Assembly (NCBI RefSeq): GCF_000246855.1
Contig: NC_016609.1
Span: forward strand, 2,542,001 to 2,606,000
Direction of reading: 5' to 3'
Length of the DNA stretch: 64,000 nucleotides
From: Niastella koreensis GR20-10
Lineage (GTDB): Bacteria > Bacteroidota > Bacteroidia > Chitinophagales > Chitinophagaceae
Shown here: in pieces, positions 1 to 64,000 of the stretch
Layout of the letters: every line of letters begins with the position of its first letter
Numbering within the stretch: the first letter of the stretch is position 1
Notes under the pieces: model-generated
What the model was told of the DNA's origin: nothing
The model's database searches: none
Seen by the model: the letters and a program-made list of their open reading frames with translations, nothing else
Position numbers and translations under genes: made by a program

Positions 1-1249
1 GGTTCAGCGCCTCCATATATTTTTTGTGTTGTGAGGTGACTTTATAAAATACACGTTTGCCAATACACATATGGGAGAAGATTTTGAATTCAATTCCCCG
101 CAAAAAAATAAAGGCGGTTGTGTGTATTTGCAGAGGGTACTTGCCATGGTCTAATGGCGTATCGGGTGGCAACTCCATTACTTTGCCCTGGTGAATGTTT
201 ATCTGGTAAATGTATTTGGTGGCGCCGCCCGCTGACAATACATAAGTGAAGTTCACATTTTTGAAATAACGCTTCACAAAGAATGGCAGCGTGCTGGTAA
301 ACTTCTCAAAATAATCAACCACCACCTGTTTATCTATCTCGGTTTTATTTTCCTGCAAATAGAATTTCTCCAGGCTTTCCGATTGCTGCTCTAAATACTC
401 CGCCAGTATTGTTGAGCGGTTGGTGAACCAGTCTTTATCGCTGATGGTAAACCCGTTGGTAGATGACCAGCTATCGCCCGAAACCATTACCCTGACTATG
501 GGTGAGGGTATTTTGTGTTGTTTAAAATAATCTTCCACCAGCACCGGGTGTTGAATGTACTGGTTGAAATGAAAAGAGTCTTTGTGTAAATGACAATGGT
601 TGCTGGCAAACGGAATGGCGTATTTGGCTTTGGTGGCCCTGGCGGTTTGGGCAAATTCTTTGATGTACCGCTCCAGGTCATCAACAGGTGCGCCAGGTTC
701 ATCAACCACCTCATACGATAACCGTTCATTGGCCGAACTATGGCTTCTGAAAACAAAGTCGATGGGTTTGTGTTTGCGCACTATTTGTTTCAGCGTAAGC
801 CCCATGTGTTTGCTGTCGTTCAGGTTCAACAATATTACACCATCGCATTCAATAAGCAGGGCGCTGTCGAGAAACATCCAGAACTGGTATGAGGTTATAC
901 TGAAGTGTTCATCTATCTGGTAGCGCTCCCCATGTTTCAGTTCAATAATATTCGTGTAACCCAGGTAAAACAGGTCATCCTTCATACGGGAGTAATTACC
1001 CTTGGGAACAATGATGGGAATACCGGGTCTGAACTTTTTTAAGGAGTCGCCGTGAAAATGGTCCCAGTGAATATGAGTAAGGTAAATGAAATCGGGTTGC
1101 AGGGAGTTGATGAGGTCTTTACTAACCGGCGGATAATTCCACCACGAGCGCCAGTAACTACTGCCAACTAACCAGGGATCGCATATCAGGGACCTGCCCG
1201 ATTTATTTTTTATTAATAAACCGGCATGGGATAAGATTTTGAATTCCAT
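1..1249 (-). CDS. MBL-fold metallo-hydrolase, 3' end outside the window
   Basis: The minus strand is open from an ATG at 1249 to the window edge, about 416 codons without a stop. The protein begins MEFKILSHAGLLIKNKSG. Near residue 60 it has T-H-I-H-W-D-H-F-H-G-D, the HxHxDH metal-binding signature of the metallo-beta-lactamase superfamily. Another His-rich stretch follows (FRSHSS, then SNHCHLH) that may supply further ligands. There is no signal peptide, so it should act in the cytoplasm. The length and the domain after the metal core suggest a UlaG- or CMP-NeuAc-hydroxylase-like branch, but substrate and exact family are not resolved. The C-terminus is missing. Confidence 0.8.
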   Translation of the reverse strand, partial: MEFKILSHAGLLIKNKSGRSLICDPWLVGSSYWRSWWNYPPVSKDLINSLQPDFIYLTHIHWDHFHGDSLKKFRPGIPIIVPKGNYSRMKDDLFYLGYTNIIELKHGERYQIDEHFSITSYQFWMFLDSALLIECDGVILLNLNDSKHMGLTLKQIVRKHKPIDFVFRSHSSANERLSYEVVDEPGAPVDDLERYIKEFAQTARATKAKYAIPFASNHCHLHKDSFHFNQYIQHPVLVEDYFKQHKIPSPIVRVMVSGDSWSSTNGFTISDKDWFTNRSTILAEYLEQQSESLEKFYLQENKTEIDKQVVVDYFEKFTSTLPFFVKRYFKNVNFTYVLSAGGATKYIYQINIHQGKVMELPPDTPLDHGKYPLQIHTTAFIFLRGIEFKIFSHMCIGKRVFYKVTSQHKKYMEALN

Positions 1250-1352
1250 TGCTGAGCCGTTTAACTTTTTTGAAGTTACAATTATAACAGTGAAATGCAA
1301 GTGCCGTAAAGTGGTATTTTGTTGATATATAAATGCTAACAGGAATATGACA

Positions 1353-1460
1353 CCGGTTCCCGGTTACCAGTTACCAGGCGCTGAAATTCCATCACCCTGC
1401 AAATTATCGGGCTCTCCAAATTCTTTGCCCGGCGACTGGGAACCGGTAACCGGCAACAGG
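1353..1460. repeat. Intergenic inverted pair of degenerate 7-bp repeats
   Basis: The left arm (1353-1378) is a degenerate tandem of CGGTTAC-like heptamers. The right arm (1428-1457) is its imperfect reverse complement (GGTAACC-like heptamers), with about 19 of 24 positions able to pair. It lies between the divergent genes at 1249 and 1486. Similar elements occur at 12611-12684 and 63551-63646. Confidence 0.7.
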
Positions 1461-1485
1461 AGATTTCAGCTATCTTGCATGCATT

Positions 1486-3267
1486 ATGTCAACAACCCAT
1501 TCTTTTTACGAAGAGAAAGTGCAGCACTATATTGATGAACTGACCCGGTTAAGACCTTACGCTACCGGGGTGGCTGCGTTGCGATTGACCTGTTTTGGCG
1601 CGTTAGCCTGGGCTGTTTACAAATGGGCCAGCGTGCATAGTACTGCTTGGATAATTGCTACGCTGTTGCTGGCTATTTGTTTTGCTATTTTGGTGCGTAT
1701 TGCCTGGCGGATGAATGACCGGAAAGCGTTATTGGAAAAGTTGCTGTTTATAAATAATAACGAAGTGAATGTACTGCATAACAGACCGAACCAGTTCGAC
1801 AATGGCGGGAAGTTTTTGTCTTATGGCAGTATCTCGGGCGACCTGGATGTTTTCGGCGCCGGTTCTTTATTTCTTTTACTCAACCGTACTACCACCTGGC
1901 ATGGCACCAAACAACTGGCCGATCTGTTGAATGAACCCCTGTTAAGCTCTGCGGCAATCTATGACCAGCAACAGGCTGTTCGTACATTGAGCACACAACG
2001 GGAGTTGGGACAATTGATAACAGCGCATGGCCTGTTGAATGGAGAAAAAGAAGGTAACCTGAACGATATTGGTAACTGGTTACAACAACCACAGGTTATT
2101 CATGGTAATCGTTTCATCAATGTGCTGCGTTATCTCACGCCTTTGTATAGTGCTATCTTCCTGTTTAACTGGCTGGCCACCGGGAGTTATGGTTTACTGA
2201 TCCCGGTCATTTTCATAAACTGGGCCATCATTGGCAGGTATGCAAAACGTATTCAACAACAACATACCCTGCTGGGAAAAAAAGAAGCTATCCTTATCCA
2301 GTATGCCTCCATCCTATCGCTTTTTGTAAAAGTTGAAACCGGTGATTCGGAGCTGTTGAAAAAAGAAAAAGATAAAGCGGCCGAAGCGCATCTGTCGGTA
2401 AAAAAACTGTCCCGGTTATCTGCTATGTTCGATCAGCGGTTGAACCTGTTCATCAATATATTTCTCAATAGCTTTTTGATGTATGATATCCAGTGTTTAT
2501 GGGCATTGGAAAGTTGGAAAAAACAGCATAAGGACCGGTTCAACGAATGGATCCATACGGTGGGGATGATCGAAAGCCTGAACTCGTTGGCAACTTTTGC
2601 CTATAACAATCCTGGTTACCAGTACGCCACCATAAATACCGAAACACTTTCCATTGCTGCCACCCAAATAGCTCATCCGCTGATCCCTGCTGAAGGCCGG
2701 GTGGCCAATGATTGTTCATTTGGTATCAATGAAAAACTGGTGCTGGTAACGGGGTCCAATATGAGTGGCAAAACCACCTTTTTGCGTACACTGGGTATTA
2801 ACCTGATCCTGGCCCAATGCGGTGCGCCGGTTTGTGCTGCCACGTTTTCTTTTACACCCATGGTTATCCGCGGTTCCATAAGGGTAAGCGATTCCCTGCA
2901 GGAGCAAACCTCTTATTTTATGGCCGAGTTAAAACGGCTGCAACAGATCATTCATTTTCTGCAACAACAAACCACGCCGGTGTTGATCCTGATCGATGAA
3001 ATTTTGCGCGGCACCAATTCGGAGGATAAAACCTACGGTTCGGAACAATTCATAAAGAAGCTGATCCGCTACCGTTGTTTAACCTTGTTTGCCACGCACG
3101 ATCTTACGCTCAGCCGGCTGGAAGATGAACTGCCCAAACAGGTAAGCAACTATTGTTTTGAAAGCACCATCCGTAATGGCGAGTTGTTGTTTGATTATAC
3201 CCTGCAACGCGGGGTGGCTAAAAATAAAAATGCTTCGTTTTTAATGGAGAAGATGGAGATAATCTAA
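1486..3267 (+). CDS. Membrane-anchored MutS-like ATPase
   Basis: A 593-residue protein whose C-terminal third is a MutS ATPase domain: Walker A GSNMSGKTT near residue 423, Walker B ILIDEILRGTNSED near 505, and the switch-like FATHDLTLSRL near 530. The N-terminal half differs from mismatch-repair MutS: two hydrophobic segments lie near residues 25-75 and two more near 210-250, and the mismatch-binding domain is absent. Such MutS-related membrane proteins recur in Bacteroidota and their role is unknown. ATP binding is supported by the motifs; a role in classical mismatch repair is not. The ATG at 1486 gives the full N-terminal membrane region. The stop codon is the first TAA of an 8-bp repeat array. 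Confidence 0.85.
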   Translation: MSTTHSFYEEKVQHYIDELTRLRPYATGVAALRLTCFGALAWAVYKWASVHSTAWIIATLLLAICFAILVRIAWRMNDRKALLEKLLFINNNEVNVLHNRPNQFDNGGKFLSYGSISGDLDVFGAGSLFLLLNRTTTWHGTKQLADLLNEPLLSSAAIYDQQQAVRTLSTQRELGQLITAHGLLNGEKEGNLNDIGNWLQQPQVIHGNRFINVLRYLTPLYSAIFLFNWLATGSYGLLIPVIFINWAIIGRYAKRIQQQHTLLGKKEAILIQYASILSLFVKVETGDSELLKKEKDKAAEAHLSVKKLSRLSAMFDQRLNLFINIFLNSFLMYDIQCLWALESWKKQHKDRFNEWIHTVGMIESLNSLATFAYNNPGYQYATINTETLSIAATQIAHPLIPAEGRVANDCSFGINEKLVLVTGSNMSGKTTFLRTLGINLILAQCGAPVCAATFSFTPMVIRGSIRVSDSLQEQTSYFMAELKRLQQIIHFLQQQTTPVLILIDEILRGTNSEDKTYGSEQFIKKLIRYRCLTLFATHDLTLSRLEDELPKQVSNYCFESTIRNGELLFDYTLQRGVAKNKNASFLMEKMEII

Positions 3268-3312
3268 TGGGCTAATGTGATAATGTGATAATGTGATGAT
3301 GTGATAATGGAA
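3265..3312 (+). repeat. 8-bp tandem array TAATGTGA starting at a stop codon
   Basis: Six consecutive octamers of the form TAATGNNN (three identical TAATGTGA). The first TAA is the stop codon of the MutS-like gene. With an 8-bp period, TAA falls in all three reading frames within 24 bp. Confidence 0.8.
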
Positions 3313-3318
3313 TACAGG

Positions 3319-4200
3319 TTAATGCGTTTCGTAATAATAATTTACCGTGTAATTACCCGTTGGCGTTTTAATGGTACATTTTTCAGGCAATCCATCTTTA
3401 TTATAGGTATAAGTAAAATAGTTCGTTTGCTGGGCTTTGAATATGCCCTGCGCATCGGTGTACCCCATTATACACTGTACAATATTGTTTTTAGAGGCGC
3501 CCGGGGCCAGGTATGAAAATGCTCCTGCCAACCCATCAACCGGTGTCCAGGCGGTTAGGGTTAAGGTATATACCGGGTTTATTTTATTATCATAGATACA
3601 TCTGATGGTGGGAATGGGGTTACCGCTTTTATCATCGAAAGTGGCTTCCGTAATGTTATTGGCTTTAATAACGTAATTGTCGTACTCCACACTCGTTGCT
3701 ATGGTTGAGCCATTTGCGTAATAACTCTTTTTGGCCAGGATACCGCCGCTGGAAATAATGTATTGGCGAATGGTGAGCTCATTGCTGCTGGTTGATTTGG
3801 CAGAGTCATACATTACTTTTCCGGCGCTGTTATAGCGATAATACATGTTTGCACTATAGGAACTGTTGGCAGGCGGTTTGCCGCTGGCACTGTAAGCCAG
3901 GGTATCTGTTCCATTATAATAGCATTGATACGTTTGGATGGTTTTGGTGGTATTGGTTGCCAGGTCTCCTTCTGCATAATTAATGTGATCTATTCGTCGC
4001 TGGTCGGCGGCGTATACAAATTCCAGCACAGACGATTTGCCATTTGTGGCCCCGTCGGCAGTTTGTACTACTTTGCTAAGATGCAGATTGGTAGCGTAGG
4101 GATCTGCTGGTGTATTGTCGATGTTGTTGCCGGGTTTGTTACAGGAAAATATAACTGAAAGGAGTAATGCAATTACCTGGTTGCGGGCAGCCGGTTTCAT
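3319..4200 (-). CDS. Hypothetical lipoprotein with YD-like repeats
   Basis: A 293-residue protein with a lipoprotein signal: a hydrophobic stretch ending VIFSC, so lipidation at about Cys19 is expected. The mature part has repeated Tyr/Asp-rich segments (for example YRYNSAGKVMYDSAK and YTYNKDGLPEKC) that resemble the strand pairs of YD/RHS-like or DUF4595-type beta-rich proteins. No catalytic motif is visible. It probably sits in the periplasm or on the outer membrane surface. It is downstream of dnaK on the same strand, but the dnaK terminator lies between them, so it should be transcribed separately. Confidence 0.7.
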   Translation of the reverse strand: MKPAARNQVIALLLSVIFSCNKPGNNIDNTPADPYATNLHLSKVVQTADGATNGKSSVLEFVYAADQRRIDHINYAEGDLATNTTKTIQTYQCYYNGTDTLAYSASGKPPANSSYSANMYYRYNSAGKVMYDSAKSTSSNELTIRQYIISSGGILAKKSYYANGSTIATSVEYDNYVIKANNITEATFDDKSGNPIPTIRCIYDNKINPVYTLTLTAWTPVDGLAGAFSYLAPGASKNNIVQCIMGYTDAQGIFKAQQTNYFTYTYNKDGLPEKCTIKTPTGNYTVNYYYETH

Positions 4201-4282
4201 TATAGGGTTTTCTGTTTTAGGTTAGGTGCAAGATAAGGACCTGCTTTCAGGAATGCAAAGCAATAATTATTCGCGTTAAATA

Positions 4283-4322
4283 AATAAAAATCCCCCGTCC
4301 GCCGGCTGACGGATCGGGGGAT
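4283..4322 (-). terminator. Rho-independent terminator after dnaK
   Basis: On the minus strand a GC-rich stem (CCCCCGATCCG against CGGACGGGGG, loop TCAGCCGG, one bulge) is followed by TTTTTATTTA. It lies 28 bp beyond the dnaK stop. Confidence 0.85.
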
Positions 4323-4349
4323 TGTCGTCTTTTATATAATCCTCGTCCC

Positions 4350-6266
4350 TTATTTCACTTCTTCAAACTCGGCGTCGGTTACGTTTTCACCGCCACCGCC
4401 GCTGTTACCGCCCTGTTGCTGGTTGCCACCGGCTCCGGGTTGTTCGCCACCAGGCTGCTGGCCTTGGGTAGCTTTGTACAACTCTTCGCTGGCTGCGGTC
4501 CAGGCGTTGTTCATTTCAGTTGATGCGGCATCGATGGCCTCAATGTCCTGCGACTTGTGCGCTTCTTTCAATTTGTTCAGCGCGTTTTCAATAGGCGCTT
4601 TTTTATCGGCAGGGATCTTGTCGCCATATTCCTTCAGTTGTTTTTCTGTTTGGAAAATCAAACTGTCGGCCTGGTTGATCTTGTCGATCTTTTCGCGGGC
4701 TACCTTGTCGCTGGCTTCGTTGGCCTTTGCTTCGGCTTTCATTTTTTCAATCTCTTCCTTGCTCAAACCGCTGCCGGCTTCAATCCTGATCTTTTGTTCT
4801 TTACCAGTGCCCTGATCCTTCGCTGTTACATGCAGGATACCGTTGGCATCAATGTCGAAAATAACTTCGATCTTGGGCATACCGCGTGGTGCAGGTGGAA
4901 TGTCTGTGAGCTGAAAACGGCCGAGGCTCTTGTTCTGGTTGGCCAGCGGACGATCGCCCTGCAGTACATGTATTTCAACACCAGGCTGGTTATCGGCGGC
5001 AGTTGAGAATATTTCAGATTTCTTGGTTGGAATAGTTGTGTTGGCTGCGATCAACGGTGTCATGGCATTACCCAGGGTTTCAATACCCAGGCTCAGCGGC
5101 GTTACGTCGAGCAACAGCACGTCTTTCACTTCACCGGTGATAACAGCGCCCTGAATGGCTGCTCCAATGGCTACCACTTCATCGGGATTCACCCCTTTGT
5201 TTGGTTTCTTGCCAAAGAACTTTTCTACAATTTCCTGTACTTTAGGAATACGGGTACTACCACCTACCAGGATCACTTCATCAATTTCTGATGTTTTCAT
5301 GCCCGCATCTTTCAATGCCTGCTCGCATGGTTTCAAACAACGCTCGAATAATTTATCGGCTAACTGCTCAAATTTGGCGCGGCTCAGTTTTTTAACCAGG
5401 TGTTTAGGCACCCCGTCAACAGCCGTGATGTATGGCAGGTTGATCTCTGTTTCAGTGGAAGAAGACAACTCGATCTTGGCTTTTTCTGCAGCTTCTTTCA
5501 AACGTTGTAAGGCCATTGGGTCTTTACGCAGGTCAACGGCTTCATCAGTTTTGAATTCGTTGGCCAGCCAGTCCATGATCACTTTATCAAAGTCGTCACC
5601 ACCCAGGTGGGTATCACCATTGGTTGATTTTACTTCAAAAACGCCTTCACCCATGTCCAGTACCGAAATATCGAATGTACCGCCACCAAGGTCAAACACA
5701 GCGATCTTTTGATCGTGTTTGCCTTTATCAAGACCGTAAGCCAGGGCGGCTGCCGTAGGCTCGTTCACGATACGGCTAACTTTTAATCCGGCAATTTCAC
5801 CGGCTTCTTTAGTAGCCTGGCGTTGTGCATCGTTAAAATAGGCCGGAACAGTAATTACGGCTTCATTTACTTCCTGACCCAGGTAATCTTCAGCGGTTTT
5901 CTTCATTTTCTGAAGAATCATGGCTGAAATTTCCTGGGGTGTATATAAGCGGCCGTCTATGTCAATACGTACCGTATTATTGTCACCTTTGGCTACTTTA
6001 TAGCTCCAGTGGCTGATCTCTTCTGTCACCTCGTCAAACCTGCGACCCATGAAACGTTTAACGCTCATGATGGTATTGTGCGGGTTGGTGATAGCCTGGC
6101 GTTTAGCCGGATCGCCTACTTTTCTTTCGCCGTTCTTTAAAAAAGCCACTACAGACGGGGTGGTACGGCGTCCCTCGTCGTTGGCAATTACCACGGGTTC
6201 ATTACCTTCCATTACTGCCACGCAGCTGTTTGTGGTACCGAGGTCAATTCCTATTATCTTTCCCAT
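4350..6266 (-). CDS. dnaK: Chaperone protein DnaK (Hsp70)
   Basis: A full-length 638-residue Hsp70. The N-terminal ATPase domain (about 1-380) has [45 protein letters not shown] and [13 protein letters not shown]. The substrate-binding domain and helical lid follow, then a Gln/Gly-rich tail ending in the canonical EEVK. It is a cytoplasmic ATP-driven chaperone working with DnaJ and GrpE, neither of which is nearby. It appears to be a single-gene unit: a 697-bp spacer upstream and its own terminator downstream. I could not identify a heat-shock promoter with confidence. Confidence 0.99.
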
Positions 6267-6459
6267 ATATGCTGAATTTAATGTTCTCTTATGGTTATCA
6301 ATGATTATGCCGTGCCCAGACGGGGTGCAAAAATGTCAGTTCCATGGCAGAAGCTGTCATTAGCAGGTTGATTCTTAGCCGTATTTAGGCAGGTTTGTCG
6401 TTTAAGAAGAAGGCAGACGGCAGTGGGCAAAGGGCAAAGGCTCCGTCGCGGCCAACATA

Positions 6460-6658
6460 ATCCTGGGATTTCACCTCATTTTCCTGGGATTGTAGTATAT
6501 AATCCCAGGATTTCACTATGTTTTCCTGGGATAGCAGTATATAATCCCAGGATTTTGGTTCGTTTTCCCAGGATTATAATGCAGAATCCCAGGATATGAC
6601 CTTGTTTTCCCAGGATTTTGATATCATATCCTGGGATTTCGATACGTAATCCCAGGAT
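6460..6658. repeat. Exact 21-bp-period array of a 10-bp near-palindromic core
   Basis: Ten copies of a near-palindromic core (ATCCCAGGAT or its reverse complement ATCCTGGGAT, first base A or T) start at 6460, 6481, 6502, 6523, 6544, 6565, 6586, 6607, 6628 and 6649: exactly 21 bp apart with no indel. The 11-nt spacers are divergent and AT-rich. Core orientation varies irregularly (TG, TG, CA, TG, CA, CA, CA, CA, TG, CA at the centre). A 79-codon minus-strand frame starting at TTG crosses it with a 7-residue period, but I do not treat that as a gene. Confidence 0.95.
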
Positions 6659-6680
6659 TTCTATCCATTTTTCCTGCTCC

Positions 6681-6750
6681 TTTATCAACTCCATCAACTT
6701 TATCAACCCTGTCAACTACATTCCCTTGTTAACCTGTTAACCCGGCAACC
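6681..6750. repeat. Short tandem run of 9-bp then 8-bp repeats
   Basis: Four 9-bp units ending TCAAC (6681-6716) are followed by three 8-bp units ending AAC (about 6727-6750). It directly follows the 21-bp array. Confidence 0.7.
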
Positions 6751-6963
6751 AGTATTTTTACCACCTCATCACGTATAACTTCCTTTTGTTATTAGTTAAT
6801 ACTAATATATCTTCATGCCTTACTCCTCTACACCTGCCGGTTATACCGGTAATCTTCAATTTAACAGACTAAACCGTAAGTAAAAACTCTTGGTTTCGAA
6901 ATCCGGCATTCCCTTTGGTTATAAAGGAATTGTCAATACAATGTCCCTTAAAAACAACTCCTT

Positions 6964-7641
6964 ATGGTTTTTCAGTTCTGGGCCCTATTTGCCATTCTAA
7001 CAGCCTGTGTTGTCGTTTGCGACCGTAAATTCAATATGTTGCGCGACCTTAGCAAGGCCAGTCCCCGCCCCTACAGCTGGTCGCGGGTACAACTGGCCTG
7101 GTGGTCAGTGATCATTCTTACGGCGTTCACCTCTATTATTATTCAAACCGGTCATGCCCCCAACCTGCATCATTCAACCCTGGTGTTACTCGGTATCAGT
7201 GCCGGTACCACGGCCGTGGCGCGGGTCATCGATCTGGGCGATCAGCAGAATGCGTTGATCTTCCGGCATCAGGACATCAAGACCACCAATTTTTTCTTAG
7301 ATATTTTGTCCGATCAAAACGGGGTAAGCATTCAACGGTTCCAGGCTGTCCTGTTCAATATGATCTTCGGGATCTGGTTTATTTCATCTACCCTGGGTAA
7401 CCTGGGAGATCCCGGCTTTTGCGTGGCCGATTTTGTCAAAGGTGACCCCAACCTGGCCAATTGCCTGCTGCATTCGACCGACTTTTTAATTCCAATTGTC
7501 AGTGACAATAATCTGATCCTGCTGGGATTGAGTTCGGCTACTTATGCGGCCTTGAAGATCACAGAAAACAAAGGAACTGCTTCGGAAGCCCTGAATGAAA
7601 AAGTGGTGGATGAAGCCTTGAACACACCTGCACAGGGTTAA
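6964..7641 (+). CDS. Four-helix membrane protein of unknown function
   Basis: A 225-residue protein with hydrophobic segments near residues 2-18, 45-62, 70-88, 125-145 and 180-198; the first could be a signal anchor. Two features stand out: RPYSWSRVQLAWW before the second segment and LLGISAGTTAVARVIDLGDQQN after the third. I have seen similar PYSxxRxQxAWW plus LLGISxGT pairs in uncharacterised membrane proteins but cannot name the family. It ends 9 bp before a leaderless amidase, so a holin- or export-like role for that enzyme is one possibility. That is inference only. Confidence 0.75.
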   Translation: MVFQFWALFAILTACVVVCDRKFNMLRDLSKASPRPYSWSRVQLAWWSVIILTAFTSIIIQTGHAPNLHHSTLVLLGISAGTTAVARVIDLGDQQNALIFRHQDIKTTNFFLDILSDQNGVSIQRFQAVLFNMIFGIWFISSTLGNLGDPGFCVADFVKGDPNLANCLLHSTDFLIPIVSDNNLILLGLSSATYAALKITENKGTASEALNEKVVDEALNTPAQG

Positions 7642-7650
7642 AACGTTTAT

Positions 7651-8388
7651 ATGAACATTACATCTGTAGCCAGTCCCAACTTTACACAGGGACGACGGAC
7701 TTACCGGCCTGAAGCCATTGTTATTCATATTATGGATGGTACCCTGAAGGGTACCGACGGCTGGTTCATCAGCCCGCTGTCGCAGGTATCGAGCCACTAT
7801 GGAGTTGGAAAAAATGGCGAAGTACATCAATATGTGGAGGAAACCGATACCGCCTGGCATGCCGGCCGTATTCACGACCCTACCTGGCCCCTGATTAAAA
7901 AAACAACGGATGGCATGTTCATCAATCCCAACTACTATACCATTGGGGTTGAACACGAAGGCAATGAAAGCAGTGAATGGACGGATGCCATGTACGCTAC
8001 CAGTGCTGAATTAATAAGAGGGCTTTGCCAGCGTTGGAGCATACCCGCTGACCGCCTGCATATTATAGGACATCATGAAATTTATTCTTTAAAGAACTGT
8101 CCGGGGTTGAAGGTGGATATGGACAAACTGATCGCCCTCGTCAATGGCAGCACGCAGGTAGTGAACGGACAGATAAGCAAAACCGAAAAGTTCGGCAAGG
8201 TTACCACCCTTACCAGGCTGAACCTGCGGGCAGGTCCTGGCAAAGTGTATAAGATAACAAACATGGTTAATGCCGGCATTCAACTGGCCTATGATGGATT
8301 TACCATGCAGGGCGAAACGGTTAATGGCAATGGTAAATGGTATTATACCGAGGAAGGGAACTGGTTTTGGAGTGGAGGGGTAAAATAA
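7651..8388 (+). CDS. N-acetylmuramoyl-L-alanine amidase with SH3 domain
   Basis: A 245-residue, two-domain protein. Residues about 18-165 are an Amidase_2 (PGRP-like) zinc amidase: the first zinc His in VIHIMDG, then IGHHEI and CPG near the end of the domain. Residues about 178-245 are a bacterial SH3 domain (LNLRAGPGKVYKI ... WYYTEEGNWFW), which binds cell wall. It should cut the amide bond between MurNAc and the stem peptide. There is no signal peptide, unlike ordinary periplasmic amidases but like phage endolysins or delivered effectors. The membrane-protein gene 9 bp upstream is on the same strand and probably co-transcribed. Confidence 0.9.
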   Translation: MNITSVASPNFTQGRRTYRPEAIVIHIMDGTLKGTDGWFISPLSQVSSHYGVGKNGEVHQYVEETDTAWHAGRIHDPTWPLIKKTTDGMFINPNYYTIGVEHEGNESSEWTDAMYATSAELIRGLCQRWSIPADRLHIIGHHEIYSLKNCPGLKVDMDKLIALVNGSTQVVNGQISKTEKFGKVTTLTRLNLRAGPGKVYKITNMVNAGIQLAYDGFTMQGETVNGNGKWYYTEEGNWFWSGGVK

Positions 8389-8821
8389 TAATTAGCTAAT
8401 TTGATAATATGATAATTTGATAATGGCGCCAGCAGCGGTACTCCTATCGCCGTCTGTTGTGTCACTCACTTGTACGTTTATATCGCTACGCAGCTTTTAT
8501 TCTTGACGAATATCAATCATAGAATTTTCAATAATATTGAAATAGTTTATAACTTGGCACTCCCTTGTTAAAGCCTGCGCTTGTTTTTTACCTATTCTCC
8601 CTGATTTGTATCGGCACATTGGCAAATTAGCCCATTAGCTAATGGACAATTCCGTATAAATACCTGCGAAAATCAGTAATTACCGGTTTCTCAGTTACCA
8701 GACAAACGTAATTTTATTACATTATTCCTTGAAAATTGTATTCCTGTCTCTATGATTCCATTCTGTTAATTTCCTGATTTGAATATCACATTATCACATT
8801 AGCAAATTATCACATTGTTTT
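8389..8821. repeat. 433-bp spacer with three 8-bp arrays in opposite orientations
   Basis: Plus-oriented TAATNTGA octamers run from 8389 to 8428, just after the amidase stop. Reverse-complement octamers (CACATTAN-like) lie at about 8613-8645 and 8785-8817, the last abutting the start of the next gene. The arms could pair over long distance. The DNA between them is AT-rich with no gene seen. Confidence 0.7.
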
Positions 8822-9895
8822 ATGAAACGTCTTATTACCTGTAGCGATGGTACCTGGAACAAACCAGGCAATACCGATCGCGGTCAACGTGTTGTAACAA
8901 ACGTTGAAAAAATGTATCAATGCATTTGTTCGTACGACAATTCAACGGAGCAACCCATACCTCAACTCAAATTTTACGATAAGGGCGTGGGCACCAGCTA
9001 CTCCTGGAAGAGCAATTTGCTGGGTGGCATTACCGGCGCCGGCATTGATAAAAACATCAGGGACATTTATACTTTTCTTATTACCAATTATGAGCCCGGC
9101 GATGAAATTTATTTGTTTGGTTTTAGTCGTGGCGCCTATACGGCCCGCAGTATTGGCGGATTGATTCGCAACTGCGGTATTCTGAAACCTGAATACCTGG
9201 GCCTGGTTGATAAAGCTTACGAATTGTACCGCATGCGCGATGAATATACCTCACCCGGGTCGGACATGATGGTGGGTTTTAGAAAACAATATGCGTGGGA
9301 GGATGTAACGCCGATAAAATTTATTGGCGTGTGGGATACGGTGGGCAGTTTGGGCATACCGCTGCCCTGGTACCGCTCCTGGAATATGAAGAAATACCAG
9401 TTTCACGATGTTACACTCAGCAGTTCTGTAGAGTACGCTTTTCATGCCCTGGCCATCGATGAACGAAGAAAAATGTTTGCCCCCACTTTGTGGCAACTCA
9501 GCGATACGGTTAAGAACAATCCCAATCACCCGCAACAGGTGGAACAACGCTGGTTTGCCGGTGTACACAGCAATATCGGGGGTGGCTATGCCGATACCGG
9601 GTTAAGCGATCTGGCCCTGGACTGGCTGGCAGAAGAGGCGCACCGGATTGGGTTGTGTTACGATAAAGAGGAGTACGAAACCATTAAAGGCAATCCCTGG
9701 GGCGAATTACGTAATTCTTATTCTCCACCATTCTGGTTCTGGCTACCGGTTTGGCGCCCAATAACGCTTAACGACGATACCCGCCAATCTATTGACGCCA
9801 GTGTGTTGGACAGGTTCAGGGAGATGTATCAGTACCGGCCGAGGAATTTGAGGAAGTATGTCAGTATAGAGAATGATAAGCCGGTGATGGTGTAG
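8822..9895 (+). CDS. DUF2235 (Tle1-like) alpha/beta hydrolase
   Basis: A 357-residue protein matching the DUF2235 family from its first residues (MKRLITCSDGTWNKPGN). It has the nucleophile elbow GFSRGAYTARS near residue 99 (Ser in GxSxG), an Asp in GVWDTVGSLG near 163, and a His in FAGVHSNIGGGY near 247, which together make the expected Ser-Asp-His triad. Family members include type VI secretion phospholipase effectors (Tle1), but many stand-alone homologues are uncharacterised. There is no signal peptide and no adjacent immunity gene or VgrG/Hcp. Lipase or esterase activity is likely; effector status is not shown. Confidence 0.85.
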   Translation: MKRLITCSDGTWNKPGNTDRGQRVVTNVEKMYQCICSYDNSTEQPIPQLKFYDKGVGTSYSWKSNLLGGITGAGIDKNIRDIYTFLITNYEPGDEIYLFGFSRGAYTARSIGGLIRNCGILKPEYLGLVDKAYELYRMRDEYTSPGSDMMVGFRKQYAWEDVTPIKFIGVWDTVGSLGIPLPWYRSWNMKKYQFHDVTLSSSVEYAFHALAIDERRKMFAPTLWQLSDTVKNNPNHPQQVEQRWFAGVHSNIGGGYADTGLSDLALDWLAEEAHRIGLCYDKEEYETIKGNPWGELRNSYSPPFWFWLPVWRPITLNDDTRQSIDASVLDRFREMYQYRPRNLRKYVSIENDKPVMV

Positions 9896-9905
9896 CGGGA
9901 GTTTT

Positions 9906-9939
9906 TAGGTTATTAGGTTCTTAGGTTATTGGGTTAATG
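9906..9939 (+). repeat. 8-bp array AGGTTATT
   Basis: Four octamers of the form (A/G)GGTTNTT follow the DUF2235 gene stop. Confidence 0.7.
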
Positions 9940-9964
9940 AGAATAGTCGCGAGGTTGCCAAACT

Positions 9965-9992
9965 CCCCCTTCCGCCAGCTGGCGGAAGGGGG
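9965..9992. terminator. Perfect 28-bp palindrome, probable terminator
   Basis: A perfect inverted repeat (14-bp arms, centre CCAGCTGG, ends CCCCC/GGGGG) between the DUF2235 gene and the AraC-like gene. The stem could end transcription of the gene at 9895. It lacks a good U-tract immediately after the stem, so it may also be a dispersed palindromic element; its core resembles the dnaK terminator stem. Confidence 0.6.
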
Positions 9993-10039
9993 AGGCCCGA
10001 TTGCCGCTTTTTTGTATATTAGCTTCAATAAAACACACC

Positions 10040-10456
10040 ATGCCACTAGCTACCGAAATATACCACCGCATAGTCTCCGCCAAAGTATATATCGACGACA
10101 ACTTCCAGGAGGCTATCGATCTTGACAAAATAGCCGGTCAGGCATGTTTATCGCGTTTTCATTTTCACCGGCTGTTTACTAAAGTGTATAAGATCACTCC
10201 GCATCAATACCTCACCCAAAAACGGATCAATAAAGCCAAAGACCTGCTTTATAAACAACACCTCACTGTTACCGAAGTATGCAATGAGGTGGGGTTTGAA
10301 AGTATCGGGTCGTTCAGTATGCTCTTTAAAAAAGAGATTGGTTTTGCACCTACCTATTACCGCAACATGGCCTGGTTAAAACAACAACAGGTTAAAGAAC
10401 AACCCAGGCAATTTATTCCGCATTGTTTTATTACCGGGTATCAGTTGGAGAAGTAG
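10040..10456 (+). CDS. AraC-type DNA-binding protein, single HTH domain
   Basis: 138 residues, almost entirely an AraC/XylS double helix-turn-helix: first HTH in the segment IDLDKIAGQACLSRFHFHRL, second HTH in VTEVCNEVGFESIGSFSMLF, followed by the typical FAPTYYR ending. No ligand-binding domain is present. I chose ATG 10040 because it follows the AT-rich leader; an in-frame TTG at 10001 lies next to the palindrome and would add 13 residues. The last 26 bp overlap the 3' end of the convergent DsbA-like gene. Confidence 0.85.
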   Translation: MPLATEIYHRIVSAKVYIDDNFQEAIDLDKIAGQACLSRFHFHRLFTKVYKITPHQYLTQKRINKAKDLLYKQHLTVTEVCNEVGFESIGSFSMLFKKEIGFAPTYYRNMAWLKQQQVKEQPRQFIPHCFITGYQLEK

Positions 10457-10985
10457 TTACTTCCGCCAGTACGGTTTGTAAATAGTTCAGCAAATGATTG
10501 CCGCTCCAGTCGCCATCGTACTTCTGTCCGTTTATAAAAAATGTGGGTGTACCATTTACGCCGCTTCTAAGTCCGCCATAAAAATCCTTTTCTACTTTAT
10601 CGTTCAATGCGGGGTCCTGGATGTCGTTTTTGAAACGTTCCAGGTCAAGCCCTGCTTTATGGGCAAACAAAAAAAGATGCTCTACCTCCAGCGTTTGCTG
10701 GTTCTCGAAAATAATATCATGCATTTCCCAGTACTTACCCTGTAAGGCAGCGGCTTCGGTTGCTACGGCAGCTGATACGGCATGGGGATGCACATTCGAG
10801 AGCGGGAAATTGCGGAACACAAACTTTAAGTTGTTGCCCATTTGCCTGGTAATTTCTTTTACGATCGGGTACGCGCGTCCGCAATGCGGACATTCATAAT
10901 CGCCATACTCCACCAGTTCCACCGGGGCGTGTTCATTGCCAAAAATATGGTCGGTATTGTTAACGTTCGTTCTTAATTGTGTCAT
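10431..10985 (-). CDS. DsbA-family thioredoxin-fold protein
   Basis: 184 residues with a thioredoxin fold interrupted by a helical insert, as in DsbA/FrnE. The active site is YECPHCGRAYP (CPHC, as in DsbA) near residues 33-36, and the cis-Pro loop is NGTPTFFING near 146. There is no signal peptide, so it is probably a cytoplasmic thiol oxidoreductase rather than a periplasmic disulfide-forming enzyme. The gene converges with and overlaps the AraC-like gene by 26 bp; no partner such as DsbB is present. Confidence 0.88.
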   Translation of the reverse strand: MTQLRTNVNNTDHIFGNEHAPVELVEYGDYECPHCGRAYPIVKEITRQMGNNLKFVFRNFPLSNVHPHAVSAAVATEAAALQGKYWEMHDIIFENQQTLEVEHLFLFAHKAGLDLERFKNDIQDPALNDKVEKDFYGGLRSGVNGTPTFFINGQKYDGDWSGNHLLNYLQTVLAEVTTSPTDTR

Positions 10986-11131
10986 TTGTCTATTGATTTA
11001 ACGTTATCTGTTTTTTCCAATGCGTTGGTTCAATGGAAGCTAACAACGGAAATTGAAATTTGTTGCCCGAAAAGCAATAATCAATAACGCCCGGGAGGCC
11101 ATGATCGATAGCTTTGTTTAAAACAAAAGAT

Positions 11132-11548
11132 ATGATCACGAAATTATCGCACACCAGCTTATTTGTTAGCGACCAGCAGAAAGCCTACGAATTTTATGTA
11201 AATATACTGGGGTTTACTGTTCATACCGATGCCACTATGGACAATGGTTTCAGGTGGCTGACTGTTTCGCCACCCGAACAACCCGATCTGGAAGTGATCC
11301 TGTTTCCCGCCACCAATGCTATGAACGGCTATGATGAGGACGTGCGTAATGCCCTGAAGCTTTTGCTTGATAAAGGCGTTATGGGCGCCGGCGTTTTATC
11401 AACCCCCGATTGTTGGGCAACGTATGAAGAATTAAAAGCCAAAGGTGTTCACTTTAAGTGCGAGCCCAGGGAGCAGTTTTATGGCATAGAAGCGATTATT
11501 ACGGATGGGTGTGGGAATTGGTTTAGTATGACGCAGCCGAAAGGCTAA
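11132..11548 (+). CDS. VOC-family (glyoxalase-like) protein
   Basis: 138 residues with two beta-alpha-beta-beta-beta halves of the vicinal oxygen chelate fold. The first half opens with KLSHTSLFVSDQQKAYEFY (possible metal His in LSHTS) and the second closes with EAIITDGCGNWFSMTQP, the usual C-terminal pattern of glyoxalase/bleomycin-resistance/extradiol dioxygenase proteins. Substrate unknown. ATG 11132 is preferred over the in-frame TTG at 11114. The stop codon TAA is the first unit of an 8-bp array. Confidence 0.85.
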   Translation: MITKLSHTSLFVSDQQKAYEFYVNILGFTVHTDATMDNGFRWLTVSPPEQPDLEVILFPATNAMNGYDEDVRNALKLLLDKGVMGAGVLSTPDCWATYEELKAKGVHFKCEPREQFYGIEAIITDGCGNWFSMTQPKG

Positions 11549-11712
11549 TTAGCTAATTAGATAATGTGCTAATGTGATAATGAAATACAGTTACAGGTTT
11601 CAGGTTACAGGACTTGCTCCTGTAGCCTGAACTTACTATTAACTAAAGAACTAACAAACTAATAAACTCGTATTTGGTATTTTCCAGGTCAACTCGTCAA
11701 CTGATCAACTCT
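11546..11712 (+). repeat. Succession of 8-, 7- and 8-bp degenerate arrays
   Basis: Five octamers TAATNNGN (11546-11585, starting on the VOC stop codon) are followed by heptamers AGGTTNC (about 11588-11610), octamers AACTAANA (about 11640-11670), and octamers ending TCAAC (about 11688-11711) that run up to the stop of the GtrA-like gene. Nearly the whole convergent spacer is short-period repeat. Confidence 0.75.
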
Positions 11713-12280
11713 ATCTCTGCCTGCTGCCTTCCATCTCAGGCTTGTTTTCTTTCTGTAAAGCTTCGGCTTCAACTACGGTTTCTGCTTCTAACAGCGCTTC
11801 TTCTTCAGCCGATTCCACTTTAAACGTAAAATTCTTCTGTGCAATAAAACTGAACGCTACTACAATGAAGGTGGTGAGTATTTTGGCTACCGTAGGATAC
11901 AAATGACATTGTTCTACAAACAGCTTTATGAAAATGTAATTAAGTCCAATGCAGATCAATACCATCATAAAATACCGGAACAATTGAATGCGCCCGCGCA
12001 GGGTTGAACCGGGAAATACAATAGTACGGCTCATATAAAAACCAAGAGGAAAAGTTATAGAGAAGGAAACCATGAACGCTGCTGTATATGGCTGCAAAGG
12101 AATAATGGGTGTATGCACGATCTGTTCCCTGAACAGAAAATGATAACTTAAATAAAACAGTGTAATATCAAGCAAAGTATTCCCACCCCCACATGCTGCA
12201 TACCTAAAGGTTTGTAAAGGCATGAACCGGCGAAACAAAGGATAAAAAGCGTTTATTGCAGCATTAATCAGATTCTTCAC
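11711..12280 (-). CDS. GtrA-like membrane protein
   Basis: 189 residues with four predicted membrane helices. The opening LQTFRYAACGGGNTLLDITLFYL matches the GtrA/DPMS family, thought to flip polyprenyl-linked sugars or assist glycosyltransferases at the cytoplasmic membrane. The C-terminal ~35 residues are Glu/Ala-rich and charged (SAEEEALLEAETVVEAEAL), beyond the usual family length of about 130-150. No glycosyltransferase is adjacent, so its partner is unknown. Confidence 0.85.
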   Translation of the reverse strand: MKNLINAAINAFYPLFRRFMPLQTFRYAACGGGNTLLDITLFYLSYHFLFREQIVHTPIIPLQPYTAAFMVSFSITFPLGFYMSRTIVFPGSTLRGRIQLFRYFMMVLICIGLNYIFIKLFVEQCHLYPTVAKILTTFIVVAFSFIAQKNFTFKVESAEEEALLEAETVVEAEALQKENKPEMEGSRQR

Positions 12281-12531
12281 GAATGGTATTTTTGAATACG
12301 TTACAAAGTTACTTGAATATCAATAATTACCGGCCATCATTGACGAATGGTGAATATTTTCTGAATTACGGCACCGGAACGACAACTTTGACGGTAATAT
12401 TTTGCCAAAACAGCGATTTCACGATAGATTTATTTGCCATTTGATTGACCCGCATCAATAAAGTTTAACATTTAGTTAGAATTTTCTCAAAAACGAGCAT
12501 ATTTGACACTGTTTAACCCCTAAGCGCCCTA

Positions 12532-12561
12532 AAAGAGCTACTCTGTATAGAGTAGCTCTTT
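12532..12561 (+). terminator. Orphan hairpin with a perfect 12-bp stem
   Basis: The stem AAAGAGCTACTC pairs perfectly with GAGTAGCTCTTT around loop TGTATA. It sits between divergent genes, so it ends neither annotated gene. The downstream sequence (TGCCTTTAT) is only moderately T-rich. It could terminate a small untranslated transcript or act in the argS leader. Confidence 0.5.
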
Positions 12562-12610
12562 GCCTTTATACCCGAATCTGTGTTACTTATAGCTGCGCGT
12601 TTTTGACTGT

Positions 12611-12684
12611 CAGTTCCAGGTTTCAGGTTTCAAGTTTCCCGGATCTCTTCCCCAGCAACCTGTAACTTGCAACCCGCAACAGCC
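12611..12684. repeat. Imperfect hairpin of 7-bp repeats upstream of argS
   Basis: The left arm has AGGTTTC-like heptamers (about 12611-12640) and the right arm the reverse complement (AACCTGT/AACTTGC/AACCCGC, about 12656-12682). This is the same architecture as at 1353-1460. Confidence 0.7.
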
Positions 12685-12729
12685 ACACAACAATTTTGCA
12701 AAATTCTCGTGTAGATTGGTGCATTCCGG

Positions 12730-12737
12730 TAAATTTG
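12730..12737 (+). promoter_or_regulatory. Candidate argS -7 promoter element
   Basis: TAAATTTG matches the Bacteroidota -7 consensus TAnnTTTG and lies 17 bp before the chosen argS ATG. I do not see a good -33 TTG at the expected distance, so support is partial. Confidence 0.4.
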
Positions 12738-12754
12738 CCGTTCAAATTAACCGA

Positions 12755-14611
12755 ATGGCAATAGTTCCCGTTATTCAACAGGCAGTTAGCGAACAGCTCA
12801 ATAAGTTATACCAGGTGGAGGTAAACCCTGCTTCCATCACCGTAAGCGAAACCAAACCCGAATTTGAGGGCGATTATACCGTGGTGCTGTTTGCCCTGCT
12901 AAAGACCCTGAAAAAGAAGCCGGAGGAGTTAGGCAATGAGTTGGGACAGGCTCTGGTAACTGATAATGGCGCCCTTTTCAGCGCTTTTAACGTGATCAAA
13001 GGCTTTTTGAACCTCGCTATCAGCGACAGTTTCTGGCTGAATTTTCTGAAAGAAAATTATAAGACAACCGGGTATGGCCGTCAGTATCGCAACGGCAAAC
13101 GCGTAATGGTGGAGTATTCTTCCCCCAATACCAATAAACCCCTGCACCTGGGGCATTTGAGAAATAACTTCCTGGGCTGGAGTGTAGCCGAAATATACAA
13201 GGCCAATGGTTATCAGGTAATAAAAACCTGCATTGCCAACGATCGCGGCATCCATATCTGCAAAAGCATGATCGCCTGGCAACTGTTTGGCAATGGCGCT
13301 ACCCCCGAAAGCACCGGCATTAAAGGCGACCACCTGGTAGGCGATTATTATGTGCTGTTCGGTACCGAGCTGAAGAAGCAAATGGCGCCCATCAGGGAAA
13401 AGAAACTGGCTGAATTATTAGCTGCTGGCAAAACCCGGGAACAGGCGGAAAAAATACTGGAGGATACCAAACAGGAGCTGGAAAAAGAAGCGCCCATAAT
13501 GCAGGCCGCCCAACAAATGCTGGTTGACTGGGAAGCCGGTAAACCCGATGTGGTGGAGCTGTGGCGCACCATGAACAGCTGGGTGTACAAAGGCTTTGAA
13601 GAAACCTATAGACGCATTGGCAGCGACTTTGACAAGATATATTATGAAAGCGAAACCTATCTGCTGGGGAAAGACCTGGTAGAAGAAGGTTTGCAGAAAA
13701 AAGTTTTCTTCCTGAAAGAGGATGGCAGCGCCTGGGTTGACCTGACCGCCGATGGGCTCGATCAGAAAATAGTTCGTCGCCGCGATGGTACAGCGGTTTA
13801 CATAACCCAGGACATTGGCCTGGCCGAAGTAAAACAAAACGAATTCAATTGCGACCTGAGTGTATATGTGGTGGGTGACGAACAGAACTATCACTTCAAG
13901 GTCTTAAAACTCATTTGCCAAAAGCTGGGCATTGCCGGCGCCGATGGCATCTTCCATTTAAGCTATGGCATGGTGGAATTGCCTACCGGCAGAATGAAAA
14001 CGCGTGAAGGTACCGTAGTTGATGCCGACGATATCCTGGATGAAATGAACCGTGAGGCTACGCGCAAAAGAATTGAAAGAGAAGAAGAGCAAAAAGCAAA
14101 AGGCCAGCATAAAACGGAAGAGATGAGTGCTGAAGAACTAAAGCAACTCGATGAAATGGTGGGCGCCGGTGGCTTGAAATTCTTCCTGTTAAGGGTTGAT
14201 CCTCAAAAACGGATGATCTTTAATCCTGAAGAATCAATTGAACTGAATGGTTTTACCGCCACCTTTGTTCAATACGCATACGCGCGTACGCAATCGGTAT
14301 TCAGAAAAGAATTATATACAGGTGGTGATATTGGAACAGACCTGTTACCACTTGAAAAGGAATTGATCCTGTCACTGGAAAGATATCCTGAAGTATTGAA
14401 ACAGGCTTGTGCAGAAATGAGCCCAAGCGTAGTTGCAGGCTATGTATTCAACGTGGCTCAGCTGTTTAATACTTTTTACAACAAACATTCTTTCCTGAAC
14501 GCCGAAACGCCTGTTAAAAAAGAATTGCGTTTACAAATAAACCAAATGGTAGCCAATGTGCTTAAAACGGGCATGGCGTTGTTGGGGATAGAGGTACCGG
14601 AGAGAATGTAG
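12755..14611 (+). CDS. argS: Arginine--tRNA ligase
   Basis: A class I aminoacyl-tRNA synthetase of 618 residues from ATG 12755 (MAIVPVIQQAVSEQ). It has the N-terminal additional domain, the HIGH-type motif in PLHLGHLRNN near residue 128, a catalytic Rossmann core, the KMSKS-equivalent MKTREGTV near 411, and the C-terminal DALR anticodon-binding domain containing FVQYAYART. It charges tRNA-Arg in the cytoplasm and is essential. An in-frame TTG at 12716 would add 13 residues, but it precedes the candidate -7 element. It appears monocistronic, with a strong terminator downstream. Confidence 0.98.
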   Translation: MAIVPVIQQAVSEQLNKLYQVEVNPASITVSETKPEFEGDYTVVLFALLKTLKKKPEELGNELGQALVTDNGALFSAFNVIKGFLNLAISDSFWLNFLKENYKTTGYGRQYRNGKRVMVEYSSPNTNKPLHLGHLRNNFLGWSVAEIYKANGYQVIKTCIANDRGIHICKSMIAWQLFGNGATPESTGIKGDHLVGDYYVLFGTELKKQMAPIREKKLAELLAAGKTREQAEKILEDTKQELEKEAPIMQAAQQMLVDWEAGKPDVVELWRTMNSWVYKGFEETYRRIGSDFDKIYYESETYLLGKDLVEEGLQKKVFFLKEDGSAWVDLTADGLDQKIVRRRDGTAVYITQDIGLAEVKQNEFNCDLSVYVVGDEQNYHFKVLKLICQKLGIAGADGIFHLSYGMVELPTGRMKTREGTVVDADDILDEMNREATRKRIEREEEQKAKGQHKTEEMSAEELKQLDEMVGAGGLKFFLLRVDPQKRMIFNPEESIELNGFTATFVQYAYARTQSVFRKELYTGGDIGTDLLPLEKELILSLERYPEVLKQACAEMSPSVVAGYVFNVAQLFNTFYNKHSFLNAETPVKKELRLQINQMVANVLKTGMALLGIEVPERM

Positions 14612-14628
14612 AAAACAGAATTTGCTAA

Positions 14629-14757
14629 TGAGCTAATTTGCTAATGGGCTAAATAAAAAAATCCCCAGGTTGTCACAACCTGGGGATTTTTTTATTTAGA
14701 AACTTTTTTCTTCCCTGTATTTAATTAGCAAATTATCTAATTAGCATATTAGCACAT
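14629..14757. repeat. 8-bp arrays flanking the argS terminator in inverted orientation
   Basis: Octamers TAATNNGC (about 14629-14652) lie before the terminator and their reverse complement (about 14723-14757) lies after it, ending at the stop of the TPR gene. The terminator therefore sits inside a larger inverted structure. Confidence 0.7.
14651..14696. terminator. Bidirectional Rho-independent terminator
   Basis: The stem ATCCCCAGGTTG/CAACCTGGGGAT (loop TCA) is flanked by an A-tract on the left and a T-tract on the right. It serves argS on the plus strand and the TPR gene on the minus strand. Confidence 0.95.
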
Positions 14758-14762
14758 TTTGC

Positions 14763-15791
14763 CTAGATTCCTTCCGGCATCTTCTTCTCCTGCTTCAGAT
14801 TCTTAAGAGACGGGTCCATCTCGATGGCCTTATCGCACAGTTGCTGGCCTTTTTCTTTCTCCCCTTTCTTCTGGTAACTCAGTCCTATCATGTACAGGGA
14901 GTTGGCGTTCTTTTTATCGATCTCCAGAATTTTATCCCAGTAGTTGATGGCATCGTCGTACTTACCAATGTTATAATAGGCATCGGCAATGTTGTACAGT
15001 ACTTCCTGGTCCTGCGGTTTTTTAACCAGTATTTCCTGTAACAGGCCCAGCCCTTTCGTATAGTCTTTGATGTTCAGGTAAGCATTGGCGAGGTTCTCAA
15101 TAAAATCATTGCTGCGGGGATAACCTTTGGCAGATGCACGCTCAAACCAGTAGATGGCTTTTTTGTCGTCGGGCACTGCATAATAAACCAGTCCGGCTTC
15201 ATACATCCAGTTGGCTTTGCTGCTGTCGAGCGCGATGGCCTGCTCGTAGCAACCGGCTGCTTTTTTGTAGTTGCTCATTTCAACCAGGCAACGGCCGGCT
15301 ATATAGGGCACCTCGGCGTTCTTTGGATCGTCTTTATAAGCCAGCTCGCAGTATTTTACACATTCGCCATAATTCTCCAGGCTGTAATAACTTTTGGCGA
15401 TCACATAATTGGCGCTGTTGCCAATTTTCAATTCCTGCATTTTTTTAGCGTAGGTGATCGCATCATTCCACTGGCGGGTATTCAGCGACAAAGTAGCCAG
15501 TTGCATTACCGTCTCAGAATTTTTGTTATCTGCCTGGTAGGAGCCGGTAAATTTCTCTTTAGCCTCCACATAGCGCCGCTGTTCAACGAGCGATTGTCCC
15601 CAGGCTAACAATACTTTGGCATCTTTGGGCGAAAACTGGGCGGCTTTTGCGTAGTCTTTTTCAGCTTCGCGGAACCGGCGGGCATCTTTTTCGGTATTGC
15701 CCTTGGTGAAATAATAAACTGTGCTGTCGGTTTGCGAATAAATACTGTTGGAAATTAATCCCAATGTTAAAATACTAATAAGGGTTTTCAT
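14763..15791 (-). CDS. Exported tetratricopeptide-repeat protein
   Basis: 342 residues with a signal peptide (MKTLISILTLGLISNSIYSQ, cut before Gln) followed by about eight TPR units from residue 25 to 335 (for example NYVIAKSYYSLENYGECVKY and VLYNIADAYYNIGKYDDAI). TPRs form a helical protein-binding scaffold; no enzymatic motif is seen. It is probably periplasmic. It lies 32 bp downstream of glgB on the same strand and is probably co-transcribed, but nothing in the sequence ties it to glycogen. Confidence 0.85.
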   Translation of the reverse strand: MKTLISILTLGLISNSIYSQTDSTVYYFTKGNTEKDARRFREAEKDYAKAAQFSPKDAKVLLAWGQSLVEQRRYVEAKEKFTGSYQADNKNSETVMQLATLSLNTRQWNDAITYAKKMQELKIGNSANYVIAKSYYSLENYGECVKYCELAYKDDPKNAEVPYIAGRCLVEMSNYKKAAGCYEQAIALDSSKANWMYEAGLVYYAVPDDKKAIYWFERASAKGYPRSNDFIENLANAYLNIKDYTKGLGLLQEILVKKPQDQEVLYNIADAYYNIGKYDDAINYWDKILEIDKKNANSLYMIGLSYQKKGEKEKGQQLCDKAIEMDPSLKNLKQEKKMPEGI

Positions 15792-15823
15792 AGATATGCT
15801 CTTTTCTAATACACAAATATCAG

Positions 15824-17770
15824 TTACTTCAATACTATAGCTCCCAACGGCGGCAGGTGCACATTTATTTCATACATATTATCATTTTTGTCTAAACTTC
15901 TCGTGTGAATCTCGGGATTGAACACATTTCCGGTTCCCCAATATCGTTTGTCGTCTGAATTAAAGATCTCGCGCCACTCAGCTTTACCGTACGTAAATAC
16001 TTTCCAATCGTGCCGTACCACCGGGGTTAAATTCAGAATTATCAGCAGATCATTGGCGGGGTCTTTCCCTTTGCGCCGGTATGCCACTACGCATTCGGCA
16101 GGATGGTTGAGATCGACCCATTCAAAACCGTAAATATTAAATTGATTTTCATACATCGCGGGTTCATTCCGCAGTAATAAGTTTAAATCACGCACACAAT
16201 CCTTCATCAAACGATGTGCATCAAACTTTAATAGATCCCACTGCAGTTCGCTTTTATAGTTCCACTCATTGGTATCGGCAAATTCATTACCCATGAATAA
16301 GAGTTTACCACCCGGATGCGTAAACATATACGTATACAGGGTACGCAGGTTGGCGAACTTCTGCCATTCATCGCCCGGCATTTTAAAGATCATAGGGCTT
16401 TTACCATGCACCACCTCGTCGTGACTTAAGGGTAGTAGAAAGTTTTCGTCGTAATAATACATCATGCTGAACGAAAACTTGTTCTGGTAATGGCGCCGGT
16501 AAATGGGGTCCATTTTAAAATAATCCAGGGTATCGTGCATCCAGCCCATCATCCATTTCATGCCAAAACCGAGCCCGTTTTGAAAAGTGGGGCGCGAAAC
16601 GCCGGGCCAGTCGGTTGCTTCCTCTGCAATGGTTTGTATATCGTGAAAATCGCGGTAAATAGTTTCATTTAAATCTTTAATAAAACCAATGGCTTCTATA
16701 TTGCCATCACCGCCGTATTCGTTGGGTTCCCACTGGCCGTGGGTACGCGAATAATTTAATTTCAGCATAGAGCTTACCGCATCCACCCGAATACCATCGA
16801 TATGAAATTTATCGAACCAGAAACGTGCGCTGCTGATCAGGAACGATTTCACTTCTCCCCTTTTATAGTTGAACACATAGCTGTTCCAGTCGGGGTGAAA
16901 GCCTTTGCGCATATCGGCATATTCGTAGGTGTTGGCGCCGTCGAACATAAACAGGCCGTGCGCATCGTAAGGAAAATGCGACGGCACCCAGTCGAGGATA
17001 ACGCCAATGCCTGCTTCATGAAAAGCGCTCACCAGTTTCATAAAGCTTTGCGGATCGCCATAGCGTGAAGTGGGGGCAAAATACCCGGTTCCCTGGTAGC
17101 CCCAGCTTCCATCGAAGGGGTGTTCCATCACCGGCATAAACTCCACATGGGTAAAACCCATTTCCTTTACATAGGGAACCATCAGTTCCCGGAGCTGATC
17201 GTAGGTGTTATATGATTCTTCGTCGTGTTTATTGGGCCGCATCCAGCTGGCGAGGTGCACTTCATAAATACTGCACGGCGCTTCCAGCGAATTGTGGTGG
17301 CCGCGGTTTGCCATCCAGTCGCCATCCTGCCAGGTATAGTTCAGGTCCCAGGTAATGGAAGCGGTATGGGGTCTCTTCTCCCAGAAGTTGGCGTAGGGAT
17401 CGCCTTTGTCGGTTTTTACGCCCTTAAAACCATCGATGTGATATTTATATACTTCGCCCTTTGGGAGGCCGGGAATAAATCCTTCCCAGATGCCCGATTT
17501 ATCGAGCCGTACAAACAGGGGGTGGCTGGAAGGGTTCCAGTCGTTGAAATTACCTATCAATGAAACGGCAGTGGCATTGGGCGCCCATACTGCAAAATAA
17601 TAGCCTTTTTTGCCCAGCACTTCAATTTCGTGTGAGCCAAACAGATTGTACAGGCGGTAATGCGTACCCTGTTGAAAATTGCGGATGTCGTCTTCACTGA
17701 AAAAAGAATAGTTCCATACTGCCCTTGTGCTGTCTACAAAATGAACGTCTTCATATTTTTTTACTTCCAT
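15824..17770 (-). CDS. glgB: 1,4-alpha-glucan branching enzyme
   Basis: 648 residues, GH13 branching enzyme. An N-terminal CBM48 domain (about 40-125, with FAVWAPNATAVSLIGNFNDWNP) precedes the catalytic TIM barrel. Conserved GH13 motifs are visible: DWVPSHFPYDAHGL (region I), GIRVDAVSSML (nucleophile Asp), IAEEATDWPG (acid/base Glu) and PLSHDEVVHGK (transition-state Asp). A C-terminal amylase beta domain follows. It makes alpha-1,6 branches in cytoplasmic glycogen. A partial glgC lies far away at 63.7 kb. It is transcribed together with the TPR gene downstream. Confidence 0.97.
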   Translation of the reverse strand: MEVKKYEDVHFVDSTRAVWNYSFFSEDDIRNFQQGTHYRLYNLFGSHEIEVLGKKGYYFAVWAPNATAVSLIGNFNDWNPSSHPLFVRLDKSGIWEGFIPGLPKGEVYKYHIDGFKGVKTDKGDPYANFWEKRPHTASITWDLNYTWQDGDWMANRGHHNSLEAPCSIYEVHLASWMRPNKHDEESYNTYDQLRELMVPYVKEMGFTHVEFMPVMEHPFDGSWGYQGTGYFAPTSRYGDPQSFMKLVSAFHEAGIGVILDWVPSHFPYDAHGLFMFDGANTYEYADMRKGFHPDWNSYVFNYKRGEVKSFLISSARFWFDKFHIDGIRVDAVSSMLKLNYSRTHGQWEPNEYGGDGNIEAIGFIKDLNETIYRDFHDIQTIAEEATDWPGVSRPTFQNGLGFGMKWMMGWMHDTLDYFKMDPIYRRHYQNKFSFSMMYYYDENFLLPLSHDEVVHGKSPMIFKMPGDEWQKFANLRTLYTYMFTHPGGKLLFMGNEFADTNEWNYKSELQWDLLKFDAHRLMKDCVRDLNLLLRNEPAMYENQFNIYGFEWVDLNHPAECVVAYRRKGKDPANDLLIILNLTPVVRHDWKVFTYGKAEWREIFNSDDKRYWGTGNVFNPEIHTRSLDKNDNMYEINVHLPPLGAIVLK

Positions 17771-17982
17771 AAGCCGGTGCTGTTTGTTTTATTCCTGTTA
17801 CTTGCCTTGTATATTATGACCAGATAAATATGAAACTGCTTTAACGATAAATTAAGATATCGCGTTGTTATATCCCGTTTACATTCCAGACATTCGCTCC
17901 ATTACCAGAAGGCGTACGGGACAAACTAATTAAACACGTTAACCAGGAACGAAGGCTTATGGCCGGCGTCCCGTTATTTCCC

Positions 17983-20784
17983 ATGCTTAAAACAACCATA
18001 CTACTTGCCCTGGTATTCATTATTTCCGTACCTGTGCTGGCACAACAAGCCGTTCTTAAAGGTACAGTAATTGATACTTCGGAAAAAAGAAACCTTTCCA
18101 ATACAGTCATTGCATTATTGAGGCCAGCCGATTCCGTGTTGGTATCTTTTACCCGCAGCAATACTACAGGTCAGTTTTCATTACAAAAGTTACCGCCCGG
18201 TAAATTTATTGTTATGGTTACCCGCCCGGCTTATGCGGATTATTACGACCATGTAGACCTCACTCCCGGCGCCACAATTGATTTAGGTAAGATCTCCATG
18301 ACCTTAAAAAGCCAGTTGCTGGCAGAAGTGGTGGTACAGCATAAGCTGGGCGCCATTCGCATCAAAGGCGATACTACCGAATATATAGCCGACAGTTTTA
18401 AGTTGAGCGCGGGCGCCACTGTGGAAGATCTGTTGAAAATATTACCCGGTATACAAGTAGACAAAGACGGTAAAATAACTGCCCAGGGCGAAGCAGTACA
18501 AAAAGTGCTGGTTGACGGGGAAGAGTTTTTTAGCGACGACCCCACCATCGCCACCCGTGGGTTAACCGCCGATGCCGTTGAAAAAGTGCAGTCGTTCGAT
18601 AAAAAAAGCGACCAGGCCACCTTTACCGGCATCGATGATGGACAAAAGACCAAGACCATCAACCTGCAGTTAAAGGAAGACAGAAAAAAAGGCTATTTCG
18701 GAAAAGTGGAACTCGGCAGCGATTTCAATAAATACTGGAGCAACAATGCCATGTTTAACGCCTTTAAGGGAAAACGAAAATTCGCTGCCTATGGCATTAT
18801 GTCGAATACCGGGAAAACGGGGTTAGACTGGCGCGAAGGCATGAACTACGGATCTGGAAACGATATGGAAATGACCACCGATGATAATGGAGGCATGATG
18901 TTTATCGGAGGCGGCGGCAACGATGGGGAGTTTGGCAACAGTGACTACTGGGGGGAAGGCCTTCCCAAGGGATGGACTGGTGGGATGCATTACAGTAATA
19001 AATGGAATAACGACAAAATACACCTGAGCGGTAATTACCAGTATAACAAACTGAATTCCGATGCCCAGGGCAATACTTTCAGCCAGAATATCATTGGCGA
19101 CACCATTTTATACACCAATGAATTTGGCAACAGCTTCAGCACCCGCGACCGCAACCGGCTGGATGCGTTGTATGAAGTGCAGCTCGATTCCAATTCATCC
19201 ATAAAAGTAACGGCGCAGGGCTCGCGGGGAAATACCTTTACCCAAAGCACCTTTCACCAGGAATCGTTGAGTAATCTCGAAGGCAGCGATACCTTAAGTG
19301 TGATAGACCGCCGCACCACCGTGGATGGCAACAACAAGAATTTTAACTCCTCCCTGTTATGGCGGCAGAAGTTCAATAAAAAGGGCCGAACCCTTTCCAT
19401 TTCGGCCAAACAGAATTATACAGAAAATGACTCGAAGGGCATCTTTGCTTCGGATAACAATTATTATAAGCATGGCGTAGTGGACAGCATCAGGATCCTT
19501 GACCAGCAAAAGCTGAGTGAAAGCAGCTCCTCCGCTTTCAATGCCCGCGTTTCGTACACCGAACCATTGAGCAAAAGATCGTTGCTGGAATTTAACTACA
19601 GCATTGATAACAACCACCGGTTATCACACATCACTACTTTGGAAAAAGACGCTGTAACGTCGAAAGAATATGGTAAACAGATAGATTCGCTGAGCAATGA
19701 TTACCGCTTTACTGTGTTCACCCAATCGGGCGGCATCAATTACCGCTATGCCAGGCCCAAGCGGATCAATTATTCTTTCGGGATGAATATTTCCAATGCC
19801 GCCTACATGCGTAAAGACCTCAAAGGAGATTCTGTTGCCAATTACAGTTTTACCAATTTCTTTCCGCAGGCCAACCTTACCTGGACTGTGAACGGCAACT
19901 CCAGTATCAGGTTCAATTATAACGGCGCTACGCAAGCACCTTCCATCGACCAGATCCAGCCTATCAGGGATATTACCAACCAGTTGAACATAAGGGAAGG
20001 GAACCCCGATCTGAAACAGGCTTTCCGGCACCGTTTCCGCATCTCGTACAACAGTTATAAACTGCTGTCGGAACGCAGCATCTGGGGCGCGATCAATTTC
20101 AGCACTACTCAGCATGACTTTAGTACCAATAATTTCATTGACCTTAGTACGGGCAGAAAGATCTCGCAGCCTGTTAATGTGGATGGCAACTACCAGAGCA
20201 ATGGCTATGTTAACTTCCAGCAAAAAGTAGGAAAAAAAGGATTACGCCTTGGATTAGGAACAAATTTCAACCAGAATCACAACAGCAACCTGATAAATGG
20301 CCAGGCAAACGAAAACAACAGCTATGCTTACGGCGGCGGGCCAACAGTGAGCTATTTTATAGAGAAAAAATGGGGCGTTTGGTTATGGACCAATTTTAAC
20401 CAGAACATTTCCAAAACATCGCTCAACAGCTCGGTGGTTACCCGCTACTGGACACAAAACCATAACCTGGACTTTTGGGCAACCCTGCCCTGGAAAATAG
20501 AGATCCGCAGCGATTGCGAGTTCAACCTGCGGCAAAAGACCAGCGTGTTTGAAAAGAACAATAACTCCATCAAATGGGATGGCAGTATAGACAGGAAGCT
20601 GTTCAGGAACGATGTGGCCCGCCTGCGTTTTTCTGTTCATGACCTGCTGAACCAGAACATTGGGTTTAACCGGAATATCAACAGCAACTTTATCAGCGAA
20701 AGAACCTACAATACCATTAAACGGAACTTCCTGGTAACGTTTATCTGGAACTTTAGCAAGAACGGGAAACCGATGGATTGGTAA
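17983..20784 (+). CDS. TonB-receptor-like outer membrane beta-barrel with carboxypeptidase-like domain
   Basis: 933 residues from ATG 17983, which gives a clean signal peptide (MLKTTILLALVFIISVPVLAQ); an in-frame ATG at 17959 would put eight residues before it. Order: a CarboxypepD_reg-like beta-sandwich (about 25-105), a plug-like domain (about 120-225, with LSAGATVEDLLKILPGIQVD and VLVDGEEFF), then a long beta-barrel of the outer-membrane family 3 type (OMP_b-brl_3). No SusD partner is adjacent, so it is not a SusC/SusD pair. Together with the GLPGLI gene downstream it matches a common Bacteroidota pairing thought to handle peptides or metals; the substrate is unknown. Confidence 0.88.
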   Translation: MLKTTILLALVFIISVPVLAQQAVLKGTVIDTSEKRNLSNTVIALLRPADSVLVSFTRSNTTGQFSLQKLPPGKFIVMVTRPAYADYYDHVDLTPGATIDLGKISMTLKSQLLAEVVVQHKLGAIRIKGDTTEYIADSFKLSAGATVEDLLKILPGIQVDKDGKITAQGEAVQKVLVDGEEFFSDDPTIATRGLTADAVEKVQSFDKKSDQATFTGIDDGQKTKTINLQLKEDRKKGYFGKVELGSDFNKYWSNNAMFNAFKGKRKFAAYGIMSNTGKTGLDWREGMNYGSGNDMEMTTDDNGGMMFIGGGGNDGEFGNSDYWGEGLPKGWTGGMHYSNKWNNDKIHLSGNYQYNKLNSDAQGNTFSQNIIGDTILYTNEFGNSFSTRDRNRLDALYEVQLDSNSSIKVTAQGSRGNTFTQSTFHQESLSNLEGSDTLSVIDRRTTVDGNNKNFNSSLLWRQKFNKKGRTLSISAKQNYTENDSKGIFASDNNYYKHGVVDSIRILDQQKLSESSSSAFNARVSYTEPLSKRSLLEFNYSIDNNHRLSHITTLEKDAVTSKEYGKQIDSLSNDYRFTVFTQSGGINYRYARPKRINYSFGMNISNAAYMRKDLKGDSVANYSFTNFFPQANLTWTVNGNSSIRFNYNGATQAPSIDQIQPIRDITNQLNIREGNPDLKQAFRHRFRISYNSYKLLSERSIWGAINFSTTQHDFSTNNFIDLSTGRKISQPVNVDGNYQSNGYVNFQQKVGKKGLRLGLGTNFNQNHNSNLINGQANENNSYAYGGGPTVSYFIEKKWGVWLWTNFNQNISKTSLNSSVVTRYWTQNHNLDFWATLPWKIEIRSDCEFNLRQKTSVFEKNNNSIKWDGSIDRKLFRNDVARLRFSVHDLLNQNIGFNRNINSNFISERTYNTIKRNFLVTFIWNFSKNGKPMDW

Positions 20785-20796
20785 AGCCAGTTTGTA

Positions 20797-20900
20797 AGTT
20801 CTTTAGTTCGTTAGTTATTAAGTTCTTAACTAACAAACTCAAAAACTAACAAACTCAAAAACTAACAAACTTAATAACCTAATAACTTAATAACTATTTC
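20797..20900. repeat. 8-bp array that inverts in phase
   Basis: Four octamers AGTTNNTN (20797-20828) are followed without a phase break by eight octamers of the reverse-complement type (ACTAACAA, ACTCAAAA, ACTTAATA; 20829-20892). The two halves can fold into a long AT-rich hairpin. It fills the gap before the GLPGLI gene. Confidence 0.85.
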
Positions 20901-20908
20901 TTAATTCA

Positions 20909-21640
20909 ATGAAGCTACTCTTTAATATAATAGCACTTTTGCTTCCGTCTTTTATTTGGGCACAACAACAATTTATTACGCAGGGAAAAATTGAGTACGA
21001 ACGCAAAACGAATCAGCATGCTTTCCTGGATGAGAACAGTGTGTGGGATGAAATGAGAAAGAAAGCGTTCCCCAAGTTTGTTACCCTGTATTATGATCTT
21101 ACGTTTAAAGATGATCGTACAATGTTTAAAACCGGCCGGGAGCCGGAAACAAAACAAAACAAGACCTGGGGGGTGTTCGATTCGGAGAATACGGTGCTTA
21201 CCAAATTGGATAGTAACAATGCGGTAACGTATAGAAGTTTTTATGGCGAGAATTTCCTGGTAACAGATTCGCTGCGTCATATAGACTGGCGTATTACCCC
21301 GGAAATAAGAAAGATAGCCGGTTTTGATTGCCGCAAAGCAGTGGGCAGGGTGATGGACTCCATTGTGGTGATTGCCTTTTATACCGACGAAATTGTAACC
21401 GGGGGCGGACCGGAATCTTTTAACGGGTTACCGGGTATGATCCTGGGGCTGGCCATTCCGCGCCTGCATACAACCTGGTACGCTACCAGGCTGCAATTGG
21501 TTGAAGTAACCGATAAAGACCTGGCAGCGCCCAAAAAAGGAAAAAAACTTACGGGTAATGAATATCGCACGCAAATAAAGGAGGTATTGAAAAACTGGGG
21601 GTCTGATGGCGCAAAATTTGAATACGAGTTTTTGCTGTAA
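20909..21640 (+). CDS. GLPGLI family protein
   Basis: 243 residues with a signal peptide (MKLLFNIIALLLPSFIWAQQ). The family name comes from a central motif, seen here as ESFNGLPGMILGLAIPR near residue 172. The rest is a beta-rich domain starting QGKIEYERKTN. The function is unproven; genes of this family commonly sit next to TonB-receptor-like barrels, as here. Probably periplasmic or outer-membrane associated. The spacer to the barrel gene is a repeat array, but the strand and spacing are compatible with one transcript. Confidence 0.88.
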   Translation: MKLLFNIIALLLPSFIWAQQQFITQGKIEYERKTNQHAFLDENSVWDEMRKKAFPKFVTLYYDLTFKDDRTMFKTGREPETKQNKTWGVFDSENTVLTKLDSNNAVTYRSFYGENFLVTDSLRHIDWRITPEIRKIAGFDCRKAVGRVMDSIVVIAFYTDEIVTGGGPESFNGLPGMILGLAIPRLHTTWYATRLQLVEVTDKDLAAPKKGKKLTGNEYRTQIKEVLKNWGSDGAKFEYEFLL

Positions 21641-21687
21641 CCCACCAAATGTTTGAGCCTCACAGGTTGCGACCTAACATATGATTC

Positions 21688-21702
21688 ACCGTTAAACGAT
21701 TG
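21688..21702 (+). promoter_or_regulatory. Candidate operator overlapping the -33 element
   Basis: ACCGTTAAACGATTG overlaps the -33 TTG. The OmpA-lipoprotein promoter at 44 kb carries a nearly identical sequence (ACCGTTAAACGGTTTG) at exactly the same distance (34 bp) from its -7 element. Confidence 0.45.
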
Positions 21703-21729
21703 GCCAATAGCGCAAGGCAGTTAATTTTG
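21700..21729 (+). promoter_or_regulatory. Bacteroidota-type promoter for the AraC-like gene
   Basis: TTG (21700-21702), then 19 bp, then TAATTTTG (21722-21729), a full match to the TTG-N19-TAnnTTTG consensus. The predicted start lies a few bases later, about 15 bp before the ATG at 21749. Confidence 0.75.
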
Positions 21730-21748
21730 TGAAACTGCCTTGTTGCTT

Positions 21749-22177
21749 ATGGAGAGGAAATTGTTACATATCTTACGATCACTGCTGGGGATGAATAAGG
21801 ATGACCATCCGCCCGAGGCCGACGATGCCAACGTGGATCTGATACGGGTGCGGATAAACAGCTATATGCTGCAGCAAAAGCCCTTTCTGAAGCCACATTA
21901 CAAATTGAAGGATCTGGCCGATGATATGCAAATGCCCTTACACCAACTGTCGGCATTTTTGAACAAACGCCTGGGCATGCATTTTACCGACTATCTGAAC
22001 CAGTTTCGCATAAAATATTGTGAAGACCTGATTAAGAACGAAAAACCAGGCAGGATAAACCTGAAAGAACTGGTAACAAAAAGCGGTTTTCACAACAGAA
22101 ATACTTTCACCACCGCCTTTAAGAAATTTACGGGCAAAACTCCCTCCGATTATATTCGTAACAGGCTGTATACCTGA
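21749..22177 (+). CDS. AraC-type transcriptional regulator (helix-turn-helix only)
   Basis: 142 residues from ATG 21749; in-frame TTGs at 21740 and 21743 are less likely. The C-terminal ~100 residues are an AraC/XylS DNA-binding domain: YKLKDLADDMQMPLHQLSAF (first HTH) and INLKELVTKSGFHNRNTFTTAF (second HTH), then KKFTGKTPSDYIRN. The N-terminus is too short for a sensor domain; in Bacteroidota such domains often form the end of larger membrane regulators. It is clearly paralogous to the gene at 29861-30298 (shared LADDxQ, TDYLNQFRIxYCE, FKKFTGxTPS). Confidence 0.88.
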   Translation: MERKLLHILRSLLGMNKDDHPPEADDANVDLIRVRINSYMLQQKPFLKPHYKLKDLADDMQMPLHQLSAFLNKRLGMHFTDYLNQFRIKYCEDLIKNEKPGRINLKELVTKSGFHNRNTFTTAFKKFTGKTPSDYIRNRLYT

Positions 22178-22389
22178 GTTGGACAACATTTGCAAATCTT
22201 GTCCACTAAGCCACCCTGTTATTTGTTTTCCCATAGGCAGCCCGGTAACTTTGGTACAGCGATCATCGCGAAAAGTATTAGGTTTCTTTGGTTACGCAGA
22301 CAGTTTTATTATCAGGTTTTTAATAGGAGAAGGCAAGTTTCCGGTTTATTTTTCTGCATGCGATGGGTAAAACGCAAAGCAGGCTCACA

Positions 22390-22431
22390 AAAAAAGACCG
22401 GTGGAAACAATGTTTCATCGGTTTTTTTTTT
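22390..22431 (+). terminator. Probable terminator between the AraC-like and barrel genes
   Basis: The stem ACCGGTGGAAAC/GTTTCATCGGT has one bulge and is followed by a ten-T tract. It lies about 220 bp after the AraC-like stop and 38 bp before the next start. Confidence 0.75.
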
Positions 22432-22468
22432 GGCAAGCCCCTCTATTCAGCATTCAAATCCGTAGGCG

Positions 22469-23134
22469 ATGTTAAAGTATCTGCTTTTATTATTACCATG
22501 GCCTTTTGACTCGCTACAGGCACAAACCCTGCAGGTAAATGCAAATGCCGGTTATTATACCGGAGCAAGCCTGCGGGCCACCAGGGGCCGGTTTATTTTT
22601 GGCGATGGGCCCTGTTACACCGGCGCCGTTGATTATGCCTTCAAACCGGGTAAAATAAAAAAGGATATCATCTTTGAAATACAGTACGGCTATGTTTCCA
22701 CCACCATGCATTTTCAACGGTATGACTCTGAAAGGAAAATGCCATTTGGAACCGTGAAAATGCATACCATCCTGGCAGGTGCGGGAAAAGAGTTTGGTGA
22801 GGGGCCGGTACATGTGTATGCAAAGGCCTATATGGGCGCACATTATTTCAACCCGGATTCAATAAGCAGTGGGGAACGGTTGACATTGACGTTCTCATTT
22901 GCAGGCGGTCTCCGGATTGCGGTAACACATACCATGGGCATATGTCTGCAGGCGCAGTTGCTGATGCCCCTTATGTACAACAGGGTGTATGTGGGCTGGG
23001 AACCAGATTCCGGGGTACAAACCCAGGTGGCGCCTATAGGGGTGCTGTTTTCAGGTTATTTAACGGGTGGCATTTATTACAATATTTTTAAGAAAGATAA
23101 CATCGTTGTTAGCAAAGACAACGTATTGCAGTAA
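22469..23134 (+). CDS. Hypothetical small outer-membrane beta-barrel
   Basis: 221 residues with a short signal peptide (MLKYLLLLLPWPFDSLQAQ) and alternating amphipathic strands rich in Gly, Tyr and Phe (for example VNANAGYYTGASLRA and LTGGIYYNIFKKDN). This is typical of 8-strand barrels in the periplasmic/outer-membrane fraction. No named family can be assigned. A T-rich terminator separates it from the AraC-type gene upstream, so it has its own promoter. Confidence 0.65.
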   Translation: MLKYLLLLLPWPFDSLQAQTLQVNANAGYYTGASLRATRGRFIFGDGPCYTGAVDYAFKPGKIKKDIIFEIQYGYVSTTMHFQRYDSERKMPFGTVKMHTILAGAGKEFGEGPVHVYAKAYMGAHYFNPDSISSGERLTLTFSFAGGLRIAVTHTMGICLQAQLLMPLMYNRVYVGWEPDSGVQTQVAPIGVLFSGYLTGGIYYNIFKKDNIVVSKDNVLQ

Positions 23135-23468
23135 TACAGGTAAAGTTATTTTATAGCAAACAGCCGCTTTTAAAAACGATTCTATTCAGGAGTAAGGTTA
23201 AAAATCAGAGAGCGTATTTCTATACGTCGCTGAAAAGTAGAGTTCAGGATTTTTTATACCTACGTCAGTTTTTTCATATGGTAGCAGAATCCCGTTTCCA
23301 CGGGATTCTTTTTTTATGCCTGTTTGTGAACAAGGAGCAAATAAAAAATACCGTCCCCGTTTCGATCCTCCCGAATATAAACGGTTCCGGTATTTTTCCG
23401 TCATCTGTTCGATGCACGGTTTTTGATCACTCCCAGATTCAACGTCTCCTTGCCAGGGATATCTTCAA
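23135..23468. other. 334-bp convergent spacer
   Basis: Apart from the terminator at 23286 no feature was recognised. The ~150 bp between the barrel gene stop and that terminator are non-coding and may be a long 3' UTR. Confidence 0.5.
23286..23315 (+). terminator. Rho-independent terminator
   Basis: The perfect stem AGAATCCCGT/ACGGGATTCT (loop TTCC) is followed by seven T. It ends the plus-strand transcript of the barrel gene at 22469-23134. Confidence 0.9.
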
Positions 23469-24335
23469 TTAATTTTTATCGGTAATAATCCTGTTATCAA
23501 TAATACAGTTGATCCTTCTTGCATTGCCCCAGTTTATGAGGGTAACATCTGTGTAGGAAAAATCTATGTGCCGGAGCTTTGATTGGTTGAACCGGGTATT
23601 GGCCATTTTTGTGCGGCGGAATGAGGTACCATACCGCCCGGTAATGTACAGGGCAATGCCGTGTAAAAAGTGAAACCCCTGTACATTGCTTAGCGCCCGT
23701 CTGCTTATAAAGGCGCATACAACGGCCAGTACGATGGTGCCCATACCGCCGCCCACTGATTTGCCAAACAGGATCCCTGAGAGGGCTACTACTACAAACA
23801 GTACATTCGATAAAGTGCCTGCCATTGCCTGGGCCACAGCGCCTGTTATGAACATGATGATGATGAGCACCAATGATAAGGCGAGAAAAAACATGCCTTT
23901 ACCGGTGCCGATACCCGCCCAGTAAATGACGAGCCCACCCAGCACGAAAAAAATTACAATGGGTACTATCAATGTACGAATGGCATGGCCCCCGCCTACC
24001 CACCAGCTACACCCAATAAACAGGATGGTGATTATGATGGCCATGGTGCCGGCTGTGCGTTCATGTTCTTCTTTTGAATACAAAAGCGCCTGCACCGTTC
24101 TGCCACCCAACATGGCCAGATAACCGGAAAGCAACGAAATGATCATCGCCACCAGGAACATCCATACAATTTTTACCGGGGTGATGCCGGTTTTAATACC
24201 GGTAAAATCAACCCCGTTCAGGTTTGCCCCCGAAAAGTTGGCGCCCCTGAGATCACTGTTTGAAAAATTGGAATACCTGAGGTCCTGGTCAACAAACGTG
24301 GCATTCTGCAAATTCTGGTTACTGTAATCCTTCAC
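23469..24335 (-). CDS. Pentapeptide-repeat membrane protein
   Basis: 288 residues. The N-terminus (about 5-45) is a run of pentapeptide repeats A(D/N)LxX (NLQNATFVDQDLRYSNF, DLRGANFSGANLNGVDF). A central part (about 55-215) has six or seven hydrophobic helices, and a shorter pentapeptide-like stretch near the C-terminus (KMANTRFNQSKLRHIDF) follows. Pentapeptide repeats form a right-handed quadrilateral helix; having them on both sides of a membrane core is unusual. Function unknown. It is the last gene of a six-gene minus-strand cluster, 68 bp after the OmpA lipoprotein. Confidence 0.8.
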   Translation of the reverse strand: MKDYSNQNLQNATFVDQDLRYSNFSNSDLRGANFSGANLNGVDFTGIKTGITPVKIVWMFLVAMIISLLSGYLAMLGGRTVQALLYSKEEHERTAGTMAIIITILFIGCSWWVGGGHAIRTLIVPIVIFFVLGGLVIYWAGIGTGKGMFFLALSLVLIIIMFITGAVAQAMAGTLSNVLFVVVALSGILFGKSVGGGMGTIVLAVVCAFISRRALSNVQGFHFLHGIALYITGRYGTSFRRTKMANTRFNQSKLRHIDFSYTDVTLINWGNARRINCIIDNRIITDKN

Positions 24336-24403
24336 TGGGTCAATTTTTTTGGGTTCAATTCAATCAGAAAACCAGGTTATCAGGTTACCATTTGATTATG
24401 TTT

Positions 24404-25156
24404 TTATTTGTCTACACTATCCCAGAGCTTATCCAGGTCGGGGTTGAGGATAATATCGGTGCGGCGGTTTTTTGACCGGCCTTCTTCCGTGGTGTTTTCA
24501 GCAACCGGGTTGTACATGCCTTTGCCGGCGGCTGTTAACCGCATGGGGTCCAGTTTGCCTTCATCCTTTAATACCCGTACTACCCCATTGGCCCGTTCGG
24601 TACTGAGCGTCCAGTTATCCATGCCGTTTTTGAATTTTTGATCATCGGTATTACCCAGTACAATTATTTTCAGGTTGGGATAGCCGCTCAACACGCCTGC
24701 CAGGTGATTGAGTGCATTTTTGCCTTCCGCGCCCAGTTTGGAGCTGCCGCTTTTATACAGCAGCTTGTCTTCCATTTCTACATGCACCAGTCCCTTGTTG
24801 AAATAAACCTCCACGCCTTTGTTTTTAAAATCTGCCAGCGCATCGTCTACCTTGTTCTGGATCTGGTGCATTACATCGGCCTGCTCTTTCAATACCGCGG
24901 TGGTCACGGCCAGCCGTTCCTGGAAGTGTTTGTTATCGGCCTTGGTTTGAGCCAGTTCATCCATGCATCCTTTATTACTTGCTGCGCAATTGCCCAGGTC
25001 GTTGTTCAGGGAACTCACTTTGCTTTTTAATGACCTGTTCTGTTCCGTTAGTTCCGCATTCTGCCCCTGTACCGCTTCCAGTTTTTTAGCGGTGCCGCAG
25101 CCTTCTATTATTAAGCCAGCCAATAGCAATACCGCTATCGATGCTTTCTTTGTCAT
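24404..25156 (-). CDS. OmpA-family lipoprotein (module A)
   Basis: 250 residues. The signal ends LIIEGCG, with lipidation expected at Cys20. A coiled coil follows (about 27-120: AELTEQNRSLKSKVSSLNND and similar). A C-terminal OmpA-like peptidoglycan-binding domain (about 125-245) has IIVLGNTDDQKFKNG, LSTERANGVVRVL and GKGMYNPVAENTTEEGRSKNRRTDI. It should anchor the outer membrane to peptidoglycan. A paralogue with the same layout lies at 44105. It is the fifth gene of the minus-strand cluster. Confidence 0.92.
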   Translation of the reverse strand: MTKKASIAVLLLAGLIIEGCGTAKKLEAVQGQNAELTEQNRSLKSKVSSLNNDLGNCAASNKGCMDELAQTKADNKHFQERLAVTTAVLKEQADVMHQIQNKVDDALADFKNKGVEVYFNKGLVHVEMEDKLLYKSGSSKLGAEGKNALNHLAGVLSGYPNLKIIVLGNTDDQKFKNGMDNWTLSTERANGVVRVLKDEGKLDPMRLTAAGKGMYNPVAENTTEEGRSKNRRTDIILNPDLDKLWDSVDK

Positions 25157-25202
25157 ACGATTTCATTTTTTTGCATGAAGAAATTGAACGCTGTTACAAA
25201 TA

Positions 25203-25748
25203 CTATTTAACCTTTACCAATTCTCCTGCCCCGTTATAAACCACTTTCTTTGTGTCTTTACCATTACTGGCTATAAACTCATAGTATTCCTTGCTGTTGT
25301 CGTAGTTGGTATTCTTGTAATAGGTTTTCGAACTTAATTTGTACCCAGGATATTGTTTGGATAGATTTTGTAAAGAGGCCTTGATGGCATCCGGAACATG
25401 TGTTACGGTTTCCTTGTATTTGGACATTACGAGTGTGCCATCGGCCTTGTACAGGCCATAATATTGAAAATCGGCTCTTTTAAACTTAAGGGTGTACATA
25501 TCGATATCATTGTCACCCGGAATATTGTCATCTACAGTGATCTCCCACCCTTTTGCAGCTGCGTCGTGCGGGATCTTGTAATATGCAACAGATTTGGCAT
25601 CGGGGAACCTCGCTTCCAGCGAATCGATGATCTGTTTGGGCGTAAGTTCTTTGGTGATCTTGGTTTTACCTGTAATTACCAGGTCGTCCTGGGCAATGGA
25701 AACCTGGAACATCATTGCCAGGGAAATGAACAATACATTTTTCTTCAT
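25203..25748 (-). CDS. Periplasmic PepSY-like (BLIP-like) protein
   Basis: 181 residues with a signal peptide (MKKNVLFISLAMMFQVSIAQ). Two related segments follow, each with a helix then strands (PKQIIDSLEARFPDAKSVAYY ... and ... AIKASLQNLSKQYPGYKLSS). This is the pattern of PepSY-like/BLIP-like periplasmic proteins of Bacteroidota, small folds often linked to inhibition or sensing. Its ATG overlaps the TGA of the TolB-like gene (ATGA), pointing to translational coupling. Module B at 43-46 kb lacks an equivalent gene. Confidence 0.75.
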   Translation of the reverse strand: MKKNVLFISLAMMFQVSIAQDDLVITGKTKITKELTPKQIIDSLEARFPDAKSVAYYKIPHDAAAKGWEITVDDNIPGDNDIDMYTLKFKRADFQYYGLYKADGTLVMSKYKETVTHVPDAIKASLQNLSKQYPGYKLSSKTYYKNTNYDNSKEYYEFIASNGKDTKKVVYNGAGELVKVK

Positions 25749-26590
25749 ACTGTTTGGTTTTTAAAGTTTGTGCAGGAAAAGTTGCTGGCCTGGTTGGTGA
25801 TAACCTGGCAAATGCCATCCTGTACCTCAAACAAATTGGAGTCGGTAATGGTACAATCAAACACCCTGGACCATATTTGCCGGTAATACCGGCAGTCGAT
25901 GATCTGGATATTTACCCGGCTTCTATTTTGCTGGTACTGGGCGCCTACACTGATGAGGTGGTTGAACCGGAGTGCCGTGCTCAGTTCCTTCAGGTCGCTA
26001 TAGCTGTCGGCCATGCTTTTTGCCACCTGGTAACTGATAACGGAAATGGATTTTACCTGCGATAAAGCGGAACTTATCTGCTGGCACAGGTCATCGAGGA
26101 AGGTGCGGGTGGGTTCGTTCGCAGCGTGATAATTGAAAGGAAGAATAGCAAAGGTCAGTGGTTCGGTTTCGGCATGCGTTTTATTTACCTCGTACGATTT
26201 ATTAAGCAGGCTTTCCTCGAGCCACTGTTGACGGTCCATAAAAACGGGCACATACTTTCCTTTCGGCATGCCAATGATAATTTCATCGTCCGCGCCCGGC
26301 ACGTTGTAGTAATGATATAACGCCCTTCTGAGCCTGCCTGCATGAATGCGTACAATACAATTCTTTTGCGGGTTGAAGTTGACAGGCTTTTGTAATACTT
26401 TCAGTGCTATCGTATATTCCTTCAGGCAATTGGCATTGCCGGTAAGCGTTTCCTGTACTACGAACGTAAGAAAACGCTTCAGGATCTCTGAACTGCTGAA
26501 ATCGGGATGCAGAAAGATCCGTTCCAGTTGTTGTTCTATGGCGCGGCTGTTTAACCAGGCAGGCGCAGCAGTTGGCATCGGGAAGTCCAT
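25745..26590 (-). CDS. Winged-helix-like/TolB-like protein (module A)
   Basis: 281 residues, no signal peptide or membrane helix. The N-terminal domain (about 18-115) carries a pattern seen at the front of cyclase- and TPR-associated regulators: ILKRFLTFVVQETL, LKEYTIALKVL, CIVRIHAGRLRRALYHYY, MPKGKYVPVF. The C-terminal domain (about 145-265) resembles the TolB-like N-terminal domain: TFAILPFNYH, ISSALSQVKSISVISYQVAKS, INIQIIDCRYYRQIWSRVFD-like strands. No response-regulator site, kinase or TPR tail is present. I read it as a cytoplasmic regulator; DNA binding is inference. It is a close paralogue of the gene at 43137 (over half the residues look identical in the N-terminal domain). Confidence 0.7.
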   Translation of the reverse strand: MDFPMPTAAPAWLNSRAIEQQLERIFLHPDFSSSEILKRFLTFVVQETLTGNANCLKEYTIALKVLQKPVNFNPQKNCIVRIHAGRLRRALYHYYNVPGADDEIIIGMPKGKYVPVFMDRQQWLEESLLNKSYEVNKTHAETEPLTFAILPFNYHAANEPTRTFLDDLCQQISSALSQVKSISVISYQVAKSMADSYSDLKELSTALRFNHLISVGAQYQQNRSRVNIQIIDCRYYRQIWSRVFDCTITDSNLFEVQDGICQVITNQASNFSCTNFKNQTV

Positions 26591-26655
26591 GGTTTGGTTT
26601 GTTTTAGTGAATAAATAAAACCAGGGCCGGCCTTTTTTACAGTTTACAGGTTAGT

Positions 26656-27246
26656 TTACAGGCTGGAGAACACAAAGCCTACATTGATCGACAGAAATCC
26701 CTGGCCATCCAGTTTACTGGTATTAAAGCCCGGGTAATATTTTGCGCCCAACATGGCTTTCAACCCGGGCTCGATGGAAAACAGTACGCCGGCTTCGGGG
26801 CGAACGCAAAACTGCCAGGAATCGGTGGTGATGCGGTATAAACCAAAATCGGTTGACCGGCTTACAAACAGGGTGCCCACGCCAACGCCCACATACGGGT
26901 TGGTGACTTTTGTTTCGTGCATGGGATACCATTTTGATTCGGCCAGAATGGGCACTGCATTGGTATACCTGAAGGTTACTCCGGAAATGGAAGTGGTGCC
27001 ATCTTTATAAGTTGCTTTATCGGCTTTTTCATAAAACACATTCCAGCCTGTTTCCAGTCCAACTGATACCCCTGGCTTGGCTGTTTTTAAAAATTCCAGG
27101 TTAATTCCCTGGTAGCTTGTTTTACTAATATAATCGTGCAGGTTACCCATAGGAAAACCGATGGGGTACGACATGATGAACGAGCTCTGGCTGTACAAGT
27201 TGATACCACATAAAAGCGTGATCGCCGACAGTAAAAAGTATTTCAT
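26656..27246 (-). CDS. Small outer-membrane beta-barrel protein (module A)
   Basis: 196 residues with a signal peptide (MKYFLLSAITLLCGINLYSQ). It is strand-rich with GVSVGLETGWN, NPYVGVGVGTLFVSRS and a C-terminal ISINVGFVFSSL-like strand ending in a hydrophobic residue, as in 8-strand OmpA/OmpW-like barrels. It lies 11 bp downstream of the DUF4136 lipoprotein gene, clearly in one operon. It corresponds in position to the barrel gene at 45561 in module B, though sequence similarity between the two is not obvious to the eye. Confidence 0.75.
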   Translation of the reverse strand: MKYFLLSAITLLCGINLYSQSSFIMSYPIGFPMGNLHDYISKTSYQGINLEFLKTAKPGVSVGLETGWNVFYEKADKATYKDGTTSISGVTFRYTNAVPILAESKWYPMHETKVTNPYVGVGVGTLFVSRSTDFGLYRITTDSWQFCVRPEAGVLFSIEPGLKAMLGAKYYPGFNTSKLDGQGFLSINVGFVFSSL

Positions 27247-27257
27247 AAAAAATAGTT

Positions 27258-27911
27258 CTAGTGTTTTAAGTATGGTGATTGTGTAAAGGCCTGGTCTATG
27301 CCGATCTGCGTACGGGCGGCAATGTTAGCGGTGCCGCCTTCTGCCAGTCCGTTTAAAATACATACCCATACCACCGGCGCATTATCTGCCGTCCATGGCT
27401 TTGACGTATTATCTATCATCTGCATAAATACAGAGCCTGACCTGTACCCGGTAACGTATGGCGGATAATAGCCGGGATAGTACCAGCCCCAGCCTGGATT
27501 ATACCCCGGGTAATACCAGCCCCAATACCACCAGTCGTAGTAATAATAAATATTGGTGGTGGTCATGGTAGATGCCAGAATGGTTACATCCGGTTTACTG
27601 TTTTTGTCAACCAGCGTCCATCCATAACTGTTCATGTTCTGCTTTACCTGGTCGGTGATAATCTTGGCTGATGAAGCGGGCAGGAACGATGGTTCACCAT
27701 TATGGTCAGGGTCGCTAATTACATCCCCCGTTATCTTTACTACACTGTCGGGAATGCTATATGTTTTCAATGATGTGAAATTAAAACCACTGGCGTATTT
27801 CGTATATACGAGGTCCAGTTCATCGGTGTATTCCGCTCCTTTCGGATAGCAGCCCCATAATAATGGCAGCAGCAGACACGCAACTAACAGAAAGCGTAAA
27901 CTCGTTGTCAT
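27258..27911 (-). CDS. DUF4136-family lipoprotein (module A)
   Basis: 217 residues. The signal ends LLWGC, so lipidation is expected at about Cys21. The mature domain follows the DUF4136 pattern: F.SLKTYSIPD near the start, then IITDQVKQNMNSYGWTLVDKNSKPDVTI, with a Tyr/Trp/Gly/Pro-rich insert (YYYYDWWYWGWYYPGYNPG). DUF4136 proteins are outer-membrane lipoproteins of unknown function. It is first in the six-gene minus-strand cluster and faces the ECF sigma gene divergently. Confidence 0.85.
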   Translation of the reverse strand: MTTSLRFLLVACLLLPLLWGCYPKGAEYTDELDLVYTKYASGFNFTSLKTYSIPDSVVKITGDVISDPDHNGEPSFLPASSAKIITDQVKQNMNSYGWTLVDKNSKPDVTILASTMTTTNIYYYYDWWYWGWYYPGYNPGWGWYYPGYYPPYVTGYRSGSVFMQMIDNTSKPWTADNAPVVWVCILNGLAEGGTANIAARTQIGIDQAFTQSPYLKH

Positions 27912-28065
27912 AATGTTTTTTTTGGTGTTTATTTTATATTTTATGACACATCAGAAAACCAAAAAGGTGCAAAAAGAATTATTCACTCGGCACAGATTTA
28001 TAAAACCGATCATCGTTGTAGACTTGTGCGTAGGTAGCCCCTCACATAATTTCTAATTTCGTATC

Positions 28066-28602
28066 ATGATGATCCGGAATTTCAATGACGAAGCAGTTTT
28101 TGAGGTGTTGTATAAAAAGTACTGGGACCTCTTATTGTGTTTTGCAAGAAAATACATCAATGACCGGCAAACCTGTAAAGAAGTGGTGCAGGACCTGTTT
28201 GTAACGCTGCATGGAAAAAGAGATCAGTTGACAATCAATGTTTCGTTGTCGTCGTATTTATACCGGTCGTTACGGAACAAGATCATCAATCACCTGCGGG
28301 ATGAATCGGTGTACAAAAAGCATGTTGCCCTGGCGAGTAAGAAATACAGTATCGTTTCTGTTGGCAACGATGCCGAAAATTGGATGGATGTGCTTGACCT
28401 GGAAAAGGAGATCGGTTGTTGTTTAAATTCAATGCCTGATAAGTACCGGGATGTTTATGTGCTCACCATGCAAAAAGCCAATACCGTTAAAATGACCGCT
28501 GCCATGCTGAATCGTTCTGTGCCTACTGTAGAGCGCCAGTTAAGAGTTGCCATTCGCCTGATGCAGGAATATTTGAACAGATACAAAGTAAACCTTCAGT
28601 AA
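28066..28602 (+). CDS. ECF-type RNA polymerase sigma factor
   Basis: 178 residues. Region 2 (about 5-75) has FEVLYKKYWDLLLCFARKY and CKEVVQDLFVTLHGKRD, and region 4 (about 120-175) has LNSMPDKYRDVYVLTMQKANTVKMTAAML with the HTH of SVPTVERQLRVAIRLM. It should direct RNA polymerase core to a specific promoter set. No FecR-type anti-sigma gene follows, unlike the usual Bacteroidota sigma/FecR/SusC arrangement. Instead an Omp85-like barrel gene starts 8 bp downstream. Confidence 0.9.
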   Translation: MMIRNFNDEAVFEVLYKKYWDLLLCFARKYINDRQTCKEVVQDLFVTLHGKRDQLTINVSLSSYLYRSLRNKIINHLRDESVYKKHVALASKKYSIVSVGNDAENWMDVLDLEKEIGCCLNSMPDKYRDVYVLTMQKANTVKMTAAMLNRSVPTVERQLRVAIRLMQEYLNRYKVNLQ

Positions 28603-28610
28603 TTTACTTT

Positions 28611-29789
28611 ATGCCATCAGCATTGCATATGACAAAGATCAAATCCGGCTTAATTCTGCTACTGTTTATGCAATGGTGTCAACCTGTAAGGGCGCAACCG
28701 GTAAAACAAAAATTTTCTATAAAGGATTCATCAGATCATGCGTTCGACTTTAGCGACTGGATCATCAATGCCAATGGTTTCGTTCCTATACCTTATATTA
28801 TTACAGAACCTGCATTAGGCGGTTTTGGCGGCGCCCTGTTGCCTGTGTTTATTAAGAAAAATCCCCCTTATTACGATTCAGTGAAGGGTAAATTAAAAAT
28901 AACTCCGGTGGCGCCCAATATCACGGGTGGTATCGGTGTTTACACCTTAAATGATACGTGGGTACTGGCGGCATTCAGATCGGGCACTTTAGTTAAGCAA
29001 AGAATCAAATACACCGTTGGCGCCGCGTATGCCGATGTAAATATGTCGTTCTACAAAACTTTTGAGCAATTTGGCGAGAAGAAACTGGCCTTCAATATAA
29101 AGGCATTGCCGGTTTTATTACAGGCATCAAAGCGAATATCAAAATCAAACTGGTATGCAGGATTTAAATACCTGTTCTTGAAAGCCGATACAAAATATGT
29201 GGGTGATACCTCGGTGTTAAATCTGGCAAAGTCGATGGAGCTGTCGAAGATAATCAGCCAGATGGGGTTATTGGTGGAGTTGGATAACCGGGATAACATC
29301 TTTACGCCCTTTAAAGGAATGAAAGTACATACTGATGTAAACAGGGCCGATAAGTTTTTGGGCAGTGATTATGAATTCTGGCGCATCAATTATTATATGT
29401 ACGCCTATCAAATGATCATTCCTTCCATTACTGCCGGCTTCCGGTTGGATGGGCAGCAATCATTTGGTGAGCCGCCATTTTATATGTTGCCCTATGTAGA
29501 TATGCGCGGCATACCTATTTACCGTTACCAGGGCAATGCCGACATCTTATCGGAGCTGGAGTTTCGCTGGGATTTTACAAGAAGATGGAGCGCCATGCTG
29601 TTTGGGGGCGCGGGGAAAGCATTTGATGAATGGAGTGAGTTTGGTAATACCAACTGGATAACAAGTTACGGTACCGGGTTCAGGTATTTGCTGGCGCGTA
29701 AGTTCAAATTAAGGGTGGGCGTTGATGTGGCGCACGGGCCCGATACCTGGGCTTATTATATTGTGTTTGGCAGCAATTGGAGTAAATAA
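28611..29789 (+). CDS. Omp85-superfamily-like outer-membrane protein without POTRA domains
   Basis: 392 residues; the signal peptide is best from the in-frame ATG at 28629 (MTKIKSGLILLLFMQWCQPVRAQ), though ATG 28611 lies 8 bp after the sigma gene. It lacks POTRA repeats. The C-terminal part matches surface-antigen/BamA-like barrels: LVELDNRDNIFTPFKGMKVH, YVDMRGIPIYRYQGNADILS (the RG motif) and LSELEFRWDFTRRWSAMLFG. It is probably a 16-strand barrel. The function may be secretion or lipid related. It is likely co-transcribed with the ECF sigma gene. Confidence 0.8.
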   Translation: MPSALHMTKIKSGLILLLFMQWCQPVRAQPVKQKFSIKDSSDHAFDFSDWIINANGFVPIPYIITEPALGGFGGALLPVFIKKNPPYYDSVKGKLKITPVAPNITGGIGVYTLNDTWVLAAFRSGTLVKQRIKYTVGAAYADVNMSFYKTFEQFGEKKLAFNIKALPVLLQASKRISKSNWYAGFKYLFLKADTKYVGDTSVLNLAKSMELSKIISQMGLLVELDNRDNIFTPFKGMKVHTDVNRADKFLGSDYEFWRINYYMYAYQMIIPSITAGFRLDGQQSFGEPPFYMLPYVDMRGIPIYRYQGNADILSELEFRWDFTRRWSAMLFGGAGKAFDEWSEFGNTNWITSYGTGFRYLLARKFKLRVGVDVAHGPDTWAYYIVFGSNWSK

Positions 29790-29794
29790 AAAAC

Positions 29795-29827
29795 AAGAGA
29801 AGTGGCCTTTATGGCCACCCCTCTTTC
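29795..29827. terminator. Probable terminator hairpin between convergent genes
   Basis: The stem GTGGCC/GGCCAC is extended by partial AAGAGA/TCTTT pairing. It lies just after the Omp85-like gene and before the 3' end of the minus-strand AraC-like gene. Confidence 0.55.
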
Positions 29828-29860
29828 ACCCATACTGATAGCACAGAATTGACAGCACGT

Positions 29861-30298
29861 TTAGGGTTTTATTCCCAGTCGTACACTTTTTGTATACCGG
29901 GAAGGGGTTAACCCTGTAAATTTTTTAAATGCACTGGTTAAAGTATTCCGGTTTTGAAAACCACAAATCAATGCGAGGCCTTTCATGTTCAAATCGTTTG
30001 CCAGGCCTTCCTGGATCAGGCTTTCACAATACTCTATCCGGAACTGGTTCAGGTAATCAGTAAAACGTAAACGTTTTTCCTGGTTTAAATAAGCCGACAA
30101 CAGGTACGCCTGCACCTGGATATCATCGGCCAGGCTTTTGATAGTATACCTGTAACGCAAATACGGCTTTTGGGAGAACATAAACTGTTTCAACCTTTCT
30201 GAAATGTCACTTACCTTTTCAGGACTCAAAACATGCGCATTGAAGCTTGAGGTCCTTTTGTCGGTCTCTGGTGCGAAGGTTAGGTTTTGGTGTCGCAT
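29861..30298 (-). CDS. AraC-type transcriptional regulator (helix-turn-helix only)
   Basis: 145 residues, again only an AraC/XylS DNA-binding domain after a ~35-residue lead: YTIKSLADDIQVQAYLLSAY (first HTH), LNMKGLALICGFQNRNTLTSAF (second HTH), then KKFTGLTPSRYTKS. Strong similarity to the gene at 21749 shows a recent duplication. It lies at the edge of the exported amidohydrolase/porin block and next to the sigma factor, so it is a candidate local regulator. Upstream are two 15-bp direct repeats (30361-30398) that could be its binding sites. Confidence 0.88.
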   Translation of the reverse strand: MRHQNLTFAPETDKRTSSFNAHVLSPEKVSDISERLKQFMFSQKPYLRYRYTIKSLADDIQVQAYLLSAYLNQEKRLRFTDYLNQFRIEYCESLIQEGLANDLNMKGLALICGFQNRNTLTSAFKKFTGLTPSRYTKSVRLGIKP

Positions 30299-30360
30299 AC
30301 TAGTAAGATTTAATGTGATTGGTTACGCTTGTGTACGTGCAGCAGAAGAACTAAGCTTTC

Positions 30361-30398
30361 GTGTGGGAATACGAAATAATGTTGTGCGGGAATACGAA
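30361..30398 (-). promoter_or_regulatory. Two 15-bp direct repeats upstream of the AraC-like gene
   Basis: Plus-strand GTGTGGGAATACGAA (30361-30375) and GTGCGGGAATACGAA (30384-30398), 23 bp apart, one mismatch. They lie 63-100 bp upstream of the AraC-like ATG at 30298. The spacing, near two helical turns, fits an AraC-type operator. Confidence 0.5.
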
Positions 30399-30527
30399 GT
30401 AAAAAGTATGCTGGTGTTTGTAATACAATTTACCATCTCTAACCAACACAACCTAATTTACATTGGCGGATTTGAGAAGTTTGGGCAACCTATTTTTTTT
30501 TTGTGCAGAATTGCCGTTCACGATCGA

Positions 30528-31814
30528 TTACATAAGTGTGAACTGTATTCTGCTTTGAAAGAACTGTACGGGGCCCTTTATATTAAAGCGATCGAGTACC
30601 CCATAGCCATAAACAAATTCCATTCTGAAGACCTTGGTAACATACCAGTTGATCATGGGCGTAATACGCCAGAACTTACCTCCTGCAATTGACCGGTCGT
30701 TCAGATCGAGCATGGAATAATGTACAACGGCTTCCCATTCACCCCAGCCTCCTTTGAACACTGATTTTTTTACCGGCACAAAGCCGAGGATGTTTCCATT
30801 GGTTGAATAAGGCCGAACTGCGCCGGTAAAGAGCCATGTAACTACCACATTGCCACCATAGAACCGGTGGTTCTCGGCATTGTCCGCATAAAAATTATGC
30901 ATCATTACTTCAGATCCTATCAAAAAGCCTTTGTTACTGTAATACACTTCGGCCCCAATGTGGCTTGAGTGGTCGGCTGTAAAGGCGCCGGTGTTAATGA
31001 TCTGCGGGGTGGGATTCGATTCCGGTCTCGACTTCAGCGTGATCTTTCCATCAACCGGTTTTCCATAACGCAGGTTAACACCCACATGCAATACTTCATT
31101 TGTTTTTTGAAAATAGATGGGTAACCAGCCAACCCGGGCATCATATTGCCAGGCATACGTAGAAAAACCCTGGCCTTTGGAAAGGATATCGTTATAAGCG
31201 CCGAGGTTCCAGAATACCCTGGGCTTTGGCAAATATCCAAAGTACTTGATGCCATCGGCCAGAATAGGAATTACATCCAATGCCATCTGGCGTTCTGCGG
31301 TCCAGGGAGAGTGCCCGTTCATAACCTTTACCATAGAGTAACCTTCTTTGGTGCGCCCGATAAAAATATGCCCGGCCAGTTCCGGTACACCAATGGTAAG
31401 CCCCGACTCCCGCACCAGCCATTTTTCATTATCGCCATCCCACATATAGGCAAACTTAAATGCCAGGTATCGTTTGGTTTTAAATACACCGCTGCCCAAC
31501 ACTCTAAAGTCTCTCAGTTTAAAATCGGGTTTCAGGTTATAGTGCAGGGAATCCATTTGTTGTTTGAATTTTTCACTCTCACTATAGGCCACAAAATCAT
31601 GAATATAACCGAGGCCAATTTTAAAGGTGGCTATAGGTCCTACGAATTCATTGGGTTTCATGTTTTTCCCGGTGTCAGCGGGATTAAAAGTTAAACCATC
31701 CGTACCGTTAGGAAGAAGCTTTGTAGTATCCTGCGACCGGGTAAAAAGTGGGAGGATGCCTATAAGCAAGCTAAGTAACACCCTCCCTGTTGCGCTTCCC
31801 GTGTTAATATTCAT
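30528..31814 (-). CDS. OprP/OprO-like porin
   Basis: 428 residues from ATG 31814, with a signal peptide ending at LFTRSQD. The body is strand-rich and ends with GGWGEWEAVVHYSMLDLND, FWRITPMINWYVTKVFRMEF and YGYGVLDRF, the typical C-terminal pattern of phosphate-selective porin O/P-type barrels (anion-selective). Its ATG lies inside the 3' end of the asparaginase gene: the two overlap by 11 bp (ATGAATATTAA), implying translational coupling. The upstream TTG at 31838 is therefore unlikely. Substrate is not shown; aspartate or asparagine passage is inferred from the operon. Confidence 0.82.
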   Translation of the reverse strand: MNINTGSATGRVLLSLLIGILPLFTRSQDTTKLLPNGTDGLTFNPADTGKNMKPNEFVGPIATFKIGLGYIHDFVAYSESEKFKQQMDSLHYNLKPDFKLRDFRVLGSGVFKTKRYLAFKFAYMWDGDNEKWLVRESGLTIGVPELAGHIFIGRTKEGYSMVKVMNGHSPWTAERQMALDVIPILADGIKYFGYLPKPRVFWNLGAYNDILSKGQGFSTYAWQYDARVGWLPIYFQKTNEVLHVGVNLRYGKPVDGKITLKSRPESNPTPQIINTGAFTADHSSHIGAEVYYSNKGFLIGSEVMMHNFYADNAENHRFYGGNVVVTWLFTGAVRPYSTNGNILGFVPVKKSVFKGGWGEWEAVVHYSMLDLNDRSIAGGKFWRITPMINWYVTKVFRMEFVYGYGVLDRFNIKGPVQFFQSRIQFTLM

Positions 31815-32877
31815 AAAATATCTTTTGCAGGTCGGCATTGCTTCTTTGTTTCAGCAATGCCACCATCAGCAGGATCCTTGATTTTTGCGGGTTGTGGTCA
31901 TAAGAAGCCACAAACCCCATCTTATCATCATCCACTTCTACATTGCGGCCTACGTTGCCGGTAACCACGCGGCTGCTTCTTACTATCACCACACCTTTTT
32001 TAGCGGCTCTTTCGCAGGCTTCCAGTCCGGCCTTGTTCATATTGCCATTGCCAACACCGGCAATCACAATTCCTTTGGCGCCGTGTTCAACAGAAGCATC
32101 TACGAGGTCGGCGGGCATATCCGCATCGGCATAAATAATATCCACGCGCGGAAGTTTGGTTACATTGTCTACAGAGAATTCGCTTTGGCTGCCGTATTTG
32201 TTAAATGGGAAACGATAAAACTCATTTGTACCATAATTGCTGATGCCGATAAGGCCATTCAATGGCGACATAAATGTTTGCACAGCGGTAGTGCTTACTT
32301 TGGTGAGGCTTTGTGCAGAATGGATCCAGTCGTTCATTACCAGTAACACCCCGCGTTTTTTGGCATTGGGGTCTGCTGCAACGGCCACTGCATTGTACAA
32401 ATTAAGCGGACCATCGGCACTAACGGCGGTAGAAGGCCGCATGGAGCCTACCAATACAATAGGCAGATCTGTTTTACAAACCAGGTTCAGGAAATAAGCG
32501 GTTTCTTCCATGGTATCGGTACCATGGGTAATCACAATACCATCCAGACCGCCCTGTTGGGTTAACTCAGCAATTCTTTTTGCCAGCTTCAGCATGATCT
32601 CGAACGACATATCCTGTGAACCCACATTGGAGATCTGCTCCCCTTTTATATTGGCCAGTTTGGTAATATCGGGTACTGCATTTACCATGGCGTCGATGGT
32701 TACCTGGCCCGAAGTATAGCCCGATTGTACCCCGGTGCTTGCTGCGCCTGCAATGGTACCACCTGTTGCCAGGATTACTACATTCGCTTTTTTCTGAGCG
32801 AAACTGTTAAGGCTTACCAACACCAACACAACGGTAAGCTTACTCCACAAAGCTGTTATAAGGGTTTTCATTGTCAA
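31804..32877 (-). CDS. ansB: Exported type II L-asparaginase
   Basis: 357 residues. A signal peptide (hydrophobic LTVVLVLVSLNSFA, then Q) precedes a complete type II asparaginase: ILATGGTIAGAAS near residue 37 (catalytic Thr) and VITHGTDTMEETAYFL near 113 (second Thr-Asp; Lys expected downstream), then VGSMRPSTAVSADGPLNLYNAV. It hydrolyses L-asparagine to aspartate and ammonia in the periplasm. It follows aspA with a 101-bp gap and overlaps the porin gene. An alternative ATG lies at 32871. Confidence 0.95.
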   Translation of the reverse strand: MTMKTLITALWSKLTVVLVLVSLNSFAQKKANVVILATGGTIAGAASTGVQSGYTSGQVTIDAMVNAVPDITKLANIKGEQISNVGSQDMSFEIMLKLAKRIAELTQQGGLDGIVITHGTDTMEETAYFLNLVCKTDLPIVLVGSMRPSTAVSADGPLNLYNAVAVAADPNAKKRGVLLVMNDWIHSAQSLTKVSTTAVQTFMSPLNGLIGISNYGTNEFYRFPFNKYGSQSEFSVDNVTKLPRVDIIYADADMPADLVDASVEHGAKGIVIAGVGNGNMNKAGLEACERAAKKGVVIVRSSRVVTGNVGRNVEVDDDKMGFVASYDHNPQKSRILLMVALLKQRSNADLQKIFYEY

Positions 32878-32923
32878 TCATATTTTAGTTTGGTAATGTT
32901 TTTGCCATCTGCTGTATATCATC

Positions 32924-32978
32924 TGCCGCGCCGAGGTGTATTGCTTAAAGCTTACAGCTTATAGCTTGCAGCTGCTTT
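32924..32978 (-). repeat. Heptamer element related to the 120-bp repeat at 36.5 kb
   Basis: It contains CCGCGCCGAGGTGTATTGCT, which resembles the middle of the 36454-36827 unit (CCGCGCAGCGGTGTATTGCT), followed by 7-bp AAAGCTT/ACAGCTT/ATAGCTT repeats. It lies between asparaginase and aspA, in the 5' region of the asparaginase gene. Confidence 0.7.
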
Positions 32979-34433
32979 CTACTGCCCTTCACCAGTTAAC
33001 GTAACCGGATCAAGCAGCTTCTTTATCTGGTCTTCCGTCAACAATTTCTTTTCCCTGATCAACTCCAAAATGCCTTTACCCGATTTAAGGGCTTCTTTAG
33101 CCAGCTCGGTTGTTTTCTCATACCCAAGCACCGGGTTCAGGGCAGTTACTATGCCCACGCTTTGGGTAATGTATTTGTCCAGGATATTCTTATTAGCTGT
33201 TATGCCATCGATGCAATTCTTTCTGAACAGCGGCAGGGTTTTAAACAACAGGCCCTGCGACTCCATAATGGCAACGGCCTCTACGGGTTCATAAGCGTTT
33301 AATTGCAGCAGTCCGGAGTGTGCGGCCACGGAAACAGTAACATCATTGCCCATCACTTTAAAACACACTTCATTCATTACTTCGGGCATTACCGGGTTTA
33401 CCTTGCCGGGCATAATGGAGGAGCCGGGTTGCAGGGCCGGCAGGTTTATTTCAAAAATACCGGTGCGGGGGCCTGAGGCCAGGAAGATAAGATCGCTGCT
33501 GATCTTTGATAATGCAATGGCAAAACTTTTCAGCGCTGCAGAATAGATCACAAATGCCTGCTGGCTGCTGGTAGCGGCTATCAGGTCACTGCTTTTTACA
33601 ATCGGTTTGCCGGTTATTTTAGCCAGTTCTGCGGCCACTTTATCTGCATAACCAGGTGTAGCGGTAATGCCGGTACCAATAGCGGTAGCGCCCATGTTCT
33701 GTTCACATAAATAAGTTTCTGATTTGCGAAGTGCGGCAATCTCGGCATCGAGCTGGTTGCCGAATGCATGAAACTCCTGTCCCAGGGTCATAGGCACGGC
33801 GTCCTGCCCTTCGGTACGGCCCATTTTTACCATGCCTTTGAATTCATCGCCTTTTTTATGGAATGACTTAGCCAGTGCATCGGCTTCACTTACTAATTTA
33901 TCGTTGTGTAATAACAGCGCTATCTTGATGGCGGTTGGATAGGAATCGTTGGTGGATTGCCCCATGTTCAGATCATCATGGGGTTCTATGGAGTGATAAT
34001 CGCCTTTTTGCTTACCGCTTAACTCCAGCGCAATATTGGCCAGTACTTCGTTTACGTTCATATTGGCCGAAGTGCCGGCGCCGCCCTGGTACATATCAAC
34101 CAAAAACTGATCGCGGTATTTGCCATCTATTACGGCCTGACAGGCTTTTTCAATAGCGGCCAGTTTCTCAGGTTTCATATTGCCCACCTGGGTATTGGCC
34201 CTTGCCGCGGCCAGTTTTACCATGGCAAATGCTTTTACATAATCCGGATAAAAAGAAGTTGGAACACCGCTTATGGTGAAGTTCTCCAACGCGCGTGCTG
34301 TTTGCACCCCATAATAGGCTTTGGCATCTATTTGCTTTTCACCTAACAGGTCTTTTTCGGTGCGCGTTTGCTGGGCTGATAGTGACTGTTGTATAAGCAG
34401 CGTTACTACAGTGGAGGAAAATATTCGTTTCAT
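32979..34433 (-). CDS. aspA: Exported aspartate ammonia-lyase
   Basis: 484 residues. The enzyme core is standard for the aspartase/fumarase family: DLLGEKQIDAKAYYGVQTAR near the start, MGQSTNDSYPTAIKI, and the signature loop GSSIMPGKVNPVMPEVMNE with the catalytic Ser. It converts L-aspartate to fumarate and ammonia; aspartase is favoured over fumarase by the DLLGE...YYGVQTxRA opening and the adjacent asparaginase. Oddly, it starts with MKRIFSSTVVTLLIQQSLSAQQ, a clear signal peptide, whereas aspartases are cytoplasmic. The start codon choice matters: starting later would lose conserved core only after residue 22. Confidence 0.93.
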   Translation of the reverse strand: MKRIFSSTVVTLLIQQSLSAQQTRTEKDLLGEKQIDAKAYYGVQTARALENFTISGVPTSFYPDYVKAFAMVKLAAARANTQVGNMKPEKLAAIEKACQAVIDGKYRDQFLVDMYQGGAGTSANMNVNEVLANIALELSGKQKGDYHSIEPHDDLNMGQSTNDSYPTAIKIALLLHNDKLVSEADALAKSFHKKGDEFKGMVKMGRTEGQDAVPMTLGQEFHAFGNQLDAEIAALRKSETYLCEQNMGATAIGTGITATPGYADKVAAELAKITGKPIVKSSDLIAATSSQQAFVIYSAALKSFAIALSKISSDLIFLASGPRTGIFEINLPALQPGSSIMPGKVNPVMPEVMNEVCFKVMGNDVTVSVAAHSGLLQLNAYEPVEAVAIMESQGLLFKTLPLFRKNCIDGITANKNILDKYITQSVGIVTALNPVLGYEKTTELAKEALKSGKGILELIREKKLLTEDQIKKLLDPVTLTGEGQ

Positions 34434-34540
34434 TGTAATGGTTGTTTTGGCGGTGTTTTAAAGTTACCCTTTGCCTGCTGATTATCAATTGCTTTTGACC
34501 TGTTCACAGTTAAATGCAACCGGCTTTACAGTTAAGCCCA

Positions 34541-35215
34541 TCAGGGATGTCTGGTTGGTTTAGGATCGGGATGGCCGAACCTGAAAAATACGCTGCCGCC
34601 TAACACAAACTGGGTCATACTGCTATAGGTGGTTACACCAACGCCGGCGCCGCCCGTACCAAAATAAAGGCCGCCACCTGCTGCCTGAGTAGCGCTTTGT
34701 AATTGCGCCTGAAACCTGAACCCCAGGTGATCACTTACCAAAACGTCGGTACCTAAACGAAATCCCCAGGCGAATTTGGTAGCGCTTTGCTTATTACCAT
34801 TATCCGGGTTGCTACCGTCTATGATGGCCACTCCCAACATCAGGCCTGCAAAGGGCTCCAGGCTTCTTTTTTCGGTAAGGTATCGCGTAGCTCCGGCCAT
34901 GAGCCAGTTAATGCCCAGGTCAACATTGCCATCTTTGTCGCCAACCGAGGTGAGATCGTAATAGTGAATAGTAGCATGTGTATTCTGACGCTGATACAAT
35001 AACTCCAGCCCGTATTCATCATGTACTTTAAATTCAAGCCCGATGCCCCACATACCGCCGCCCACGATGGTGCCGTTAAAATAATTGGTAGAACTGTAGT
35101 AGGATTCAACCTTGTCATCGAACACATAATTTCCATACGCGTTTATTCTTGTTTCCTGTGAACGGGCTGCTACTGCAACTGAACTGGCAAAAAGCAACAA
35201 CACATATTTTCTCAT
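34541..35215 (-). CDS. Small outer-membrane beta-barrel protein
   Basis: 224 residues with a signal peptide (MRKYVLLLFASSVAVAARSQ). The mature part has paired amphipathic strands (GGGMWGIGLEFKVHDEYGLELLY, FVLGGSVFFRFG near the end), as in OmpW/opacity-like 8-strand barrels, and a short charged tail after the last strand. It lies 21 bp after the preceding barrel gene and 107 bp before aspA on the same strand. Function unknown; it belongs by position to the exported amino-acid catabolism operon. Confidence 0.75.
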   Translation of the reverse strand: MRKYVLLLFASSVAVAARSQETRINAYGNYVFDDKVESYYSSTNYFNGTIVGGGMWGIGLEFKVHDEYGLELLYQRQNTHATIHYYDLTSVGDKDGNVDLGINWLMAGATRYLTEKRSLEPFAGLMLGVAIIDGSNPDNGNKQSATKFAWGFRLGTDVLVSDHLGFRFQAQLQSATQAAGGGLYFGTGGAGVGVTTYSSMTQFVLGGSVFFRFGHPDPKPTRHP

Positions 35216-35236
35216 ACCTGAATTTTTAAATGGTTA

Positions 35237-36364
35237 TTAAAAGCCAAACCGGTATTGTAAGCCGCCAATGAATTGTTTTCTACTACTGAGAAAACCATAT
35301 TCTGCCCGGATCTGCAAATGTTTATTGATCTGATATTGCCCACCAATAAGGAAATTCCATTGGTCTTTTGGGCGTTTGTCAAGAGAGTATTGTACAGTAG
35401 AATTGCCCACTGTGTTAACCGCCTCTGACGCGCCTTCCAGCAACTGACCTGCTTTTGCCAGGGCTGCATTGGCGGTGTTGTATTTGGCAATGTTCCCCGG
35501 GTTTTGCTGATCGCGGGGGGAAAGACTGCTCCACCAGGCATTTACCTGTTGCTGGCCATTGGCTACCTTAATATAACCGCTGTCTATTTTTTGCTGCCAC
35601 TGTCCGGTAGGAAACAGGTCTCCTATGCTTAACGAGCCGCTGGTACCGCTGTTCATATGTACCCTGAACCCGCCTGCCCAAAGGGCCAGGCTCTGCTCAT
35701 TTTTGAACTTTACATTTTTTCCTATGCGGGGGCCAAAAATAAAAATGTAAGCAGGTTTATCCAGTTCTTTAATATCCGACCAGGTGAAATTCATATCAAG
35801 GGCCATAAAAAAACCGCCTATGCCAAATGTTGGCGTTAACCCAAACCCCGCTGTGGTAGCATCAAAATCAGCTTTTGTATTGATGTTGCCTATTTTTTTC
35901 CAGCTGTTGCTGCTGTCGGGGATCCAAAGACCGGCATTGATCGCCGTGGTGTTTTTTGATTTTGCCAGAATACCATAAACATTCAAAAAAGGAAATACCC
36001 AGAAATCGGGCCTGATGTTGGCGCCATTGGTAGTAGCGGTAGCTTTATCGAACCGGATAATATCATCGCAATTACGCATGGGGCCATGGTTGAACCCCAC
36101 TTGTAGGTTGTCGATTATAATATCCGATTGCTGCCAGATATATTGAACGCTCATCCCTACCGGAAAAGGCAGATCGAACCCTTTATTGATCACTTTTTGT
36201 CCCCAAATGGGCAGCATGTATGGATAGGTTACATGCTTCAAACTGTCGGCCAGTGATACATTTTTCGGTTTTTGTCCTACTATTTTGTCGGCGGTATATT
36301 GTGCGATTGAGTTCCCATGCAGGAAGAAAAGAAATACAGCCATTAAAAAACAGGTAGTACGCAT
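35237..36364 (-). CDS. Outer-membrane protein of unknown function
   Basis: 375 residues from ATG 36364 (signal MRTTCFLMAVFLFFLHGNSIAQ); a TTG at 36373 would add three. The mature protein has barrel-like strands (SVQYIWQQSDIIIDNLQVGF, FGIGGFFMALDMNFTWSD), a helical or linker insert near residues 255-310 (GQWQQKIDSGYIKVANGQQQ), and ends IRAEYGFLSSRKQFIGGLQYRFGF with a terminal Phe, as expected for BAM-dependent barrels. First gene of the minus-strand arm of the block. No family name can be assigned. Confidence 0.72.
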   Translation of the reverse strand: MRTTCFLMAVFLFFLHGNSIAQYTADKIVGQKPKNVSLADSLKHVTYPYMLPIWGQKVINKGFDLPFPVGMSVQYIWQQSDIIIDNLQVGFNHGPMRNCDDIIRFDKATATTNGANIRPDFWVFPFLNVYGILAKSKNTTAINAGLWIPDSSNSWKKIGNINTKADFDATTAGFGLTPTFGIGGFFMALDMNFTWSDIKELDKPAYIFIFGPRIGKNVKFKNEQSLALWAGGFRVHMNSGTSGSLSIGDLFPTGQWQQKIDSGYIKVANGQQQVNAWWSSLSPRDQQNPGNIAKYNTANAALAKAGQLLEGASEAVNTVGNSTVQYSLDKRPKDQWNFLIGGQYQINKHLQIRAEYGFLSSRKQFIGGLQYRFGF

Positions 36365-36852
36365 ATTGCACAATTAGTATGACCACTAATTTACCGATGG
36401 TTTATGCAACAACTAATAATGTAACCGTTCAGTTTAACCGTAAAACGAAAAGCAGCTTTAAGCTGTAAGCTTCAGGCTAAAAGCGAATACAAGGCTTAAA
36501 GCCAAAAGGTAAAAGCTCAAAGCAAATACAAGGTTGCCGCGCAGCGGTGTATTGCTTTTGGCTTTAGGCTTATAGCTTTAAGCTGTAAGCTTCAGGCTAA
36601 AAGCGAATACAAGGCTTAAAGCCAAAAGGTAAAAGCTCAAAGCAAATACAAGGTTGCCGCGCAGCGGTGTATTGCTTTTGGCTTTAGGCTTATAGCTTTA
36701 AGCTGTAAGCTTCAGGCTAAAAGCGAATACAAGGCTTAAAGCCAAAAGGTAAAAGCTCAAAGCAAATACAAGGTTGCCGCGCAGCGGTGTATTGCTTTTG
36801 GCTTTAGGCTTATAGCTTTAAGCTGTATTCCTGTCTGCCGTTTGCCGATTCG
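36365..36852. other. 488-bp spacer, mostly tandem repeat
   Basis: Holds the 120-bp tandem array; the remaining ~90 bp next to the barrel gene (36365-36453) should carry its promoter and include two AACCGT direct repeats (36423, 36435). No gene seen. Confidence 0.6.
36454..36827. repeat. Three identical 120-bp tandem repeats, internally palindromic
   Basis: Units 36454-36573, 36574-36693 and 36694-36813 look identical, plus a 14-bp partial copy. Each unit is itself made of 7-bp repeats (AAGCTTT/AGGCTTA-like) on one side and their reverse complement (AAAGCCA/AAAGCTC-like) on the other, around the centre GCCGCGCAGCGGTGT. No mutations between copies suggests recent amplification. Confidence 0.95.
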
Positions 36853-37875
36853 TTAAAATATGTATGAAATCCCGAAGACTGTTCCGAAGTCGAATTTGCG
36901 GCTTTCTTCATTGGGTGGCTGGTTGTCGAAGTTGGAATATACGGAGGCGGTAAGGTTGAGGTCTTTGATGATCTTGTAACTGAGTGTAGTAGTGGCATCG
37001 TTACGGATGCGGTCTTTTTGCGAAAGGCTGTAATAAAAAGCTTCTGTTATGGTGAAAGTTATTTCCGGTTTTGTATACTTGAAAAAATTAAATTCCAGTT
37101 GTCCGAATAATTCGGCCAGTGTGCCGGTGACAGTATTTTCCGTATTTTTTTCCTGGTTCAGCACCATGCCCATTCTTGTCCACGCATAGATGTTTTTGTT
37201 AGTAATGAATTTATTACCACCCCCTACTCCCTCCTGGTAGCGCCGGAGCAGGCCCAGCTCCAGGTTTCGCTGGTATTTAAGTAACAGGGTGCCAAACCAG
37301 GTGGTGTTGAAATAGTAATTATTTTTTATACTCATGTCTTCCCGGTCGCGGCTGAACGTAGAATCTGTGAGCGTATAAATACCGGAAGCAGCAAGGGTGA
37401 GTTCCAGGTTTTTGGTATTATAACTTATTTTACTGTCATAGTTAATTCTGCCTATTCCGCTGGACCGGGTGAAGTCTAAACCGGCAGAAGCCTGGCCGGA
37501 AAAACGTTGAAAGAAAGCGTTCTTCACCGGGTACAATACAGAAATATTTTCAATGGCATGGGCGGTAGTGTCAATTTCTGACATAAACGTAGCATACCCA
37601 TTGCTGTCACTGGTGGTTATTTTCCCAAAATAAACGATGTGCGAAGTGCTTTCCACCCGGTATAGCCGGTATTGTGCGGCCATGGTGCGTAATTTTTTTA
37701 ATTGTACGGTAATATCATTGGCGTCATCGGGGTCGAAGGTCATCACTCCCAGTTTTATTTTTTTTATTTTCCCAATCACCATGGTCCCGTTCTTAAAATA
37801 GATAGTATCCCTTGGTTGTTGCGCAGCAAGCCAGGCGGCAGCGAGTATCAGCAGAAGCAACAGCGCGTATTTCAT
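36853..37875 (-). CDS. DUF481-like outer-membrane protein
   Basis: 340 residues from ATG 37875 (signal MKYALLLLLILAAAWLAAQQ); a start 48 bp further up has no such signal. An N-terminal domain (about 20-115) has DTIYFKNGTMVIGKIKKIKLGVMTF, the SH3-like or PDZ-like lead of such proteins. A barrel follows, with GQASAGLDFTRSSGIGRINY, LTLAASGIYTLTDSTFSRDRED and LLLKYQRNLELGLLRRY, which fits DUF481. It ends FGISYIF. Function unknown. It is transcribed away from the DcaP-like gene and separated from the barrel at 36364 by the tandem array. Confidence 0.78.
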   Translation of the reverse strand: MKYALLLLLILAAAWLAAQQPRDTIYFKNGTMVIGKIKKIKLGVMTFDPDDANDITVQLKKLRTMAAQYRLYRVESTSHIVYFGKITTSDSNGYATFMSEIDTTAHAIENISVLYPVKNAFFQRFSGQASAGLDFTRSSGIGRINYDSKISYNTKNLELTLAASGIYTLTDSTFSRDREDMSIKNNYYFNTTWFGTLLLKYQRNLELGLLRRYQEGVGGGNKFITNKNIYAWTRMGMVLNQEKNTENTVTGTLAELFGQLEFNFFKYTKPEITFTITEAFYYSLSQKDRIRNDATTTLSYKIIKDLNLTASVYSNFDNQPPNEESRKFDFGTVFGISYIF

Positions 37876-38143
37876 TTTCGCATGTTGTAATAAATGAATG
37901 TAGTCAATTAAAAATGCGGTCATTCATTTTACGGTTAAACACGTGCGAAATTTAATAACCAATGCAAAACCGTATAACTTTAGCGTAGTAAAGCGTTCGC
38001 CTGATCCGGATCAACCTTCTTCAGAATACATTATGCGCATAAGAGTATTCATGTAATCCATTCCGATGCCTTCCTGAAAAATCCCAGCTCCTGTCCTGCC
38101 AGGGATACGGAACACAACCCTTACTATTTTAAAATATTTGTTT

Positions 38144-39367
38144 ATGAAGCATTGCTGTTTATTGGTCCCTGCTTTACTTTTTTCTTCGTTGTATTGTATG
38201 GCGCAACAAAGCGATAAGTTTGATAGCACCAGGGTGAAGGCGCTGGAAATTTATGGGTTTGTAATGACCGATGCAGGCTACAATTTCGACCAGATAAATC
38301 CCAACTGGTTCGATGCCATGCGCATTACCAAATTGCCTTCATATAAAGATCAGTTCGCGCCTGATGGAAAAGTGTTTTTTGGCATTCGCCAAAGCCGGTT
38401 TGGTGTTAAAGGCTATACCTCAACACCGCTTGGGGAATTGAAAACGGTGTTTGAATTTGATCTGTTCGGGACGGGCGCCGATGAAGGACAAACCACCATG
38501 CGGCTTCGGCACATCTATGCCGAACTGGGCCGGTTTGCCATTGGGCAAACCAATTCACCGTTTATGGATGGCGATGTTTGGCCCAATACGATAGAATACT
38601 GGGGGCCGTCGGGGATGGTGTTCTACCGGAATATCCAGATCCGCTATGCGATCATGCAGGGCAAGAATCAAATATATGTTGCGTTGGAACGGCCAGGCGC
38701 CAGCGCCGACCAGGGCACCTTCGACAGCCGGAATGAGCTGGACAGTGTGCGTGGCCATTTGATCCTGCCCGATTTGTCGGCGCACTACAGGCGAAGTGGC
38801 GACTGGGGGCACATTCAAATTGCGGGAATGCTGCGCGACCTGCGCTGGAAAGACGTGCACACCACAGGTGGTTATAACGTCAGCGACAATGTCCTGGGTT
38901 GGGGCGCTCACTTCAGCACCGTGCTTAATCTCAGCTCTAACGATGTATTCAGAGGGTCATTTGTATATGGCCATGGCATAGAGAACTACATGCAGGATGC
39001 ACCAGTTGATGTGGGTGTGAAAGAACAACCCGGCAATACAACAGAGCCATTTACCGGTGAAGCATTGCCCGTAACCGGGATCCATGCTTACCTCGATCAT
39101 AACTGGAGCCCAAAACTGAGCACCTCTATCGGGTATTCAAGTGTACATATTGAAAATACAGATGCCGCGGCGCCCAACGCCTACAGAATGGGCCAGTATG
39201 CCAGTGTGAATTTAGTAAGTACCCCTTTCACCAATTCTATGGCAGCTATTGAATTTCAATGGGGCCGGCGTTCCAACTTCACCGATGATTTTCACTCAGA
39301 TTGTTTCAAGATCCAGTTAGCGTTCAAATATAATTTCTCCCAGATCTTTTACCGGAACAAAGAATAA
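38144..39367 (+). CDS. DcaP-like outer-membrane porin
   Basis: 407 residues from ATG 38144 (signal MKHCCLLVPALLFSSLYCMAQ). The mature protein matches the DcaP-type trimeric porin pattern: FVMTDAGYNFDQINPNW, GIRQSRFGVKGYTSTPLGEL, FEFDLFGTG, GRFAIGQTNSPFMDGDVWPN, EYWGPSGMVFYRNIQIRY. In Acinetobacter DcaP passes dicarboxylates and other anions, which would suit aspartate, glutamate or fumarate from the neighbouring enzymes (inference). First of four closely spaced plus-strand genes (gaps 34, 26 and 1 bp). Confidence 0.85.
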   Translation: MKHCCLLVPALLFSSLYCMAQQSDKFDSTRVKALEIYGFVMTDAGYNFDQINPNWFDAMRITKLPSYKDQFAPDGKVFFGIRQSRFGVKGYTSTPLGELKTVFEFDLFGTGADEGQTTMRLRHIYAELGRFAIGQTNSPFMDGDVWPNTIEYWGPSGMVFYRNIQIRYAIMQGKNQIYVALERPGASADQGTFDSRNELDSVRGHLILPDLSAHYRRSGDWGHIQIAGMLRDLRWKDVHTTGGYNVSDNVLGWGAHFSTVLNLSSNDVFRGSFVYGHGIENYMQDAPVDVGVKEQPGNTTEPFTGEALPVTGIHAYLDHNWSPKLSTSIGYSSVHIENTDAAAPNAYRMGQYASVNLVSTPFTNSMAAIEFQWGRRSNFTDDFHSDCFKIQLAFKYNFSQIFYRNKE

Positions 39368-39401
39368 TCTCTATCTATCATCAGTATTAAAAAGAGCCAT
39401 T

Positions 39402-40427
39402 ATGAAGCAGCTATGTTTTAGGAAACAGACAGTCCTCGCATTTATGTTTGCTGTGGTTTGCACTACTACCAGTTTAGGACAGTTAACCCTGCCGCCCGCA
39501 GAGATTGAAAAGGCATTAGATGAAGCTTACAATAAATTCAAAGATCTCAAGGAAGGCAAAAATGCCGATTATATAAAAGAGCTGGCCAATGTAGATCCGA
39601 ACATTTTTGGCATTGCGCTGATAACCATCGATGGAAAGGTGTATACCAAAGGCGATATCAACTCTATGGTGTCTATACAAAGTGTATCAAAAGTGTTCAC
39701 TATGGCAAAAGTGATTGAAGAACAGGGCGCAAAGGCTATTGAAGACAAGATCGGTGTGGATGCTACCGGCATGCGGTTCAACAGTATTGTTGCCATTGAA
39801 ATGCAAAAGGGCAAAGAGATCAATCCGCTGGTGAACCCCGGCGCTATTGCCGCTTCCAGTATGATCAGTGGCGCCGACTCGGCCGCCAAATGGAAAAGCA
39901 TTCTGCAGGTGCAAAGTGATTTTGCCGGCCGGCCGCTTTCATTGAACTGGCCGGTATATGTAAGCGAAGCCGGTGATAATTTACGCAACCAGGCCATTGC
40001 CCACCTGCTGCTCGCTTACGGCCGCATGTATTTCGATCCTGTACAATCAACAGATATTTATACCAAACAATGCGCCATCAACGTAAATGCGAAAGACCTG
40101 GCCACTATGGCTGCCACCCTGGCTAACGGTGGCGTAAATCCCATAACAAAGAAAAAGGTAGTGTCGGCTGAAACGGTGATGCATACGCTGCCGGTGATGT
40201 CTACCGCCGGTTTATACGACAATACCGGCATCTGGTTGTATCATACGGGGCTGCCGGCCAAAAGTGGTGTGGGCGGCGGTTTGCTGGCTGTTTGCCCGGG
40301 TAAATTCGGGATTGCCGTTGTTTCGCCTCCGTTGGATGAAGCCGGCAACAGTGTAAAAGCGCAACGGGTGATCAGTTATGTAGTGGATAAGCTGAAGGTT
40401 AACCCCTATCTCGTACAACCTAAATAA
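39402..40427 (+). CDS. glsA: Exported glutaminase (GlsA family)
   Basis: 341 residues, beta-lactamase-like serine glutaminase. Visible motifs: SIQSVSKVFTMAKVIEEQG near residue 91 (catalytic SxxK), RFNSIVAIEM, PLVNPGAIAASSM, SEAGDNLRNQAIAHLL and LANGGVNPITKKKV. It hydrolyses L-glutamine to glutamate and ammonia. It begins MKQLCFRKQTVLAFMFAVVC and continues TTTSLGQ, a signal peptide, so unlike bacterial GlsA enzymes of about 308 residues it should act in the periplasm. Second gene of the plus-strand operon between two porin genes. Confidence 0.94.
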   Translation: MKQLCFRKQTVLAFMFAVVCTTTSLGQLTLPPAEIEKALDEAYNKFKDLKEGKNADYIKELANVDPNIFGIALITIDGKVYTKGDINSMVSIQSVSKVFTMAKVIEEQGAKAIEDKIGVDATGMRFNSIVAIEMQKGKEINPLVNPGAIAASSMISGADSAAKWKSILQVQSDFAGRPLSLNWPVYVSEAGDNLRNQAIAHLLLAYGRMYFDPVQSTDIYTKQCAINVNAKDLATMAATLANGGVNPITKKKVVSAETVMHTLPVMSTAGLYDNTGIWLYHTGLPAKSGVGGGLLAVCPGKFGIAVVSPPLDEAGNSVKAQRVISYVVDKLKVNPYLVQPK

Positions 40428-40453
40428 GCAACACATTTTATCAGGATATTCTT

Positions 40454-41791
40454 ATGAAACAATATATACATCAAGCAAGGCTGGGCCTGATGCTGATAGC
40501 GGCGTTGTGTGCAAATGCCAACAGCAGGGCGCAGCTGGACCCATCGGTATATCAAAAAGATACCGCGAAGGTTGACCAGGTGGAAACTTATCCCAATGAG
40601 ATGATAGCAGGCGAATTAACACCCGGCAAAGGGTTCGGCATTGTAAAAACAAAAGTGGCGAGTTTGAACATCGGGTTGTATTCAATAGTCCGCTATCTGA
40701 ATCAGCTACCAGGTGAACATGACCAGGTTTGGCAGGACCATTTGGGCAGGGACAGGGACCTCACAGGCCGAAATGATTTTTACTGGCATCGTGTTATGAT
40801 CTGGTTTACCGGTTTTGTTATGACACCAAAACTCACATACACCGCTACAGTATGGACCATCATGACCACGCAACAGACCCTGGTGTATGGTAACCTGCAA
40901 TACCGGTTCAATAAATACTTCATTTTTGGCGCCGGTATTATGCCGAATATTTCCATCCGGTCTATGCAGGGACCATTTCCCTTTTATTTATCAACCGACC
41001 GTACCATGGGAGAAGAAAGCCTGCGGGCCGGTTTTACCAATGGTTTTTTTGTAAAGGGTGAAGTGTTGCCCAGGTTGAATTATGTTTTGATGCTGGGTGA
41101 TAACCTGAGCATCCTGGGTATTGCTGCAGCCAAATTAACCCGCACCATGTCGAAGGGCGTGGGTTTGCTATGGTTGCCAACTACGGGGGAATATGGGCCG
41201 CGGGGCGGACTGGTTGATTTTGAACACCACGATAAAGTGGCCACCCGGTTCGGCGTTAACTATACCCATTGCCGGGATAACCGGTTCAACAATACCGGTC
41301 AGCCATCGCCCGATAATACACAGGTACGCATGACCGATGGTGTGCTGTTTTTTGAGACCGGCGCGCTGGCAGATGGTGTTACCGTAAACGAAGCCAATTA
41401 TGATATGATAGCCACCGACCTGGGTATAAAGTATAAGGGCTTCAATGCACAGGTGGAATTGTATTACCGCTCACTTACCAAATTTGATGCAGATGGCCCG
41501 TTGCCGGTAAGTTCCCTGCGGGATAAAGGCTACAGCCTGCAATTATCACAAATGGTGATCCCCAAAAAACTATGTATCTACGGCATTCACTCCTATTTTT
41601 TTGATGCGTTTAAGCGGCACCCCTGGGAAGCTGGCGGTGGCGTTAACTTCTATCCCATGAAGTCGAGAAGCTGGCGGCTGAATGCCCAGGCGCACTATGT
41701 ATATAAAAGCTCGGCCGGCGGCACCTTCGGGTTATATGCGGGCGGACAAACAGGCACTACTATTACAATAGGTACCGATATCTTATTATAA
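40454..41791 (+). CDS. OprP-like outer-membrane porin
   Basis: 445 residues with a signal peptide (cut near NSRAQ). The sequence alternates strands and loops throughout: GLYSIVRYLNQLPGEHDQVW, VMIWFTGFVMTPKLTYTATVWT, LQYRFNKYFIFGAGIMPN, GVNYTHCRDNRFNNTGQPSPD and a final GLYAGGQTGTTITIGTDILL. This fits the phosphate-selective porin O/P superfamily in broad terms. It lies 26 bp after glutaminase and 1 bp before the amidohydrolase, so co-transcription is near certain. Confidence 0.78.
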   Translation: MKQYIHQARLGLMLIAALCANANSRAQLDPSVYQKDTAKVDQVETYPNEMIAGELTPGKGFGIVKTKVASLNIGLYSIVRYLNQLPGEHDQVWQDHLGRDRDLTGRNDFYWHRVMIWFTGFVMTPKLTYTATVWTIMTTQQTLVYGNLQYRFNKYFIFGAGIMPNISIRSMQGPFPFYLSTDRTMGEESLRAGFTNGFFVKGEVLPRLNYVLMLGDNLSILGIAAAKLTRTMSKGVGLLWLPTTGEYGPRGGLVDFEHHDKVATRFGVNYTHCRDNRFNNTGQPSPDNTQVRMTDGVLFFETGALADGVTVNEANYDMIATDLGIKYKGFNAQVELYYRSLTKFDADGPLPVSSLRDKGYSLQLSQMVIPKKLCIYGIHSYFFDAFKRHPWEAGGGVNFYPMKSRSWRLNAQAHYVYKSSAGGTFGLYAGGQTGTTITIGTDILL

Positions 41792-41792
41792 C

Positions 41793-42854
41793 ATGATGAA
41801 AATAATAACAGCGCTGATACTACTGGCGCCATTGGCAACCACGGCGCAAACCAACACCACCACCGATACTTCCTTGTTTTACGATTCGCACTTTCACTTA
41901 ACCAATTATGTGCAGGAAGGGATCTCCGTTCAGCAGTTCCTGCAGGTGATGAAAGGAAAAGTGGGCCGCTCCACCCTGTTTGGCATTCCCCTGCAACAAG
42001 AATGGTCTTATGGCAATACGGGCGATTTTGCGCCCACCTATTACCTGGCCAGCGACGCGCCTTTGTATTATTACTCCTTTACCGATGCGTACATTGCCAT
42101 GTCCTATCGCAGCCTTCCAAAAGAAGATCAGCAAAAGTTTGATCCTATGATCACCGGGTTCAACCCGGCTGATATGTATGCGGCAGACCATATCAAAAGG
42201 GTATTGAAATTATTTCCGGGGGTATTCTCCGGAATCGGCGAGTTTACCATTCATAAAGAATTTGTTTCTTCCAAAGTGGCAGGTGAGGTGGCTTCATTGA
42301 CAAATCCTGCACTTGACCGCATCCTGGATTTCGCCGCGGAAGCGGGTTTGGTAGTATTAATGCATAGTGATATCAATATGCCTTATCCAAAACCCGGGCA
42401 GGAGCCTTATTTGCTGAAACAGATCCACAGCCTGTTTCAGCGTCATCCTAACACCACTATTATTTGGGCGCATTGTGGCCTGGGCCGGGTTGTGCAACCT
42501 GTACAGGACCAGCTTAAAATGCTGGATGTAGTATTAAGCGACCCTGCATTGAAACATGTACATATAGATATTTCCTGGGATGAGGTGGCCAAATACATCG
42601 TGTCAACCCCTGAAACGATAAAGGCAACGGCTGCCGTGATCAACAAATATCCCGACCGGTTCCTGATGGGTTCAGACGAAGTAGCCCCGGCCACCCAGGA
42701 GAAATATTTGAAAGTGTATTATATGTATGAACCATTGTTAAAGCAACTAACACCCGAAGCAAAGCAAAAACTGCTGAAGGGTAACTATTCCCGGCTTTTT
42801 GATAACGCCCGTCAAGAAGTTCGGAAATGGGAAGCGGCGCATGTCAATAATTAA
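41793..42854 (+). CDS. Exported amidohydrolase-family metalloenzyme
   Basis: 353 residues with a signal peptide (MMKIITALILLAPLATTAQ). The rest is a TIM-barrel amidohydrolase: FYDSHFHLTNY near residue 30 (first metal HxH), VVLMHSDINMPYP near 190 (metal His), IIWAHCGLGRVV near 225 (metal His), and FLMGSDEVAP near 290 (metal Asp). Amidohydrolase_2-type proteins of this kind hydrolyse or decarboxylate small acids. The substrate is unknown; its place in an exported Gln/Asn-degrading operon suggests another amide or amino-acid derivative. It starts 1 bp after the porin stop. Confidence 0.85.
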   Translation: MMKIITALILLAPLATTAQTNTTTDTSLFYDSHFHLTNYVQEGISVQQFLQVMKGKVGRSTLFGIPLQQEWSYGNTGDFAPTYYLASDAPLYYYSFTDAYIAMSYRSLPKEDQQKFDPMITGFNPADMYAADHIKRVLKLFPGVFSGIGEFTIHKEFVSSKVAGEVASLTNPALDRILDFAAEAGLVVLMHSDINMPYPKPGQEPYLLKQIHSLFQRHPNTTIIWAHCGLGRVVQPVQDQLKMLDVVLSDPALKHVHIDISWDEVAKYIVSTPETIKATAAVINKYPDRFLMGSDEVAPATQEKYLKVYYMYEPLLKQLTPEAKQKLLKGNYSRLFDNARQEVRKWEAAHVNN

Positions 42855-43136
42855 AAAAATAATCATATAATTGTATGGCGAACTACATTAATACGTTTAA
42901 ACCCCAATGGATAATTAGCTCAAAATTTGCCGGTTCAATAAATTCTTTTTATATTTTAGCATCCTATTTACCCGCAGTGCCCGTGCATTATTAAACTCTC
43001 TCTCCCTCCTTGTGAGAACAAAGGGCTTTGAAAGTCATTTCAAAATCATATCATCTATTTAAGCAAGCGTAACCTATTGTACACCTGGTTCACTATTGTA
43101 GTGTCTATACTTTTTTATTGACTAAAAAACCTGACT
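42855..43136. other. Spacer before module B
   Basis: 282 bp of AT-rich DNA with a small TTTGAAA/TTTCAAA hairpin (43030-43047) but no gene or clear terminator. The promoter of the TolB-like gene should lie in the last ~60 bp. Confidence 0.5.
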
Positions 43137-43967
43137 ATGAACTTCCCGACTCCGTTCGTAGCTAACAAACTGTTTAGCTACGACTCCATTGCCGACCAAT
43201 TGGATAGAATATTTGCGCATCCTGATTTCAGCAAGTCAGAGATCCTGAAAAAATTCCTGTCCTACATCGTTCATGAAACCCTCATTGGCAGTTCGCATTG
43301 TATAAAGGAATATACAATAGCGCTGCATGTTCTTGAAAAACCAGTTAGTTTTAATCCGCAGAAAGATTGTATTGTTCGCATTCATGCCGGCAGGCTTCGG
43401 CAGGCATTGACGCATTATTATTCCGGCATGGGTTTCAACGACCAGATCGTGATCGGTATTCCCAAAGGAAAGTATGTGCCGGTTTTTATGGACCGCCAGC
43501 AGTTTATTGATGAAAAGAAATTGCTTGCTTCGCCGCGGGAAAGGGAACCAACGGTTCCTGAACTTGAACCGGTGATCTTTGCCATTATGCCAATGATCTG
43601 CACTTCGGAAGGCAAACTGATAAAAGCCTTTAACGACAGCCTTTGTTTGCAGATGTGCACCACGCTGGCGCAACTGAACGAAGTATCTGTGATCGCTTAC
43701 CAGGCCATTAAAAATCTTGCTACAAAGTACCTCGACCTCAAAGAACTGGGCGCCATGGTTGGCTTTAACCACATTATTACCGGCGGAACCCAATACGTAA
43801 AGAACAAGATCCGCATCAACATTCAGATCATAGACAGCCGCACTTACAAACAAATATGGTCGAGGATCTTTGAAAGTAAAGTAACTCCTACCAACCTTTT
43901 CGATATCCAGGACGAGATCTGTAAGCAAACCATCATTCAGGCACAAAGCCTGGTAAACGAATATTAG
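43137..43967 (+). CDS. Winged-helix-like/TolB-like protein (module B)
   Basis: 276 residues, paralogue of the gene at 25745-26590 with the same two domains. N-terminal domain (about 15-115): ILKKFLSYIVHETL, IKEYTIALHVLEKPVSFNPQ, CIVRIHAGRLRQALTHYY, IPKGKYVPVF. C-terminal TolB-like domain (about 140-262): VIFAIMPMICTSEGKLIKAF, AYQAIKNLATKYLDLKELGA, INIQIIDSRTYKQIWSRIFE, NLFDIQDEI. No signal peptide. Probably a cytoplasmic regulator; it faces the same direction as the OmpA/DUF4136/barrel genes downstream. Confidence 0.72.
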   Translation: MNFPTPFVANKLFSYDSIADQLDRIFAHPDFSKSEILKKFLSYIVHETLIGSSHCIKEYTIALHVLEKPVSFNPQKDCIVRIHAGRLRQALTHYYSGMGFNDQIVIGIPKGKYVPVFMDRQQFIDEKKLLASPREREPTVPELEPVIFAIMPMICTSEGKLIKAFNDSLCLQMCTTLAQLNEVSVIAYQAIKNLATKYLDLKELGAMVGFNHIITGGTQYVKNKIRINIQIIDSRTYKQIWSRIFESKVTPTNLFDIQDEICKQTIIQAQSLVNEY

Positions 43968-44025
43968 TTTATTCAATACGGTTATACACTCGCTGTTTTT
44001 TGGGCACGTTAAAGTAACATACGCT

Positions 44026-44042
44026 AAACCGTTAAACGGTTT
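44026..44042 (+). promoter_or_regulatory. Palindromic operator candidate before the OmpA-lipoprotein gene
   Basis: AAACCGTTAAACGGTTT is a 17-bp perfect palindrome (8-bp arms, one central base) that overlaps the -33 element. The same ACCGTTAAACG core occurs at 21688, also 34 bp before a TAATTTTG. Confidence 0.55.
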
Positions 44043-44069
44043 GAAAATTCGATTTGCCCTGTAATTTTG
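44041..44069 (+). promoter_or_regulatory. Bacteroidota-type promoter for the OmpA lipoprotein (module B)
   Basis: TTG (44041-44043), 18 bp, TAATTTTG (44062-44069). The predicted start is about 30 bp before the ATG at 44105, so this gene and those after it can be transcribed without the TolB-like gene. Confidence 0.65.
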
Positions 44070-44104
44070 TAATGAACACACCAACTACTTAAAACAAACG
44101 CTGT

Positions 44105-44983
44105 ATGTACCTGACCAAAATTATTTATCTAACAATAGCCGCCTTCTTTTTTTTCGGTTGTGTTAGTAATAAAAAGTTCAATAAAATGAAGGAAGAGCAG
44201 CAGGGGAAATATGATGCTTTGTCCAAAACAAACCAGGACCTGAATGCTTCCCTTAAAAGCTGTAACGACAAAACCAATGAATTGACACAAGCCAATGCCA
44301 GCCTGCAAAATGATAATGATAATTTGAAAAAACAGGGGGAGCTGTTAAAGGAAAACAATACCACCATGTTAAAGCAGCTGGAAGGGCTTAATGTGCTCAC
44401 TTCCACCCAGGCCGCCAGTATAAAAGAGTCGCTGCAAAACATTGGCGCCAAGGATATTTATATAATGGACCTGCAGAAGGAAATGGCCCGCAAGGATTCT
44501 TTGAACATGGCGCTGGTGATGAACCTGAAGGGCGCCATAGGTGACCTCGATGATAAAGACATCAATATAAAAGTAGATAAAGGTGTGGTTTTTATCGATA
44601 TCTCAGACAAACTGCTTTTCACCAGCGGTAAATATGATATTCGTAAAGACGCGCAGGTGGTGCTGGGGAAAGTAGCTACGGTTTTAAAGGCCCAGCCAAA
44701 CATCGAGTTTATGGTGGAAGGGCATACCGACAATGTAAAATTTAACAAACCACCTCTGGTAGACAACTGGGACCTGAGTGTGAAGCGGGCTACTGCAGTT
44801 GTTCGGGTGCTGCAAACTAAATATGGCCTTGATCCTACGCACATCACCGCCGCAGGCCGGAGCGAGTATGATCCGGTTGCCTCAAACGACACGCCGGAAG
44901 GCAAGGCTACCAACAGACGAACCCGCATAGTTATATTACCGGAGCTGGATCAATTTTTCAAGCTGCTGGAACCAAAAAAATAA
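44105..44983 (+). CDS. OmpA-family lipoprotein (module B)
   Basis: 292 residues. The signal ends AFFFFGCVS with lipidation expected at Cys19. A coiled coil follows (about 25-125: LSKTNQDLNASLKSCNDKTN and similar). An OmpA-like domain (about 165-290) has FMVEGHTDNVKFNK, LSVKRATAVVRVLQ and AAGRSEYDPVASNDTPEGKA, then TNRRTRIVI, the canonical peptidoglycan-binding pattern. Same layout as the lipoprotein at 24404. A dedicated promoter with a palindromic operator candidate lies just upstream. Confidence 0.93.
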   Translation: MYLTKIIYLTIAAFFFFGCVSNKKFNKMKEEQQGKYDALSKTNQDLNASLKSCNDKTNELTQANASLQNDNDNLKKQGELLKENNTTMLKQLEGLNVLTSTQAASIKESLQNIGAKDIYIMDLQKEMARKDSLNMALVMNLKGAIGDLDDKDINIKVDKGVVFIDISDKLLFTSGKYDIRKDAQVVLGKVATVLKAQPNIEFMVEGHTDNVKFNKPPLVDNWDLSVKRATAVVRVLQTKYGLDPTHITAAGRSEYDPVASNDTPEGKATNRRTRIVILPELDQFFKLLEPKK

Positions 44984-45009
44984 TTCTCCATTCTCAATAA
45001 AGCAAAGCC

Positions 45010-45564
45010 ATGAAATACATTTTTATAGGTTTGGGGCTATGGTTTCTATTACAGGCAAACTACGGCTGCGCTCCCAGTGTAAATGTAAGTGCAGATTATG
45101 ACCGCGCAGCCGATTTTTCCCAGCACAAAACTTTTACCATGACAGACATAGCTGCCAAAGGTGAAGTGAGTGAGCTGAATGCCACCCGGATTGCAAATGC
45201 CATAAAAGAAACGATGAAAGCCAAAGGATACCAGGAAGTGGGCGCCGATGCTGCCGATATGCTGGTAAACGCTATGACGGTATCAAAAACCAAAACTGCT
45301 GTAACCGCCAATACCGACTATTACGGCTATGGCGGCATTTACAGGCCGTATGGATATTGGGGCGGGGGAACAACCACATTCAGCTCCTATAAGTATACCG
45401 ATGGCTCATTGATCATCGATGTGGTGAATAACAAAACCCAAAAGCTGCTGTGGCAGGGTATTGGCAATTCGGAGATCGATTCAAAACCAAAAGATCCCGA
45501 CAAGTTCATTAAATATGCGGTAGAAAAGATCCTGAAACAATTTCCGCCAAAGCCAGGAAAGTGA
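45010..45564 (+). CDS. DUF4136-family lipoprotein (module B)
   Basis: 184 residues. The signal ends LQANYGC, giving a lipidated N-terminus. DUF4136 pattern: VSADYDRAADFSQHKTFTM, IANAIKETMKAKGYQEVGAD, AADMLVNAMTVSKTKT, a Tyr/Gly-rich loop (YYGYGGIYRPYGYWGGG), and a closing YTDGSLIIDVVNNKTQKLLW. Shares the overall scheme of the module A protein at 27258 but is shorter. It follows the OmpA gene by 26 bp and overlaps the next gene by 4 bp (GTGA). Confidence 0.88.
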   Translation: MKYIFIGLGLWFLLQANYGCAPSVNVSADYDRAADFSQHKTFTMTDIAAKGEVSELNATRIANAIKETMKAKGYQEVGADAADMLVNAMTVSKTKTAVTANTDYYGYGGIYRPYGYWGGGTTTFSSYKYTDGSLIIDVVNNKTQKLLWQGIGNSEIDSKPKDPDKFIKYAVEKILKQFPPKPGK

Positions 45565-46289
45565 GTTGGGTAAAAAAGATACCGGTACTGGCCCTATGCT
45601 TTTTCATAACGGTCACTTCTCATTCGCAGGTATTGATCTCAATTATCTTCGGTGACAAACTCAATACCGATAAAATGACCTTTGGATTAATGCTGGGCAG
45701 TGCGTGGAATAGTTTAACGGATTACAGCCAGGTGAATGCGCAGGCAAATTTCAACCTGGGGCTTTTCCTGACATTTAAATTAGAGCAACGGTTTTTTTTG
45801 CAATTCGATGCACTGGCGAAATATAAGCTGGGTGCTAAAGATATGCCTGTTTATCCACTGGGCGATGCAACAGTAGATTCCATTTATCAGCATGGAAGTT
45901 TAAAGCGAAGTATCTCGTACCTGGGGCTTAATACCAGTTTACAATACCGCATTTGGAAATACCTGAATGTAGAGGCCGGTCCGAATGTGACCTTACGCAC
46001 AAAAGCGAAGGATATATTTCACGCCGCTCATGAACTGGGCGACCAGTTTTTTGAAAAAGATATGAAAGAAGCTACCACACTTTTCGATTTTGGTTTAACC
46101 ACCGGCGTTTCCTGGCAGTTTACAAAAGGTAAAGGGTTGAAATTAGCGGCGCGTTATTATTGGGGGCTGGTTGACCTGTACCCAGCAGATGCCGGTACGA
46201 ACGCAGGCAGGTCGTTGCAATTGAATTTATATATACAAATAGGCGGGAAAAAGCCAACAACAAACCGTAGTGATAGCAACTCGAAATGA
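45561..46289 (+). CDS. Outer-membrane beta-barrel protein (module B)
   Basis: 242 residues, GTG start overlapping the DUF4136 stop. Signal peptide: KKIPVLALCFFITVTSHSQ. Strand-rich body: MLGSAWNSLTDYSQVNAQAN, FLTFKLEQRFFLQFDALAKY, YLGLNTSLQYRIWKYLNVEAG, then LQLNLYIQIGGK. This is the PorT/outer-membrane beta-barrel type common in Bacteroidota. The C-terminal tail after the last strand is hydrophilic. Last gene of module B before a terminator. Confidence 0.78.
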   Translation: MSWVKKIPVLALCFFITVTSHSQVLISIIFGDKLNTDKMTFGLMLGSAWNSLTDYSQVNAQANFNLGLFLTFKLEQRFFLQFDALAKYKLGAKDMPVYPLGDATVDSIYQHGSLKRSISYLGLNTSLQYRIWKYLNVEAGPNVTLRTKAKDIFHAAHELGDQFFEKDMKEATTLFDFGLTTGVSWQFTKGKGLKLAARYYWGLVDLYPADAGTNAGRSLQLNLYIQIGGKKPTTNRSDSNSK

Positions 46290-46343
46290 GCGGGAGAAGA
46301 TTAATTTCAGGGTTTAATTTTCTCTCAAGTATGCAGTTGGTGC

Positions 46344-46376
46344 AAGGGGAATTGCGTATGCTTTTCCCCTTTTTTA
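46344..46376 (+). terminator. Rho-independent terminator after module B
   Basis: The stem AAGGGGAA/TTCCCCTT (loop of about 10 nt) is followed by TTTTTT. It ends the transcript of the genes at 44105-46289. Confidence 0.8.
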
Positions 46377-46392
46377 AAACAGTATAAATGCC

Positions 46393-47163
46393 ATGAAAAA
46401 GATACTTGTTATAGTGTTTGTTTGGGCGGAATTGACAACCGTAAATGGTCAGCAATTCAACTCCGACAGCTACTTATCAAAGGCATGGGGCACCATCACG
46501 CTCATTCCAACAATCGGCAGGCGGAGTTCGATGATCATGAACACCTATTCCCTGTTTCCCAAATGGGAGTTTACCATGGCGGCCTATCTGTATAATAATG
46601 ACAATGATCCGCTTACCAATGATGGATATTCTGCTTCCTTATATGCTAAATACATGTTTTACGAAAACAGGGAAAAGACCGGCGGTTTTGCCGCCAAGGC
46701 CGGCACAGGTACCAGACCAGGAACCCTGGATGCAGAGTTCAGGGTGAAGGATGCATTCAAAACCTACTGGATGAATACGCCCGCCACCATTCCGTTTTTC
46801 AAAAATACGCTGTCGATAGACCTGATGCCCGGCGCCAGTGCCACCGTTAATTATGGTGACAGCAATAGTGTGGCCTGGGCATTTACTTATTCTGCGCGGG
46901 TGGCCTGGTATCCATTGGGACCCAAAGCTTCGCTGGTTGGCGAAGTATACGGATCGGCCGGTGCTACCGGGGCCATACCAGAGTATAAAGCTGGCTTGCG
47001 CTGGGAACCGAGCCAGTATGCCGTTTTTGCGTTGACCTATGGCCATGAATTCAGTGGCTCGCAGGGCGCAGGGTTTGAATTTGGCATTATGTTGTTTACG
47101 CCACCATTTGCCTGTATTGGCGGCTGCCAGCCCAAAAAAGGAAAAGGAAAAAAGAATTTGTAA
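46393..47163 (+). CDS. Hypothetical outer-membrane barrel-like protein
   Basis: 256 residues with a signal peptide (MKKILVIVFVWAELTTVNGQ). Strand-rich with alternating hydrophobic residues (WEFTMAAYLYNNDNDPLTND, AWAFTYSARVAWYPLGPKAS, AVFALTYGHEFSGSQGAGFE). It ends in FACIGGCQPKKGKGKKNL, a basic tail with two Cys residues that is unusual after a barrel. A terminator separates it from module B, but it starts only 17 bp after that stem, so some read-through is possible. Family not recognised. Confidence 0.7.
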   Translation: MKKILVIVFVWAELTTVNGQQFNSDSYLSKAWGTITLIPTIGRRSSMIMNTYSLFPKWEFTMAAYLYNNDNDPLTNDGYSASLYAKYMFYENREKTGGFAAKAGTGTRPGTLDAEFRVKDAFKTYWMNTPATIPFFKNTLSIDLMPGASATVNYGDSNSVAWAFTYSARVAWYPLGPKASLVGEVYGSAGATGAIPEYKAGLRWEPSQYAVFALTYGHEFSGSQGAGFEFGIMLFTPPFACIGGCQPKKGKGKKNL

Positions 47164-47369
47164 GTTGTTAATGGGCAAACCAATCATGAAAAGCTTGTAG
47201 AAGAGTTTGATAAATGTCTGTGCATAAATACAGCTTCGCAATTTTACAAACAGTAAGTAGTTTCGTCGGGCGAATGATCGCAATTCCGCTCCCGCCGTTA
47301 CCTGCTACTACTTTAACTCCACAGAGACAGACCCAGAACAATCTTCTACATAATTTAAAACCTAACATC

Positions 47370-48581
47370 ATGAGCACCAAACAAGCCTCCGCTGTTCCCA
47401 AAATGGCATCCAGTGAATCGCTGAGACCCTTTCAGTACCTGGTTCCGCAACCGGACCTGGAAGACCTGATAAAAAGGGTTAAGGCAACCCGATGGCCTGA
47501 AAAAGAAACCGTGACCGATTATTCACAAGGTGTACCCTTGGCAATGATGCAACAGATAGCCCGTTACTGGACTACCGATTATGACTGGCGTAAGATTGAA
47601 GCGAAGATCAATGCTTATCCCAATTTCATTACTGAAATTGACGGGCTGGATATTCACTTCATACATGTTCGCTCCAAACACGAGAATGCTTTACCATTGA
47701 TAATTACGCACGGCTGGCCGGGCTCGGTAATAGAACAAATGAAGGTGATTGAACCATTGACCAATCCTACGGAATATGGCGGTACAGCAGCAGACGCTTT
47801 TGACGTGGTGATCCCTTCCCTGCCGGGTCATGGCTTTTCGGGCAAACCTGCTTCACCCGGCTGGAGCCCTGCACGCATTGCCAATGCCTGGTATATCCTG
47901 ATGGACCGCCTCGGTTACAAAAAGTTTGTGGCCCAGGGAGGCGACTGGGGTTCTATGGTAACCGACCTGATGGGGGTTGAAGGGCGTCCGGCACTAATGG
48001 CCATTCACAACAATATGCCTGGCGCCGTTCCACCAGAAATTGATAAACAATTGTGGGCCGGTATTGTGCCTGCAGGTTTGTCTGCCGATGAAACGAAGGC
48101 TTGTGAAGAACTGGTTTTCTTTTACAAACAGGTGTACTATGCATTTATTATGGCCACGCGCCCGCAAACCCTTACGGGGCTGGCAGACTCTCCCATTGGC
48201 CTTGCCACCTTCCTGCTCGACCACGATGCAAAAAGCACGACGCTCATTCACCGTTCTTTTGAGGGAAAAACCGAAGGCCTAACCAGGGATGATGTGCTCG
48301 ACAACATCTCCTTATATTGGTTCACCAACACGGGCGTTTCTGCTTCGCGGTTATACTGGGAAAACAAGCTGGGCTTTTTTGCGCCCAAAGGGGTAAAAGT
48401 TCCGGCGGCAATAAGTGCCTATCCCGACGAGTTATATCCCTGTCCACGCAGTTGGGCCGAAAAGGCCTATCCCAAAATGATGTATTACAACAAGCTCGAT
48501 AAGGGCGGCCACTTTGCCGCCTGGGAACAACCCAAATCATTTGTAAATGAATTGCGCACTGCATTCAAATCGTTACGCTGA
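47370..48581 (+). CDS. Epoxide hydrolase (alpha/beta hydrolase)
   Basis: 403 residues from ATG 47370; an upstream in-frame ATG at 47214 is unlikely because the added 52 residues look non-coding. An N-terminal EHN domain (about 18-125, PDLEDLIKRVKATRWPE) precedes an alpha/beta-hydrolase fold: ITHGWPGSV (oxyanion hole), VAQGGDWGSMV (nucleophile Asp), and DKGGHFAAWEQP (catalytic His). It should open epoxides to diols, or act on related esters. No signal peptide, so cytoplasmic. Stand-alone gene with its own terminator. Confidence 0.92.
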   Translation: MSTKQASAVPKMASSESLRPFQYLVPQPDLEDLIKRVKATRWPEKETVTDYSQGVPLAMMQQIARYWTTDYDWRKIEAKINAYPNFITEIDGLDIHFIHVRSKHENALPLIITHGWPGSVIEQMKVIEPLTNPTEYGGTAADAFDVVIPSLPGHGFSGKPASPGWSPARIANAWYILMDRLGYKKFVAQGGDWGSMVTDLMGVEGRPALMAIHNNMPGAVPPEIDKQLWAGIVPAGLSADETKACEELVFFYKQVYYAFIMATRPQTLTGLADSPIGLATFLLDHDAKSTTLIHRSFEGKTEGLTRDDVLDNISLYWFTNTGVSASRLYWENKLGFFAPKGVKVPAAISAYPDELYPCPRSWAEKAYPKMMYYNKLDKGGHFAAWEQPKSFVNELRTAFKSLR

Positions 48582-48595
48582 CATTTTGTAAATAG

Positions 48596-48632
48596 AAAAG
48601 GGACGCGTGGTTGATGGCGGTCCCTTTTTTTA
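48596..48632. terminator. Terminator between convergent genes
   Basis: The stem AAAAGGGAC/GTCCCTTTT has a ~15-nt loop and T-rich flanks on both strands. It serves the epoxide hydrolase and possibly the minus-strand gene ending at 48644. Confidence 0.85.
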
Positions 48633-48643
48633 TGTTTTGTTTG

Positions 48644-49369
48644 TTACTCTTTCACTTCTTTGGCGATCTCCCCGATCAGGAGCCGGCTTTGATCCAATAC
48701 TTCGTGATACCTGATCAAAATAGCCTCGATGAATATGTCGTACGACATATAGTTACGTAATTGCGGGCTGGCTTTTAATAATGCTTTCAGGTTGTTGTTA
48801 TTTCTATCGGTGTTTGTGAGGTTGTTCTCGAGAAAAGGCGTCAGGCGGTTATTTTTTAGATCGGAGAACAGATGGGTTGCCATTAAAAGCGCGGGTATTT
48901 TTTCCTGGTACAGGTCCAGGATGTCGTTCAACAGTTTTTTATCCTCAATCACATACAGTTTTCCGGCAGATTTCAACCCCTGGAAACGGCTATCGTTGGG
49001 TATAAGAATATTTGTGTTGAAAAGTGAAGTCCAGTAATGAGGAACACTGTCGGGCAATGATTGGTCAAGCCCCAATTGTTTGAAGTACCGGAAAGCTTTT
49101 TCGTTTTTTATATAGGACAGGGAATCTTCTGTCAATTCTGTGATGTCATTCTGCAGGTCTTCTTTAAGGCCCAATAAGAATTCATCCTGCAGGTGATGGT
49201 CTTCCCGCTTTTCTGCGCGTTCGTGCAGGTACAGCGACAACGAGATGGCAAATACGATGATAAAGATCTCGAGGACGATCTCGCCCAGTTTTTCTTTCCA
49301 GTGTTTCCTGGGATCGGTAGCCACTTTCAACACTTTTTTGGTGTGTTTGATAATTTCCTGTTCGGCCAT
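48644..49369 (-). CDS. DUF6090-like membrane protein
   Basis: 241 residues with one membrane helix near residues 27-47 (KLGEIVLEIFIIVFAISLSLY), preceded by a basic cytoplasmic stretch (HTKKVLKVATDPRKHWK) and followed by a long soluble alpha-helical region with coiled-coil character (for example DEFLLGLKEDLQNDITELTE). The GEIVL helix and the ...HERAEKRE... continuation resemble Bacteroidota DUF6090-type proteins, function unknown. No operon partner. Confidence 0.75.
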   Translation of the reverse strand: MAEQEIIKHTKKVLKVATDPRKHWKEKLGEIVLEIFIIVFAISLSLYLHERAEKREDHHLQDEFLLGLKEDLQNDITELTEDSLSYIKNEKAFRYFKQLGLDQSLPDSVPHYWTSLFNTNILIPNDSRFQGLKSAGKLYVIEDKKLLNDILDLYQEKIPALLMATHLFSDLKNNRLTPFLENNLTNTDRNNNNLKALLKASPQLRNYMSYDIFIEAILIRYHEVLDQSRLLIGEIAKEVKE

Positions 49370-49401
49370 AAGATACAGTTAGTTTATATTCAAATATATA
49401 C

Positions 49402-49432
49402 AAAAACGCCAGGAACGACAAAGTTCCTGGCG
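49402..49432 (-). terminator. Strong minus-strand terminator far downstream of the lipoprotein gene
   Basis: A perfect 10-bp stem CGCCAGGAAC/GTTCCTGGCG followed by TTTTTGTATAT when read on the minus strand. The nearest upstream minus-strand gene ends at 49911, so the transcript would carry a ~480-nt 3' region containing the array. Confidence 0.85.
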
Positions 49433-49699
49433 TGTAGTTATGTATGGGGGAATATTATAATTTATTGAACTGCCGAATGCCTGGTTAGCTTTTAGCCCTT
49501 GCTCAATATGTTTAGTAAAATACTAATTACCTTCCACCAATTCTTATAAAAAGATCATCAATAACCAACATTGGAGCATCGGTACGTAATATTTCAACAT
49601 AACTATAAAACTTTATCATGTAAATACAGAACTTTACATGATAAATGCATAACATATGCTCCATTGTTATGAACTTATTAGTAAATGTTGTATAGATTT

Positions 49700-49882
49700 C
49701 CCCAATATTTAACCATTATTGCTCTAAAGTTTGTCGGGTTGCTCCAATGTTTAGTCAGGTTGGTCCAATCTTTAGTCAGGTTGTTCCAATCTTTAGCAGA
49801 TTGGTCCAAAAGTTAGTTATTGATGCGGCATTGTTAGTTCGAAATGCGGCATTTTAAGTGAGATGCGTCAGAAAGTTTGCAA
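49700..49882. repeat. Second 21-bp-period array
   Basis: Units of 20-22 bp (mostly 21), for example 49741-49761 and 49762-49782, consensus (G)(G/C)TCCAAT-TTTAGTCAGGTT. From about 49823 the sequence changes to ATGCGGCATTNTTAGT units that keep roughly the 21-bp spacing. Units are separated by occasional 1-2-bp indels. Confidence 0.8.
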
Positions 49883-49910
49883 CTTTTGCCCCGATCTTAA
49901 TGATTTATGT

Positions 49911-50666
49911 CTACGGCATTAAAAAAATGTCGATGAGTTGTTTATTATCCTGCCGCCAGCGCAACCAGCCTGTTATGGGATTGGCGCATTTGTTTATATA
50001 ATTACGACAGGGCTGGCCTTCATACGGGTTGTTGTCGCTGTTATAAAAGCAATCGTATTGCACTTTAACCCAGTCGCCCTTCACCTGCATGGCGCAAAAC
50101 ATTTCTTTACCAGCCGGAATGGAAACAGAATCTGCCTCATCGCTGGGGTCTTTACGCACCAGGCCAATAGGCGTTCTGGTTGAATCGGGGGTGGTTTTAC
50201 GTCTGATGCCAAATGAACTTTCAAGGTATAGTTCCCAGCTTTTGAATTGATAGTCTTTTTCGCGGGGCAGCCATTTTACCTGTGAGTAGTTGATCAGCAC
50301 GCGGTAGGCCCGGTCGGTTTTACCGGTGCAGGCAAAGTGCATCAATCCATATTCGGGATCAAAAACACAGGAGCATACATTGTTCAGGCTGTCGTATTTT
50401 TCGAACATGTCTACCAGTTTAGGCTCGCCGCTTAGCAGGCTATCGTCGTACAGGGAGAATTTTAATGGTACCATAACCATTCCGATACCCAGGGAGGAAA
50501 CGTCGTTGTCGAGGTTGCAGCGGCCGTCATAATGAGGTATAGCTTGTGCTGTGCTGCTGTCTTTTCTAACGGGAATGATCTCTTTTTTGATGGGTCCTAT
50601 CTTATTCTTATTGTCTGCACAGGATAAAAGGCTTAAGGCCAGTACGGCCACGATCAGGTTTTTCAT
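49911..50666 (-). CDS. Hypothetical lipoprotein
   Basis: 251 residues. Lipobox LLSC at residues 13-16 gives a lipidated N-terminus after MKNLIVAVLALS. The mature part is Cys-containing (GRCNLDN, NVCSCVFDPEYG, KCANPITGW) and ends with an SH3-like segment, DWVKVQYDCFYNSDNNPYE then GWLRWRQDNKQLIDIFLMP. Such proteins occur widely in Chitinophagaceae without a known role. It is divergent from the glucosidase gene at 51054, with the third 21-bp array between. Confidence 0.75.
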   Translation of the reverse strand: MKNLIVAVLALSLLSCADNKNKIGPIKKEIIPVRKDSSTAQAIPHYDGRCNLDNDVSSLGIGMVMVPLKFSLYDDSLLSGEPKLVDMFEKYDSLNNVCSCVFDPEYGLMHFACTGKTDRAYRVLINYSQVKWLPREKDYQFKSWELYLESSFGIRRKTTPDSTRTPIGLVRKDPSDEADSVSIPAGKEMFCAMQVKGDWVKVQYDCFYNSDNNPYEGQPCRNYINKCANPITGWLRWRQDNKQLIDIFLMP

Positions 50667-51053
50667 TGTTGGATTTATGTTATTAGTCTAAGGTATCTGG
50701 CCTGTAAAATATAAAAAGGGTTTGTAATTCAAAAATTTGTGAGGTTTATAAAAAACACTACGGAGATTTACGATTACGAGAGCGTAAATGCGTCACTTAC
50801 CCATACCAGTGCAGCACTTTCGCCTGCCAGTGCAACACATACAGCTGCAAATGCAACACTTTCGCCTGCCAGTGCCACACGTACGCCCGCAAGTGCCACA
50901 CTTACTCTGCCGGGTGCATTGATATTGCCTTAATTGAGAAATTCATGCAATGATTGGAGATCAGGATGACGTAACAATGATTGCTGAAGTGTCATCTTGT
51001 AAAGGTTTCTCATATGAAGATGACCTGGGTTTAATTTTTAAAAAAAGAAGATC
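50667..51053. other. 387-bp divergent spacer with the third 21-bp array
   Basis: Outside the array (50769-50935) no gene or RNA was recognised. It must contain the promoters of the lipoprotein (minus) and the glucosidase (plus). Confidence 0.6.
50769..50935 (+). repeat. Third 21-bp-period array
   Basis: At least six 21-bp units without indel from 50790 to 50915 (consensus GCAACACTTTCGCCTGCCAGT), with weaker units at each edge. A 64-codon plus-strand frame with GTG start (50739) reads through as heptapeptide repeats (ASATLTP-like), but codon start and context are weak, so I do not call a gene. Confidence 0.9.
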
Positions 51054-53816
51054 ATGACATCAACTACAATAAAAGAACAAAAACGCCTGCAGGAAGCCCG
51101 TGAGCGAACACAGCCCTGGAAAGAATGGGGGCCATACCTGTCGGAGCGACAATGGGGAACAGTGCGTGAAGATTATAGTGAAGGGGGAAATGCCTGGAAT
51201 TATTTTACCCATGATCAGGCCCGGTCACGTACCTATCGTTGGGGTGAGGACGGGCTGGCCGGGATCTCTGACGACAAGCAACGGCTGTGTTTTGCTTTGG
51301 CATTATGGAATGGCAAAGATCCAATTCTGAAGGAGCGGCTTTTTGGCCTTACCAACAGTGAAGGAAATCATGGCGAGGATGTAAAGGAATACTATTTCTA
51401 TCTTGATTCTACCCCTACCCATTCGTACATGAAGTATCTGTACAAATATCCCCAGTCGATGTTTCCCTACTCAGACCTGGTAGCAACCAACCGCAACCGT
51501 TCCAAAAAAGATATGGAATATGAACTGATCGATACAGGTGTGTTTAATGACAATAGGTATTTTGATGTTTTTGTAGAATATGCAAAGGCCGCCCCGGAAG
51601 ATATACTGATAAAGATCACTGCCATTAACCGGGGGCCGGAGGAAGCAGAACTTCACATTCTTCCCACCCTATGGTACCGTAACGACTGGGCTAACTGGAT
51701 AAATAAGCGCACTGACCAAAAGCCTTCCATTACCGAGGTGGAGGGAATGGCCCGGGCAAGAACGGCAGTAGGAGTGCATTCCACTTTAGGAGACTATACA
51801 TTTTTCTGTGAAGGAGACGCTCAGCTTCTTTTCACTGACAATGAAACCAACCGGGAACTGTTGCAGTTGCCGGGCGGGAATGAAAGCCAGTATACGAAAG
51901 ATGGCATAAATAATTATTTGGTGAAGGGACAGCAGGATACAGTGAATCCACAGAAAACCGGAACCAAGATGGCAGCTCATTATCATTACACGGTTGCTGC
52001 CGGTCAATCGGCAACGGTGCGGGTAAGGCTAACCGCAAGAACCGAAATAGAAAAAGTATTGCAGGGGGATCTGTTAGGGGCAGACTTTGACAAGGTCTTT
52101 GCGCTCAGGTTACAGGAGGCTGATGAATTTTATAACAGTGTTATCCCTCCTTCTGTTTCGCCCGATAAAGCAGCTGTAATGCGGCAGGGGCTTGCCGGTA
52201 TGCTTTGGAGTAAACAGTACTACTATTTTGATGGTGAAAAATGGCTGGCTGAACATGATTCGCACCCACTTCTGGAACACCACCATATAAGCCGGAACCG
52301 TGAGTGGTTCCATATGCTGAACGAAGACATTCTTTCCATGCCCGATAAATGGGAGTATCCCTGGTTTGCCGCCTGGGACCTGGCTTTTCACACGCTGGCG
52401 CTCTCTATTGTAGATGTTGATTTTGCCAGGGAACAGATGAAAATGATGTTAAAACGGGCCTATATTCATCCCAACGGCCAGATACCCGCCTATGAATGGA
52501 ACTTCAGTGATGTAAACCCACCGGTACATGCCTGGGCCACGCTTTTTTTGCATCGCATGGAACAGGCCCTGCTCAAAGACACTGATGCGGAATTTTTAAA
52601 ACTTTCTTTTCATAAACTGTTGCTCAACTTCACCTGGTGGGTTAACCGTAAAGACCGGTTTGGCAATAATGTTTTTGAAGGAGGCTTCCTGGGACTCGAT
52701 AATATCGGTGTATTTGACCGCAGCGCTCCCCTGCCTACCGGTGGCTACCTGGAGCAGGCAGACGGCACGGCCTGGATGGCGCTGTTTACGCAAAACATGA
52801 CGGAACTGGCGGTTGAGCTGGCTGCCCATGACAACATTTATGAAGATATGGTGGTGAAATTTATGGAGCACTTTTGTTTTATTGCTCTTGGTATGAACCG
52901 GCCGGGACAGGATAGCATGTGGGATGAAGAAGATGGTTTTTATTATGACCTGCTACGGCTCCCTGATGGAAGTGGCAAGCGGCTGAAAGTACGTTCTATG
53001 GTAGGGCTGCTGCCTCTTTGCGCTGTTACAGTGGTTGAAAAATGGCAGCGTGAACGCATCCCAAGGGCCATGTCGTTCTTGCAGGATCATTTACAACGAA
53101 TGCCTATTCTTTTGCAGGGCATCCATCCTACCGGCCCTGGCCATTATGGCGTGGACGAACGGGGTATCCTGTCGTTGCTCAATCCTGAAAGGCTTCGCCG
53201 GGTGCTTACACGAATGCTCGATGAGAACGAGTTTCTGAGTCCTCACGGCATCCGTTCACTTTCGAAGTATCACCTTGACCATCCGTTCCTCCTCGATGTT
53301 GATGGCCGGGAGTTCAGGGTAGATTACCTGCCCGCAGAGTCTGATTCCGGGATGTTCGGGGGAAATTCAAACTGGCGGGGACCAGTATGGATGCCTGTTA
53401 ACATCCTTATTATCCGGGCGCTCATGCAATACTATTTATATTATGGCGACAATTTCAGGATCGAATGTCCCACCGGCTCGGGCAGGCAGATGAATCTTTT
53501 TGAAGTGTCTAAAGAAATTGCAGAACGGCTAACCAGCATCTTTACCCGCGATAATAACGGCCGGCGGCCGGTTTATGGCGGAACCGAAAAATTTCAGTCG
53601 GACCCCAACTGGCGGGACCATATTCTCTTTTACGAATATTTTCATGGCGACAACGGCGCCGGTTTGGGAGCCAGCCATCAAACGGGGTGGACAGGTCTTG
53701 TTGCAAAACTGATACAGCTTTATGGGTTGTTAGACGGTGATAAGTTCCTTGAAATGGGCAAACAAACAGCCTTTGCGCGACAGGAAGATCAAATGCATGA
53801 AGCAACATCATCATAA
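51054..53816 (+). CDS. GH63-like glucosidase
   Basis: 920 residues, no signal peptide. It matches the MGH1/GH63 type: an N-terminal beta domain (SERQWGTVREDYSEGGNAWNY, KERLFGLTNSEGNHGEDVKE), then an (alpha/alpha)6 barrel with MPDKWEYPWFAAWDLAFHTL, GQIPAYEWNFSDVNPPVHAW, FLGLDNIGVFDRS, GTAWMALF and the C-terminal SGMFGGNSNWRGPVWMPVNI. The Asp in FAAWDLAFH and a late Glu are the likely catalytic pair. GH63 enzymes release glucose from alpha-glucosides such as glucosylglycerate or oligosaccharides; the exact substrate is not known. Cytoplasmic. A barrel gene follows 18 bp downstream. Confidence 0.9.
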   Translation: MTSTTIKEQKRLQEARERTQPWKEWGPYLSERQWGTVREDYSEGGNAWNYFTHDQARSRTYRWGEDGLAGISDDKQRLCFALALWNGKDPILKERLFGLTNSEGNHGEDVKEYYFYLDSTPTHSYMKYLYKYPQSMFPYSDLVATNRNRSKKDMEYELIDTGVFNDNRYFDVFVEYAKAAPEDILIKITAINRGPEEAELHILPTLWYRNDWANWINKRTDQKPSITEVEGMARARTAVGVHSTLGDYTFFCEGDAQLLFTDNETNRELLQLPGGNESQYTKDGINNYLVKGQQDTVNPQKTGTKMAAHYHYTVAAGQSATVRVRLTARTEIEKVLQGDLLGADFDKVFALRLQEADEFYNSVIPPSVSPDKAAVMRQGLAGMLWSKQYYYFDGEKWLAEHDSHPLLEHHHISRNREWFHMLNEDILSMPDKWEYPWFAAWDLAFHTLALSIVDVDFAREQMKMMLKRAYIHPNGQIPAYEWNFSDVNPPVHAWATLFLHRMEQALLKDTDAEFLKLSFHKLLLNFTWWVNRKDRFGNNVFEGGFLGLDNIGVFDRSAPLPTGGYLEQADGTAWMALFTQNMTELAVELAAHDNIYEDMVVKFMEHFCFIALGMNRPGQDSMWDEEDGFYYDLLRLPDGSGKRLKVRSMVGLLPLCAVTVVEKWQRERIPRAMSFLQDHLQRMPILLQGIHPTGPGHYGVDERGILSLLNPERLRRVLTRMLDENEFLSPHGIRSLSKYHLDHPFLLDVDGREFRVDYLPAESDSGMFGGNSNWRGPVWMPVNILIIRALMQYYLYYGDNFRIECPTGSGRQMNLFEVSKEIAERLTSIFTRDNNGRRPVYGGTEKFQSDPNWRDHILFYEYFHGDNGAGLGASHQTGWTGLVAKLIQLYGLLDGDKFLEMGKQTAFARQEDQMHEATSS

Positions 53817-53834
53817 AGTAACGAAAGCTCATAA

Positions 53835-54728
53835 ATGAAAATTAAATGGCTGGCCATATGTTATTTTATATTTTCTGCAAAGGCACACGGCCAGGAACTG
53901 GAAGCAAGAGCTTATGCCAACCTACCTGTAAATATGAATGTGGTAGCAGCGGTGTATGCTTATTCGAATGGGCATGTATTGGCAGATGCTTCTTTGCCTG
54001 TTGAGGATTTTAATATGAAAACGCATAACCTGGCCCTGGCCTATGTGCACAGTTTTGCCCTGAACAATAAACTGGCCCGCATCCAGATTGCGGCGCCATT
54101 GGTGCGTATGCAGGGACAATTGCGTTATGCCGGACAGGATACCAGTGGCGAGCGGACCGGTTTGGGTGATATGCGGGTACGGCTGGGCATCAACCTCATC
54201 GGTTCCCCCGCCCTTGCGAAAAAAGACTTTGGAAAATACACACAAAAAACTATTGTAGGTATCAGCCTGATCACTTCTGTTCCTACAGGTTTATATTATA
54301 CCGACAAAAGAATTAATATAGGTAATAACAGGTGGGCCTTTAAACCCGAACTGGGCGCATCCAGGCGGTTCGGGCAAATTTATGCCGATGGATACCTTGG
54401 CTGGTGGTTTTATACAAAAAATTCAGATTTTCTTATAACAAAGGTATTGGAGCAGCGCCCGTTATTCACTACCCAGTTGCATGGCAGTTATTATTTTAAA
54501 AAAGGAATGATGATAGGACTGGATGGCAACTGGTTCAGTGGAGGTAAAACATACATTAACGAAGTTGAATCAGGCGCCGGCATCGATCACCTGCGTGTGG
54601 GGGTTACCTGGGCGTTACCAATAGCAGGCAAGCATGTTATCCGGTTCCAGTTCCATACAACAGCGTATACCAATGCCGGGTATGATTATAATTTTTTCGC
54701 CTTGGGGTATCAATATGTGTTTTTTTAA
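53835..54728 (+). CDS. Outer-membrane transporter-like protein (MetA-pathway phenol type)
   Basis: 297 residues with a signal peptide (MKIKWLAICYFIFSAKAHGQ). Strand-rich with the layout of the MetA-pathway phenol-degradation barrel family: LEARAYANLPVNMNVVAAVY, LPVEDFNMKTHNLALAYVHS, GERTGLGDMRVRLGINLIG, GVTWALPIAGKHVIRFQF and a final YQYVFF. Probable channel for small hydrophobic or sugar-derived compounds. 18 bp after the GH63-like gene, so probably one operon. Confidence 0.85.
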   Translation: MKIKWLAICYFIFSAKAHGQELEARAYANLPVNMNVVAAVYAYSNGHVLADASLPVEDFNMKTHNLALAYVHSFALNNKLARIQIAAPLVRMQGQLRYAGQDTSGERTGLGDMRVRLGINLIGSPALAKKDFGKYTQKTIVGISLITSVPTGLYYTDKRINIGNNRWAFKPELGASRRFGQIYADGYLGWWFYTKNSDFLITKVLEQRPLFTTQLHGSYYFKKGMMIGLDGNWFSGGKTYINEVESGAGIDHLRVGVTWALPIAGKHVIRFQFHTTAYTNAGYDYNFFALGYQYVFF

Positions 54729-54760
54729 AAGGGGCATGCACCGTTTTACTATTTTACATA

Positions 54761-54793
54761 AAAAGGCGTAAGTAAACTTTACTTGCGCCTTTT
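54761..54793. terminator. Bidirectional terminator
   Basis: The stem AAAAGGCGTAAGTAAA/TTTACTTGCGCCTTTT has one mismatch and lies between two convergent genes; T-tracts on both strands. Confidence 0.85.
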
Positions 54794-54815
54794 CAATTCA
54801 GCCTGGCCTTACCGG

Positions 54816-55427
54816 TTAGGCTCCATTCCTGAGCATTTGCTTGCCAGCCCTGCGCCTCACTATTTTGCGCTTTGCGGCACCTCTTACTGCTGCTTTTGCT
54901 ACGCCACGCCTGAGCGCTGCACGCTTTAATGCTGCACGTTTGAATGCCCGGCGTCTGAGGCCCTTTTTAAGCATGGCGCGCTTTAATGCCCTGCGCCTTA
55001 AGAACTTTCTTATCATTGCCCGTCTTATTGCCCTGCGCCGCAGGATCTTTCTGACTATGCTTCTTATAATGGCCCTGCGTAAACCGGCCCTGCGCAGCAT
55101 CCTGGCACTCATAAGCCGTCCGCCACCTTCAAAGTCTTCGTCATCTTCAAACTCATCTTCGCCTTCAAACTCGTCGATGTCTTCATCGTAATCTTCTTCT
55201 TCATAATGGAAAGAAGGACCTTCGTCATCCAGCTCATCTTCCTCATCATATTCTTCCTCGCCGGAATCATCATAGTCTTCCTCGTATTCCGCCAGTACCT
55301 CGTCAATGTCATCATCAAGTGAATTGGAGATACCGGGTTCATCATCATAATCTGTCATAACATCTTCCTCTTCTACATAAGGGGCCTCTGCTTCGTAGGC
55401 GCCCTCGCTATTTACTTTTTTTTTCAT
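54816..55427 (-). CDS. Charge-segregated low-complexity protein (acidic half, arginine-rich half)
   Basis: 203 residues. Residues about 1-105 are almost purely acidic (Asp/Glu with Tyr: EEDVMTDYDDEPG, EYDEEDELDDEG, DEFEDDEDFEGG). Residues about 106-203 are Arg/Lys/Ala/Leu repeats (LRRRAIRRAMIRKFLRRR, KRAMLKKGLRRRAFKRAALKR) with no acidic residue. The basic half looks like an amphipathic helix array able to bind nucleic acid, membrane or another polyanion; the acidic half could neutralise it. No signal peptide, no known family. It could be a self-shielded DNA-compacting or assembly protein, but that is only a guess. Single gene, followed by a terminator. Confidence 0.75.
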   Translation of the reverse strand: MKKKVNSEGAYEAEAPYVEEEDVMTDYDDEPGISNSLDDDIDEVLAEYEEDYDDSGEEEYDEEDELDDEGPSFHYEEEDYDEDIDEFEGEDEFEDDEDFEGGGRLMSARMLRRAGLRRAIIRSIVRKILRRRAIRRAMIRKFLRRRALKRAMLKKGLRRRAFKRAALKRAALRRGVAKAAVRGAAKRKIVRRRAGKQMLRNGA

Positions 55428-55579
55428 AACTGTTATTTTAAGATTATTTAATCCATTTACCGGTCAATCACCACAGGGCTATTGTGGTAGTGAAAGTTCC
55501 AAAATATTTAGATGAATTTCGATGATAAGCCAATCAACTTTGCTTCAAAATATAATATTTGGCTAACTCGTGAGAGGTG

Positions 55580-56413
55580 CTATACAATTTCTTTTTTCAT
55601 CATTTCCAACACATCCATCAGTGGTTGTTTTGTTACTTTAAAACGGCGCTGTTTCAAAGTAGTGTCTAGGTCTACTATCAGCACCACGATCATTCCAAAA
55701 GCAACCGGCACCAGCAGGGATTGAAAAAGGCGGATCATATTCATATTGCCGATCTGGTAGCCATAGGCAAACATGCCGATACCGGCCAGCAATAATAATC
55801 TGCTCCAGATCACATCCGGGATCCGGTGCACCAGTGCAACGGTTTTTCTATCCAGATAAAGGCTTATCAGATCATTTACGGCATTGGTAAACAGGGATCG
55901 CATTTCGGAATCCATTTCTTCCTGTACCAGCGAAGCCGTTTGGTTCCAGATGAGGATATGAAGCTCCTCTAACCTGGTTAACGTTTTGTCTACATTGCCT
56001 GAAGTTTGCATTCCGAGCAGCACACTGATATATTCATAAAACAATTTTCTGAGTTCCGTTTTTTGCTTTACCGGTAGCAGGCTGGTACGCAGGTAACAAA
56101 CACCTATGGCTTTAGCCTGTAAGCTCACCAGGCCGTTCCTGTTCCCGAAACGCGACCAGGTAAGGGAAAAGGTAAATCCCAGCATAAAACCCAGTAATCC
56201 AAGCACAGAGCCCACCGCGGTGCTTAATTGAGATTCGGAATCTTTGATGTTATTGAGGAATCGCAGATGCCCTATCCAGGCGCCAAATGAAATTATCACT
56301 ATACTGCTAATAACGATCAGGGCGAATAAACCCCAGGTAGATAGCGTGCCCAAAAAAACACCTATTTGAAAATTACGCTTTGGGAATACTATGTTGCCTT
56401 CTGAACTTTTCAT
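55580..56413 (-). CDS. DUF4239 (bestrophin-like) membrane protein
   Basis: 277 residues from ATG 56413; a GTG at 56467 would add 18 residues. Membrane helices near residues 22-42 (GTLSTWGLFALIVISSIVII), 66-90 (TAVGSVLGLLGFMLGFTFSL) and two near 200-250. The sequence TFSLTWSRFGNRNGLVSLQAKAIG fits the bestrophin-like domain family. Function unknown; a channel role is suggested by the name only. No operon partner. Confidence 0.78.
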   Translation of the reverse strand: MKSSEGNIVFPKRNFQIGVFLGTLSTWGLFALIVISSIVIISFGAWIGHLRFLNNIKDSESQLSTAVGSVLGLLGFMLGFTFSLTWSRFGNRNGLVSLQAKAIGVCYLRTSLLPVKQKTELRKLFYEYISVLLGMQTSGNVDKTLTRLEELHILIWNQTASLVQEEMDSEMRSLFTNAVNDLISLYLDRKTVALVHRIPDVIWSRLLLLAGIGMFAYGYQIGNMNMIRLFQSLLVPVAFGMIVVLIVDLDTTLKQRRFKVTKQPLMDVLEMMKKEIV

Positions 56414-56669
56414 AAACCATCTGGTAGTGAAATGGGAAAATAAAAATCCTGCTTTATAAATTTCCACCTTTTTTTCAAACTACTCAACGAGCATTATCAT
56501 TACTATTAATGACAATGCTCAACTAATGAATATAAAAAGCTTCTTTGTTGCGGCATCAAAAATATATCGATCAGCTGCTTACACCCTGCCTATAGCCAGT
56601 ATGCAGGCCAATTTTATGGATGGTGAGGCGTATTGAGGAAAAGATAACCCCCGTGGTTTAAGATTGTTG

Positions 56670-57323
56670 TCATTTCTTCTTTATCAATCTGGCCTTCTGC
56701 AATTTCGACAACAGCGTTTTTGTATACGATTTACTGAACGCATCTATATTGGCGGGATTAAACACTTCTGAATTCACTGCCCACATTTTTTCTTCTGTGG
56801 CTGCATCATATAAATTGCTTTGCATAAGATACACTTTATCCTGCGTGTAATACGACGGGGTTGAAACGGTATTGTACGTTCCACTGTAATACGCATAATA
56901 ATTGCCGGCCGGGGTATAGTTGGTCATCGGTGTATAGGCCGATCTTCCTTCTGTGTATTTCATCCGGTCTTCTTTTTTTAATAAGGAAGCGATAAAAACC
57001 GCATCGCATCCACTTTCTTTTACTTTGCTAACCACTTCTTCTTTGGCAGGTTTTTTCGGGTTCTCCATATCAAACGGCATCACATCTACGCTTTTAACCG
57101 TTTTTAAACCTCTCGCTGTAGCCACGTTCGACAAATCACTTTCCAGTTTTACCCTTGCCTGGATATCTGCCGTAACCACTAAAATAAACAGGTTGCTGTA
57201 GGTTTTTCCCTTTAGTTGTTCTTTGTTTATCCAAACACCTTCCGATTCTTTGGGTGATTTACAGGTGGCAAAAATGATTGCCATCATCACTGCTGATAGC
57301 GGGTAAATGCTTTTCATATCCAT
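56670..57323 (-). CDS. Hypothetical lipoprotein
   Basis: 217 residues (second ATG at 57317). The signal ends AIIFATC, giving a lipidated N-terminus at about Cys21. The mature domain (about 40-210) begins with NLFILVVTADIQARVKLESD, then EEVVSKVKESGCDAVFIASL, a Tyr-rich loop (GNYYAYYSGTYNTVS), and a C-terminal MWAVNSEVFNPANIDAFSKS helix. The layout recalls DUF4136-like and FlgT-like envelope lipoproteins, but no firm family. Stand-alone gene. Confidence 0.72.
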   Translation of the reverse strand: MDMKSIYPLSAVMMAIIFATCKSPKESEGVWINKEQLKGKTYSNLFILVVTADIQARVKLESDLSNVATARGLKTVKSVDVMPFDMENPKKPAKEEVVSKVKESGCDAVFIASLLKKEDRMKYTEGRSAYTPMTNYTPAGNYYAYYSGTYNTVSTPSYYTQDKVYLMQSNLYDAATEEKMWAVNSEVFNPANIDAFSKSYTKTLLSKLQKARLIKKK

Positions 57324-57458
57324 TAGTTGAAGTATTGAGAAATAACCTGGCTAAGAGTGAAACAATATTTGTTATTTTCTCAATTCTCCCAAAAAAACAG
57401 GTAGCGGAATTGCCAAGATTTGTAAAAGCTGGCAACTCCGCTAACTATATGAGGTGAG

Positions 57459-60176
57459 TTATTTCAGCGGCATCAATTGCACGGCGCCATCCAAACCGGA
57501 AGGCTGCACTTTCCATTTGCCGGCATCGAAGTCTTTGTAATTGATGTTTACAAAATTTATCTCGTGGTAATTGCGCCATACTTCGCCTTTGCGGTCCATA
57601 TCACGGATGCGGTTGGCCATCAGGTTGCAAACTTCTATGCTAATAGTGTTGCTGCCTTCTTTCAACAGGCCGCCTACATTCAATTCATACGGCAGGCTCC
57701 AGATCAACCCCGCATCCCTGCCATTGATGATCACCCGGGCAGATTCATACAATTTATCCAACTGCAACAGGTAATCAGCCGCTTTGTTTTTAATAGTGAA
57801 GGTAGTGGTATACACGCCGGTACCTGAGAATGATTGGGTGGTTGAATCTTCGGTAAAGCTGGTCCAGGGTTGTAGGCCGGTTATTTGTTTGGTGGCTGGT
57901 AATTGCGGGCCGCCTGCTGCAAAGCTGAGGGTCCATTTGTTGTTTTGTAAGCTGATGGCTTCACCGGCCGGTACAGCATATTTATAAACTGGCGCCGGTT
58001 CTGTTTTGTTGCTGCATTTCAAAATGATGGACTGGCCTGATTTCAATTGCAGTCTTACTGTTGTTGTATTCGCGTTCTTTTCTTCGGGCAACAGGTTCAT
58101 GTTTCCGTTCAATGGATCCATACGCAAAATAGTAGCAGCCGTTGTTTGCAATGTTATCTTTTCATCGATATCATTGGCAGTGTTGTTTACGATGAAATAA
58201 TACGTTCCATCTGCAGTTTTTCGGCGAATGAATTTCAACTGTTTTGCGGCCATGGGCTCTGGCGGGATCTTCAGGGCGTTTAATGAGTTGGTAACATCGC
58301 CGGTGATTATTTTTCCATTTCTTATTTCCGCCATCAGTGCATTCAATTCCTGTTTGCCTTTTTCGGGATCGTTAAATCCGGGTACATCTTTGGGGAATTG
58401 TTCAAGGATCACCATGGCGCCTGCTTTGGCCAACCTGATGATGTTTTTTAAAGTAGCTACCGGCATTTTATCACAGGCGGGCACCAGCAATACTTTATGT
58501 TTGGCACCTTTTGCTACTATGCTTACCAGTCCGTTTTGTACGATTGCATGTTCCAGCATTTTGTCTGAGGCAAAATCAAGGGAATAACCGGCGTTTTGTA
58601 AACCCACTACATTTTTATAAAAATTGGTTGGGTGTAACCATTTGTCTACATCATGTACTTTCAGCGGCATGTCCATGCCTTTGGCATTGTGCCATACATC
58701 GTATACCGGCCAGTAAATCAGCATTTCATTATCCGGTTCGCCGGCCTGTAATACCGACTGGCAACGCGTGATGTATTCATTCAGTCCCTTTACATGCGGC
58801 CACAAACTGTTATCGGGTACAAAGTTCACGGAGGCATAAAACAACCAGCCGGGCCATTTAACATCAGCTGGCGAATAGGTAGTGCCATGATAAAACACAT
58901 GATTGATGCCCGACAGGAACACCTGATCTACTTCGGGTTTACACTGGCTCCAGGCCGTTTTAAAATGCTCGGTGAGCCAGGTAAAGGTTTCGCAGCTGGT
59001 GAGTGGTTTACCATAAGCATGCGCTGCTGAAGAGGCAAACTTCAGCATATTGGGATCGGGATCTACGTTGCGAATATCGCCGCTGTCCCGTTTCAATCCT
59101 TTTATAGGGAAATAACTGCTGCCAAAAGTTTCGGTTTCGGGAATATCGAATGCACTATATAAGTCGAGCAGGTTGCCGGGCGAGCCGTGGGCCTGGTTTA
59201 CCGACAGGGTGTTTCGTTTATTAGTCCATTGTGTAAATACGGTGCTGAAATTCTCCCGCATCAGGTCGGCTAAGGTTTCCCGGTAATCCGATTTTAACCG
59301 GGCCACCGTATCATTGCCGGCATCGGAAACAAACAGGTTGATGTATGGCCGCAGGTCGTAGCCACGCCGTTTTTGAAACTCGGTAAAGAAGTCGGGCGTC
59401 CAGTCGGCATTGTACACTTCATAGCTGTCGTTGAAAAATGCTTTTACTCCGTGGGATGAATTGCCGAAGGCCGTGTCGAAGATCTTAAAATAATCGACGG
59501 TGGCTGCTTTAGAAAAATGATCGATGGTATACCCTTCCCCACCCGGCGCCGCTCTTTTTACGGCCTGGCGGGTTTTACCGGTAAAGACGGCATATAATTT
59601 CAAATCATCGGCCGTGTTGTATTGTAAAGTGCCACTGGCATCTACTTTATTGGTCAGATCAATGGTTGTACCGTTCTTCTTATAACCCATCAGGGCGCTA
59701 AGTGCTGCAAACCCTTTTTGTTTGGGATCGGTAACCGTGATCTTTTCTGCAAGTGGCGTGTTTGCCTTGAGGTCGTATTGCTGAACGATCAGTTTGGAGG
59801 CGGCATCCTGGATGGTTACATTGGAACCGCCAATGGGCCAACCGGTACCTACCGAGATGTATACACCCATGTTCAATGCGTTCGATTGTTGAACCGTGTG
59901 ATCGAGCATTTTCATCCACTGCGGCGATAGATACTTTATGTAACGGCTTTCATAGCCTTTGGCGCCGTAAATGGGAACCACCTCTACCCCACCGAAACCA
60001 ACCTTATTATATTGCTGTAAGGAAGCGCTGATGTTCTTTTCGTCCACAGCGCTGCCCATCCACCACCACCGGGTCCAGGGATGGGTTTGCTGGGTTACAG
60101 CGGGCCATTTTGTTTGTGCGGAAGCTGGTAATGCAAGTGCTGTTATGCAACAGGCAAGGATCGTTTTTCGTAACAT
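57459..60176 (-). CDS. Exported GH106-like glycoside hydrolase
   Basis: 905 residues from ATG 60176 (signal MLRKTILACCITALALPASAQ); a start 69 bp further up would precede it with unlikely sequence. N-terminal TIM-barrel pattern HPWTRWWWMGSAVDEKNISAS and VGFGGVEVVPIYGAKGYES, with GVYISVGTGWPIGGSNV, VNQAHGSPGNLLDLYSAFDI and TSCETFTWLTEHF (candidate catalytic Glu). A C-terminal jelly-roll sugar-binding domain (about 770-870, ARVIINGRDAGLIWSLPYEL). GH106 members are alpha-L-rhamnosidases, so rhamnoside cleavage in the periplasm is likely but not certain. Third gene of the MFS/amylase operon. Confidence 0.85.
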   Translation of the reverse strand: MLRKTILACCITALALPASAQTKWPAVTQQTHPWTRWWWMGSAVDEKNISASLQQYNKVGFGGVEVVPIYGAKGYESRYIKYLSPQWMKMLDHTVQQSNALNMGVYISVGTGWPIGGSNVTIQDAASKLIVQQYDLKANTPLAEKITVTDPKQKGFAALSALMGYKKNGTTIDLTNKVDASGTLQYNTADDLKLYAVFTGKTRQAVKRAAPGGEGYTIDHFSKAATVDYFKIFDTAFGNSSHGVKAFFNDSYEVYNADWTPDFFTEFQKRRGYDLRPYINLFVSDAGNDTVARLKSDYRETLADLMRENFSTVFTQWTNKRNTLSVNQAHGSPGNLLDLYSAFDIPETETFGSSYFPIKGLKRDSGDIRNVDPDPNMLKFASSAAHAYGKPLTSCETFTWLTEHFKTAWSQCKPEVDQVFLSGINHVFYHGTTYSPADVKWPGWLFYASVNFVPDNSLWPHVKGLNEYITRCQSVLQAGEPDNEMLIYWPVYDVWHNAKGMDMPLKVHDVDKWLHPTNFYKNVVGLQNAGYSLDFASDKMLEHAIVQNGLVSIVAKGAKHKVLLVPACDKMPVATLKNIIRLAKAGAMVILEQFPKDVPGFNDPEKGKQELNALMAEIRNGKIITGDVTNSLNALKIPPEPMAAKQLKFIRRKTADGTYYFIVNNTANDIDEKITLQTTAATILRMDPLNGNMNLLPEEKNANTTTVRLQLKSGQSIILKCSNKTEPAPVYKYAVPAGEAISLQNNKWTLSFAAGGPQLPATKQITGLQPWTSFTEDSTTQSFSGTGVYTTTFTIKNKAADYLLQLDKLYESARVIINGRDAGLIWSLPYELNVGGLLKEGSNTISIEVCNLMANRIRDMDRKGEVWRNYHEINFVNINYKDFDAGKWKVQPSGLDGAVQLMPLK

Positions 60177-60195
60177 GTGGCTAATGTAATGGAAT

Positions 60196-62106
60196 TTAAG
60201 GGGCCGTCCTTCCTGTACTATCAGGGTTTCCCGGTTGCAATTCACCTACCCACAGCGTTTTACCCGGCACTTTTAATTTGTTCTTAATGTCTGCAAGATT
60301 ACCATCGATTATATTCCTGGCTTTGGTAAACGATTTTGTTCTTTCTTCAAACCGGTGCATGTCTATTTCCTTATCCTCACTGGTGGGGTTCATGATGCAT
60401 AGAACAGTTTGCTGGGCCGTATAGCGGAAATACACGAAAACACTGTCTTCCGGCACGTACTGCATCAATTTCCCGGTTGTTAATGCGGGAGCTATTTTGC
60501 GATAATTGGCCAGCGTTCTTACATAATTGTATACATCGTTTTCAGCGGGTGTTCGGCCACCCGGTTCAAACTTATTGGCAGTATCGCCTGGCCACCCACC
60601 GGGGAAATCAAGGCGTACCTTTCCGTCGGGATCGGAAAAATTCTTCATCAATATTTCAGTTCCATAATACAACTGCGGAATGCCGCGGAAGGTAAGCAAC
60701 CAGGCAATACCCATTTTTTGTTTGGCTACATCTTCGCCTACCACGCTGAAGAACCGGCTGATATCATGGTTGTCGAGAAAGATCACGTTCTTCATGGGAT
60801 CGGCATATACAAAATCATTGGTGGCGGTAAGGTACAGGCGGTTCACGCCATCCGTCCAGCCAAAGTTTTGCGTTAATGCCGGTACAATGCCATAGGTGTT
60901 CAATTGAAAATCTGTTACCCCTGGCAGGTTGCTTTTATACGGGATGTTGTAGTTGTTGCGGGTAAAAAAACTCTGGTCGGGAATACCATGTACAAAAGTT
61001 TCGCCAAACAGATGCAGTTGCGGGTATTCATCGAGCAGGGCCTTGTTGCAGCGGTTCATAAAACCGAGGTCGTTATAGGCATAGGTATCTATACGCCAGC
61101 CATCGATGCCAAATTCTTCGGTACACCAGATGGCATGCTGAATAAGAAACCTGGCTACCATCGGGTTGTTTTGATTCCAGTCGGGCATTTCTGTAGTGAA
61201 CCATCCATCGCTCATTCTTTTTTTATCAATGGCCGATGCGTATGGGTCTAACAACACCTGGTCTTTATAGGTAGTGTTGGTATAAACCGGCCACCAGTGA
61301 AACCAGCTGCTATCGGGCAGATCCTGGTACAAAAAATGCCCGATGCCTATGTGGTTGTATACTGCATCCTGGATGATCTTCATGCCGCGTTTATGCAGGC
61401 TGTCAATCAATTCATGGTAGGCGCTGGCGCCGCCCAGCCGCGGTTCTATGGTATAGTGATCTGTAAATGCATAGCCATGCTCGGTGCGGTTGGGCATATC
61501 ATTTATCAGTACGGGGTTCAGCCATAAAGCAGTTACGCCTAATTGCTGCAGGTAATCTAAATGATTCTGGATGCCTTTGAAATCGCCGCCATGGCGTTTA
61601 AAATAATCGCTGCGATCGAGGCTTTGGTCTTTTAGTCCGGCAATGCGATCGTTGGTGGGATCGCCATTACTGAAGCGATCGGGCATGATGAGGTAAATAA
61701 GATCGGAGCTGTTTATGCCTTTAATACGGGTTTTGCCATTCTGGGTGTTTCTGGCCTTCAACTGAAAATCAAATAAAGATACTCCTGCGGGGTAATTGGT
61801 GAGAACAGTGGCTTTTTCAAATTTGATTATGCCAGGCTTGGCGAGTGCACTGATCTCTAACGTGAGCAACAGGTAATTGGGATTTTTTACCGTATCGGTG
61901 CGGATGAGTTTTACGCCCGCATAAGGTATCATGTAGATCTCTTCTTTTCGAACATTATTGCCATGCAATAACAATTGCACTGTATCTTTTTTCTTCATGC
62001 CTGCCCACCAATGCGTGGGATATACTTTCAGGCTGTCCTGGGCCTGCATTTCAATAAACGATAAACATCCAATAAGCAGGAACAGTAATTTTCTACAAGA
62101 GATCAT
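60196..62106 (-). CDS. Exported GH13 alpha-amylase / cyclomaltodextrinase-like enzyme
   Basis: 636 residues with a signal peptide (MISCRKLLFLLIGCLSFIEMQAQ). N-terminal cyclomaltodextrinase-type beta domain (about 24-120), then the GH13 barrel: DAVYNHIGIGHFLY (region I), GWRIDTYAYND (nucleophile Asp), LFGETFVHG (Glu) and FLDNHDISRFF (transition-state Asp). It hydrolyses alpha-1,4-glucans, pullulan or cyclodextrins, here probably in the periplasm like SusA. Its ATG lies inside the 3' end of the transporter gene (14-bp overlap). Confidence 0.94.
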   Translation of the reverse strand: MISCRKLLFLLIGCLSFIEMQAQDSLKVYPTHWWAGMKKKDTVQLLLHGNNVRKEEIYMIPYAGVKLIRTDTVKNPNYLLLTLEISALAKPGIIKFEKATVLTNYPAGVSLFDFQLKARNTQNGKTRIKGINSSDLIYLIMPDRFSNGDPTNDRIAGLKDQSLDRSDYFKRHGGDFKGIQNHLDYLQQLGVTALWLNPVLINDMPNRTEHGYAFTDHYTIEPRLGGASAYHELIDSLHKRGMKIIQDAVYNHIGIGHFLYQDLPDSSWFHWWPVYTNTTYKDQVLLDPYASAIDKKRMSDGWFTTEMPDWNQNNPMVARFLIQHAIWCTEEFGIDGWRIDTYAYNDLGFMNRCNKALLDEYPQLHLFGETFVHGIPDQSFFTRNNYNIPYKSNLPGVTDFQLNTYGIVPALTQNFGWTDGVNRLYLTATNDFVYADPMKNVIFLDNHDISRFFSVVGEDVAKQKMGIAWLLTFRGIPQLYYGTEILMKNFSDPDGKVRLDFPGGWPGDTANKFEPGGRTPAENDVYNYVRTLANYRKIAPALTTGKLMQYVPEDSVFVYFRYTAQQTVLCIMNPTSEDKEIDMHRFEERTKSFTKARNIIDGNLADIKNKLKVPGKTLWVGELQPGNPDSTGRTAP

Positions 62107-63460
62107 CGTGTATTTTTTCTTTTACAATTAACGCGCAAACAATACCTGCTACAATCAGTAAAACGCCGCCGGTTTGCACGGCCAACAGCCGGTCGTTGTG
62201 CAGAAAGGCATTCATGATCTTTCCAAAGAAAAGCGATGCAATGATCTCGGGCAATACAATAAAGAAATTAAAGATGCCCATATAGATGCCGATCTTGGTT
62301 TCAGGTAAATGTCCGGCCAGCATGGAATACGGCATGGATAAAATAGATGCCCAGGCGATGCCCACCATGCTCATTGAAACGTATAACATAGCAGGGTCAC
62401 TGATATACTTCACCGTAAACAAGCCAATGCCGCCAATGAGTAAACAAAAAGTATGCGTCATCTTTTTACCCAGCTTGGCTACCCAAAAAGAAAGGGTGAG
62501 GGAAAATAAAAAGGTAACAAGGTTTAAAACAGATGAGGTGGCGTTGGCGTGTTCTATCCCCTGTGTATAAATATCGTTGGAGGTATTGGGATCGCCTTTG
62601 AAAATATCGCGCGCCACGCCGGTGGTGTAATAAAACCACATCAGGAACAAGCCGGGCCAGGTGAGGAATTGTACCAGCGCCAGCTTTTTCATTTGCGCCG
62701 GCATCTTAAAAATAGAGGAAGTGATCTCTTTGATGGCGCCCCCAATGCCGCTGCCATGTTCTGCATCCAGCTGCTGCCGCCAGTTGGGATCGGTAGGCGG
62801 ATATTCTTTACTGCGGAACACGGTATACAACACCGCTGCCAAAAACATGATGCCGCCAATATAAAACGACCACATAATGTTTTGCGGAATGCCCCCGGCT
62901 GTTTTTTCGCGCGAAATATGAAACCAGTTCACCAGTATGCCGGGTAAGAAGCCGGCGATAAACGCGGCTGCGCCAATGAACATGCTTTGCATGCTGTACC
63001 CGAAGGGCCGCTGTTGCTCATTGAGGTTATCGGCTACAAATGCCCGGAATGGCTCCATACTAACATTGATACATGAATCAAGGATCCAAAGGGTGCCTGC
63101 GGCCATCCAGATGGCGGATGCATTGGGCATTATGAATAAAGCGAGCGAGCTTAAGATGGCGCCCACCAAAAAGAAAGGTCTTCTGCGGCCCCAGGTTGGG
63201 TGCCACGTTCTGTCACTGAGGTAACCGATAATGGGTTGAACCAGCAGGCCGGTCATGGGCGCTGCCAGCCACAGTCCGGGTATTTGATCGGCCGATGCGC
63301 CCAGGTATTCGTAAATGGCGCTCATGTTGTTCATTTGTAACGACCAGCCAAACTGTATTCCAAAGAAACCGAAACACATATTCCATATCTGCCAGAAGTT
63401 GAAATGGGGTTTTGCCTGAATGGCCTGTTCGGTATTCAAAACTATGGGGGATGGTTCCAT
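62093..63460 (-). CDS. MFS sugar transporter (SLC45-like)
   Basis: 455 residues from ATG 63460, with twelve predicted membrane helices. Family traits: FGWSLQMNNMSAIYEYLGA, GLLVQPIIGYLSDRTW with the following WGRRRPFFLVGAI (MFS motif between helices 2 and 3), and SMEPFRAFVADNLNEQQRP. This SLC45/sucrose-maltose type is an inner-membrane proton symporter for disaccharides. Co-transcribed with the amylase (overlap 14 bp) and the GH106-like gene, it probably takes up maltose or maltodextrin released outside. Confidence 0.9.
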   Translation of the reverse strand: MEPSPIVLNTEQAIQAKPHFNFWQIWNMCFGFFGIQFGWSLQMNNMSAIYEYLGASADQIPGLWLAAPMTGLLVQPIIGYLSDRTWHPTWGRRRPFFLVGAILSSLALFIMPNASAIWMAAGTLWILDSCINVSMEPFRAFVADNLNEQQRPFGYSMQSMFIGAAAFIAGFLPGILVNWFHISREKTAGGIPQNIMWSFYIGGIMFLAAVLYTVFRSKEYPPTDPNWRQQLDAEHGSGIGGAIKEITSSIFKMPAQMKKLALVQFLTWPGLFLMWFYYTTGVARDIFKGDPNTSNDIYTQGIEHANATSSVLNLVTFLFSLTLSFWVAKLGKKMTHTFCLLIGGIGLFTVKYISDPAMLYVSMSMVGIAWASILSMPYSMLAGHLPETKIGIYMGIFNFFIVLPEIIASLFFGKIMNAFLHNDRLLAVQTGGVLLIVAGIVCALIVKEKIHDDLL

Positions 63461-63550
63461 ATGCAATCGCTTTGAGGTTGTCTATGGAAAGATAAGTTAA
63501 TTACCCGAAATGCTACTGTGAACGGTGGATAGGCAGTGGGTAATGTTGCT

Positions 63551-63646
63551 GTTACCGATTTCCGGTTGCCGGTTACCTGGTATTTATTGCTTATGGCTTT
63601 GACTGAATTTTGCATTCCCGGCGACCGGTGACTGGTAACCGGGAAC
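63551..63646. repeat. Intergenic inverted pair of degenerate 7-bp repeats
   Basis: Left arm 63551-63580 (CGGTTGC/CGGTTAC heptamers) and right arm 63617-63646 (GGTGACT/GGTAACC heptamers), reverse complements with a few mismatches. Same family as 1353-1460. Confidence 0.7.
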
Positions 63647-63697
63647 AAAAAAGTGGACCACTCTTTACGAATGACCCACCTTAAATCTTTTTGTCTC

Positions 63698-64000
63698 CTA
63701 TATTACAAATCCATCTGGAAGGATAGATCCCTTCTTCACTACGACGATCCCGTCTTTGATGGTGTATAACGAGTGATCGGTATTTTCGAGGTGATTGCTG
63801 CCATTGATGCGCACATCGTTACCAATGCGGCAGTTTTTGTCGATAATGGCATTGCGGATGTAACAACGTTCGCCAATACCCAGCTTTGGCAATCCTCTTT
63901 CCAGCGAGTGCTGCATTTCCTCGATGGTCTCGAAATAATCGGAGCCCATTACATAGCTGCTTACTACGGTAGTGCCATGCCCAATGCGGCTGCGAATACC
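63698..64000 (-). CDS. glgC: Glucose-1-phosphate adenylyltransferase, C-terminal part only
   Basis: The minus strand is open from the window edge to TAG at 63698 (about 100 codons). The visible part is the left-handed beta-helix end of GlgC: IRSRIGHGTTVVSSYVMGSD, YFETIEEMQ, KLGIGERCYIRNAIIDKNCR, IGNDVRINGSNHLENTDHSL, and a closing KKGSILPDGFVI. GlgC makes ADP-glucose for glycogen. It is 237 bp upstream of the MFS gene in the same direction, which groups glycogen synthesis with maltodextrin uptake. The 5' end is missing. Confidence 0.85.
   Translation of the reverse strand, partial: GIRSRIGHGTTVVSSYVMGSDYFETIEEMQHSLERGLPKLGIGERCYIRNAIIDKNCRIGNDVRINGSNHLENTDHSLYTIKDGIVVVKKGSILPDGFVI

Follow-up and report, generated by a model that had tools for sequence, protein, structure and literature searches.

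Gene content of the locus

The window, that is, the whole stretch of 64,000 nucleotides analyzed here (Niastella koreensis GR20-10, contig NC_016609.1, positions 2,542,001 to 2,606,000), contains at positions 30528 to 42854 a block of ten consecutive open reading frames (ORFs), all of which were found at their coordinates in an ORF check. Gene families were assigned with Pfam and NCBIfam profile searches. The block, together with a tandem repeat inside it and a gene just beyond it, reads as follows.

30528..31838, minus strand: outer-membrane porin of the phosphate-selective porin O/P family (PF07396, E 1.3e-17); last gene of the minus set
31804..32877, minus strand: type II L-asparaginase, AnsB-like, predicted exported (TIGR00520)
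32979..34433, minus strand: aspartate ammonia-lyase, predicted exported (NF008909)
34541..35215, minus strand: small outer-membrane beta-barrel, OMP_b-brl (PF13505, E 1.4e-7)
35237..36373, minus strand: barrel-like protein, predicted exported (sub-threshold Toluene_X/FadL match only)
36454..36827, no strand: tandem repeat with a 120-bp unit in 3.1 perfect copies, located between the genes for the barrel and the DUF481 protein
36853..37923, minus strand: DUF481 outer-membrane-type protein (PF04338, E 2.4e-14); first gene of the minus set
38138..39367, plus strand: DcaP-family porin (PF19577, E 4.2e-28); first gene of the plus set
39402..40427, plus strand: glutaminase A, predicted exported (NF009020, TIGR03814)
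40454..41791, plus strand: probable beta-barrel, predicted exported, without a Pfam family
41793..42854, plus strand: Amidohydro_2 metal-dependent hydrolase or decarboxylase, predicted exported (PF04909, E 2.4e-13)
43137..43967, plus strand: possible regulator without a Pfam match; a related protein is encoded divergently from DcaP in 16 loci of Flavobacterium

As had been proposed in a preliminary description of this DNA, the genes form two diverging and tightly spaced sets. The intergenic gaps of the plus set are 34, 26, and 1 bp, and the ORFs of the asparaginase and the PF07396 porin overlap by 35 bp. The tandem repeat is probably incidental. A promoter and terminator scan gave 32 versus 24.9 and 22 versus 16.0 in shuffles. 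For the possible regulator, a PHROGs search gave nothing useful, and its Flavobacterium relative in locus L036 showed a weak, sub-threshold match to the HilA family.

All ten block ORFs start with a hydrophobic N-terminal stretch (best 10-residue Kyte-Doolittle mean, 2.0 to 3.3) that terminates in A, S, or G with Q as the next residue, which bears out the leaders previously reported for the three enzymes. The leader of the asparaginase ends in SFAQ before KKANVVILATGGT, that of the aspartase is MKRIFSSTVVTLLIQQSLSAQ, and that of the glutaminase is MKQLCFRKQTVLAFMFAVVCTTTSLGQ.

The identities given earlier to the three enzymes held as well, each scoring above an NCBIfam cut-off. The asparaginase reached 425.8 bits with TIGR00520 (cut-off, 314.3) and 347.6 bits with the structure 1wsa; by profile score and leader, it is predicted to have the activity of a type II (periplasmic) asparaginase. 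The aspartase scored 650.4 bits with the subfamily model NF008909 (cut-off, 510) and stayed below the cut-off of the aspA equivalog TIGR00839 (598.7 versus 681.2 bits). The glutaminase exceeded the cut-offs of both NF009020 (439 versus 395 bits) and TIGR03814 (336.4 versus 255.4 bits). Its nearest solved structure is E. coli YbaS (1u60; 302.9 bits), whose S-x-S-K stretch is aligned and retained.

Regarding the porins, the DcaP-like protein was confirmed with 98.9 bits against a PF19577 cut-off of 27, and seven of its relatives also scored above this cut-off. DcaP-type porins pass dicarboxylates; no direct paper on this selectivity was found in the open literature searched. Of the two OprP-like porins initially described, the one at 30528-31838 matched PF07396, whereas the product of 40454-41791 had no match in Pfam, and the quality of its structure model (pLDDT 36) was insufficient for further analysis. 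Finally, the exported amidohydrolase was recovered as an Amidohydro_2 match with a leader. A fold search with its model (pLDDT 58) returned weak matches to ACMSD and to COG3618 amidohydrolases (TM-score of at most 0.55).

Linkage of the genes in other Bacteroidota

The asparaginase gene lies 30 to 1,597 bp from that of the exported aspartase in 39/39 loci, compared to 3/25 cytosolic control loci, these distances being measured between BLAST matches and not between gene ends. Two loci found later agree in having the leader, the active-site Glu described below, and an adjacent asparaginase. This brings the total to 41 loci, which are not independent: about half are from Flavobacterium (17 by title plus the similar-looking L112 to L114), L040 equals L113 in sequence, and a single MAG contributed L050, L053, and L058. 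The asparaginase leader is unreadable in L052 and L053 owing to runs of N.

A DcaP gene flanks the exported aspartase in 29/39 loci and the cytosolic one in 0/25, and a PF07396-family porin is found near the exported enzyme in 17/39. OMP_b-brl homologs were detected in 5/33 clustered loci. Gene order varies among the asparaginase-aspartase loci. Genes for the glutaminase, the unnamed barrel, and the amidohydrolase occur together as a module in 9/41 of them, and the barrel accompanies the glutaminase in all nine (9/9); one of these loci, G527, whose region spans 17 kb, lies outside the window's class. In F. tyrosinilyticum, this three-gene module sits between the asparaginase gene and the genes that directly follow it in other Flavobacterium loci. 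The synteny search initially suggested for the Bacteroidota had a positive outcome, in that the three enzymes stay together with DcaP in distant members of the phylum, above chance.

Long frames in G545, G584, and G608 at first looked promising as glutaminase-amidohydrolase fusions and were then rejected. The frame in G608 (L134) consists of the amidohydrolase and another C-terminal domain, DUF1080-like by eye, and that in G584 (L135) resembles an over-extended start. In this fusion check, no glutaminase was found nearby in loci L138 to L140.

It could be argued that the genes are chance neighbors, that the starts were misread, and that the aspartase is cytosolic. Leaders were judged from sequence, and among the ten, that of the window aspartase has the lowest hydrophobicity (10-residue mean, 2.0). 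However, a leader was present in 39/39 of the clade aspartases compared, and the linkage to the asparaginase (39/39 versus 3/25), together with the two later loci, rules out chance clustering. This explanation is thus strongly disfavored and highly improbable. At the sequence level, the predicted export of the aspartase and its linkage to the asparaginase are well supported.

The exported aspartases form a single clade

Known aspartases are cytoplasmic, and no report announcing an exported one was found in the open literature searched, mostly without full texts. In our tree, built from 36 exported rows after removal of identical copies and of L058 (its AspA sequence is broken by N), all exported aspartases fell within one well-supported clade with a long stem branch (1.25 changes per column). 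Among the 56 cytosolic Bacteroidota proteins surveyed on both strands for motifs and leaders, 53 clearly had no leader and 3 had an ambiguous start. In the Niastella genome, we saw no second aspartase, only a 37% paralog with a fumarase-like residue pattern.

Alignments with PDB structures indicated that the window aspartase keeps Ser338, Lys344, Asn346, Asn162, and Thr207, and that its Glu208 aligns with Gln191 of E. coli AspA (1jsw) and His188 of AspB (1j3u). This amine-contacting position is occupied by Glu in 39/39 members of the exported clade and by Gln in 56/56 cytosolic Bacteroidota aspartases. The next position is Gly209 in 38/39 exported members and Leu in 56/56 cytosolic ones. The GSSIMPGK catalytic serine loop and the QSTND motif are present throughout (39/39 exported and 56/56 cytosolic). 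Overall, these data show a single aspartase clade with a diagnostic Glu. Since leader, Glu, and clade map to one event in the tree, their agreement does not represent independent evidence. The exported clade also has fewer cysteines (3 to 6, mostly 4, versus 4 to 10 in the cytosolic enzymes), which is weakly consistent with export.

Replacement of Gln by Glu and of Leu by Gly at the amine site could point to a different substrate. Instead of aspartate, the lyase might use another amine, for example an N-substituted aspartate or a different amino-dicarboxylate. Glu208 and Gly209 would then bind an amine that is larger or cationic, and the asparaginase and glutaminase would serve a wider amide-scavenging locus. 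The difference between the two groups at these positions, the long stem branch, and the unexplained amidohydrolase in the same gene set argue for this explanation, as does His188 of AspB, the residue aligned with Glu208, which is said in the accessible part of PMC11744663 to interact with the amine. Against it, the aligned catalytic serine and carboxylate-pocket residues are retained, and the linked asparaginase would supply aspartate on the spot in 39/39 loci. We therefore regard another amine as an unlikely substrate. Similarly tentative, and rather doubtful, is the idea that the clade represents a new periplasmic lyase and not merely a moved aspartase. Glu208 and a second conserved Glu (351), possibly near it, would make the amine site acidic and suit a different amine substrate or proton chemistry; with the asparaginase, the glutaminase, the amidohydrolase, and the porins, this lyase would constitute a general exported deamination machine importing carbon without nitrogen.

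Carriers for the carbon products

By Pfam, no C4-dicarboxylate carrier was found within the ten-gene block. The Niastella genome encodes DctA, above the cut-off and unlinked to the block, and no Dcu or DASS (PF00939) gene was found in it. The looser CitMHS family matches four times in this genome. Elsewhere, a C4-dicarboxylate carrier (Dcu or DASS) is encoded near 12/41 exported-aspartase loci. Three Flavobacterium DASS genes lie 6 to 8 kb from the cluster, and G527 harbors an aspartate:alanine antiporter gene. The Pfam scan for carriers covered L036, L050, L055, L057, L116, and L117, and the carriers in L053, L058, L063, L144, L039, and L047 were identified solely by tblastn similarity. Assignment to DcuA or DcuB was abandoned, as NCBIfam does not separate them.

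The full-length carriers next to exported AspA in L050, L058, L063, and L116 are 76 to 86% identical to each other and at most 64% identical to carriers next to cytosolic AspA. The L117 carrier is only 42 to 47% identical to all others, in a comparison made without the L144 carrier. The carrier evidence is soft. The periplasmic delivery of fumarate put forward in the preliminary description is consistent with the 12/41 loci and with DctA, but Dcu genes are no commoner next to exported aspartases (7/41) than next to cytosolic ones (7/25).

A putative periplasmic deamination route

Taken together, these data favor, as the rather likely reading, a periplasmic route from Asn via Asp to fumarate, along with conversion of Gln to Glu, that feeds carbon import. 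Localization, substrates, direction, porin selectivity, and carrier use are inferred here. The DcaP, O/P-type, and unnamed barrels would let Asn, Asp, and Gln pass the outer membrane into the periplasm, where asparaginase II would convert Asn to Asp and NH3, the exported aspartase would convert Asp to fumarate and NH3, and the glutaminase would convert Gln to Glu and NH3. The C4-dicarboxylate and glutamate would then enter the cell, with DctA as a candidate carrier in Niastella and Dcu or DASS, encoded nearby, in some relatives, and the ammonia would be freed outside the inner membrane. Some soil and water bacteria appear to strip ammonia from Asn, Asp, and Gln outside the inner membrane and then import the carbon. 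Carbon uptake is probably the main use of this route, and in the Dcu-bearing relatives it perhaps supplies fumarate for fumarate respiration. Nitrogen scavenging, acid defense, or a rise in external pH, as put forward in the preliminary description, are hypothetical purposes.

If this is true, carbon would be parted from nitrogen before uptake, and fumarate instead of aspartate would cross the inner membrane. The route predicts that Bacteroidota using amides and aspartate release ammonia to their surroundings, which is testable in cultivable strains, e.g., of Niastella or Flavobacterium. Additionally, the altered amine site makes this natural variant of aspartase interesting for biocatalysis.

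Comparison with known systems

YbaS is the glutaminase of the glutamine-dependent acid-resistance system, and its position as the nearest solved structure to the window glutaminase favors another view of the block, in which alkali is the main purpose: periplasmic ammonia would buffer acid or lift the external pH, and the carbon products would be secondary. That system is reportedly the subject of PMC6250119, which we counted in favor of this view. However, unlike in YbaS/GadC acid resistance, no linked glutamate antiporter or decarboxylase was detected by Pfam and NCBIfam among the ten block genes. YbaS also acts in the cytoplasm, whereas the window glutaminase has a leader. Furthermore, the DcaP-type porin and the C4-dicarboxylate carriers near some relatives favor carbon uptake. 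Alkali production as the main purpose is therefore very unlikely.

The Bacillus subtilis ansAB operon encodes the same pair of enzymes, asparaginase and aspartase, but both are cytoplasmic. With E. coli AspA (1jsw), Bacillus AspB (1j3u), and the aspartase 6wng, the window aspartase shares the family, the catalytic serine loop, and the carboxylate pocket. It differs from them in its leader, in Glu208 replacing Gln191 or His188, and in a Gly replacing the next Leu.

The block also resembles the AnsB-AspA-DcuA cluster of Actinobacillus succinogenes (Asuc_0140-0142), where, according to the accessible part of PMC10634366, a putative periplasmic asparaginase II and an aspartase convert Asn and Asp to fumarate and ammonia. 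In the same source, the cluster holds a C4-dicarboxylate carrier, whereas the Niastella block has none and DctA is encoded elsewhere. Three Bacteroidota loci, L074, L075, and L121, likewise combine AnsB, AspA, and Dcu, but their AspA has no leader and carries Gln at the amine position; L074 and L075 belong to the window's own taxonomic family. In A. succinogenes, as described in that part of PMC10634366, the aspartase is cytoplasmic and aspartate crosses the inner membrane, whereas here the leader is on the aspartase and fumarate would cross. Compared to that cluster, the porins, the glutaminase, and the amidohydrolase represent additions in Niastella.

A predicted exported block with a hydrophobic leader on every ORF

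All ten ORFs that the preliminary description had assigned to the block at 30528-42854 were found in the window. The encoded families are a porin O/P, a type II asparaginase (AnsB), an aspartate ammonia-lyase (AspA), an OMP_b-brl protein, a weakly matching Toluene_X barrel, a DUF481 protein, a DcaP porin, a glutaminase A (Gls), one protein without a Pfam match and an Amidohydro_2 protein. In all ten leaders, Q follows a hydrophobic stretch whose last residue is A, S or G, a boundary that is frequent among exported Bacteroidota proteins. The two diverging sets and neighboring features are as follows.

Minus set, - strand: DUF481, barrel, small barrel, AspA, AnsB, porin, the last two with a 35-bp ORF overlap
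Plus set, + strand: DcaP, Gls, unnamed barrel, amidohydrolase, separated by 34, 26 and 1 bp
36454-36827: 120-bp unit repeated 3.1 times in perfect tandem, between the Toluene_X-like barrel and DUF481 genes
25745-26590, - strand: flanking protein without Pfam match
43137-43967, + strand: flanking protein without Pfam match, related to the preceding one

The two flanking proteins lie on either side of the block. Their Flavobacterium relatives have weak TPR matches and a weak match to a HilA-family model, and are divergent to DcaP. Both flanking proteins are possible regulators. The window genome is a single contig of 9.03 Mb, and its closest named relative in our sample, Niastella yeongjuensis, has a collinear locus with a 92% identical AspA.

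Predicted exported aspartases form a single clade with an altered amine site

The window AspA was used to scan GTDB species genomes by short exact peptide patterns, which detect only close relatives; this returned 29 loci, 71 to 92% identical to the query and all titled Bacteroidota. The exported clade is rare and patchily distributed: it occurs in 6 of 244 family, 5 of 396 order, 4 of 395 class and 7 of 395 phylum genomes, in overlapping samples that each include the window genome. Three further sampled genomes of the same genus gave fumarase-level matches only.

We then compared 39 clade members (the window, the 29 scan loci, and 3 plus 6 others) with 56 cytosolic aspartases, which are about half identical to the window AspA (48 to 53% where values were given). 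A leader was present in 39/39 clade members, with a hydrophobic 10-mer mean of 1.9 to 3.3 in 38; that of locus L058 was read separately. Among the cytosolic enzymes, 38 start 1 to 8 residues ahead of the conserved core, 3 have an in-frame upstream ATG that is perhaps not the true start, and 15 carry an extension of another kind. This N-terminal extension of about 155 residues, from other Bacteroidota (L090, L092, L093, L097, L098, L100, L101, L103-L107 and L109-L111), is possibly a regulatory domain.

In alignments, Glu208 of the window AspA falls on Gln191 in Escherichia coli AspA and on His188 in Bacillus AspB. This position is Glu in all 39 exported enzymes and Gln in all 56 cytosolic ones, and the following residue is Gly in 38/39 and Leu in 56/56, respectively. 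In AspB, the amine group is reported to interact with His188 and Asn142 (PMC11744663). The positions matching AspB Ser318, Lys324, Asn326, Asn142 and Thr187 are conserved in the window AspA, and Glu351, following NPV, is conserved in 39/39. In fumarase C, the Glu equivalent to 351 forms a pair with the His that occupies position 208, so in the exported enzymes the amine may be faced by two acids. The window AspA scores below the aspA equivalog model (598.7 against a cut-off of 681.2) and passes the broader model. From these residues we read the exported lyase as an adapted aspartase; a lyase with a changed substrate is also possible.

In a quick maximum-likelihood tree, for which the tool flagged long branches, the 36 distinct exported rows form one clade (SH-aLRT, 100; stem, 1.25 changes per column), indicating that the leader and the residue changes arose in one event rather than many. 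Three sampled genomes (G266, G458 and G548) have both an exported and a cytosolic aspartase. No second aspartase was found in the window genome, only a 37% identical paralogue with a fumarase-like His-Phe at the amine position.

Asparaginase and porins accompany the exported aspartase

An asparaginase lies near the exported AspA in 39/39 loci, within 455 bp in 38 and at 1,597 bp in L117, where a Dcu gene intervenes. The flanks also contain DcaP (29/39) and an O/P porin (17/39). In 25 control loci of cytosolic aspartases, picked by hand from those available and mostly with flanks of about 9 kb, 3 loci have an asparaginase, 7 a Dcu gene, 2 an O/P porin, and none has DcaP or a glutaminase; all 25 enzymes carry Gln at the amine position (24 by direct reading, L118 via the same gene in L090). 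Because gene order and strand differ among the exported loci, the AspA-AnsB pair is kept together and not merely inherited unbroken. Two additional loci both have the leader, Glu-Gly and an adjacent asparaginase. In L070, L071, L073 and L078, a Dcu carrier directly adjoins a cytosolic aspartase without an asparaginase.

Glutaminase, unnamed barrel and amidohydrolase co-occur in 9/41 loci (the window, L034, L046, L051, L063, L064, L115, L143 and genome G527); the other 32 have the AspA-AnsB pair without this module. In Flavobacterium tyrosinilyticum (L046), the module sits between AnsB and the genes that directly follow AnsB in other Flavobacterium loci. G527, from another class of the phylum, has a 17-kb region with exported AspA, Dcu, AnsB, an aspartate:alanine antiporter, amidohydrolase, barrel, glutaminase and DcaP. 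The synteny search proposed in the preliminary description thus bore out the grouping, although most loci lack the glutaminase module. At E 1e-40, the amidohydrolase was found in 6/395 phylum genomes, 3 with exported AspA and 3, of one family, without.

The antiporter gene near the G527 cluster (L117, 15421-17106, - strand) scores above the TIGR03802 cut-off. Family f52 loci L134, L135 and L136 hold amidohydrolase relatives with long open frames; in L134, a second C-terminal domain is attached to it, and it follows a transporter-like gene.

A putative periplasmic deamination route

We propose that amides and aspartate would cross the outer membrane via the porins, that asparaginase, aspartase and glutaminase would work in the periplasm, as their leaders suggest, and that fumarate and glutamate would be taken up, while ammonia would remain outside or diffuse off. 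In dilute surroundings, the aspartase equilibrium lies toward fumarate and ammonia. A role in acid defense is less probable and is suggested only by the YbaS likeness of the glutaminase.

In 12/41 loci, an inner-membrane carrier gene lies near the exported AspA, either Dcu (L050, L053, L058, L063, L116, L117 and L144) or DASS (L036, L039, L047, L055 and L057; at 6 to 8 kb in the first three). Dcu (7/41) is no commoner than beside cytosolic aspartases (7/25), and DASS was found in 0/25 controls. Searching the window genome for PF00939 and Dcu found neither; it encodes two SDF carriers, among them an unlinked DctA (NCBIfam, 570.5 against a cut-off of 513). The carrier evidence is borrowed from relatives and is non-specific.

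An open-literature search, with most subscription papers outside its coverage, listed no paper announcing a periplasmic aspartase; other phrasings brought up one paper, on Candida. The nearest described system is AnsB-AspA-DcuA of Actinobacillus succinogenes, in which asparaginase is described as periplasmic, as proposed here, but aspartase as cytoplasmic, unlike the leader-bearing enzyme of the window clade (PMC10634366). Moving the aspartase outward would make fumarate, instead of aspartate, the imported molecule.
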